This document shows, piece by piece, positions 1-39,229 of a stretch of DNA of 39,229 bases (its first letter is position 1; every line of letters starts with the position of its first letter). The DNA lies in the NCBI GenBank assembly GCA_021773155.1, contig JAJFKQ010000237.1, positions 1 through 39,229 on the forward strand. The letters run 5' to 3'. A model generated the notes under the pieces. That model did no database searches. It saw only the letters and a program-made list of their open reading frames with translations, and was not told where the DNA came from. A program made the position numbers and the translations under genes. This stretch comes from Woeseiaceae bacterium (GTDB lineage: Bacteria > Pseudomonadota > Gammaproteobacteria > Steroidobacterales > Woeseiaceae).

Positions 1-214
1 GAAACGCCAATGCCAATAGTGCGCCCGCCAGCGTGTGGCCGGGGAAGGGCATGAATGCGACGAAAAGGCCGATTGCGAACGCCGGCACTACCGTACGTCT
101 GCGAATGCCCCACAATCGGTGATCATGTAGCAGATGCCGAAACGGCGTCATGAACCACTGTTCGCTGAGTTGGTGGCGTTTGAACGCGAATTTCCTGAAA
201 AAGCGCCTTGGCAT
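1..214 (-). CDS. DUF2062 domain-containing protein (partial, runs off the left edge)
   Basis: Minus-strand translation from ATG at 214: MPRRFFRKFAFKRHQLSEQWFMTPFRHLLHDHRLWGIRRRTVVPAFAIGLFVAFMPFPGHTLAGALLALAF. This is the typical DUF2062 start. Not in the ORF track because it is truncated by the window edge. Confidence 0.85.
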   Translation of the reverse strand, partial: MPRRFFRKFAFKRHQLSEQWFMTPFRHLLHDHRLWGIRRRTVVPAFAIGLFVAFMPFPGHTLAGALLALAF

Positions 215-241
215 TGCCTTGCAGTCCGGTTTTGATGGATT

Positions 242-2542
242 GTGCCGACCTGTGCGACATCAATTGTTCGAGTCTGCCTGCTTGTGCTGGCAGGAGGCTT
301 CGCGGCGCAGCATAGCAGGGTTCCTTTAAGCCCGGACCACTGCGCGATACTTTTTGTTGCAGCTTTTTTGTTTTTGTTAATTCGGCGTGTTCGCTGGCTC
401 GCATTTCTCCTGCTTGGCTTCACACTTTTCATGCAGGCGGGCAATTCCATTGTTGCCGATCGTCTTGCAGGAAAATTCGCCGGCGAGAGCATGTTGACCC
501 AGGTCAGGGTCGCCGATTTCCCCAAAGTCACCGGTGTCACGGTGACCATGCTGGTCGAGCCCATCCACGACAAACGTATCCCGCCGCGGTCTCGTATTAC
601 GTGGTTTGACCCGCCCCAGGTTCCGGCCATTGGAGATATTTGGGAGTTTGAGCTGCGGTTGCGCAGACCACGAGGGAATAGCAATCCGGGCTTATTCAGT
701 CTTGAAAACTGGATGTTTCGTGAACAGCTGCATGCTGCGGGATATGTTGTTGCCGGGAAGCGCAACCGCTTGCTGCAGGCTGGCGAGTTGTCATCGGTAG
801 AGACCTACCGGCAAGATTTCGTCGAGCGCACAAAGAAGCATGGCGGCAGCGCAGCTCCCGTACTCGCGGCGATAGGTGTTGGTACCCGACACCTGATAAC
901 ACGGCGGCAGTGGGATCGCTACGCAATAACCGGCAGCAGTCATTTGATGGCGATCTCGGGGCTGCATATTGGCCTGGCAGCGGCCACCGCGTTTTACTTC
1001 ATAGCCGCATTTTCAGGTGTATTCCGTTTGCCCGGCAACCACCTGGATCAGGCTGCCATCGGAGCCGCAGGTATGGCTGCCGCTTATGCACTGATTTCCG
1101 GTTTCGCCGTGCCGTCGCAGCGGGCAATAGTCATGCTTGGATTGGCCGCTATAGCATTTCTTGGTCGCAGGCGTGCTGACCCCGGGCGAATTCTCGCCAC
1201 GATAGCATTGCTCGTATTCGTGATCGACCCGGTGTCGTTGATGATGCCCGGATTTAGCCTGTCGTTTGGCGCGGTTGTTGCTCTGCTGTGGTTTGCACGT
1301 CGTTATTGGCGGCCTCGTGCAGGCCTGCGTATTTTTCAGCTACTCATAATGCAATTCATCCTGTTGCTGGGCCTGATGCCGCTGACAGTCCTTATATTCC
1401 AGCGTATTGCAATTGCAGCACCGCTTGTAAACCTCATAACCGTGCCGGTGTTTAGCTTCATTACGGTACCTCTGACCCTCACAAGCATGGTGTTGGAGCC
1501 GGTGTGGGATGCCGCGAGTGTTGCGCTCCTGCGGGTTTCAGCGGCGAGCATCCGCGGCATAGAGTGGGTCATCGGCGAGGTCGCGAAACTGCCGATTGCC
1601 GATGTTTTTGTCGCTGGCGTCGACGGAGTTAGCGGTGCTGTATTGGGGATAGCTCTACTACCAGCGCTGTGGATTATCTTGCCGCGTGGATGGCCGGGTC
1701 GCTGGGTCGCCGTTCTGGCAATGATCGCACTCGTTCTCAACAAGCCGGCAGCTCCCGAACACGCTTGCATTGATGCGCATATCCTCGATGTGGGTCAAGG
1801 GCTGGCCGTGGTTGTGCAGAGTAGTGATCATACTCTCGTCTTCGATACAGGCGCATCGTACCGCGGTGGTGGCAGTGCTGCCGCACAGGTTGTACTGCCT
1901 TTCCTGCGTTACAAGGGAATCGAGGCAATTGACTGGCTCGTCGTTTCGCACTCTGACGACGATCATGCCGGCGGTGTGTCGACGATAATCAAGCAGATCG
2001 AAGTCAGCCAAATTCTTGTCGGTGAAGAACTACCGGATGTCGACCATAGGATCCTTGGCTGCGAAATGGGACAGGCCTGGGCAGCCGATGGCATTGGATA
2101 CCGTTTCCTGCATCCCGGGCCCGCCAATTCGCTTAGTGGTAACGACTCATCCTGTGTGCTGACGATCAGCGCTGGTAACCACCGACTGGTCCTGACTGGC
2201 GACATCGAAGCAGCCGGCGAACGCAGTGTGTTGGCACATTTACCGTTCGAAGCGGTCAGTGTCGTATTGATCCCGCATCATGGAAGCCTGACGTCGTCCA
2301 GCCCGGCATTCGTCAATCGCTTGCGGCCGGGTCTCGCGGTTGCGTCGTCAGGCTACGCCAATCGCTGGGGCTTCCCGAAGGAGCGCGTCACGAAGCGCTG
2401 GGAGGGTGCCGGTGCGGTTGTTCTCGATACCGCAAGCTCTGGTGCCGTTAGCTTCCGCCTTTGTGAGAGAGATGGTCTTAGCCGATTGCGCGAGGAGCGC
2501 CTGCAGCAGCGTCGTTTTTGGCACGATTCAGAGGCGCATTAG
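242..2542 (+). CDS. comEC: ComEC/Rec2-family DNA internalisation channel protein with C-terminal metallo-beta-lactamase-like domain
   Basis: 766 aa; competence domain 'SGSSHLMAISGLHIGLAAATAFY'; C-terminal 'HILDVGQGLAVVVQ...DTGASYRGGG...VVSHSDDDHAGG...LIPHHGS'. GTG start. Confidence 0.95.
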   Translation: MPTCATSIVRVCLLVLAGGFAAQHSRVPLSPDHCAILFVAAFLFLLIRRVRWLAFLLLGFTLFMQAGNSIVADRLAGKFAGESMLTQVRVADFPKVTGVTVTMLVEPIHDKRIPPRSRITWFDPPQVPAIGDIWEFELRLRRPRGNSNPGLFSLENWMFREQLHAAGYVVAGKRNRLLQAGELSSVETYRQDFVERTKKHGGSAAPVLAAIGVGTRHLITRRQWDRYAITGSSHLMAISGLHIGLAAATAFYFIAAFSGVFRLPGNHLDQAAIGAAGMAAAYALISGFAVPSQRAIVMLGLAAIAFLGRRRADPGRILATIALLVFVIDPVSLMMPGFSLSFGAVVALLWFARRYWRPRAGLRIFQLLIMQFILLLGLMPLTVLIFQRIAIAAPLVNLITVPVFSFITVPLTLTSMVLEPVWDAASVALLRVSAASIRGIEWVIGEVAKLPIADVFVAGVDGVSGAVLGIALLPALWIILPRGWPGRWVAVLAMIALVLNKPAAPEHACIDAHILDVGQGLAVVVQSSDHTLVFDTGASYRGGGSAAAQVVLPFLRYKGIEAIDWLVVSHSDDDHAGGVSTIIKQIEVSQILVGEELPDVDHRILGCEMGQAWAADGIGYRFLHPGPANSLSGNDSSCVLTISAGNHRLVLTGDIEAAGERSVLAHLPFEAVSVVLIPHHGSLTSSSPAFVNRLRPGLAVASSGYANRWGFPKERVTKRWEGAGAVVLDTASSGAVSFRLCERDGLSRLREERLQQRRFWHDSEAH

Positions 2543-2599
2543 TGAGAAATTTCAGCGCCGTCACTGTATATTTCCACTTTTCCCATTGTTCAGGTTCAT

Positions 2600-3220
2600 A
2601 TGGTTGAGATAGTCAAATCCGGCGGCTGGTTGATGTTGCCCATTATCCTGTGCGCGATCATCGCCATGGGCATCATTCTGGAGCGCTTCTGGACGCTGCG
2701 GCAAAAGCGCGTCATCCCGGAGGATCTCACGAGTAAGGTGTGGGGATGGGTTAAGAAAGACCAGCTTGACCAGAAACAGATCCAGACTTTGCATCAGGGG
2801 TCCGCGTTGGGGCAGATACTTGCCGCAGGACTAATGAATCGTGATCGCGAGAGGGTGGTTCTGAAAGACTCGATTGAAGATACCGGCCGTCACGTTGTTC
2901 ACGAGCTTGAGCGTTATCTTGAGACTCTGGGAACTGTTGCTGCCATCACGCCGCTGCTCGGTCTTCTGGGGACGGTTATTGGCATGGTCAAGGTATTTGC
3001 GGCCATCACGACACACGGTGTTGGTAACCCGACCGTTCTCGCCGGCGGCATCGCCGAAGCGTTGATCACAACAGCAGCCGGACTCACGGTTGCGATCCCT
3101 GCATTGATTGGTTATCGCTATTACCGCACGCGTATCGATACGCTGGTGGTTGATATGGAAAAAGAAGCTATTAAGCTGGTTGAAGCGCTGCATCGGCGTG
3201 GCGAGAAGGACGAAAAATGA
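2600..3220 (+). CDS. exbB: MotA/TolQ/ExbB proton channel family protein
   Basis: 206 aa; 'LETLGTVAAITPLLGLLGTVIGMVKVFAAI...NPTVLAGGIAEALITTAAGLTVAIPALIGYRYY'. Confidence 0.93.
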   Translation: MVEIVKSGGWLMLPIILCAIIAMGIILERFWTLRQKRVIPEDLTSKVWGWVKKDQLDQKQIQTLHQGSALGQILAAGLMNRDRERVVLKDSIEDTGRHVVHELERYLETLGTVAAITPLLGLLGTVIGMVKVFAAITTHGVGNPTVLAGGIAEALITTAAGLTVAIPALIGYRYYRTRIDTLVVDMEKEAIKLVEALHRRGEKDEK

Positions 3221-3639
3221 AGCTGAGCCTGCGGCCACGTACGCAGCCAGAGGTCAACATGACATCGTTGATCGACGTCGTGTTGTTGTTGCTGATCTTC
3301 TTCATGGTCTCGACGAGCTTTGTGAAACAGTCGCAAATCAACATCAGCCTGCCAGAAGCCGAAAGCTCGACACTGGTTGAGGAACCGCCCGAACAAATCG
3401 ACATTATGATCACGGCGACCGGGACCTATCTGGTCAATGGTCGTGAGCTGATTAATAACCGTCCGGAAACGATTCGTAACGCACTGCAAAAAGTGTCGGA
3501 CGGGAATAATAATATGCCGCTGACGATCAGCGCGGATGCGAATGCCAAACACCAGCATGTTGTGACAGCCATGGATGTTGTCGGGCGACTCGGGTTCACT
3601 CAGATCAGTATCGCAACCGTCAATGATCCGGCCGAGTAG
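3217..3639 (+). CDS. exbD: ExbD/TolR family biopolymer transport protein
   Basis: 140 aa; 'MTSLIDVVLLLLIFFMVSTSFV'; start overlaps the exbB stop by 4 nt. Confidence 0.93.
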   Translation: MKLSLRPRTQPEVNMTSLIDVVLLLLIFFMVSTSFVKQSQINISLPEAESSTLVEEPPEQIDIMITATGTYLVNGRELINNRPETIRNALQKVSDGNNNMPLTISADANAKHQHVVTAMDVVGRLGFTQISIATVNDPAE

Positions 3640-3657
3640 CGAGGTAATCAGGCCAAG

Positions 3658-5409
3658 GTGAGTAAACGCATCGATCCTGAAGTCCGCGTTGTCTATGGCC
3701 GACTCTGGCATTACGTCACGCCGCACAAGTTGATTGGACTTATCGCGGTTATCGGCATGGCAGCCATCGCGGCGGTTGAAGCCGGCCTCGTTTACCTGCT
3801 GCAGCCGTTAATGGACGACACGCTGGTCGCCAAACAGGTCGAGTCCGGCAAATGGATACCACTGGCGTTCATGGGGATTTTTATCCTGCGCGGCTTGGCG
3901 GGATTTGCCACCGAGGCATCACTTGGGTGGATAGGACGCAGTGTCATCAGTGATCTGCGACGGCAGGTCTTCAACAAGTTTCTGACTTTGCCGATCAAGT
4001 TCTTCGATTCACAGGCAGCCGGCCCGTTACTGACGCGATTGACGTACAACGTTGAAATGGTCGCAGAGTCCGTGACCAGCGTTGTTACGATCGCCGTACG
4101 CGATACATTGACGGTTATTGCAGCGCTCGGCGTGATGCTCTACCACAGTCCCACTCTGACTATTTTCGTCGCGATTCTGTTTCCGATCGTTGGCACGCTT
4201 GTATGGTTACTGGGAATTGCTTTTCGCCGTTATAGCGCACGCATTCAGGATTCCGTCGGTGAAGTGACGCAGGTTACTGACGAAATTATTCGTGGCAACT
4301 CTGTAGTCAAAGCATTTGGCGGTTATGAATACGAGCGCGACAGACTGGCGGCTGTGGATGAAGGAAACCGCAAGCAGAATCTCAAACTGATACGAGTTCG
4401 TTCGATGGGTGTTGCTATTACCCAGGTAGTCTTTGGGTTCGGCATCGCTCTGGTTATTTTTATGGCAGGTCGGCAGTCTATTGAGGGTGTTCTTTCTCCC
4501 GGCCAGTTCATATCATTCTTCTCAGCCATGATGCTCATGCTCCAACCAGTCCGTCGCATCACCAACGTCAACGCTACCTTGCAACGCGGCGTTGCGGGTG
4601 CCGACAGCTTGTTCATGGTCATGGACGAGAAGGACGAAGAGGATATCGGTACTCAAGAAATCGATCGCGTGCGTGGTCACGTTCGTTTTGAGAACGTCAG
4701 GTTTTCCTATGGCGATGAGGATGGACCGGTCATTGACGACGTTAGCGTTACTATCGGCGCCGGCAAGACGCTCGCGATCGTAGGTCATTCGGGTAGCGGT
4801 AAGTCGACGTTGGCCAGCCTGTTGCCAAGATTCTACGAGTTGGACTCAGGCGATATCCTGATCGACGATGTATCAATTCGTGATTTCACGCTCAGCAGTT
4901 TGCGCGGGAATATCAGTCTGGTGAGTCAGGACGTGGTTTTGTTCAATGACACCATCCGAAATAATCTGGCCTATGGCCAGCTCAAGGCGAGTTCAGACGA
5001 GGAATTGATGAAGGCGGCCGAGGCTGCATACATACTCGACTTTGTGAAAGACCTGCCAGAAGGCCTGGAGACCGTTGTTGGCGACCGCGGTGTATTGTTA
5101 TCAGGTGGCCAGCGCCAGCGAATTGCAATCGGTAGAGCACTACTGAAAAATGCACCGGTGCTGATCCTTGATGAGGCGACATCCGCGCTCGATACACAGT
5201 CTGAACGACGTATTCAGGATGCACTCAATGTGCTCATGAAAGACCGGACGACGCTGGTGATCGCGCATCGACTCTCAACGGTTGAGAAAGCAGATCGAAT
5301 TATCGTTCTTGATGCCGGACAAATTGTCGAGTCGGGTACGCACGCTGAGCTGGTAGCCCAGGACGGTCACTACGCGGCCCTTTATCGCATGCAGTTCAGC
5401 GACGAGTAA
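3658..5409 (+). CDS. msbA: Lipid A export ABC transporter permease/ATP-binding protein MsbA
   Basis: 583 aa; ABC transmembrane domain plus Walker A 'GHSGSGKST', signature 'LSGGQRQRIAIGRA', Walker B 'LILDEATSALD'; followed by lpxK. Confidence 0.95.
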   Translation: MSKRIDPEVRVVYGRLWHYVTPHKLIGLIAVIGMAAIAAVEAGLVYLLQPLMDDTLVAKQVESGKWIPLAFMGIFILRGLAGFATEASLGWIGRSVISDLRRQVFNKFLTLPIKFFDSQAAGPLLTRLTYNVEMVAESVTSVVTIAVRDTLTVIAALGVMLYHSPTLTIFVAILFPIVGTLVWLLGIAFRRYSARIQDSVGEVTQVTDEIIRGNSVVKAFGGYEYERDRLAAVDEGNRKQNLKLIRVRSMGVAITQVVFGFGIALVIFMAGRQSIEGVLSPGQFISFFSAMMLMLQPVRRITNVNATLQRGVAGADSLFMVMDEKDEEDIGTQEIDRVRGHVRFENVRFSYGDEDGPVIDDVSVTIGAGKTLAIVGHSGSGKSTLASLLPRFYELDSGDILIDDVSIRDFTLSSLRGNISLVSQDVVLFNDTIRNNLAYGQLKASSDEELMKAAEAAYILDFVKDLPEGLETVVGDRGVLLSGGQRQRIAIGRALLKNAPVLILDEATSALDTQSERRIQDALNVLMKDRTTLVIAHRLSTVEKADRIIVLDAGQIVESGTHAELVAQDGHYAALYRMQFSDE

Positions 5410-5418
5410 CGAATTCCC

Positions 5419-6423
5419 GTGAGCGCTACCTATAGATGGATACATCGAGTCTGGTACGAAGGCGCGGTTTCCGGTTGGGTGTTGCTGCCATTGAGTGGTA
5501 TTTACTGGTTGCTGCTGAAACTGCGAGCATTATTTTTTCGTTTTGGTGTTTATAGCAGCTATAAAGCCCATGCTCCGGTTGTCGTTGTTGGCAACATTAC
5601 AGCGGGCGGTACAGGCAAAACGCCGACCGTAATCTGGCTCGTAAATGAATTACGAGAGAAAGGATTTACGCCAGGCATCGTTAGCCGCGGCTACGGTGGC
5701 AGCAAGTCGGGTACCTCGATGCGAGTCGACGCCAACAGCGATCCGGCGGTGGTGGGTGATGAGCCGGTCTTGCTGGCGCAGCGATGTCAGTGTCCTGTAG
5801 CCGTCGATTCAGACAGGGTCCAGGCAGCGGCTATGCTGGTCGATGATGGTGTGGATGTCATTATCTCCGATGATGGCTTGCAGCACCTTCGATTGCGGCG
5901 CGACTTCGAAATTTGTGTGATCGATGGCGAGCGTGGATTGGGTAGCCGCCGACTTCTCCCAGCGGGGCCATTGCGTGAATCACCCAGTCGGCTGGAGAGC
6001 GTCGATCAAGTCCTGGTCAATGGTTTGACTGATATGTCCAATGCTATCGCGTTCGAGTTACAGGCGATTGAGGCATGTCGCCTGAACGGATCGCTGGCAC
6101 GTCCCCTGCAGGGGTTCAAGGACACGACGGTGCACGCGGTCGCCGGCATCGGATATCCAAAGCGTTTCTTCGACCTGCTACGAGGTTTCGGTATTCAGGT
6201 CATTGAGCACAGCTTTCCCGATCACGCCGTGATTACACAGGCCGATCTGCAATTCGGCGATGACTTTGAGGTCTTCATGACAGAGAAGGATGCCGTTAAA
6301 CTGGGCCGGAAACTTTCTGACCGGTATTGGTTTGTCCCGGTAGATTTGATTATGGATGCTGAAAAGTCGAACGCATTGATTGAATCAATTACGGTGCACC
6401 TGCGAAAGTGCGGTGAGCATTGA
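5419..6423 (+). CDS. lpxK: Tetraacyldisaccharide 4'-kinase
   Basis: 334 aa; 'VVVVGNITAGGTGKTPTVIWLV', 'PGIVSRGYGG', 'DDGLQHLRLRRDFEICVID'; GTG start; adjacent to msbA. Confidence 0.95.
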   Translation: MSATYRWIHRVWYEGAVSGWVLLPLSGIYWLLLKLRALFFRFGVYSSYKAHAPVVVVGNITAGGTGKTPTVIWLVNELREKGFTPGIVSRGYGGSKSGTSMRVDANSDPAVVGDEPVLLAQRCQCPVAVDSDRVQAAAMLVDDGVDVIISDDGLQHLRLRRDFEICVIDGERGLGSRRLLPAGPLRESPSRLESVDQVLVNGLTDMSNAIAFELQAIEACRLNGSLARPLQGFKDTTVHAVAGIGYPKRFFDLLRGFGIQVIEHSFPDHAVITQADLQFGDDFEVFMTEKDAVKLGRKLSDRYWFVPVDLIMDAEKSNALIESITVHLRKCGEH

Positions 6424-7055
6424 GCGTCGAGAGTATCCAGACTGAGAAGCTCATCAGAGAATACACAGCGCTTGCGCCATCCTATGACCAACGGTGGTCA
6501 GCTTATCTCCACTCATCGTTTGCTATGACGCTTGATCAGATGACCGGCTTGCCTGCGGAACGTGTGCTGGACGTTGCCTGTGGTACCGGCCAGTTGCTGG
6601 AGTTACTGTCGGAGCGTACGGACCAATCAGAGTTGGTTGGGATCGACAGAGTGCCGGCTATGCTGGAAGTGGCATCGCAGAGGCTCGGGGAAAGGGCCAC
6701 TTTCCTTGAGGGAGAGGCGCAACATTTGCCGTTCGAGGATGCGTACTTTCAGCTTGTTACCAGTACCAATGCTTTGCACTACTTTCCAGATGCCAATGGC
6801 GCGCTGCGAGAGATTCGGCGAGTTATATCCCCAGGCGGTAACCTGATCATTACAGACTGGTGTCGGAGCTACGTCTGGATGAAACTGCTGAATCGTGTGC
6901 TGCCCTGGACTCAACACGCCCATGTGCACACGTTCAGCACTAACGAACTGAAAGAAGCCCTCGCAGATGCCGGCTTCGGTATCATCAGCGAGACGAGAAG
7001 GAAGATCGACTGGTTCTGGGGTTTGATGACCATTCATGCAACACCATTGACGTGA
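6420..7055 (+). CDS. Class I SAM-dependent methyltransferase
   Basis: 211 aa; 'RVLDVACGTGQLLELL', 'LVGIDRVPAMLEVA', 'LPFEDAYFQLVTSTNALHYFPD'. TTG start overlapping the lpxK stop. Confidence 0.85.
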   Translation: MSVESIQTEKLIREYTALAPSYDQRWSAYLHSSFAMTLDQMTGLPAERVLDVACGTGQLLELLSERTDQSELVGIDRVPAMLEVASQRLGERATFLEGEAQHLPFEDAYFQLVTSTNALHYFPDANGALREIRRVISPGGNLIITDWCRSYVWMKLLNRVLPWTQHAHVHTFSTNELKEALADAGFGIISETRRKIDWFWGLMTIHATPLT

Positions 7056-8596
7056 GACGACTACACAACAGCTTGTGTTTCAGGCGCGCATTCCCGGCAT
7101 CGCCAGGCGAGCGTCGCGATGCGCACCGTCAGCTGCTCGACTTTAAGTCATCCGGTCGCAGCGACATGACTGATAGTGGCATTGCGGGGACGCGCCTCCA
7201 TTATCGGTTTTCCTTTCATGTCGCTAAGTGGCTCGCGCGAAAGGCGCCCGGCACCGTTTCCATAGATTGGGCAGAATATGATGCATGCGCGCGTCTGGAT
7301 GAATTACTGCAACAAATCCTGAAATCGTCAGAAGATGATTACTTCGATAGTGGTTACATCAGCAGCCAGGAATGGATAGCGCTTGCGAGCGCAGGTTTTC
7401 CGGGGACTGATTTCGACTGGTTGCTGGCGCAGCTTCAGGACAAGCGTTTGCAAAAGGTCTGGACGCAACTCTATGACGCGGCGGATTTACCCCTGGTCTG
7501 GCACATTGGCGAAAGCGCGCTGTCCAAATCGCGGAATGTGTTTCCTGTGAAGGCGATAGCAACACGAGAGAGTGGTATGCGTAGTCGTCCGGGTAATGCA
7601 AAGAGAGAAATAATGCGTCCGCTGCCAGCGATCGAAAAACTATCGAAACGAAAGGGCGCGAAGTTGGTGGATGTGGCGATGGCGTCACTCGCTGCCAGAC
7701 ATCGGGAAACAAATCACTTTAACTTTGCAAATCCCGATGAAGTCTACATTGCAGACGTGGGCGAGGGCGTCTCTGTTGCAGTCTTTGGTTTGGCACCGGA
7801 GCATCGTTACCCACTTGAGTGCACCATGGGTTTCCTCATTTTGTCGAACGGTGTCCCCATCGGCTACGGTGGGTCGAGCACCTTGTTTCTGCAGGTCAAC
7901 ACTGGAATCAATATTTTCGACGAGTATCGCGGTAGCGAAGCTTCTTTTCTGTGGGTGCAGGTTATGCGGGTCTACCGTGCACTGGTGGGCTGCACGCGAT
8001 TTGTGGTCAACCCGTATCAGTTTGGCGCTGATAATTCAGAAGCGCTAAACAGTGGTGCGTTCTGGTTTTACTTCCATTTGGGATTTCGGCCGGTTGACAC
8101 CAAAGTTCGTGCACTAGCGAATCAGGAAGCGGCAAGGAGGCGTCGTAATCCAACGTATCGAAGTGATGAACGGAAACTTCGCAAACTGGCCCGCTGCGAT
8201 ATGCACCTGATGTTGCCTGGTTCTCGTCAGAGTGAATTTTTCGATGAGGACTGGTTAGCGACGAGTTCAATGCTGGCGACGCAGGAGTTGGCTACTGTCG
8301 GTGGATTGACGCGGTCAGAGTCAGCAAAACAGCTTGCTGAAAACGTCGCTCGTGATTTGGGGATGAGGTCGGTTCAGAGTTGGTCGATACCTGAGCGGCG
8401 TGCACTCGAAAATATTGCGCCAATCGTCGCAGCGGCAAAACCGGCGGCATGGCCAGCAAAAGAGAAAGTGTCGATGCGGAAATTGCTGCGGGCGAAAGGC
8501 GGATTGCATGAGGTGGCATATGCGCGACTGCTCGGAGAACACGAGCATTTCCGTTCAGTCCTGCGTGCAACCTGTCGTAGGGCTGACACCGGCTGA
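7052..8596 (+). CDS. Uncharacterised protein with a possible C-terminal GNAT-like region
   Basis: 514 aa; GTG start overlapping the methyltransferase stop. The segment 'GFLILSNGVPIGYGGSSTLF...NIFDEYRGSEASFLWVQVMRVYRALVGCTRFVVNPYQFGADNSEALNSGAFWFYFHLGFRPVD' resembles a GNAT core; the rest is unrecognised. Confidence 0.75.
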   Translation: MRRLHNSLCFRRAFPASPGERRDAHRQLLDFKSSGRSDMTDSGIAGTRLHYRFSFHVAKWLARKAPGTVSIDWAEYDACARLDELLQQILKSSEDDYFDSGYISSQEWIALASAGFPGTDFDWLLAQLQDKRLQKVWTQLYDAADLPLVWHIGESALSKSRNVFPVKAIATRESGMRSRPGNAKREIMRPLPAIEKLSKRKGAKLVDVAMASLAARHRETNHFNFANPDEVYIADVGEGVSVAVFGLAPEHRYPLECTMGFLILSNGVPIGYGGSSTLFLQVNTGINIFDEYRGSEASFLWVQVMRVYRALVGCTRFVVNPYQFGADNSEALNSGAFWFYFHLGFRPVDTKVRALANQEAARRRRNPTYRSDERKLRKLARCDMHLMLPGSRQSEFFDEDWLATSSMLATQELATVGGLTRSESAKQLAENVARDLGMRSVQSWSIPERRALENIAPIVAAAKPAAWPAKEKVSMRKLLRAKGGLHEVAYARLLGEHEHFRSVLRATCRRADTG

Positions 8597-9552
8597 CAGA
8601 AGTTCTGAATCGAGATTCAGCTTATTATTGATTCTCGTGACCCGCACTGGAAGCGGAAACTGCAATGCCGGCAGTCCACTGACGCGCCTGAGGAACTCAT
8701 CTGCCCGTTGCCGCGCATTGCCGGATAGAGAATTGTAACAATCCAGCGGCCGCTGCATCTTCCAGATACTGCCTGGCAAAATGGCACGAGTTTCCTCGAC
8801 GCCGCCGATGGAAAAACGATGCTCGCCAATATTCCGTGGTATCTCCGGGCCCTCGTTTTCCTCCGCCCATTGTCCCAGTGCAGTTGCGGTAGACGTTAGT
8901 ACCTTCCAGTGCTCAGCAAACAAGCGAGCGAAGACCGGGGTCAGTGTTTCTGGAATCTCATCATCTTCCAGCCACTCTCCATGATAGTCAGTCGGCTGGA
9001 TCATGCGCTCGACCCACGCCGCGACGTTCGGAGCATCACGTCGCATCAAACTGTCTGGGTAGGGATCGCGATACAAGTGCGCGTACAAGGGGCCGATCAA
9101 TCCGAAGTCACCGATGGAAGGACGTCCGCCGAACAGGAAATTGTGGTTTTTGAGGTGGCGGTCCAGCGATGTGAGAAAGTCTTTCTCGTACCATTCTTCC
9201 AGCTCATTTCGGTTGGCGTCGGTAATTCCGAGCAATGGCAAGAAGCCACGAAAGCGAGCGCCAACGCGTTTGCCCAGGATTCGCCGCACAAAACCGGGCC
9301 AGCGAGGGAACAAACTGCGACCGAATTCATCATAAGTAAACGGAAAGTTGTCGAAGTTCCAGCGATAGCGGCATCGCCGGCATTAACAACCATTCATCGC
9401 CATACAGTTCAAGCAAGGATGATCGTTTCCCGATAGACACTCAGTGACGAGAGTACTTCGTCAAAAGGAATGCGCTTGTGGCGCAGATAGCTGCGAGCCT
9501 TGCCGCTGTATAATGAGAATTCGGTGCCGTAGAGAATGTGCTTATCGGTCAT
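8555..9552 (-). pseudogene. Glutathione S-transferase family protein, disrupted
   Basis: N-terminal GST start in one frame (9552-9409: MTDKHILYGTEFSLYSGKARSYLRHKRIPFDEVLSSLSVYRETIILA*), then 'LLELYGDEWLLMPAM' in a second frame and 'YRWNFDNFPFTYDEFGRSLFPRWPGFVRRILG...' in a third. The intact distal ORF is 8555..9313. The middle of the thioredoxin-like domain appears to be missing. Confidence 0.75.
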
Positions 9553-9588
9553 TCGAGTATTGTATCCCGAGGGGGAAGACGGAGAACT

Positions 9589-10446
9589 ATGAATATTCTG
9601 AAATCAATGTTCGTCAGTATGTACATGATGACAGCCATGGCGATCGTTGTGATCGCCGGACGTTCGTTGTGGGTTACCGGTGACTATCTGACCTGGGGAG
9701 GCGTCCTACTCGTTGCGGCACCATTCATGCTGGTACTTGGCTGGATTATGGTGTTCAAGAACGTTGCCAGAACAAGCGCACACTTTCCGCTCCTGACTGC
9801 GTTGGCGACGGTGGGTTTGGCTATGGCCTGCTGGGGATACTTCCAGGGAGCAAGTGTTAATGCACCCATTCTGGCGCTCGTCGGTTGGGCCGGATTCATC
9901 GTCTATGTTTATTGGTATTCCAGTTTCGGTGATCGATCCAGCGATAGCCTGAAGGTCGGCCAGAACCTGCCGGCATTTGACGTGAGAAACGTTGCCGACG
10001 AAATGATGGGCTCGGCTTCTTTGATCGATAAACCGACAATCTGGATTTTCTATCGGGGCAACTGGTGTCCGCTTTGTATGGCGCAAATCAAAGAGTTGGT
10101 TGATGAATACCAGGAAATACACGAACTGGGCGTTCGCGTTGCCTTGATATCGCCACAACCACACAAGTTTACGATGAGTCTTGCCAGAAAATTCAATGTG
10201 CCGTTTTATTTTCTGACCGACGAGGGTAATCGTGCTGCCCGCAAGCTGGGAATCGCACACGATAATGGGCTACCGACCGGAATGCAGGTGTTGGGCTATG
10301 ACAGTGAAACTGTATTGCCAACGGTCGTCATTACCGGCGCAGGTGGAAAAATTTTGTGGTCGCACCAAACAGATAACTACCGGGTTCGTCCAGAACCTGC
10401 CGTTTATCTGAAAGTGCTGCGCGAGGAGGGTGTCGTCGAAGCCTGA
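9589..10446 (+). CDS. Membrane-anchored peroxiredoxin-like (AhpC/TSA family) protein
   Basis: About four hydrophobic segments at the N-terminus, then a thioredoxin-fold domain 'IWIFYRGNWCPLCMAQIKELVDEYQEI' with CxxC. Start at ATG 9589 (MNILKSMF) preferred to the 9538 ORF start because GGAG lies just upstream. Confidence 0.85.
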   Translation: MNILKSMFVSMYMMTAMAIVVIAGRSLWVTGDYLTWGGVLLVAAPFMLVLGWIMVFKNVARTSAHFPLLTALATVGLAMACWGYFQGASVNAPILALVGWAGFIVYVYWYSSFGDRSSDSLKVGQNLPAFDVRNVADEMMGSASLIDKPTIWIFYRGNWCPLCMAQIKELVDEYQEIHELGVRVALISPQPHKFTMSLARKFNVPFYFLTDEGNRAARKLGIAHDNGLPTGMQVLGYDSETVLPTVVITGAGGKILWSHQTDNYRVRPEPAVYLKVLREEGVVEA

Positions 10447-10450
10447 GCAA

Positions 10451-10936
10451 TCAGCCCTCGTCAGCAGCGAACTCCAGAAAGGTCGGCAAATCCGGGCTAT
10501 GTGCGTGCTCGAAAATCAAGCCCGTTTCGATGTGCGCAATCTCTTCGCGAGCTGTGAACGACGTCATTATGAGATTACGTAAGTGCTCCGGGTCCTTCAC
10601 CCAAACGTGTACCAGAAAGTCGTTCGCTCCGGCCAGGTGATACAACTGGCGAACTTCGGGCAGGGCCAGTGTGTGGGCACGGAACGATTCGACGATGGAC
10701 TTCGAATGCCGTTGTAGCCGAACGGAGATCATCGCTTGTAGCCCAACACCCAGCGACGTTGGGTTGACGTCTGCATGAAAGCCCTTTAGTACTCCATCCC
10801 GTTGTAATCCGCGGACCCGAACGAGGCAACTTGAGGGCGCAAGCCCGACGATCGAGGCCAGTTCTTTGTTGGATAGCCGAGCATTATTTCGCAGCTGGCG
10901 GACTATTTCGTAGTCGATTCGGTCAAGCGCCTCCAT
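10451..10936 (-). CDS. Lrp/AsnC family transcriptional regulator
   Basis: 161 aa; 'LDRIDYEIVRQLRNNARLSNKELASIVGLAPSSCLVRVRGLQRDGVLKGFHADVNP' HTH plus a RAM-like C-terminus. Confidence 0.93.
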   Translation of the reverse strand: MEALDRIDYEIVRQLRNNARLSNKELASIVGLAPSSCLVRVRGLQRDGVLKGFHADVNPTSLGVGLQAMISVRLQRHSKSIVESFRAHTLALPEVRQLYHLAGANDFLVHVWVKDPEHLRNLIMTSFTAREEIAHIETGLIFEHAHSPDLPTFLEFAADEG

Positions 10937-11031
10937 TGCACCTCTATTACGAAGAATATTCGAAAGGGATAAGTAGGGACAAATAATATACTAAAATAAT
11001 GCTCGAAAATAGAACAAACAGAGGCAATGTT

Positions 11032-12276
11032 ATGACAACGCGTAATCCTATCGAGCGTCTGGCAGAGGCGCGTCACGAGTTTGGCGAGCACGGCGGCGTC
11101 AATATGTCGGTCGAGGCGAGCACGACTTTTACGGTTATGAAGCCAGGCACGATGCCGGAACTTTTTGAGGGCAGAAAAGCGGCGCCGGAGGGTTGCTACC
11201 TGTATGGGCGGCACTTTAATCCGACCGTCTACCAGCTGGGTCGGCAGCTTGCTGCCATCGAAGGGACCGAATCGGCCTACTGTGCAGCCAGTGGTATGGC
11301 GGCGATTTCTGCGGCGATCTTGCAGCTCTGCAATTCCGGTGACCATGTTGTTGCGTCTAATACAGTCTACGGCGGCAGCTATGCGCTACTGCACGATTTT
11401 CTTCCAACGAAGGCGAATATCAACTCCACATTCGTCGATATTACGGATCTTGCTGCGATTGAGGCTGCAATAACAGACAAGACGCGAGTCATTTATGCCG
11501 AGAGTATCGCCAACCCGACGCTGCGAGTTGCCGATATTCCCCGGCTTGCCGAGCTCGCACATGCACATGACGTACGACTGGTCATCGACAATACATTCAG
11601 CCCGCTACTGCTGAGCCCGGCGTCACTGGGTGCCGATGTCGTCGTGCACAGCATGACGAAGTTCATCAACGGTGCTTCCGACATCATCGCCGGTGCGGTC
11701 TGCGGAACCACTGAGTTCGTTCAGGGATTGATGGATTTACATCAGGGCCCGCTGATGATGCTCGGGCCAACCATGGACCCAACCATCGCTGCGAAAATCA
11801 GTTTACGAATCCCGCATCTGGCACTGCGCGTCGCAGAGCACGCTCAGCGAGCGGAGACTTTCGCCGAGAGATTGCAGGAGCTGGGTGTGCCGGTGTCTTA
11901 TCCTGGCTTGTCGGACCATCCGGATTTCGAACTGATGCAACAATTACGGTGTGAAGATTACGGCTTCGGCGGAATATTGACGCTTGATCTGGGCACCGAA
12001 CAAAGAGCCAACGACCTTATGGATGTGTTGCAGAACAAATACGGCTTCGGGTTCATGGCCGTCAGTCTCGGCTACTTCGATACGCTCATGTCCTGCCCGG
12101 GCAGCAGTACGTCGAGCGAAATGACTGATGAGGACATGTCGTCTGCCGGGATCGGCGAGGGGCTGGTGAGAATATCGGTCGGCTATACCGGTACAACGGA
12201 ACAGCGCTGGCAGCAGCTCGAAAGTGCGTTGTTGGATATAGCGGCGATAAAGGCAAGGCTCCCCGAAGCTGTCTAG
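11032..12276 (+). CDS. Cys/Met metabolism PLP-dependent enzyme (methionine gamma-lyase / cystathionine gamma-lyase-like)
   Basis: 'GRHFNPTVYQLGRQLAAIEGTESAYCAASGMAAISA', 'VIDNTFSPLLLSPASLGADVVVHSMTKFINGASD' (PLP lysine in SMTK). Start chosen at ATG 11032 (MTTRNPIERL) after 'gagg'; the ORF track starts at 10999. Confidence 0.9.
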   Translation: MTTRNPIERLAEARHEFGEHGGVNMSVEASTTFTVMKPGTMPELFEGRKAAPEGCYLYGRHFNPTVYQLGRQLAAIEGTESAYCAASGMAAISAAILQLCNSGDHVVASNTVYGGSYALLHDFLPTKANINSTFVDITDLAAIEAAITDKTRVIYAESIANPTLRVADIPRLAELAHAHDVRLVIDNTFSPLLLSPASLGADVVVHSMTKFINGASDIIAGAVCGTTEFVQGLMDLHQGPLMMLGPTMDPTIAAKISLRIPHLALRVAEHAQRAETFAERLQELGVPVSYPGLSDHPDFELMQQLRCEDYGFGGILTLDLGTEQRANDLMDVLQNKYGFGFMAVSLGYFDTLMSCPGSSTSSEMTDEDMSSAGIGEGLVRISVGYTGTTEQRWQQLESALLDIAAIKARLPEAV

Positions 12277-12338
12277 CGAAGTCGAACCCGGCTACTATGG
12301 CTTTGATTTCGACTTCACGCAGGTAGCGGAAGAATATT

Positions 12339-13259
12339 ATGAGCCAAACAGAAAAAACCGTTCACATCGTCAACGTGCCGCTTGACCTTGGTGCCTCTCG
12401 CCGTGGAACCGATGCAGGTCCTTCGGCATTTCGAATTGCCGGATTGCGAAACGCGATTAGTGGCCTGGGCTATACGATTTCCGGAGAGTCGGATATTCCG
12501 GTTCCAATCATGGAAACACGGCAACTGGAAGACTCGAAAGCCCGGTTCAAAGACGAAATACTCTCGGTGTGCGTACAGCTTGCAGAACAAACGAAGGACA
12601 TTCTGGATAGCGGAGAGACGCCGTTGGTTATCGGAGGCGATCACTCAATAGCAATGGGAACAGTGTCCGGAGCTTCTGCACATTTTCGGCAGGAAGGTAA
12701 AAAAGTCGGCTTGATCTGGTTCGATGCGCATGGTGACATGAATCTTCCGGAGACGACGCCAAGCGGTAACATTCACGGCATGCCGCTGGCACACTTGCTT
12801 GGCTACGGTGATCCGCAACTATCGAGTATTCTCGGTGCTGATCCGGCCGTTGCCCCGGAAAACGTAGCGCTAATCGGAATCCGCGATATCGATCGTGTCG
12901 AGCGCGAGTTTATTAATAAGTCGGGTATCAACGCATTTACGATGCGCGACATTGATCAGCTCGGCATGAGCGAGGTGTCACGCAGAGCGCTTGAGGTTGT
13001 CAATGCCGACACAGCAGGTTTCCATGTGAGCTTTGATCTTGATGGCTGCGATCCGGAAGTCATTCCCGGTTCGGGAACGTTGGTACCGGGTGGTGTCAGT
13101 TTCCGGGAAGCGCACCTGCTACTGGAAGAGTGCGCAAGTAATGGACGCATGACCTCCATGGAAGTTGTAGAACTGAATCCTTTCCTGGATCAGGCAAACA
13201 TATCAGCAGAGCGTGCCGTAACCCTTATTCAGAGTGCCTTCGGTCGCAGCATTCTTTAG
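12339..13259 (+). CDS. Arginase family protein (ureohydrolase fold)
   Basis: 306 aa; metal-ligand motifs 'GGDHSIAMG', 'WFDAHGDMN', 'SFDLDGCDPEVIPGSGT'. Confidence 0.9.
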   Translation: MSQTEKTVHIVNVPLDLGASRRGTDAGPSAFRIAGLRNAISGLGYTISGESDIPVPIMETRQLEDSKARFKDEILSVCVQLAEQTKDILDSGETPLVIGGDHSIAMGTVSGASAHFRQEGKKVGLIWFDAHGDMNLPETTPSGNIHGMPLAHLLGYGDPQLSSILGADPAVAPENVALIGIRDIDRVEREFINKSGINAFTMRDIDQLGMSEVSRRALEVVNADTAGFHVSFDLDGCDPEVIPGSGTLVPGGVSFREAHLLLEECASNGRMTSMEVVELNPFLDQANISAERAVTLIQSAFGRSIL

Positions 13260-13428
13260 ATCGCAGATCGTTGTCTTGGCTGCACCGCGTTGGGTGCAGT
13301 TGCCGCCCGGTTATAAGCACTCAGAACCATGCGGAATGAAGCCATAACCAATCAGTCTCCGCGCGGCATTGTCTATGACTCTTGAGTCCATATACTCGAC
13401 GGTCACGGTATCGAATGGAGCACAGGCA

Positions 13429-14418
13429 ATGAGTGTGCAGTTGCAAGAAAAAGTCGTAGATCTACACAACACCCCTGATCAGCATGAGAGTCATGTCTAC
13501 GACAGCATTGTCGAGCTTGCCCCCAGTCCGGACAATCCGACACCGATGGTTCGCCTTAGTGAGCGGTCCAATCCGCATGCTGACTACGATGTCCTGTTAA
13601 AGCTCGAAGGCATGAATCCGTTCGGCTCCATTAAGGACCGTACGGCGTTGTATATGTTGAAAGGCTTGCAGCTCGAATCGGATCAGATTTTGGTGGAACC
13701 ATCCGCCGGTAACACGGGAATAGCTCTCGCCGCCATGGCCAATGCTCAAAACACGCCGATCGAGATCGCGGTTCCCGACGGCGCGCCTGAAGAGCAGAAA
13801 ACACTTTTACGCATTCTTGGTGCCGAGCTGATCGAAGTTGATGATGAACTTTGTCCTGTATTTCCGTCGGAAGGTGCTCGTGGCGTTGTGAAAAGTATGG
13901 TGGAAAGCGAGGCCTATGGTGGCAAGTATGTCAGTCCAAATCAGTATGAGAGTGAACTCAACGTAGAGGCACACTACCGCACAACCGGTCCGGAGATCTG
14001 GACGCAGACGAACGGTGAGATCGATTATTTCTTTGCTGGGATTGGAACAGGCGGCACCATCAGTGGCGTTGGTCGATATCTGAAGGAACAGAATCCGGAT
14101 ATAAAAATCATCGGCGTTGAGCCCGCGAGCCGCCAGCATCGTCTTTCAGGACTGAAACGCATCACGGGACTGCCCGACGAACATTATCCAAAAATTCTTG
14201 ACCCGGACTTGCTCGACGATCTCATATCGGTCACCGACGAGGAAGCATTCAATGCCGGAATCGAAGTCGCTCGGAAGGAAGGCATCATGGTAGGCCCAAC
14301 CACGGGCGCGATTTTACACGCGGCTTTGCATGCAGACATTCCGAAAACCGGCAGAGCCGTTCTGATTTCCGCCGACAACGCGGTGAAATACATTAGTGCC
14401 TATGCCGATTTCCTCTGA
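13429..14418 (+). CDS. PLP-dependent cysteine synthase / cystathionine beta-synthase family protein
   Basis: 'LKLEGMNPFGSIKDRTALYML', 'EPSAGNTGIALAAMA', 'FAGIGTGGTISGVGRYL'. Start uncertain: ATG 13429 with an upstream 'ggag', or TTG 13369 as in the ORF track. Confidence 0.85.
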   Translation: MSVQLQEKVVDLHNTPDQHESHVYDSIVELAPSPDNPTPMVRLSERSNPHADYDVLLKLEGMNPFGSIKDRTALYMLKGLQLESDQILVEPSAGNTGIALAAMANAQNTPIEIAVPDGAPEEQKTLLRILGAELIEVDDELCPVFPSEGARGVVKSMVESEAYGGKYVSPNQYESELNVEAHYRTTGPEIWTQTNGEIDYFFAGIGTGGTISGVGRYLKEQNPDIKIIGVEPASRQHRLSGLKRITGLPDEHYPKILDPDLLDDLISVTDEEAFNAGIEVARKEGIMVGPTTGAILHAALHADIPKTGRAVLISADNAVKYISAYADFL

Positions 14419-14510
14419 TTTGAGGCACTAAGGTCGATTGGAAACAACTTGTAACAAATAAGGCCGTTTCCGAAATCAACCGGAAACACCTCTGCCGTAC
14501 GCTTGCCTTT

Positions 14511-14924
14511 GTGGATAACTCAGGTACAAGCGAACGCAACCCGAGGCCGCGTTTCGGATGGTTTCGTGTCGCCGGGGTCATCGGGGCATTGTTCGGGCTG
14601 CTCACCATTCGCGAGGGCGGCGCGGTGCTGTTCGTTGATGGCCCGGCGCGGGTTGCTGCAGGCGACTACGTGCCATTCGTTCTCTGGTTCAATTTCCTGG
14701 CTGGCTTCGCCTACGTGATTGCTGGCACCGGTTTGGTGTTTGGCCGGCCATGGGCGGCTCGCGTAGCGCTCGTCATTGCGGCGGCCACGCTTGGTGTGTT
14801 CACGGCCTTCGGCACGCATGTAATCGGCGGCGGGGCGTTTGAGATGCGTACCGTGATTGCCATGACGCTGCGTAGCGTCGTATGGTGCTCGATCGCAGCA
14901 CTCAGTTGGCGAATACTGCGGTGA
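14511..14924 (+). CDS. Small integral membrane protein, function unknown
   Basis: 137 aa with about four hydrophobic segments; GTG start. Confidence 0.65.
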   Translation: MDNSGTSERNPRPRFGWFRVAGVIGALFGLLTIREGGAVLFVDGPARVAAGDYVPFVLWFNFLAGFAYVIAGTGLVFGRPWAARVALVIAAATLGVFTAFGTHVIGGGAFEMRTVIAMTLRSVVWCSIAALSWRILR

Positions 14925-14959
14925 GCTCTGGTCGGTACGCCCACACTGTTTTTCAGCAC

Positions 14960-15832
14960 TCATATCAATCCAAGATTCGCCAAGGCATCACGTATTTCCG
15001 ATTTCGAACGATTCGACAGTGGCACAATTGGCAATCGGCACCACTCGTCGCAAAGCCCCAGCAGTGACGCAGCGTACTTGACGCCAGCCGGGCTGGGTTC
15101 CTCGAACAATGCCATATGCAGCGGCATCAACCGTTCCTGAATCTGGGCCGCCGTAGTGTAGTCACCATTTGTGCAGGCAGTCTGCATCTCAGAGCACAAA
15201 GCTGGCGCCACATTCGCCGTTACCGAAATACAGCCATTTCCACCGGCGACATTGTAGGAGACGGCGGTACCGTCCTCACCGGACAAGAATGAAAACTCGT
15301 CCTCGATCAACATTCTCTCGAGGATCGGGCGAGTAAGATCGCCGGTAGCATCTTTCACACCAACCACTTTGGGCAGTGCAGCTATACGTGCCATCGTTTC
15401 CGGCAAGATATCAACAACCGCCCTCGGTGGAATGTTATAAACGATAATCGGAAGCTTGCTCGCTTCATGCACCGCTTCGAAGTGCCTGAACAAACCTTCC
15501 TGTGATGGACGGTTGTAATAACCTGCTACATGCAGCGTTGCATCGGCACCGAGGTCCTGTGCGGCATCATTATAGAAAATTGCTTCACGCGTATTGTTTG
15601 ATCCAGCACCCGCGACAATCGGTACTCGCCCAGCAGCTTCCTCCACCACCAGTTCAATGACCCGGCAGTGTTCTTTCTCGGTCAGCGTTGCCGACTCGCC
15701 TGTCGTTCCGACCGGCACAATGCCGTGCGTGCCCTGTTCGATGTGCCACTGCACCATACTGCGTAAGGCATTTTCATCGAGTTCATCGTTGCGGAATGGT
15801 GTAACCAATGCAACCAGCGATCCTGCAATCAT
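14960..15832 (-). CDS. dapA: 4-hydroxy-tetrahydrodipicolinate synthase
   Basis: 290 aa; 'GSLVALVTPFRNDELDENAL', 'GTTGESATLTEKEH', 'YNIPPRAVVDILPETMARIA', 'GVKDATGDL'. Confidence 0.95.
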   Translation of the reverse strand: MIAGSLVALVTPFRNDELDENALRSMVQWHIEQGTHGIVPVGTTGESATLTEKEHCRVIELVVEEAAGRVPIVAGAGSNNTREAIFYNDAAQDLGADATLHVAGYYNRPSQEGLFRHFEAVHEASKLPIIVYNIPPRAVVDILPETMARIAALPKVVGVKDATGDLTRPILERMLIEDEFSFLSGEDGTAVSYNVAGGNGCISVTANVAPALCSEMQTACTNGDYTTAAQIQERLMPLHMALFEEPSPAGVKYAASLLGLCDEWCRLPIVPLSNRSKSEIRDALANLGLI

Positions 15833-15847
15833 CTTATGCTCCTGTTA

Positions 15848-15863
15848 TCGCAAAATTTTGCGA
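15848..15863. promoter_or_regulatory. 16-bp perfect palindrome TCGCAAAATTTTGCGA just upstream of the dapA start
   Basis: Read directly in sequence; lies 16-31 nt upstream of the dapA ATG (15832, minus strand). Confidence 0.5.
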
Positions 15864-15874
15864 CGGCACAAGAA

Positions 15875-15912
15875 AAAATCCCCGGTGGCCATCGCAAGCT
15901 ACCGGGGATTTT
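15875..15912 (-). terminator. Rho-independent terminator, probably downstream of the universal stress protein gene
   Basis: Perfect 12-bp arms AAAATCCCCGGT / ACCGGGGATTTT with a 14-nt loop; A/T tracts on both sides suggest it may work in both directions. Confidence 0.8.
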
Positions 15913-16077
15913 GTTGAAATTGAGAGTTTATCTGGCCCGAGACTTACATGCGCAAACGATTAACCTCCGGTTTGTTCCCGGCAGGAAAAGTTATTGCGAC
16001 GAGTTCGAGTGATGGGCCAGTCATGCTTCGATAGTGCCCGGCCGATGCGACTTCGTCAATCAATTACTAAAGGCGTG

Positions 16078-17031
16078 TCAGTCCCACAGCTGGTATTCGC
16101 TAAGGCGCACGATCAGAACATCGCAGGGCAAATGATCGATCACGCGTTCGGCCGTACTGCCAATGAGCATCCGCTTAACACCCCAGCGTGCAAGTGCACC
16201 CATAACGACGAGCCCTGCATTATGACTTCGCGCAAAGGTCGGCAAGATGTCTTGCGTACTGCCTGGCAACTGGTGTGTGTGCTTAGCATCAATTCCGCAA
16301 TCTGATGCGAGTACGTCAAGAGCGTTACGGTGTTCTTTCTTGATCCGCGCATCAATTTCGTCAATCGGGAGTTTGATCGGTTTGAACGTCCGGTTAGCTA
16401 CCTTACCAATTCCCGAAATTCGCTCATAGGTGTGAAGGAGATGAACCTCTCCATCGACGGCCTTGGCGACGGCTGTCGCTGTTTGAACGATTTCATGATC
16501 TAACGCCGCAGGTTTGTCATGAGCGTTGCTTGGATCGACCGCGGCTACGATGGCTGGATTTTCCGGCATCCGGTCGGATTTCACGAACCAGATCGGGTAA
16601 GCGGAGGTGCGCATCAGCTGCCAATCCGTATCGACCAAAATACCGCGCTCGGCGATGCTATGGAATCGGGTTGCTTTGACGATCATTTTGGCCTTTACGG
16701 ACATCGCGATAGCCAGTATTCCATCGTCCAGCGGACGTTGTCGCAGAACGGACGTCATTACGTCGACGCCGTTGTCCCGTAATTTCGCCGCATACGTCTC
16801 GGCAATCTCGTCCTGGGCGCGTTGCAACTCCTGTCGAATAGCTTCAGCTTCGTTGGAGATCGCAAATCCTCCAAGCAGTGCGCCATTTTCAGGCTCAAAC
16901 AGCACCATGTGTACGCGGTAGTCAAATGATTGTGCAATCCAGGTGACTCGATTGATCAGATTGTCCGGGTCCGAGTCGAGTTCGAGGATAGCGAGAATCG
17001 TGTCTTTGTCATTCGTTGTTTTGTTGGACAT
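16078..17031 (-). CDS. Tandem-domain universal stress protein (UspE-like)
   Basis: 317 aa, two Usp domains; the C-terminal copy ends 'GLVVMGALARWGVKRMLIGSTAERVIDHLPCDVLIVR' (nucleotide-binding GxxG-S/T pattern). Confidence 0.9.
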   Translation of the reverse strand: MSNKTTNDKDTILAILELDSDPDNLINRVTWIAQSFDYRVHMVLFEPENGALLGGFAISNEAEAIRQELQRAQDEIAETYAAKLRDNGVDVMTSVLRQRPLDDGILAIAMSVKAKMIVKATRFHSIAERGILVDTDWQLMRTSAYPIWFVKSDRMPENPAIVAAVDPSNAHDKPAALDHEIVQTATAVAKAVDGEVHLLHTYERISGIGKVANRTFKPIKLPIDEIDARIKKEHRNALDVLASDCGIDAKHTHQLPGSTQDILPTFARSHNAGLVVMGALARWGVKRMLIGSTAERVIDHLPCDVLIVRLSEYQLWD

Positions 17032-17212
17032 CGCGCTTCTCCATTTTAGTTGTCAAAATTCCCAGACAACAAGCTACGTCTATCACAGTCAATTACACGG
17101 ATGGAATACGGGAGATACGCAGGGTTCTGCGGTAACTATCAGCGACAGGGCCAAGTACGATGTGTGCTGGACGCCATTGATGTCGGCGATGCTTTGACCA
17201 GGAGATCGTGAT

Positions 17213-18328
17213 ATGGGGCCTCTTGCAGGAACGACAGTAATTGAAATCGCTGCGCTTGGGCCGGCGCCCATCTGCGGCATGATTCTCGCGGATTTTGGGG
17301 CCGAAGTGATTCTTATCGAGCGTGAGTCTGCGAACCCCAATGCGCTAGAAGTGACTGCTGATCATTCAAGGTCTATGTTCTACAAGCGCGGCAAGAAGTC
17401 GATTGTGTTGGATCTAAAACAACCACAAGGTGTCGATGCAATATTGCACTTGTGTGAAAGTGCCGATGTGCTCATAGAGGGTTTTCGCCCCGGGGTCATG
17501 GAGAGGTTGGGTCTTGGTCCGGATGACTGTCTCGCGCGTAACGAGCGATTGGTTTACGGACGCCAGACTGGCTGGGGTCAAACCGGGCCCCTGGCACATG
17601 CAGCAGGCCACGATATTAATTACGTTGCATTGGCAGGAGCGTTGTACTACACCGGGCATGACGGCGAAGCACCGTTTACGCCACCGACCGTTGTTGGCGA
17701 CATTGGCGGTGGCGCGATGACGCTCGCGTTCGGGATACTGGCGGCGCTACAGCACGCCAACAAGACTGGCGAGGGACAGGTAATTGATTCAGCGGTTACT
17801 GACGGCACCACATACATGATGACGCTACTTGCGTCGGCGCGACAAATGGGTCTCCTTGCAGAACCGCGCGGTCGTAGCGTCTTTTCCGGTGGTGCCCCGT
17901 GGTACCAGAGTTTTGAATGCGCGGACGGAGAGTACATCACTGTCGGGTCACTCGAACCCAAGTTCTATCGGTTGCTGCTGAAAAAATGCAATTTACAGGA
18001 TGATCCTGACTTCGCTGAGCAGTTTTCGACGAAAGACTGGCCGCGAGCGATCAATACGCTCGGAAAACTCATTCGTCAAAAAACGCGAGCGAAGTGGTGC
18101 GACCTGCTTGAAGGTAGCGATGTTTGTTTTGCGCCAGTGCTAAATCTCGACGAAGCCTCAAAGCATCCACACAACCTTGTGCGCGAGACTTTCGTCAATG
18201 TAGATGGTAATTTGCAGCCGGCTCCGGCGCCGAAGCTTTCCAGAACCCCGGCTAGAGCGGGTAGCGTCGCTGAGGTGGGGGAGCATACCGACGATATACT
18301 CAACGCGCAGCCAAGAAATGAAGTATAA
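17213..18328 (+). CDS. CaiB/BaiF family CoA-transferase (alpha-methylacyl-CoA racemase-like)
   Basis: 371 aa; 'GPLAGTTVIEIAALGPAPICGMILADFGAEVILIER', 'DVLIEGFRPGVMERLGLGPD', 'YGRQTGWGQTGPLAHAAGHDINYVALAGALY'. Confidence 0.93.
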   Translation: MGPLAGTTVIEIAALGPAPICGMILADFGAEVILIERESANPNALEVTADHSRSMFYKRGKKSIVLDLKQPQGVDAILHLCESADVLIEGFRPGVMERLGLGPDDCLARNERLVYGRQTGWGQTGPLAHAAGHDINYVALAGALYYTGHDGEAPFTPPTVVGDIGGGAMTLAFGILAALQHANKTGEGQVIDSAVTDGTTYMMTLLASARQMGLLAEPRGRSVFSGGAPWYQSFECADGEYITVGSLEPKFYRLLLKKCNLQDDPDFAEQFSTKDWPRAINTLGKLIRQKTRAKWCDLLEGSDVCFAPVLNLDEASKHPHNLVRETFVNVDGNLQPAPAPKLSRTPARAGSVAEVGEHTDDILNAQPRNEV

Positions 18329-18351
18329 AACACATTAAGAAATAATTATAA

Positions 18352-18834
18352 ATGGATGAAATGAAAGAAAAAATAACTGTATTGTTTGTGTGCATGGGCA
18401 ATATCTGCAGATCGCCTACGGCTGAAGGTGTGTTCAGGCACTTCGTCACTGGAGCCGGCCTCGAAGACCAAATTGAAGCTGACTCTGCCGGTACCCACGC
18501 CTATCACGTTGGCGAACCACCCGATCGTCGGGCAACTGCTGCAGCCGAACGTCGCGGCGTGTCGCTCGCCGGAATTCGTGCGCGACGTGTCAGCGACGAT
18601 GATTTCGAACGTTTCGACTACATCATCGCGATGGACCATGACAATCAAATGCATTTGCTGGACCAGGCGCCCGAGGAACACCGGTCTAAGGTGCAATTAT
18701 TCCTGAGTTTTTCCGCCGAAGATGGAACCGAAGTTCCGGACCCGTATTACGGGGGCTCCGCTGGATTCGAGCGGGTTCTGGATCTGGTTGAATCCGCCTC
18801 CCGTGGATTGCTCGAAGTGTGCGCGAAGAAGTAA
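18352..18834 (+). CDS. Low molecular weight protein-tyrosine phosphatase
   Basis: 160 aa; catalytic 'VLFVCMGNICRSPTAEGVF' and 'VPDPYYGG'. Confidence 0.95.
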   Translation: MDEMKEKITVLFVCMGNICRSPTAEGVFRHFVTGAGLEDQIEADSAGTHAYHVGEPPDRRATAAAERRGVSLAGIRARRVSDDDFERFDYIIAMDHDNQMHLLDQAPEEHRSKVQLFLSFSAEDGTEVPDPYYGGSAGFERVLDLVESASRGLLEVCAKK

Positions 18835-18893
18835 CTCTCTAATTTCCATAAATAAATCTAGGTTGAATCGTGCTTACAGATTCAAATACGTCC

Positions 18894-18936
18894 TTCTGTG
18901 ATTGACAGAATACATATTTGGGTATAGTTTACCCAA
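18894..18936 (+). promoter_or_regulatory. Putative promoter/operator of the DUF6502-DUF5666 operon
   Basis: TTGACA (18902-18907) inside inverted repeat TTCTGT-N5-ACAGAA (18894-18910); TATAGT (18923-18928) inside perfect inverted repeat TTGGGTA-N5-TACCCAA (18918-18936). Hexamer spacing is 15 nt, shorter than ideal. Confidence 0.55.
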
Positions 18937-18938
18937 CT

Positions 18939-19766
18939 ATGACGAATGGAAATAAATCCGCCGTGTATTACGCCTGCCGCCTGGTACTTCGGCCACTTGC
19001 CTCGATTTTTCTGAAGTGTGGGCTGACATGGAAGGAGTTCTCAGATTTGTCGAAATCGGTATTTGTCGAAGCGGCAACTCAGGAATTCGGCATCAAAGGA
19101 CGTCCGACCAACGTTTCGCGGGTGTCGATCATTACGGGAATTAGCCGTAAGGAAGTCAAACGACAGCGTGATCTGCTGCTGAATAACGAGCCCGTTGTTA
19201 AAGGCAAGACAACTGACGCAACGCGTGTCTTGTCGGGTTGGTTTCAGGACGCCGATTTTCTCGATCAAGCGGGCGAACCCATGCTTTTGCAGGAGACTGG
19301 GACCAAGCCCAGTTTTGAGGTGCTGTGTGATCGCTACAGCGGTGATATCGCGACGCAGACCATGCTCAAGGAGTTGCTGCAGACTGGAACCATTGAACGC
19401 ACGAAGGACGGCGAATTGCGGGTCATCCGGCGCTTCTACCAACCTGCAAAGCACGATGACGAGAACCTTACCTGGGGTATCGCGTTGATCACCGATCTCG
19501 CAGCGACGATGAATAACAACGTCTTCTTAAGCAATGCTGCGAGGCCGAGGTTTGGTCGTAAGGCCGAAAGCGTGCGGGTGTTACCGAGCAGCGTGAGTGA
19601 ATTTCACACATTTCTGGACATACGTGGTCAGGCGTTTCTGGAAGAGATCGACGTCTGGCTAACCAATCGCGAAGCAAACGATGATGCTCAAGAGTCTGCA
19701 TTCGTAAGACTGGGGGTTGGCATGTTTGCGATCGAAGAAAAGTTAAAAGAGGAGAGGGTTCGATGA
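18939..19766 (+). CDS. DUF6502 family protein (putative HTH-containing)
   Basis: 'YYACRLVLRPLASIFLKCGLTWKEFSDLSKSVFVEAATQEFGIKGRPTNVSRVSIITGISRKEVKRQRDLL'; HTH-like N-terminus. Start at ATG 18939 preferred to 18918. Confidence 0.8.
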   Translation: MTNGNKSAVYYACRLVLRPLASIFLKCGLTWKEFSDLSKSVFVEAATQEFGIKGRPTNVSRVSIITGISRKEVKRQRDLLLNNEPVVKGKTTDATRVLSGWFQDADFLDQAGEPMLLQETGTKPSFEVLCDRYSGDIATQTMLKELLQTGTIERTKDGELRVIRRFYQPAKHDDENLTWGIALITDLAATMNNNVFLSNAARPRFGRKAESVRVLPSSVSEFHTFLDIRGQAFLEEIDVWLTNREANDDAQESAFVRLGVGMFAIEEKLKEERVR

Positions 19767-21241
19767 AAAAGCAAAGACTTATCGCAGCGATTTTCTGCGG
19801 GATTATCTTGGCAGGAATTGCCGGTTGTGGTGGTGGAGCTAGCTTCGCCGAACAACCGCCAACGACAGCACCACCGCCACAAATAGGTGGCATCAGTGGC
19901 AACGGGGTTGCGATCGGACCTGTAACTACGTTCGGCAGTATTGTCGTTAACGGCGTTCGTTACGAAACTGATGGTACGAGTTTTACGATCAATGACGTTA
20001 GAGGTGGGACACAAGCTGACCTGAAAGTTGGTCAAATTGTTACAGTCAGCGGCACCATTAATAGTGACGGCAGCACCGGAACGGCGAATACCGTGGAATT
20101 TGACGGCAGTGTCAAAGGTCCGGTTGAGAGCATCGACCTGACCGCAGGACTAATGGTGGTACTTGGGCAGACTGTTCGTGTTGGACCGGACACGTCTTTC
20201 GATGACGGTTTTACGCCGGCTTCGCTCGAAGGTGTAAGCAACGGGCAGGTCGTAGAAGTGAGTGGTCAATTTGATGCGAATGGCAATATTGTTGCGACAC
20301 GAATTGAACCAAAGCCTGCAGGCACGCAGTTCGAAGTACACGGGACGATCAGTGCGCTTGACAGCGCAAACATGATGTTCAATTTGAACAATCTGGTAGT
20401 CGACTACAGCACAGCAACGTTGGATAACTTCGCGGGTGGCCAAATCAGTGACGGTGATTTTGTGGAAGCGAAAGGAATGACGCTTGGTGGAAACGGTGAG
20501 TTAGTCGCGACGATTGTTGAGCTTGAATCATTGTTGCCAGATACAAATGATGGTGATCGACTCGAAATTGAAGGTTTTATAACGAGGTTTGTTTCAGCAC
20601 AGGATTTCGATGTTGGAGGAGTTGCCGTTACAACCAATGGCAGCACGGTCTTCGACGGTGGTGCGGCTAGCGATCTGGGTCTGAATATCAAAATTGAGGC
20701 AGAAGGGGACGTCGATGCAAACGGAGTTCTTATCGCAGCCCGAATCGACATCCGTCGAGCAAAAGCCGTTCGTGCAACAGCGAATGTTGATTTTGTCGAC
20801 ACAGCGAATAATTCGCTGGTTGTACTCGGAATAACGGTAACGGTTGATGCACTGACTCGCCTTGAAGATAAGAGTAGTGCTGACGTTGATCCATTAACTC
20901 TGTCTGATGTAAACGCGGGAGACTATATCGCGGTACGTGGTGACGAGTTTCCTGCTGGCAGCGGGAACATGCAGGCGACGATACTCGAGCGCGACGATGC
21001 AGATACCGAGGTAATATTGCAAGGTTTCGTTGAGTCTGTCAGCGATCCATCGTATTCGGTGTTGGGCGTTACGATCGAGACCAATGGTGCTACGGTTTTT
21101 CGCGACGAGAATAATGCCATCATTCCGGCGACTGAATTCTTTAACCGTGTTGCGATAAACTCATTGGTGAAAGCGAAAGGCGCAGAGTTGTCTGATACGA
21201 CGATTACTGCAACCGAAGTGAAGTTCGAACTGGAGTTTTAG
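19763..21241 (+). CDS. DUF5666 domain-containing lipoprotein (repeated beta-rich domains)
   Basis: 492 aa; lipobox 'LAGIAGC'; 'GNGVAIGPVTTFGSIVVNGVRYETDGTSFTINDV' followed by repeated 'V.G.I......F...G..V...T.F....L..G..VEV.G....G.LVAT.IE' units; ATGA overlap with the upstream gene. Confidence 0.88.
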   Translation: MKKQRLIAAIFCGIILAGIAGCGGGASFAEQPPTTAPPPQIGGISGNGVAIGPVTTFGSIVVNGVRYETDGTSFTINDVRGGTQADLKVGQIVTVSGTINSDGSTGTANTVEFDGSVKGPVESIDLTAGLMVVLGQTVRVGPDTSFDDGFTPASLEGVSNGQVVEVSGQFDANGNIVATRIEPKPAGTQFEVHGTISALDSANMMFNLNNLVVDYSTATLDNFAGGQISDGDFVEAKGMTLGGNGELVATIVELESLLPDTNDGDRLEIEGFITRFVSAQDFDVGGVAVTTNGSTVFDGGAASDLGLNIKIEAEGDVDANGVLIAARIDIRRAKAVRATANVDFVDTANNSLVVLGITVTVDALTRLEDKSSADVDPLTLSDVNAGDYIAVRGDEFPAGSGNMQATILERDDADTEVILQGFVESVSDPSYSVLGVTIETNGATVFRDENNAIIPATEFFNRVAINSLVKAKGAELSDTTITATEVKFELEF

Positions 21242-21257
21242 ACAGTTCACGCCAAAA

Positions 21258-21294
21258 AAAAGGGCGTCTTGAGGCTTGCTCGAGACGCCCTTTT
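21258..21294. terminator. Bidirectional Rho-independent terminator between DUF5666 gene and rne
   Basis: GGGCGTCTTGAG / CTCGAGACGCCC stem (12 bp with one G-T wobble) flanked by A-run and T-run, between convergent genes. Confidence 0.88.
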
Positions 21295-21309
21295 AGCTTT
21301 TGCGCTCAC

Positions 21310-23862
21310 TTAGCTATTATCAGCATCCCAAGGCAACAAACGCGGCGCAGGCTTCACCTCAGCAGGCTTCGCTGGCTTCGACTCAGGCTTTGCCTCTGCA
21401 GCCGGTTTTGGCTTTGGCTCAGGTTTGGCTTCAGTGACTGGTTTTGGCGTCGGCGGTGCTTCGGAGACCGGTTTCGGCTCGGGCTTGGATTCAGTAGCTG
21501 GTTTCGGCTTTGGCTTCGATTCGGCAGCAGTTTTTGCCTCAGCTTTCGGCTCGACCGGAATCCTGTGAGACGCCGTGTCGTCAACCTTGCCAGCGTCTTT
21601 GGCGCGTTCAGCATCGGTGCGCGCCTTTGGCGGACCGCCGGCTCTCGGTTTGCGGCGACGTGGTTTAGGCTTGCTCTCCGACGGTGCCTGGTCCCCCGTG
21701 GGAATGTGATCAGCCTTTGGCGATTGCTCTGCGGCTTTCTTGACCGGAGATGTCTTCTCTGCGGGTTTTTTATCCTGAGGTGTTTGGCTTTGAGCTGACT
21801 GATCTGTGATTTTCTGCTGTTGTTCATCAGTCGTTTGCTCTGGCTTGTCACCACTACTGCGACGACGCCTGCGGCCACCACGGCTGCGCCGACTACGTGT
21901 TCTCTCTTGCGTCTCGTCAACCTGCCCATCTTGAGCTTGCTTCTGTTTCTGCTCAGATCGCTGCTGTGTGCCCTTCGACTTCTGATCAGCATCTTTCGGT
22001 TGCTGCTTTCTGCCTTGCTGTTTGGCGGGCGTTTTTTTCGCGGTTTTCTTACGTTGGTTACCACGATTGTCACTACGTGAACGCGAATCACTGCGACGAC
22101 GCGATTGTTGTTGCGAGCGCTTGCCACGATTGCCTTGCGATTTACTGCCACGACGTTGTTGCGACTGCTTTTTCTTTTTGTCGTCGTCGCCCGTGAACCA
22201 GCCGACGATCGTTGCCCAAAATCCTTTACCAGCTGGCTTCTTGCGCTTCGGAGCAGGGGTCGATGGCTTTAACGTACCGACAGCCGCTGTCTCTGCACCT
22301 TTACGTTCGAGGATCGCCTGCGGGGACTCGGGTTCTACCGGAGCGTTCACCAGCGCAAAGCTGGCGCCTGTATTTTCCGGTAGCTCCATTTGATCGTCGC
22401 GTACACGGCGCACATCGTAATGCGGCGTTTCGAGATGGGAGTTCGCAACCAGTACAACCTGGGTTTCATTGCGATCCTCCAAGTTCTGTACCCAGTCACG
22501 CTTTTCGTTCAGCAGATAAGTCGCGACCTCTACTGGCAGTTGAGCGATAACTTTCGACGTGCGCTCCTTGCGCGCTTCTTCGCCGATGATGCGCAAGATA
22601 GCGAGTGCCAAAGACTCGGTGCCGCGAATGGTGCCAAAGCCTGTGCAGCGTGGACAGGTTTTGTAAGCCGATTCGCCAATGGATGGACGCAGACGCTGTC
22701 GTGACATCTCCAACAATCCAAAGCGGCTGATCTTTCCGATCTGCACGCGTGCCCGATCCTGCCGTACCGCATCGCGCAATCTGTTTTCCACTTCGCGCTG
22801 ATTCTTCTGTGGACCCATATCGATGAAATCGATAACGATCAATCCACCAAGATCGCGGATTCGCAATTGACGTCCGATTTCGTCGGCGGCTTCGAGGTTG
22901 GTGTTAAAAGCTGTCGCCTCAATATCACTGCCCTTGGTCGCTCGAGCTGAGTTGATGTCGATCGAGACCAGCGCTTCGGTGTGATCGATCACGATGCTGC
23001 CGCCCGAAGGCAGTGTCACGGTGTGCGCGAAAGCAGACTCAATCTGCGATTCGATTTGGAAGCGCGTAAACAGCGGCACTGGATCTACATAGTGTTTCAG
23101 CTTCTTGAGATTGTGCGGCATCGTTTGTTCGACGTGCTCGTAGGCGTCTTTGAAGGTCGCCTCGTCATCAATCAGTATTTCGCCAATATCTGTGGTCAGG
23201 TAGTCACGCAAAGCGCGTACCACTGAATCGCTTTCACGGTAGATCAGGAACGGTGACGTGCGTTCCAGCACAACGTTCAGGATCGCGGTCCAGACGGTCA
23301 GTAGATTTTGCAGGTCCCACGCAAGCTCTTCTGCACTGCGGTCGATGCCAGCCGTTCTCAGGATGACACTCATATTCTCCGGGATTTCGATCTCGTTGAG
23401 AGCTTTGCGAGCCAGGTCCCGATCTTCCCCCGTGATGCGGCGAGATACACCGCCCGATTGGTCTTTGTTCGGTTTCAAGACAATGAAGCGTCCCGCGAGG
23501 CTGACAAAGGTCGTTAGTGCTGCGCCCTTGTTGCCACGTTCTTCCTTGTCGACCTGGACAACGATGTCCTGGCCTTCCTTGAGAACGTCTTTGATGTTGG
23601 GTTTACCGCCACCTTTGTTTTCCTTAACAAAATACTCGCTGGAAATTTCTTTCAGCGGCAGGAATCCGTGACGTTCTGCACCGTAATCGACAAAAGCGGC
23701 CTCGAGACTGGGCTCGACGCGCGTGATTTTTCCTTTGTAGATGTTGGCTTTTTTGCGTTCGCTAGCCGGTGCTTCGATGTTGAGGTCGTACAGGAGTTGG
23801 CCGTCGACCATCGCCATGCGCAACTCTTCTTCCTGAGTTGCATTGATTAGCATTCTTTTCAT
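21310..23862 (-). CDS. rne: Ribonuclease E
   Basis: 850 aa; 'MKRMLINATQEEELRMAMVDGQLLYDLNIEAPASERKKANIYKGKITRVEPSLEAAFVDYGAERHGFLPLKEIS', 'LGGLIVIDFIDM', Zn-link 'CPRCTGFG'; basic and K-P-rich disordered C-terminus. Confidence 0.96.
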   Translation of the reverse strand: MKRMLINATQEEELRMAMVDGQLLYDLNIEAPASERKKANIYKGKITRVEPSLEAAFVDYGAERHGFLPLKEISSEYFVKENKGGGKPNIKDVLKEGQDIVVQVDKEERGNKGAALTTFVSLAGRFIVLKPNKDQSGGVSRRITGEDRDLARKALNEIEIPENMSVILRTAGIDRSAEELAWDLQNLLTVWTAILNVVLERTSPFLIYRESDSVVRALRDYLTTDIGEILIDDEATFKDAYEHVEQTMPHNLKKLKHYVDPVPLFTRFQIESQIESAFAHTVTLPSGGSIVIDHTEALVSIDINSARATKGSDIEATAFNTNLEAADEIGRQLRIRDLGGLIVIDFIDMGPQKNQREVENRLRDAVRQDRARVQIGKISRFGLLEMSRQRLRPSIGESAYKTCPRCTGFGTIRGTESLALAILRIIGEEARKERTSKVIAQLPVEVATYLLNEKRDWVQNLEDRNETQVVLVANSHLETPHYDVRRVRDDQMELPENTGASFALVNAPVEPESPQAILERKGAETAAVGTLKPSTPAPKRKKPAGKGFWATIVGWFTGDDDKKKKQSQQRRGSKSQGNRGKRSQQQSRRRSDSRSRSDNRGNQRKKTAKKTPAKQQGRKQQPKDADQKSKGTQQRSEQKQKQAQDGQVDETQERTRSRRSRGGRRRRRSSGDKPEQTTDEQQQKITDQSAQSQTPQDKKPAEKTSPVKKAAEQSPKADHIPTGDQAPSESKPKPRRRKPRAGGPPKARTDAERAKDAGKVDDTASHRIPVEPKAEAKTAAESKPKPKPATESKPEPKPVSEAPPTPKPVTEAKPEPKPKPAAEAKPESKPAKPAEVKPAPRLLPWDADNS

Positions 23863-24170
23863 GTTGTCCTACTTGTGTAATGGAGGACAGCAAAACGGGG
23901 CGTAGCGCCAGGCAGGCAGAGGGGTGGTCACGCAAAAGAACCTGGCGCCGTATTGCGCCATCGAAAGTCTTCGTTAGTTCAGTTCGGGTCTGACTCAAAG
24001 TAGTCAGTACCCACAAAAAAATCAGCATGATTTCCCTGCGGCCTTGCCGCTGCGGCGCGCGCCGGATTCCGGTGTTGCTGCCGTCTGAAATCAGGTCTCG
24101 CGGATTGCGGGACCAAAAAAAAAGTCGTCTGATGTGTCTGCTCCAGTATCCCGGAGTTCCACTCGGCGGT

Positions 24171-24198
24171 AATATAACACACCCCAACCCCACTTCAA
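24171..24198 (-). promoter_or_regulatory. Candidate rne promoter
   Basis: Minus-strand TTGAAG (24198-24193), 16-nt spacer, TATATT (24176-24171); implies an rne 5' leader of about 300 nt. Confidence 0.45.
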
Positions 24199-24208
24199 GC
24201 TATTGATC

Positions 24209-25207
24209 ATGCAAGAAAAGACCTCGAAAGGCCCAAAATCAGCGGCACCTGACGGTACGCAGCAGACGCAAGTCCGTAAAGTCGTGATCGACGGGGAGCG
24301 TGCCGGCCAGCGAATCGACAATTTTCTGCGCGGAGAGCTGCCAGGAGTGCCCAAAGGACGTCTGTACCGTCTGCTGCGCCGCGGCGAAGTCCGGGTCAAT
24401 GGTGGCCGAATTAAGGCTGAATACAAGCTCATGGAGGGCGATGAGGTTCGCATACCACCGGCTCGAATCCGGGCTGAAGGTGCGCCGCCATCGGAGAAGA
24501 TGGCCACTGACATGCTCGACCGCGTGATCTACGAAGACAAACGACTGCTGGTGCTGAACAAGCCCTCCGGGACTGCAGTCCATGGCGGCAGTGGTATTAG
24601 TCACGGTGTGATCGAGTTATTGCGTCATGCTCGGCCGGATCTCAAAGAGCTGGCGTTGGTGCATCGCATCGATCGCGAGACATCCGGCTGCCTGGTCATG
24701 GCCAAGCGGAGGAGTGCGCTGCGGCAGTTGCACGAGCGATTTCGCGAAGGGAAGGTTGAGAAAAATTACCTGGCTTTGGTCGTCGGCAACTGGCAGCTGG
24801 GCGAACAGCTAATCGACGCACCGCTGTATGTACAAAATCGAAAGAACGGCGAGCGTCACGTTGTAGTGAGTGGCAAGCACGGCAAGCCAGCGCAGACTCG
24901 GGTCAGTCTGTCTCGAACCTACGGAAAATACAGCTTGTTGCTCTGCGCACCGCTCACCGGCCGTACGCACCAGATTCGCGTTCATCTCGACCATGCTGAG
25001 CACCCGATCCTGGGTGATGAGCGTTACGGTGACGATGACGCTAATCGAAAAGCGAAGAAATTCGGGCTAAAACGGCTGTTTTTGCATGCGCAGTCGATCG
25101 CTTTTCCGGATGACAAAGGCAACGACCTGCATTTCACGGCGCCGCTGGCCGAGGATCTCGAGCGCTTCCTGTCAGCAGGAATCATCGAAATGCGCAGGAA
25201 ATCGTAG
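24209..25207 (+). CDS. rluC: 23S rRNA pseudouridine synthase RluC
   Basis: S4 domain 'QRIDNFLRGELPGVPKGRLYRLLRRGEVRVNGGR' and catalytic 'LVHRIDRETSGCLVMAK'; 'LTGRTHQIRVHLDHAEHPILGDERYG'; divergent from rne as in many gammaproteobacteria. ORF track start is 24203 (TTG). Confidence 0.93.
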   Translation: MQEKTSKGPKSAAPDGTQQTQVRKVVIDGERAGQRIDNFLRGELPGVPKGRLYRLLRRGEVRVNGGRIKAEYKLMEGDEVRIPPARIRAEGAPPSEKMATDMLDRVIYEDKRLLVLNKPSGTAVHGGSGISHGVIELLRHARPDLKELALVHRIDRETSGCLVMAKRRSALRQLHERFREGKVEKNYLALVVGNWQLGEQLIDAPLYVQNRKNGERHVVVSGKHGKPAQTRVSLSRTYGKYSLLLCAPLTGRTHQIRVHLDHAEHPILGDERYGDDDANRKAKKFGLKRLFLHAQSIAFPDDKGNDLHFTAPLAEDLERFLSAGIIEMRRKS

Positions 25208-25221
25208 GGTCCGCTCCTACG
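25203..25221. repeat. Short palindrome at the rluC/yceF convergent junction
   Basis: CGTAGG-N7-CCTACG; the arms contain the rluC stop TAG (25205-25207) and the yceF stop (25217-25219, minus strand). The minus strand reads GTAGGAGCGGACC, similar to a REP-like core. Confidence 0.5.
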
Positions 25222-25810
25222 GGAGTAGGTACCCCAGCTGCAGCAGGCGGTCTGCGACCCAGATCATTGGCAGGCCGATCAGTGCGGTCGGGTCGTCGGT
25301 TTGCACCGATTCAAATAGCACGAACCCGGCACCTTCCAGCTTGAAACTGCCCGCGCAGTCATAGGGCTCGTCGTGCCGTAAGTAGGCTTCGACCAGGCGC
25401 AGGTCAAACTGCCGAAAGCGCACGGTAGTAATGTCGGTGTGCTCATAGCGTGTGCGCCCGACCGGGTCGAGAATGCAGACGGCGGTCAGGAACGTTACCG
25501 CTTTGCCTGAGGCGGCGAGCAGTTGTTCGACCGCTTTTTGATGGTCGCCAGGTTTTCCGAGTACATGATCATCACGAATGGCCAGCTGGTCGGCGCCAAT
25601 AATAAGCGCTTGTCGAGCATTGACGGCAATTGCCTCGGCTTTCTTACGCGCCAGATAGGTCGCCAGCTCCGCCGGTTCCAGTCCCTGATCGTTGGATTCA
25701 TCGATGTCGGGGGTTATCGCTTCGTAGCTATCGAGGAAACCGTCCAGCAGCCCGCGTCGATAGGATGAGGATGAGGCCAGGATAATCCTGGGTGCGGACG
25801 GATTTTGCAT
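25217..25810 (-). CDS. yceF: Maf family nucleotide pyrophosphatase (YceF-like)
   Basis: 197 aa; 'IILASSSSYRRGLLDGF', 'LIIGADQLAI', 'YDCAGSFKLEGAGFVLFESVQTDDPTALIGLPM'. Confidence 0.92.
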   Translation of the reverse strand: MQNPSAPRIILASSSSYRRGLLDGFLDSYEAITPDIDESNDQGLEPAELATYLARKKAEAIAVNARQALIIGADQLAIRDDHVLGKPGDHQKAVEQLLAASGKAVTFLTAVCILDPVGRTRYEHTDITTVRFRQFDLRLVEAYLRHDEPYDCAGSFKLEGAGFVLFESVQTDDPTALIGLPMIWVADRLLQLGYLLP

Positions 25811-25903
25811 AACTAAATCAGACTGTTAAGGCTGGGCCAGGGAAGTTTAACGGGTTTCGACCTCTGCGCGGACGATTTTGTTTATCCTGTCCAAAACAAG
25901 GCT

Positions 25904-25932
25904 TTGACACTGGCGTCCCGGGTCCTTATCAT
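25904..25932 (+). promoter_or_regulatory. Sigma70-type promoter for yceD-rpmF-plsX-fabH
   Basis: TTGACA (25904-25909), 17-nt spacer, TATCAT (25927-25932); the yceD ATG is at 25942. Confidence 0.75.
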
Positions 25933-25941
25933 GCGCGCGCT

Positions 25942-26493
25942 ATGGGCAATCCGCTGCGAGACCGTCGTACCGCCGCAGAATTGGCATCGGACGGACAAGT
26001 CATTGAAATTGCTGATAAAATCAGCTCCTTCGAAAGTCTTGCGGGCATTGTCGAAGCTGATCTTGCTGCGCTCGACCCTGATAAAAGGCCGTCCGGGTGG
26101 CGCGAATGCGCTGTTCTGGGTGAGCTACAATTCGGGTTTGCGGATGCAAAAAGGCGCATTCCGATGGTATCGGGGAGTGCTTCGGCCAATGTTGCCGCGG
26201 TTTGCCAGCGATGTTTGGAGCCGTTTCAATTGAAGCTCGAAATTGAGCCGAAGTTGTTATTGCTGGAGCAGGCTGCCGACGGGTACGAAGACTATGAAGT
26301 CTGGGAACTCGACGAGCAGACAATGCGGCCGCAGGATATTGTTGAAGAGCTGTTAATCATGGCAATGCCGTTTTCGGCAATGCACGATAATATGGCTGAC
26401 TGCAAAGCATTTTTGTCAGCTGATCCGTCGGATGATGACGGCACTGAAAAACTGGTTAAACCGTTTGCGGCATTACGCTCGCAAATGAAATAG
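25942..26493 (+). CDS. yceD: YceD family protein (DUF177)
   Basis: 183 aa; 'AAVCQRCLEPFQLKLEIEPKLLLL' CxxC motif; immediately upstream of rpmF. Confidence 0.9.
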   Translation: MGNPLRDRRTAAELASDGQVIEIADKISSFESLAGIVEADLAALDPDKRPSGWRECAVLGELQFGFADAKRRIPMVSGSASANVAAVCQRCLEPFQLKLEIEPKLLLLEQAADGYEDYEVWELDEQTMRPQDIVEELLIMAMPFSAMHDNMADCKAFLSADPSDDDGTEKLVKPFAALRSQMK

Positions 26494-26539
26494 AACGAAA
26501 AGGACCCGGACGAATATTCGGGCTTAATTGGAGAAAATT

Positions 26540-26734
26540 ATGGCAGTTCAAAAAAGCCGCAGAACACCGGCAACACGCGGCGCGCGTCGCTCACACGACA
26601 AGCTCAAGAGTGCAGCATTGTCTGTTGATCCGACGTCAGGTGAAACTCACCTGCGCCATCGCATTACGCCCGACGGTTTCTACCGCGGTGTTCAGGTTGT
26701 CAAGCAACCTGAGATCGAAGCAGACGACGAGTAG
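26540..26734 (+). CDS. rpmF: 50S ribosomal protein L32
   Basis: [56 protein letters not shown] 26540 preceded by 'ggaga'. The ORF track start at 26528 is too early. Confidence 0.96.
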
Positions 26735-26778
26735 ATCTTCCCTGGCCTGGTCGGCGCATGAGGCCGGCCTGACTGTTT

Positions 26779-27789
26779 GTGGGAACACACGCAACCCTAT
26801 CCCTTGATGCGATGAGCGGCGACCTCGGTGCCGAGGTTGTCGTGTGCGCTGCTGCAGCGACGCTTGAGAAGTACACCAACATAGAATTGATCGTTGTCGG
26901 TGACCAGACTGAACTTCAGGACCTGGTGACGCGTATCGTCGGCGAAAACTCCCGTATAACCATTGCACATGCTTCCGAGATCGTAGAGATGTCGGAACCG
27001 CCGGCCGAGGCGTTGCGCAAGAAAAAAGATTCTTCGATGCGAGTCGCGATAGACCTCGTTAAAAACGGCAGCGCGGCTGCCTGCGTCAGCTCCGGTAACA
27101 CCGGTGCGTTGATGGCAACGGCGAAATTCGTACTCAAGACGTTGCCGGGTATAAACCGGCCGGCTTTTATCAGCGAACTCCCTGCCAAAGGCGGCACTTT
27201 GCACATGCTGGATCTGGGTGCGAATACTCATGCGTCCGCCGAACAACTGTTTCAATACGCGATGATGGGTTCCATTGTCTCGTCGGACATCGTTGGTATT
27301 GATCAACCACGCATTGCGTTGCTCAATATCGGTGTTGAAGATACCAAGGGCCACGATACTGTTCGCAAAGCGGCAGATCTGCTGAATGCAAGCACCTTGA
27401 ATTACGTCGGCTTCATTGAGGGCAATGATCTTTTTTCCGGCAAGGCCGATGTTGTTGTGACGGACGGATTTACCGGCAACGTTGCTCTCAAAACCATCGA
27501 GGGTGCTGTCGGTCTGGTGCATCATTTTCTGAAACGCGCCTTTACACGCAACTGGTTCTCCAAACTGCAAGCATTGCTTGCAAGCCGTGTACTCAAAAGC
27601 CTGGCGGCGGAAATGGACTCGCGTCGTTACAATGGTGCGACTCTCGTAGGCCTAAATGGTATTGTTGTTAAAAGCCACGGCGGCGCCGATTCCGTCGCGT
27701 TTCAGCATGCGATAGATACCGCTATTGTTGAGATTCGGAATCAGTTGCCAGAACAAATTGGCACCCTGTTACAAAAGGAAGCTGTATGA
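26779..27789 (+). CDS. plsX: Phosphate acyltransferase PlsX
   Basis: 336 aa; 'TLSLDAMSGDLGAEVVV', 'CVSSGNTGALMATAKFVLKTLPGINRPA'; between rpmF and fabH. GTG start. Confidence 0.95.
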   Translation: MGTHATLSLDAMSGDLGAEVVVCAAAATLEKYTNIELIVVGDQTELQDLVTRIVGENSRITIAHASEIVEMSEPPAEALRKKKDSSMRVAIDLVKNGSAAACVSSGNTGALMATAKFVLKTLPGINRPAFISELPAKGGTLHMLDLGANTHASAEQLFQYAMMGSIVSSDIVGIDQPRIALLNIGVEDTKGHDTVRKAADLLNASTLNYVGFIEGNDLFSGKADVVVTDGFTGNVALKTIEGAVGLVHHFLKRAFTRNWFSKLQALLASRVLKSLAAEMDSRRYNGATLVGLNGIVVKSHGGADSVAFQHAIDTAIVEIRNQLPEQIGTLLQKEAV

Positions 27790-28754
27790 CCTATTCGCGC
27801 ATCGTTGGAACGGGACGATATCTCCCCGAACGAATCATGACGAACGCCGATCTTGAAAAGATCATCGACACCACAGACGAATGGATTCGCACGCGAACCG
27901 GTGTGGAACGTCGGCATGTGTGCGCCGAAGGCGAGACAACCTCTGATATGTGTATCGAAGCGGCGAAAGTTGCGATCGAAGATGCCGGCATTGATGTAAC
28001 CGACATCGATATGGTGATTGCCGGCACGACGACACCAGATCTGATCTTTCCCAATATTTCGACCATTATTCAGCACAAGCTGGGCATACCGGCTTGTACG
28101 GCGTTCAGTCTTGAGGCTGCGTGCACAGGTTTTATCTATGCGCTGACCACCGCCGATAAATTCATCAAGGCGGGCGAAGCAAAATGTGCTTTGGTCCTGG
28201 GTGCAGAATGCATTACCAAACTGGTTGACTGGAACGATCGTAATACCTGTGTGTTATTTGGTGACGGTGCGGGTGCAGTCATTCTCAAGCCATCGGAGGA
28301 GCAGGGCATTATTTCCTGCCATCTCGGCGCGGACGGTCAGTACAAGGACCTGCTGTATTATCCGGTAGGTGCATCCAACAATCTCGCAGCTGCTGGTACC
28401 GATGCCGCCAGGATCATGATGACCGGCAACGACGTGTTCAAGGTTGCTGTGAAGACACTGGGTAAAATCGCAGCGGAAACGCTTGAAGATGCCGGCGTCA
28501 TCAAAGAAGACCTCGACTGGCTGGTGCCGCACCAGGCGAATATTCGCATCATTCAGGCGATGGCAAAACGCCTCGACATGCCGATGGAAAAAGTCATCCT
28601 GACGGTTCAGGACCACGGCAACACATCAGCAGCCTCGGTGCCGATGGCACTTGATGTCGGAATACGTGATGGCCGGCTTAAACCCGGTCAGCTGATTCTG
28701 ATGGAAGCGTTCGGTGGCGGATTTACCTGGGGCTCGGTGCTGATGCGCCTCTAA
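27786..28754 (+). CDS. fabH: Beta-ketoacyl-ACP synthase III
   Basis: 322 aa; 'SRIVGTGRYLPERIMTNADLEK', 'AFSLEAACTGFIYAL' (catalytic Cys), 'WLVPHQANIRII', 'GNTSAASVPMAL'. Confidence 0.97.
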   Translation: MTYSRIVGTGRYLPERIMTNADLEKIIDTTDEWIRTRTGVERRHVCAEGETTSDMCIEAAKVAIEDAGIDVTDIDMVIAGTTTPDLIFPNISTIIQHKLGIPACTAFSLEAACTGFIYALTTADKFIKAGEAKCALVLGAECITKLVDWNDRNTCVLFGDGAGAVILKPSEEQGIISCHLGADGQYKDLLYYPVGASNNLAAAGTDAARIMMTGNDVFKVAVKTLGKIAAETLEDAGVIKEDLDWLVPHQANIRIIQAMAKRLDMPMEKVILTVQDHGNTSAASVPMALDVGIRDGRLKPGQLILMEAFGGGFTWGSVLMRL

Positions 28755-28815
28755 AAGATAAGGTGACAGTGACCCTAACTCCTGCGGAGTTAGGGTCACT
28801 GTCACCTTATCTTTT
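28753..28815. repeat. Perfect 30-bp-arm palindrome, REP-like or terminator-like element
   Basis: AAAAGATAAGGTGACAGTGACCCTAACTCC - TGC - GGAGTTAGGGTCACTGTCACCTTATCTTTT; 30/30 complementary, 3-nt loop, occupying the whole fabH/YkvA-like convergent junction. Confidence 0.95.
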
Positions 28816-29360
28816 TACCAGAGTTTACTTTTCTGTTGCTGCGCTGAGCGGCGTTGCATGCGTTGATGCAGCTGTTGTCGCTGACGATCAATTCGGTCAC
28901 GTCGAATAGCCGGATCGATATCCTTTCCCTTGTCATCGTCGTAGTCATCGCGAAACTGACAAAAGTCTTCATAAGCGATGCGAACATGGTGTAATTCGCG
29001 CACCACAAGTTCGATGATGATGACGTCATCGAGATAACCAATGACCGGTATATGATCGGGCAGAATGTCCTCGGGATCGGCAAAGTAGATGAACGTTGCG
29101 AGCAAGCGTTCACGATCGGCCTCGGGCAAGTGCCATTCGTCATCGGTCAGCATGCTGATCAGAGACTCGAGCTCGGGTATACGCTTGCTGACAAAGTCCG
29201 GTAATGGCTCGTTTTGACGAATCTCATCAAGTACGACGTTGACTGCGTCAATGATTTCCGATTCATCGGCATCACGTACGGCACGACGCGATTGTTGCAG
29301 CGCCTTACGGAAGAAATTCAGGTCGCTGTCACTTAACTCAAAGGAGATTTCCATCGTCAT
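28815..29360 (-). CDS. YkvA-like / DUF1232 domain-containing protein
   Basis: 181 aa; 'LLATFIYFADPEDILPDHIPVIGYLDDVIIIELVVREL' matches the DUF1232 pattern. Confidence 0.8.
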   Translation of the reverse strand: MTMEISFELSDSDLNFFRKALQQSRRAVRDADESEIIDAVNVVLDEIRQNEPLPDFVSKRIPELESLISMLTDDEWHLPEADRERLLATFIYFADPEDILPDHIPVIGYLDDVIIIELVVRELHHVRIAYEDFCQFRDDYDDDKGKDIDPAIRRDRIDRQRQQLHQRMQRRSAQQQKSKLW

Positions 29361-29439
29361 GCGCGCAGGCTACCGGGAAGTCCCTATATCGGTCAATGCA
29401 TGATGGTTTACCATGGACGCAGGTAGACAGGCTCCAGAT

Positions 29440-30096
29440 ATGAAAACGAAACTGATCATTGGCAACAAAAACTACTCATCGTGGTCGCTACGCGTCTGGT
29501 TGTTGCTTAAAGAGGCGGGAATTCCGTTCGAAGAACACCGGATCGCGCTGGATACGCCAACGGCCACGAATGACATCAAATGCTTCTCGGCAGCCGGTTG
29601 TGTGCCCGTGCTGCAGCTTGACGACCTGACCGTTTGGGACACGCTCGCCATTGCTGAAACGGTGGCAGAGCGCTGGCCGGAGAAAAACCTCTGGCCGACC
29701 GATCCGGCGATGCGTGCACACGCCCGCTCAATTTGCGCGGAAATGCACTCCAGCTTTCCACATCTGCGCGCCTGTATGCCGATGAATTGTCGCGCGATGG
29801 GTCGCAAAGTCCCATTGCCGGACGAACTCGGAGATGATATCGATCGCATCATCGCAATATGGGCCGAGTGTCATCGTAAATACGGCGATTTGGGCGGCTG
29901 GCTCTTCGGTGATTTCTCTATAGCTGATGCGATGTTCGCACCTGTGGTGTTGCGTTTCAGAACCTACGGCATCAATCTTCCGGAGTCCGCTGGATTTTAT
30001 CCGCACCGCTTGCTGGAGAGCGAAGCAATGCAGGAGTGGCTGTTGTCGGCGGAATCAGAAACCGAAGTTATCGACAGAGAAGAAACAGGTCAGTGA
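29440..30096 (+). CDS. Glutathione S-transferase family protein
   Basis: 'MKTKLIIGNKNYSSWSLRVWLLLKEAGIPFEEHRI' thioredoxin-like N-domain and GST C-domain. ORF track start 29413 is less likely. Confidence 0.9.
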   Translation: MKTKLIIGNKNYSSWSLRVWLLLKEAGIPFEEHRIALDTPTATNDIKCFSAAGCVPVLQLDDLTVWDTLAIAETVAERWPEKNLWPTDPAMRAHARSICAEMHSSFPHLRACMPMNCRAMGRKVPLPDELGDDIDRIIAIWAECHRKYGDLGGWLFGDFSIADAMFAPVVLRFRTYGINLPESAGFYPHRLLESEAMQEWLLSAESETEVIDREETGQ

Positions 30097-31109
30097 CACA
30101 ACGCCTACTTATCATTGCCGCGGCAGTCGCGGCAACCAGTTCTGCCTATGCGGCAATTTATGAATTGCCACCAGAAGGTCAGGATGTTGTGGGCGCACTA
30201 TCGACGATCGTCGCAACCTATGACGATACGCTGGTCGACATCGCACGACGTCACGGTCTGGGTTATCAGGATATTGTGCGTGCCAATCCGGATGTAAATG
30301 TCTGGGTGCCCGGTGAGGGTACGGAAGTTGTATTACCCAATCGATTCGTATTGCCGCCCGGACCGCGGACCGGCCTCGTTCTGAATCTCGCTGAATACCG
30401 TATGTACTACTACCCGGAAGCAAAAGCCGGGGAGCCTGCAAGAGTCCATACCTATCCCATGAGTATTGGTCGCATGGACTGGGAAACCCCGCTGGGTCTG
30501 ACACAAATTACGGCTATGGCGAAGCATCCAGCCTGGTATCCGCCACAGTCAGTTCGGGATGAACACGCCGCAGACGGAGACCCGTTACCACGCATAGTGC
30601 CGGCCGGACCAAAGAATCCGTTGGGTACGCGCGCGTTGCGCCTGGGGATTCCGGGCTATCTGATACATGGTACCAACCGTCCGGCTGGTGTTGGTATGCG
30701 CGTCTCGCACGGCTGTATTCGCATGTTCCCTGAGGACGTCGAATTTCTGTTCGAGAGGATTAGCGTCAAGACGGCAGTGCGCATCATTGATGTGCCGGTA
30801 AAGATGGGCTGGGATGGTGAGGCGCTGGTGGCCGAAGTACATCCGTTGCTGGAAGTTCCGCAGCCACTTGTGGAAGAGTCTCTTGAGAAAATTGAACAAC
30901 TGGATGCCGACGTCGAGCTTCCGGAGGTGGAATTTGTCAGCAAGGATCCACTGACACACGTCACCGAACAGTTCATTACGGCAACGGCCGAGAGGCCGGG
31001 TCAGCTTGACTGGGATCTTATCGAGGCCCTGGTCGAACGTTCAGACGGTATTCCAAACGCTGTTGGGACAGGCATAAAAAACGCCGCGACAAGCGCGGCG
31101 TCCGAATAG
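30093..31109 (+). CDS. L,D-transpeptidase (ErfK/YbiS/YcfS/YnhG family) with N-terminal LysM-like region
   Basis: Signal peptide 'MTQRLLIIAAAVAATSSAYA', LysM-like 'DTLVDIARRHGLGYQDIVRANPDVNVWVPGEGTEVVLP', catalytic 'IHGTNRPAGVGMRVSHGCIRMFPEDVE'. GTG 30093 overlaps the upstream stop; the ORF track start at 30036 is too early. Confidence 0.9.
   Translation: MTQRLLIIAAAVAATSSAYAAIYELPPEGQDVVGALSTIVATYDDTLVDIARRHGLGYQDIVRANPDVNVWVPGEGTEVVLPNRFVLPPGPRTGLVLNLAEYRMYYYPEAKAGEPARVHTYPMSIGRMDWETPLGLTQITAMAKHPAWYPPQSVRDEHAADGDPLPRIVPAGPKNPLGTRALRLGIPGYLIHGTNRPAGVGMRVSHGCIRMFPEDVEFLFERISVKTAVRIIDVPVKMGWDGEALVAEVHPLLEVPQPLVEESLEKIEQLDADVELPEVEFVSKDPLTHVTEQFITATAERPGQLDWDLIEALVERSDGIPNAVGTGIKNAATSAASE
31076..31101 (-). 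terminator. Rho-independent terminator for the minus-strand lipoprotein gene, lying inside the L,D-transpeptidase CDS
   Basis: Perfect stem ACGCCGCG-N5-CGCGGCGT (31081-31101); on the minus strand it is followed by a T-run (31080-31076). Confidence 0.75.
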
Positions 31110-31128
31110 ATGTTGTTAAGTAGTTAGA

Positions 31129-31428
31129 CTACTTGGACATCGATTTCTTGAACATACGTTCCATGCTCTCGCGGTTTGCTTCGCAGCAAGCCTGAGCTTC
31201 TGTAGCAGCAGACAATGCCTGGTCAGCAGTGCTTTGAGCAGCAGCTGCAGCCTGTCCAGCGCGATCAGCAGAAGCACGTGCAGCTTCCGCAGCAGAAGCT
31301 GCAGCAGCGGCATCAGCAGCAGCACGATCAGCTGTAGCTTTAACATCATCTAAACCGGTTGTTGCGCAGCCTGCGGCCATTGCGAGAAGTACAACGAGTC
31401 CGCTTGCTCTGAGTGCGGTCTTTTTCAT
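31129..31428 (-). CDS. Alanine-zipper (Lpp/OprI-like) outer membrane lipoprotein
   Basis: 99 aa; 'MKKTALRASGLVVLLAMAAGC' lipobox, Ala-rich heptad region, C-terminal Lys ('FKKSMSK'). Confidence 0.85.
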   Translation of the reverse strand: MKKTALRASGLVVLLAMAAGCATTGLDDVKATADRAAADAAAAASAAEAARASADRAGQAAAAAQSTADQALSAATEAQACCEANRESMERMFKKSMSK

Positions 31429-31583
31429 TTGGATGGTCCCTTAATAGTTGGATAAATCAGCAGGCGCATTATTTCCCAAACTGCACGCCGCTGCAATGAA
31501 AATGCCTGTTTTTATTATCATTTGTCGCCCAGGAGCGACATTCATCGTGAATGATTATCAGTCATGAGTAGTGGCACGAGGGA

Positions 31584-31652
31584 GCAGTGGCTGGGCAACC
31601 CGAACCTTTCCGCCTGTGAGTGAAGGAAATGTTCGGGTTGCCCACCCGCTGC
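31584..31652. repeat. REP/MITE-like imperfect palindrome in the lexA upstream region
   Basis: Arms GCAGTGGcTGGGCAACCCGAAC / GTTCGGGTTGCCCAcCCGCTGC: 14-bp perfect core (31592-31605 / 31631-31644), extended outward to about 22 bp with one mismatch and one G-T pair. Confidence 0.8.
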
Positions 31653-31696
31653 GGCGGACGAATACTTTCTCAAGAATGCTTGCACTGCTTGAAGTA

Positions 31697-31712
31697 CTGT
31701 ATATAATCCCAG
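31697..31712 (+). promoter_or_regulatory. LexA-binding SOS box 1 (near-consensus)
   Basis: CTGTATATAATCCCAG: CTGT-N8-CCAG, one mismatch to CTGT-N8-ACAG. Confidence 0.7.
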
Positions 31713-31716
31713 CATA

Positions 31717-31732
31717 CTGTGAATACATACAG
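31717..31732 (+). promoter_or_regulatory. LexA-binding SOS box 2 (consensus)
   Basis: CTGTGAATACATACAG: perfect CTGT-N8-ACAG, 11 nt upstream of the lexA ATG. Confidence 0.9.
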
Positions 31733-31743
31733 GAACTGTTTAA

Positions 31744-32361
31744 ATGCGCGAACTGACCCCCAGACAAAAACAAATTCTCGAATTAATTCAAGATGTTATC
31801 TATGAAACTGGTATGCCGCCGACGCGTGCCGAGATCGCTGCCGAGCTTGGTTTTAAATCGGCCAATGCTGCTGAGGAGCACCTCAGGGCTTTGCAGCGTA
31901 AGGGTGTGCTGGATCTAATCCCTGGCGCATCGCGTGGTATTCAGCTGAAAGATTCTCTGCGTGATCAGATGGGCTTGCCGCTGGTGGGCCGGGTTGCCGC
32001 CGGTAGCCCCATCCTCGCAGAGGAGCATATTGAGACGCATTACAGAATCGATCCGCAGCTGTTTAACCCCAAACCGCATTACCTGTTGCGCGTACAAGGC
32101 ATGAGTATGAAGAACGCCGGCATACTCGATGGTGACTTGGTTGCCGTGCATCGTACGCCCGAGGTTCGCAGTCGACAGATCATTGTTGCGCGTCTTGATG
32201 ATGAAGTAACCGTTAAGCGCTACCGGCAAAACGGTTCGATCGTGTCGCTACTACCCGAGAATGAAGACTTTGAACCCATCATCGTTGACCTGCAGGAACA
32301 GGAACTCGTCATTGAAGGTGTGGTCGTTGGCATTATTCGTGATGGCTTGTCGCTGCATTGA
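31744..32361 (+). CDS. lexA: LexA repressor
   Basis: 205 aa; '[50 protein letters not shown]', '[18 protein letters not shown]' (Ala-Gly cleavage site), '[21 protein letters not shown]'. Confidence 0.97.
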
Positions 32362-32373
32362 TGAGTTCGCAGA

Positions 32374-33009
32374 GTGAGTCTGGAAAAAGTCCTCGAGAAC
32401 CCGCGAGTCTGGCGGGGCAGCAGTCAGGTCGGCACCCGATCAGGACTGGCCAGTGGTTATCCAGAACTCGATCGTTGCCTGCCCGGGGGTGGTTGGCCAC
32501 CTGAGGCGTTAACGGAGATCCTGATCGGGCAATACGGCATCGGTGAACTGCGTTTATTAATGCCGGCGCTGGCACGACTTAGTGCTGAAGAAGCGCAAAC
32601 CTATTGCGGTGAACACACCGAACCTCGCTGGATAGCCTGGGTAGACCCTCCGTTTCAACCTTATGCACCCGCATTGCAGCAATGTGGTATCGATCTGTCA
32701 CGCGTGCTTATTGTACGACCAAAAGATGACAGCGAATTGTTGTGGTCTGCCGAGCAGGCACTGTCGTCTGGTACGTGTGCAGCCGTATTGTTGTGGCCCG
32801 TTAGTCTCGATGATCAGGCCAGCCGACGTTTGCAACTGGCAGCAGAAAAAGGTCACAGCTGGGCGATTGCATTTCGTCCCTTGAGTGCGCGTCAGCAATC
32901 TTCTGCGGCGGCATTACGTCTGGAGCTGCAATCCACGGAGCAGGGTACTCGTGTTCATATCTTAAAGAATCGTGGTGGACGCCCGGCAGTTTTAGACAGT
33001 CTTCTGTAA
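32374..33009 (+). CDS. imuA: Translesion DNA synthesis-associated protein ImuA
   Basis: 211 aa; 'LASGYPELDRCLPGGGWPPEALTEILI' RecA/SulA-like; between lexA and imuB. Confidence 0.92.
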   Translation: MSLEKVLENPRVWRGSSQVGTRSGLASGYPELDRCLPGGGWPPEALTEILIGQYGIGELRLLMPALARLSAEEAQTYCGEHTEPRWIAWVDPPFQPYAPALQQCGIDLSRVLIVRPKDDSELLWSAEQALSSGTCAAVLLWPVSLDDQASRRLQLAAEKGHSWAIAFRPLSARQQSSAAALRLELQSTEQGTRVHILKNRGGRPAVLDSLL

Positions 33010-33011
33010 CC

Positions 33012-34604
33012 ATGCCACGAGCATGGAAATCGCCCGTCACGTTACGGGACACCGCCCCTACCTCCTCTGCACAACAGCAGGTGCTGCCATTCGCGGAGCC
33101 TGCACTGCTGGCGAAACCATTATCCGTTACGCCTACGCAGGTACGGCGCCTGTGGTTTTGTATCTGGTTATCCAATCTGCCGCTGGAGGCCTGCCAGGCA
33201 TCTGATGAAGCGCTGGCAATTGTTGAAGATCAGCACGGTATCCACCGGGTATTGCAGGCAGATTCTGTAGCTGCAGCGGCAGGGATCATGCCGGGACAGT
33301 CGGCGAATGCTGCGCTCGCATTGTTGCCCGCTTTGCGGCTTGAAGAACGCAGCCTGGTACGTGAGCAGCAAGTGCTTGAAGCGCTGGCAACCTGGCTGGA
33401 GCAGTTTTCCTCGTTTGTAAGCATTGCTGGAAAAGATGTTTTGCTGCTGGAAATTGCAGGCAGCCTGCGATTGTTTGGCGGGCTTTCCAACCTGCGACGA
33501 CAAGTGTCGCAAGGACTTGGCGCACAGGGTTTTTCTGCTGCTATGGCAATAGCGCCCACACCACTGGCTGCAACCTGGCTGGCAAGGGCTGGTCGGCGTG
33601 TCTGTATCCGCGCGGAAGAAAATCTCGGGCCTGCACTACGCAAGTTGCCACTGGATTGTCTGGACTGGCCGGCAGGGCAACGCGAATCTCTGGCGGGCAT
33701 GGGCATTGCCAGTATTGGCGATTGTTTACGTCTGCCACGCGGTGGTTTTGCACGGCGTTTTGGTGCGGAGCGGTTGCTCGAGCTCGATCGCGCACTCGGA
33801 CATTTACCGGATCCGCGTGATTCATGGCGTGCCCCCGAACGTTTCTGTGCCGATTACGAGATGACCGAAGAGCAATCAGACAGTGAGCTACTACTCCATA
33901 TCTGTCGTGAATTATTGCTTTCCCACGAACAGTTTTTGTTGCTACGCCAGCTCGGCACACAGCGTTTGTGTTTCAGTTTTTTTCACCTCAAAAGTACAGC
34001 GACAGAATTACGACTGGGTTCTGCATTTGCCGACCGTTCTCAGGAGCGTTGGTTTGATCTTCTCAAGATTCGTTTCGAGACCTTACGCCTTCCCGAGCCC
34101 GTTATTGCCGTGCGTTTACGCAGTGGCCTGTCACAGCCACTGCAGGCTGAGACGGCCCGACTTTGCTTTGATAACAAAGCGGGAAATGAGAGACGCCGGT
34201 ATTCCATAGCGCAGCTGGCAGAGCGTCTTGTTGCCCGCATCGGGGAGCAGTCAGTGAATGCGCTAACAATGGTCGCCGAGCATCGTCCCGAATACGCGTG
34301 GAAAGTACAAAACCCCTTGTCGGACTGGTCGGCCAGTACTTTGACAACAAGGGACAGCATCAAGCGCCCGTTATGGATGTTGCCGGAGCCAGCCTTGTTA
34401 CCGGCCGACAGTGGTTACCCGTTACACAAAGGGTGCCGGCTAACACTGCTGGAGGGTCCCGAACGACTCGAGACGGGTTGGTGGGATGAACAAAGTATCT
34501 CCCGTGACTACTACACGGCAGTTAACGATGCGGGCATACGCTTATGGATATTTCGTAATCGGCAGCGAACACCGAACTGGTATCTGCATGGCATCTTCGG
34601 GTGA
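33012..34604 (+). CDS. imuB: Y-family DNA polymerase-like protein ImuB
   Basis: 530 aa; 'LWFCIWLSNLPLEAC', 'LLLEIAGSLRLFGGL'; degenerate catalytic motifs as in ImuB; between imuA and dnaE2. Confidence 0.93.
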   Translation: MPRAWKSPVTLRDTAPTSSAQQQVLPFAEPALLAKPLSVTPTQVRRLWFCIWLSNLPLEACQASDEALAIVEDQHGIHRVLQADSVAAAAGIMPGQSANAALALLPALRLEERSLVREQQVLEALATWLEQFSSFVSIAGKDVLLLEIAGSLRLFGGLSNLRRQVSQGLGAQGFSAAMAIAPTPLAATWLARAGRRVCIRAEENLGPALRKLPLDCLDWPAGQRESLAGMGIASIGDCLRLPRGGFARRFGAERLLELDRALGHLPDPRDSWRAPERFCADYEMTEEQSDSELLLHICRELLLSHEQFLLLRQLGTQRLCFSFFHLKSTATELRLGSAFADRSQERWFDLLKIRFETLRLPEPVIAVRLRSGLSQPLQAETARLCFDNKAGNERRRYSIAQLAERLVARIGEQSVNALTMVAEHRPEYAWKVQNPLSDWSASTLTTRDSIKRPLWMLPEPALLPADSGYPLHKGCRLTLLEGPERLETGWWDEQSISRDYYTAVNDAGIRLWIFRNRQRTPNWYLHGIFG

Positions 34605-37600
34605 CCGTTCGATATGCTGAACTGCACGCGCTGAGTAACTTTACGTTCCTGCGCGGCGCCTCCCATCCTGAAGAGCTCGTAGAGACGGCCGCAACGCTTG
34701 GCTACGAAGCACTCGCTATCACCGACGAGTGTTCGATGTCCGGCATTGTGCGAGCACACGCAGCGGCGAAGGAGGCCGGGCTTAAAAAGCTGATTATCGG
34801 TTCCGAGTTACGTTTGCGCAGTGGTCGAAAATTAGTGGTGCTCGCGCAAAATATCAGTGGTTACGCAGCACTTTGCCAGCTCATCTCCAACGCACGGCGC
34901 GCGGCGGAGAAAGGGCATTATGAACTGACACGACTCGACTTCGAAGGCGGCCTGCCTGGCTGCCTGGTGTTATGGGTTCCGGACAATGACCTGACACTTG
35001 ATGTAGAGGATCACTGGATACGAGAAACCTTTCGCGACCGTCTCTGGATAGCCGTTGAATTGCTGGCCGACGGCCGGCAACGAGAGCAACTTGAGAGATT
35101 GCGCGAAGAGGGTCGACGCTTGAAGTTGCCGTTGGTGGCAAGCGGTGATGTCCATATGCATGTTCGCGCACGCCGCATACTGCAGGATGCGGTGACGGCG
35201 ATTCGCAGAGGTATGACGGTTGATACTGCTGGCTTCGCCCTGTATTCCAACGGAGAGCGGCATTTACGTTCGCTCGCCGTGCTTAAGCATACATACCCTG
35301 CGGATCTACTCGCGGAATCGGTGCGCATTGCCGACAGCATCCATTTTTCTCTTGATGAACTCTGTTATGAATATCCTGATGAACTGGTGCCGAGCGGAGC
35401 AACAGCGGGTACTTACTTACGCAAGCTCACCGAGGAGGGTATGCAGCGTCGCTGGCCAGATGGCACTCCGGCCAAGGTTGTCGCACTCGTAGAGTACGAA
35501 TTAAAACTGATCGCAGAGCTTGAATACGAGTCGTATTTTCTAACGGTGCAGGACATCGTTGCTTTTGCCCGTTCAAAAAATATTCTCTGCCAGGGACGAG
35601 GTTCAGCCGCAAATTCGGCCGTGTGTTTTTGTTTGGGGATTACAGAGGTTGATCCCGGACGCATGGCAGTACTGGTGGAACGCTTTATCTCGAAAGAGCG
35701 TAACGAACCACCTGATATCGATGTGGATTTCGAGCACGAACGTCGCGAAGAGGTCATCCAGTACATCTATAACAAGTACGGCCGGGAGCGGGCCGCATTG
35801 GCGGCTACAGTCATTACTTATCGCCCACGCAGTGCGTTGCGTGATATTGGCAAAGTGCTTGGGCTGAGCGACCTGCAGATCAGTCGTCTTTCCCGTTCTA
35901 TGCAGTGGTGGGACGGCAGCAAGGTTGATGACAGCCGTGTCCTCGAAGCCGGGCTCGATCCGGATAGCCCGATTATCCGGCGCCTCATGTACCTGGTTCG
36001 CGAAATTATGGGGTTTCCGCGACATCTTTCGCAGCATGTTGGCGGTTTTGTTATTTCCGACGCACCGCTGTATGAGCTCGTGCCGATCGAAAATGCGACG
36101 ATGCCGGATCGTACGGTCATTCAATGGGAGAAGAATGATCTGGAAGATCTCGGGCTCCTGAAAGTCGATGTCCTGGGCCTGGGAATGCTGACAGCCATTC
36201 GGCGTAGTTTTGATTTGATTCGTAATTTCGATGGTCGGGATTACACCCTGGCGACAATCCCGGCAGAAGATTCGCTGGTGTACGACATGATCTGCGATGG
36301 CGATACGATGGGTGTATTTCAAATCGAGTCACGTGCCCAGATGGCGATGTTGCCCAGACTTAAACCGCGTTGCTACTACGATCTTGTTATTGAGGTAGCG
36401 ATCATCCGACCCGGCCCGATTCAGGGCGACATGGTGCATCCTTATTTGCGTCGCAGGAATGGCGAGGAGGCGGTCGACTATCCCAGTGATGAAGTGAAGG
36501 GTGTGTTGCAACGGACATTGGGCGTACCGATTTTCCAGGAGCAGGTCATGCAACTTGCAGTCGTTGCCGCCGGCTTTACGCCGGGTGAGGCCGATCGATT
36601 GCGACGCGCGATGGCGGCCTGGAAGCGACGAGGTGGATTGGGTCCGTTTGAAGACAAGTTGATAAACGGCATGCGCGAGCGCGGTTACGACGAGAACTTC
36701 GCGCGTCAGATATTTCGGCAGATTGAAGGCTTTGGTGAGTACGGTTTTCCTGAATCACACTCCGCGAGTTTTGCATTACTCGTTTACGTATCGTGCTGGT
36801 TGAAGTGTCATACACCGGCGGCATTCACGTGTGCCCTGTTGAACAGTCAGCCGATGGGTTTTTATTCGGCCTCGCAGCTTGTGCAGGACGTCCGGCGGCA
36901 CGGTGTAGAGGTACGCGCTGTTGGTATAAACGATAGCGATTGGGACTGTACTTTGGAGACCGACGTGGACAATACAGCGGTGCTGAGACTGGGTCTTCGC
37001 ATGGTTAAGGGATTGTCTGAAAATGCGGGGCGAAGAATCGTCGCCGAGCGCAAAAATGGTGCATACCTGCAGGTTCAGCAGTTGCTGGAAAGAGCGCACC
37101 TCGATCAGCGTGAGTTGGGTGTGCTCGCAACTTCGGGTGCTTTGCGTGCGCTGTCTGGTGACCGGCACAAGGCACGCTGGGCCGTCGCGGGAGCCGAGAA
37201 ACCGATGCCGTTATTCCAGTCGATGGACCGTTATGAAGCAGCGCCGCTCTTAAAAAGGCCAACCGAAGGCCAGAATATCGTTGCCGACTATCAAAGTACC
37301 GGCTTGACGCTCGAACGGCATCCGATGTGTTTGTTACGTCGCAATCTGGATCGCTATGACTACGCTACGGCCGAGCGACTGCCCGGCATGAATAATGGTC
37401 AGCGTATCAATGTCGCAGGGCTTGTTATTACCAAGCAGCGTCCTGGAACGGCGAGCGGTGTCACGTTTGTAACGCTGGAAGATGAAACCGGCCAGATCAA
37501 CCTGATTGTCTGGAAGAAAGTCGCAGAGGAATTTCGCTCGGCATTGTTAAATGCCCGCTTGCTCGGCATAGCGGGAGAGCTGCAGATCGAGGGAAAGGTT

Positions 37601-37681
37601 ATTCATGTCATTGCGCAGCAGCTATTTGACCACACCGAAATGCTCGGTGGGCTCAGCGTGCGATCCCGGGACTTCCGTTAA
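34601..37681 (+). CDS. dnaE2: Error-prone DNA polymerase DnaE2 (ImuC)
   Basis: 1026 aa; PHP domain '[24 protein letters not shown]', catalytic '[21 protein letters not shown]...[25 protein letters not shown]', C-terminal OB fold; GTGA overlap with imuB. Confidence 0.97.
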   Translation: [1026 protein letters not shown]

Positions 37682-37687
37682 CGCGAC

Positions 37688-37984
37688 TTATAAATCGTCG
37701 TCGAGGTTGAAGTTGTATGTACTACCAAACTCATCATCACGTTGTTCGGCAAGAGCCTCAAGCTTCTCGCGAACTTCGCGGTGGTGAGCGGCTTCATCCG
37801 GATTTTCAGAGTCGATCTTCGCGACAAGTGCATCGACATTAACCTCTGTCGTCGAATCTTCAATGATGTCGTCGTCACCAGTAAGATCAATTTCATCATC
37901 AGAGATATCTTCGGAGGTCTCGTCGTCCGAAAGGCCGTCTTCTACCTGGTCCTCGTCGCCAGTTGCATCAATATCGCCGTTCAT
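37688..37984 (-). CDS. Small highly acidic protein, function unknown
   Basis: 98 aa; Asp/Glu-rich N-terminus, then 'NPDEAAHHREVREKLEALAEQRDDEFGSTYNFNLDDDL'. Confidence 0.7.
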   Translation of the reverse strand: MNGDIDATGDEDQVEDGLSDDETSEDISDDEIDLTGDDDIIEDSTTEVNVDALVAKIDSENPDEAAHHREVREKLEALAEQRDDEFGSTYNFNLDDDL

Positions 37985-38009
37985 TGCGTACCTCGTAAGG
38001 CTGATAATG

Positions 38010-39224
38010 CTAACGAATCAAGTTGTTGATCTCAAAAATGGGCAACAATATGGCGAGAACAATTATCAGTACGACGCCACCCATAAGTACGATCACCAAC
38101 GGCTGCAATATACCAAGTAATGTAGCGATAAGGCCATTGACTTCGCGTTCTTGTCCGGACGCTGCACGATCCAACATTTCTTCCAGTTTGCCACCTGCTT
38201 CGCCACTCGATATGAGGTGGATCATCATGGGCGGGAATAGCTTGCTGACGGCCAGCGATTTACTGATCGATTCACCCTCGCGAACACGAATAGTTGCCTC
38301 AACAACAGCGTCCCGCATAGGCAAATTCTCGATAACTTCAGCCGAGATCTTGAGCGCCTCGAGTATTGGTACTCCGCTACCTGCAAGAATGCTCAGCGTA
38401 CGCGTGAAGCGCGCGGTGTTAATTCCGCGAGCCAGCCGGCCAGTGATTGGCATCCGTATCAGGAAGCGATGGTAACTACGGCGCGGTCCTTCCTGTTGCA
38501 GGATTCGCCACAGCCCGTATCCTGCGGCCGCGACACCGACAATCAATGCCAGCCAGTGAGCGACCAGAAAGTCGCTGGTTGCGATCAGGCCGCGTGTCAG
38601 GCCCGGTAATTCCGCCTGAGTGCTTTGGAATACGCCGACGATTTTCGGCACAACGGTTGCCAGCATGAAGCTGATGATACCGATCGCCATGACGATTAAT
38701 GCGGCGGGATACACCATCGCGTTGGTAATGTTCTGACGCAATTCCTGGCGGGACTCGGTGTAGTCGGCAAGGCGGTCAAGTACGATATCGAGATGTCCGG
38801 ACTGTTCGCCTGCAGCGACCGTTGCCCGGTAGAGCTCCGGAAAGGCCTGTGGAAAGTCGGCAAGCCCATCTGCCAGCGTATAGCCCTCCATGACCTTCGC
38901 GCGGACACCCAGCAAAATGCTCTTGGTGCGCGGGCTGTCATTTTGCTGCGATACCGCGAGTAATGTTTCCTCGAGTGGCATTCCCGACTGGGTTAACGAA
39001 GCCAGCTGTCTCGTCACCAGTGCGAGTTCTGCTGAAGAAATTCCCTTACGAAATGAAAAGCTGCTTTGCCGGCGAGCCTCTTTTTGCGCGACTTCAGTGA
39101 CACTGACGGGTAACAGGTTTCGGTCACGCAGTAATTGCCTGACATGTTTTGGTGTATCACCTTCAAGCAGTCCCTTGGCCTGCTTGCCGGCCTGGTCCAT
39201 TGCCACATATTCGAACGCGCCCAT
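38010..39224 (-). CDS. gspF: Type II secretion system inner membrane protein GspF
   Basis: 404 aa; 'MGAFEYVAMDQAGKQAKGLLEGDTPKHVRQLLRDRNLLPVSV', two GspF domains 'LALVTRQLASLTQSGMPLEETL' and 'RFTRTLSILAGSGVPILEALKISAEVI'. Confidence 0.93.
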   Translation of the reverse strand: MGAFEYVAMDQAGKQAKGLLEGDTPKHVRQLLRDRNLLPVSVTEVAQKEARRQSSFSFRKGISSAELALVTRQLASLTQSGMPLEETLLAVSQQNDSPRTKSILLGVRAKVMEGYTLADGLADFPQAFPELYRATVAAGEQSGHLDIVLDRLADYTESRQELRQNITNAMVYPAALIVMAIGIISFMLATVVPKIVGVFQSTQAELPGLTRGLIATSDFLVAHWLALIVGVAAAGYGLWRILQQEGPRRSYHRFLIRMPITGRLARGINTARFTRTLSILAGSGVPILEALKISAEVIENLPMRDAVVEATIRVREGESISKSLAVSKLFPPMMIHLISSGEAGGKLEEMLDRAASGQEREVNGLIATLLGILQPLVIVLMGGVVLIIVLAILLPIFEINNLIR

Positions 39225-39229
39225 TTAGT

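Follow-up and report, generated by a model that had tools for sequence, protein, structure and literature searches.

HetR, the cyanobacterial heterocyst master regulator, is described in Pfam by PF03574 and PF18460, and autorepressors made from leaderless mRNA are exemplified by lambda cI expressed from PRM and by tetR of Tn1721. The HetR protein acts as a dimeric regulator; its flap and hood domains have been described as novel folds (PMC4649674) and its structure as a unique fold (PMC7476756). HetR binds GAGGGGTCTAACCCCTC and requires GGGnnnnnCCC (PMC4192349); its contacts with palindromes of the GGG-N5-CCC type are made by Lys73, Arg62 and Glu71, and the HetR-DNA structure shows bonds from Lys73 to g6 and g5 of 5'-gcgaggggtctaacccctcat, bases located 5 and 6 bp away from the centre (PMC4649674). 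HetR also targets the promoter of its own gene.

Here we describe an operon in which a gene of the DUF6502 family precedes a gene for a DUF5666 lipoprotein, in a window (the whole stretch of DNA analysed) of 39,229 nucleotides. Both proteins are clear members of their Pfam families, DUF6502 of PF20112 (159.2 bits against a cut-off of 27; residues 8-268 on positions 3-264 of the 268 of the model) and DUF5666 of PF18914 (197.3 bits over six stretches, above the cut-off). As the first-pass annotation had noted, neither family has a described function; in the literature searched, DUF6502 was not mentioned at all and DUF5666 only once or twice in each of four papers. The operon is flanked by genes for a CoA-transferase III, a low-molecular-weight phosphatase and a convergent RNase E/G, and the nearest named relatives are Woeseiaceae and other gammaproteobacterial MAGs, the scan of named genomes having yielded only four loci. 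The features considered are the following:

18939-19766, + strand: DUF6502 gene (275 aa; PF20112, E 1.2e-46)
19763-21241, + strand: DUF5666 lipoprotein gene (492 aa; PF18914 in six stretches, E 3.8e-59)
18894-18910: outer repeat TTCTGT (18894-18899), GATTG, ACAGAA (18905-18910), which holds TTGACA; read directly
18902-18907, + strand: -35 hexamer TTGACA of the DUF6502-DUF5666 promoter; read directly
18918-18936, no strand assigned: operator TTGGGTA-TAGTT-TACCCAA, a 19-bp palindrome and predicted DUF6502 dimer site; arms TTGGGTA (18918-18924) and TACCCAA (18930-18936) and spacer TAGTT read directly
18923-18928, + strand: -10 hexamer TATAGT inside the palindrome; read directly, with a -10-like spacer kept in relatives
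19113-19181, + strand: helix-turn-helix, DUF6502 residues 59-81 (model helices 59-66 and 70-81)
19149-19151, + strand: codon of DUF6502 K71, the top column for operator base 4, which aligns with HetR K73

The repeats, hexamers and coordinates first reported for this region agree with our direct reading, as does the ATGA overlap between the two genes, and the dinucleotide CT (2 nt) separates the end of the palindrome from the ATG at 18939. Only 15 bp separate TTGACA from TATAGT, a short spacer, so the true -10 may lie one or two bases away.

The reading that we favour, to which we give a probability of about 0.8, is that DUF6502 is a dimeric helix-turn-helix protein with the fold of HetR that binds TTGGGTA-N5-TACCCAA over its own -10 and represses its operon, both binding and repression being inferred. 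The palindrome encloses the -10, so RNA polymerase should be blocked by a bound dimer, and repression would set the level of an exported lipoprotein with tandem OB-like domains. Transcription would begin at the ATG or a few bases before it, giving a leaderless or near-leaderless regulator mRNA, the lipoprotein would probably be translationally coupled through ATGA, and repression might be relieved by a ligand in the C-terminal, hood-like domain of DUF6502, a step that is also inferred. Autoregulation by DUF6502 had been proposed in the first-pass annotation, and the present analysis supports and extends that proposal, with DNA binding and the sign of control resting on inference only. Two features expected of an autoregulator, an operator overlapping its own promoter and the conservation of that operator in orthologues, are both present.

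To gauge conservation, DUF6502 genes were collected from relatives, family and class, giving 237 distinct genes; the family occurs in 81 of 276 gammaproteobacterial genomes sampled. A palindrome with a span of 17-19 bp, all four core pairs matched, at least five of six pairs matched and a distance of 0-4 nt to an in-frame ATG was present at 55 of 111 DUF6502-DUF5666 genes, versus 30 of 1369 control ORFs drawn from the same contigs (Fisher p 7.5e-47). By this rule, about half of the DUF6502-DUF5666 genes lack an ATG-abutting palindrome: in some of them it lies further upstream, and in others none was found. A blind complementarity scan, for which the ATG was picked without regard to repeats or palindromes, peaked at a centre 12.0 nt before the ATG (0.50 versus a mean of 0.27, z 6.0) with its runner-up at -11.5, positions that correspond to the 19-bp and 18-bp forms. 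These two forms can be written roughly as TTGaca-N-[TTGGGAaTAnAtTCCCAA]-N2-ATG and TTGaca-N-tCcATaa[TTGgGgTAAatTnCcCAA]-nTATG. The check suggested in the first-pass annotation, for a conserved repeat upstream of orthologues, was thus passed, with one correction: position and symmetry are kept, and the letters change with lineage (half-sites TTGGG, ATGGG, TTGAG, ATGTGC, TGAAA, ACGGG and ACAGG; in shorter form TGGG, TGAG, TGTG, TGAAA, CGGG and CAGG). Because the arms stay complementary despite these changes, we read the repeat as a dimer operator; symmetry kept under changing letters is, as far as sequence comparison without binding data can tell, the signature of a protein operator of this kind. 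Promoter palindromes of much greater length, such as CCTTATATGTGTG..CACACATATAAGG, were seen at L107, L112, L114, L243, L257 and L258, where the domain begins farther downstream.

A site over the -10 makes repression the natural reading for operons of the window type, where the palindrome covers the -10 and the probable transcription start and a bound dimer would normally block RNA polymerase. It is possible, and in our view quite unlikely, that DUF6502 binds this site and activates its own operon instead, as HetR does itself, being positively autoregulated (PMC7476756). Many operator-type members have a -35 and a -10 close to consensus, so that no activator would be needed: both hexamers match at 4/6 or better in 48 of 61 operator genes, versus 17% in shuffled sequence, and in most of the 61 the -10 lies in or at the palindrome, 6-11 nt before the ATG. 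The loci that lend activation some support are those with the arrangement DUF6502-DUF6502-exported protein. In 27 of 27 first genes at such loci, a TTGGG..CCCAA palindrome has its centre 59-61 nt before the ATG, which would be a class-I activator position near -60 provided that the mRNA is leaderless, and a perfect TATATT lies 8 nt before the ATG in 25 of 30; several of these loci carry TTCGGGAATAAATTCCCGA over the promoter of the second gene. The sign of control is therefore probably set by operator position, at the -10 in the window operon and at about -60 in the tandem loci, and we infer a single regulator family that represses or activates according to where its operator lies. DUF6502 pairs a few hundred nt apart were observed at L033, L038, L050, L052, L117, L118, L125, L207, L225 and other loci, with a first-gene palindrome like ACTTGGGCNATTTTTCCCAAGT about 60 nt before the ATG, and at L040, L042 and L044 the DUF6502-DUF5666 pair is convergent with a second DUF6502 gene.

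Less probable still is that the palindrome is the operator of another regulator encoded elsewhere and that DUF6502 merely resides in the operon. There is no binding assay to exclude this, and the covariation between protein and site described below is phylogenetically limited. Against it, the site occurs once in the genome, TTGGG-N9-CCCAA being single-copy in the 2.7 Mb assembly, and it accompanies DUF6502 in many families and also beyond the class, where all eight sampled DUF6502 genes have a DUF5666 neighbour and six of the eight have upstream palindromes such as GTGGGATTGTGTCCCAC and ATGGGAAAAAATCCCAT. The palindrome is also present at DUF6502 genes without DUF5666, its letters change along with the DUF6502 recognition helix, and the DUF6502 model itself has a helix-turn-helix and the fold of HetR.

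The link between site and helix centres on K71. Among all DUF6502 columns this residue has the strongest mutual information with operator base 4 (z 21.6; next 12.8), which lies 6 bp from the centre in 19-bp sites. Sites of the TGGG type have K at position 71 in 66/66, whereas R is found in 8 of 15 TGA. sites (K in 6, A in 1) and in 10 of 12 TGT. sites (K in the other 2). By eye, HetR HHLEPKRVK aligns with DUF6502 TGISRKEVK, each reaching from the turn into the first part of the recognition helix, so that Lys73 falls on K71; the GGG..CCC palindromes at DUF6502 genes have N8-N9 spacing, and no binding data accompany this alignment. Only about four changes of each trait occur on the tree, leaving an independent-pairs test without power, and L247, L034, L086 and L226 have TGA. 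sites yet keep K. For these reasons K71 is a good but unproven candidate for an operator contact.

The AlphaFold2 model of DUF6502 (pLDDT 89) consists of helices 3-26 and 31-50, the helix-turn-helix, a helical and beta segment at 126-162 and then long helices, and it contains at 59-66 and 70-81 the two helices of the HTH-like N-terminus that had been suspected from the translation. Foldseek searches of the PDB with this model returned HetR in all of the top five matches (4j00, 4yrv, 4hri twice and 3qoe), with E from 6.6e-5 to 1e-2 and probabilities of 0.90-1.00 (best E 6.6e-5, probability 1.00), while the first non-HetR match had E 0.2; the TM-score to HetR reached only 0.52. The test for the three-domain fold of HetR was met on the predicted model, and no match at E <= 0.001 was obtained in a viral structure library. 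Significant sequence homology between DUF6502 and HetR was not shown by hhalign, by profile against shuffles, by Pfam in both directions or by HetR_C, all of which were negative or marginal. The hhalign comparison covered 96 C-terminal columns with P 0.053; in the search with the DUF6502 profile, the score of HetR was matched by 11 of 1000 shuffled HetR sequences. Neither HetR Pfam model was listed among the families of 68 DUF6502 members, the DUF6502 Pfam model had no match on HetR, and the HetR_C search in relatives gave background-level matches only, likewise in control genomes; HetR was also looked for on plasmids, and none was found. We conclude that DUF6502 is predicted to fold like HetR, without claiming membership of the HetR family; common descent of the two seems likely, a judgement that rests on predicted structure.

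A symmetric repeat beside an ATG could also fold in RNA, and the palindrome might then act as a hairpin at the start codon and not as a DNA operator. We rejected this very improbable reading: the overlap with the -10 means that the 5' arm would stay untranscribed, there is no Shine-Dalgarno sequence to hide, and arm mismatches show no enrichment of G-T wobble (3/30). Shine-Dalgarno-like tetramers precede the ATG in 3 of 61 operator genes versus 228 of 760 other ORFs, from which we infer that the DUF6502 mRNA probably lacks a leader or has one of only a few nt.

Chance is hardly credible for the -10 palindrome, which by itself proves nothing because 39 kb should contain about two perfect 7-N5-7 repeats by chance, and it is refuted by a position conserved in dozens of genomes and by the blind-scan peak. 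For the -35 repeat chance is accepted. Of the nested repeats originally noticed over the promoter, the -10 palindrome is the conserved one, and TTCTGT-N5-ACAGAA was rejected as a functional repeat, its symmetry being lost even in the closest relatives (TTCTGT-GTTTG-ACAATA in L048, with 89% protein identity, and TTCCGT-AGTTG-ACAGAT in L035, with 75%); from these comparisons it is best read as a chance repeat around a consensus -35.

The product of the second gene has a signal peptide, the lipobox IAGC, a GISGNG motif and tandem OB-like beta-barrel domains; its AF2 model (pLDDT 90.7) is a chain of OB-like beta barrels, and the Foldseek PDB matches of the single domains are proteins of OB-fold type and PilY2. 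The tally of DUF6502-DUF5666 adjacency suggested in the first-pass annotation found DUF5666 after DUF6502 in 125 of all 237 genes (111 times behind a single gene, 14 times behind a tandem pair) and in 52 of 79 in the class-level sample, with the 4-nt overlap in 49 of 123. DUF6502 genes that lack DUF5666 often have a different exported protein as their neighbour. Near the N-terminus, 89 of 181 partners of either kind contain GIxx[TSN]G, versus 1 of 341 other exported-like ORFs. Motifs of the form GIxx[TSN]G or IxG[TSN][GD] were observed just after the signal peptide in partners with or without DUF5666, among them the window protein (19763-21241, GISGNG) and L275-L287, and in the tandem loci L228, L235, L236, L238, L240, L244 and L251 long arrays of 8-residue repeats directly follow the signal peptide; such repeats include AIDGTDAR, AITGTDVR, SINGSDLL, AIHGSGTE and GISGTGSR. 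A PatS-like RGxG was rejected as a partner motif, as it is not enriched in gammaproteobacterial partners (3/181 versus 24/341 controls) and was found only in four of five partners selected among the genes sampled beyond the class.

It is tempting to speculate that DUF6502 senses GIxx[TSN]G as HetR senses the RGSGR of PatS. DUF6502 would then be a proteobacterial branch of the HetR superfamily with peptide tuning like that of HetR, the N-terminal GIxx[TSN]G of the partner (IGGTG, IDGTD) would supply the ligand for the hood-like domain, and the pair would report lipoprotein export to its own promoter; we consider this joint reading unlikely.

Autorepression through the -10 palindrome would provide the DUF6502 family with a first testable function, a target site and a candidate specificity residue. 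The findings also suggest that the fold of HetR, called unique (PMC7476756) and investigated as the developmental switch for heterocysts, has look-alikes, and probably relatives, that control exported proteins in bacteria other than cyanobacteria, and such relatives, if true, raise the question of the origin of HetR and of its peptide control.

Compared with HetR, DUF6502 is alike in its predicted overall fold, for which HetR provides the five best PDB matches, in its N-terminal helix-turn-helix with a lysine at the same place in the recognition helix (K71/K73, by eye), in a GGG..CCC palindrome as its predicted target and in having that site upstream of its own gene. Unlike HetR, it is proteobacterial and lies in an operon with an exported protein, it has no significant sequence match to HetR, its site is GGG-N8/N9-CCC where that of HetR is GGG-N5-CCC, and the location of the site over the -10 suggests repression; we know of no PatS homologue for DUF6502. 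With lambda cI and tetR it would share, by inference, an operator that overlaps promoter elements, a start codon that coincides with the transcription start or adjoins it, and a regulator that limits its own synthesis, whereas its protein fold is unrelated to theirs, and its operator, -10 and ATG keep a fixed geometry across many families, in combination with a lipoprotein gene.
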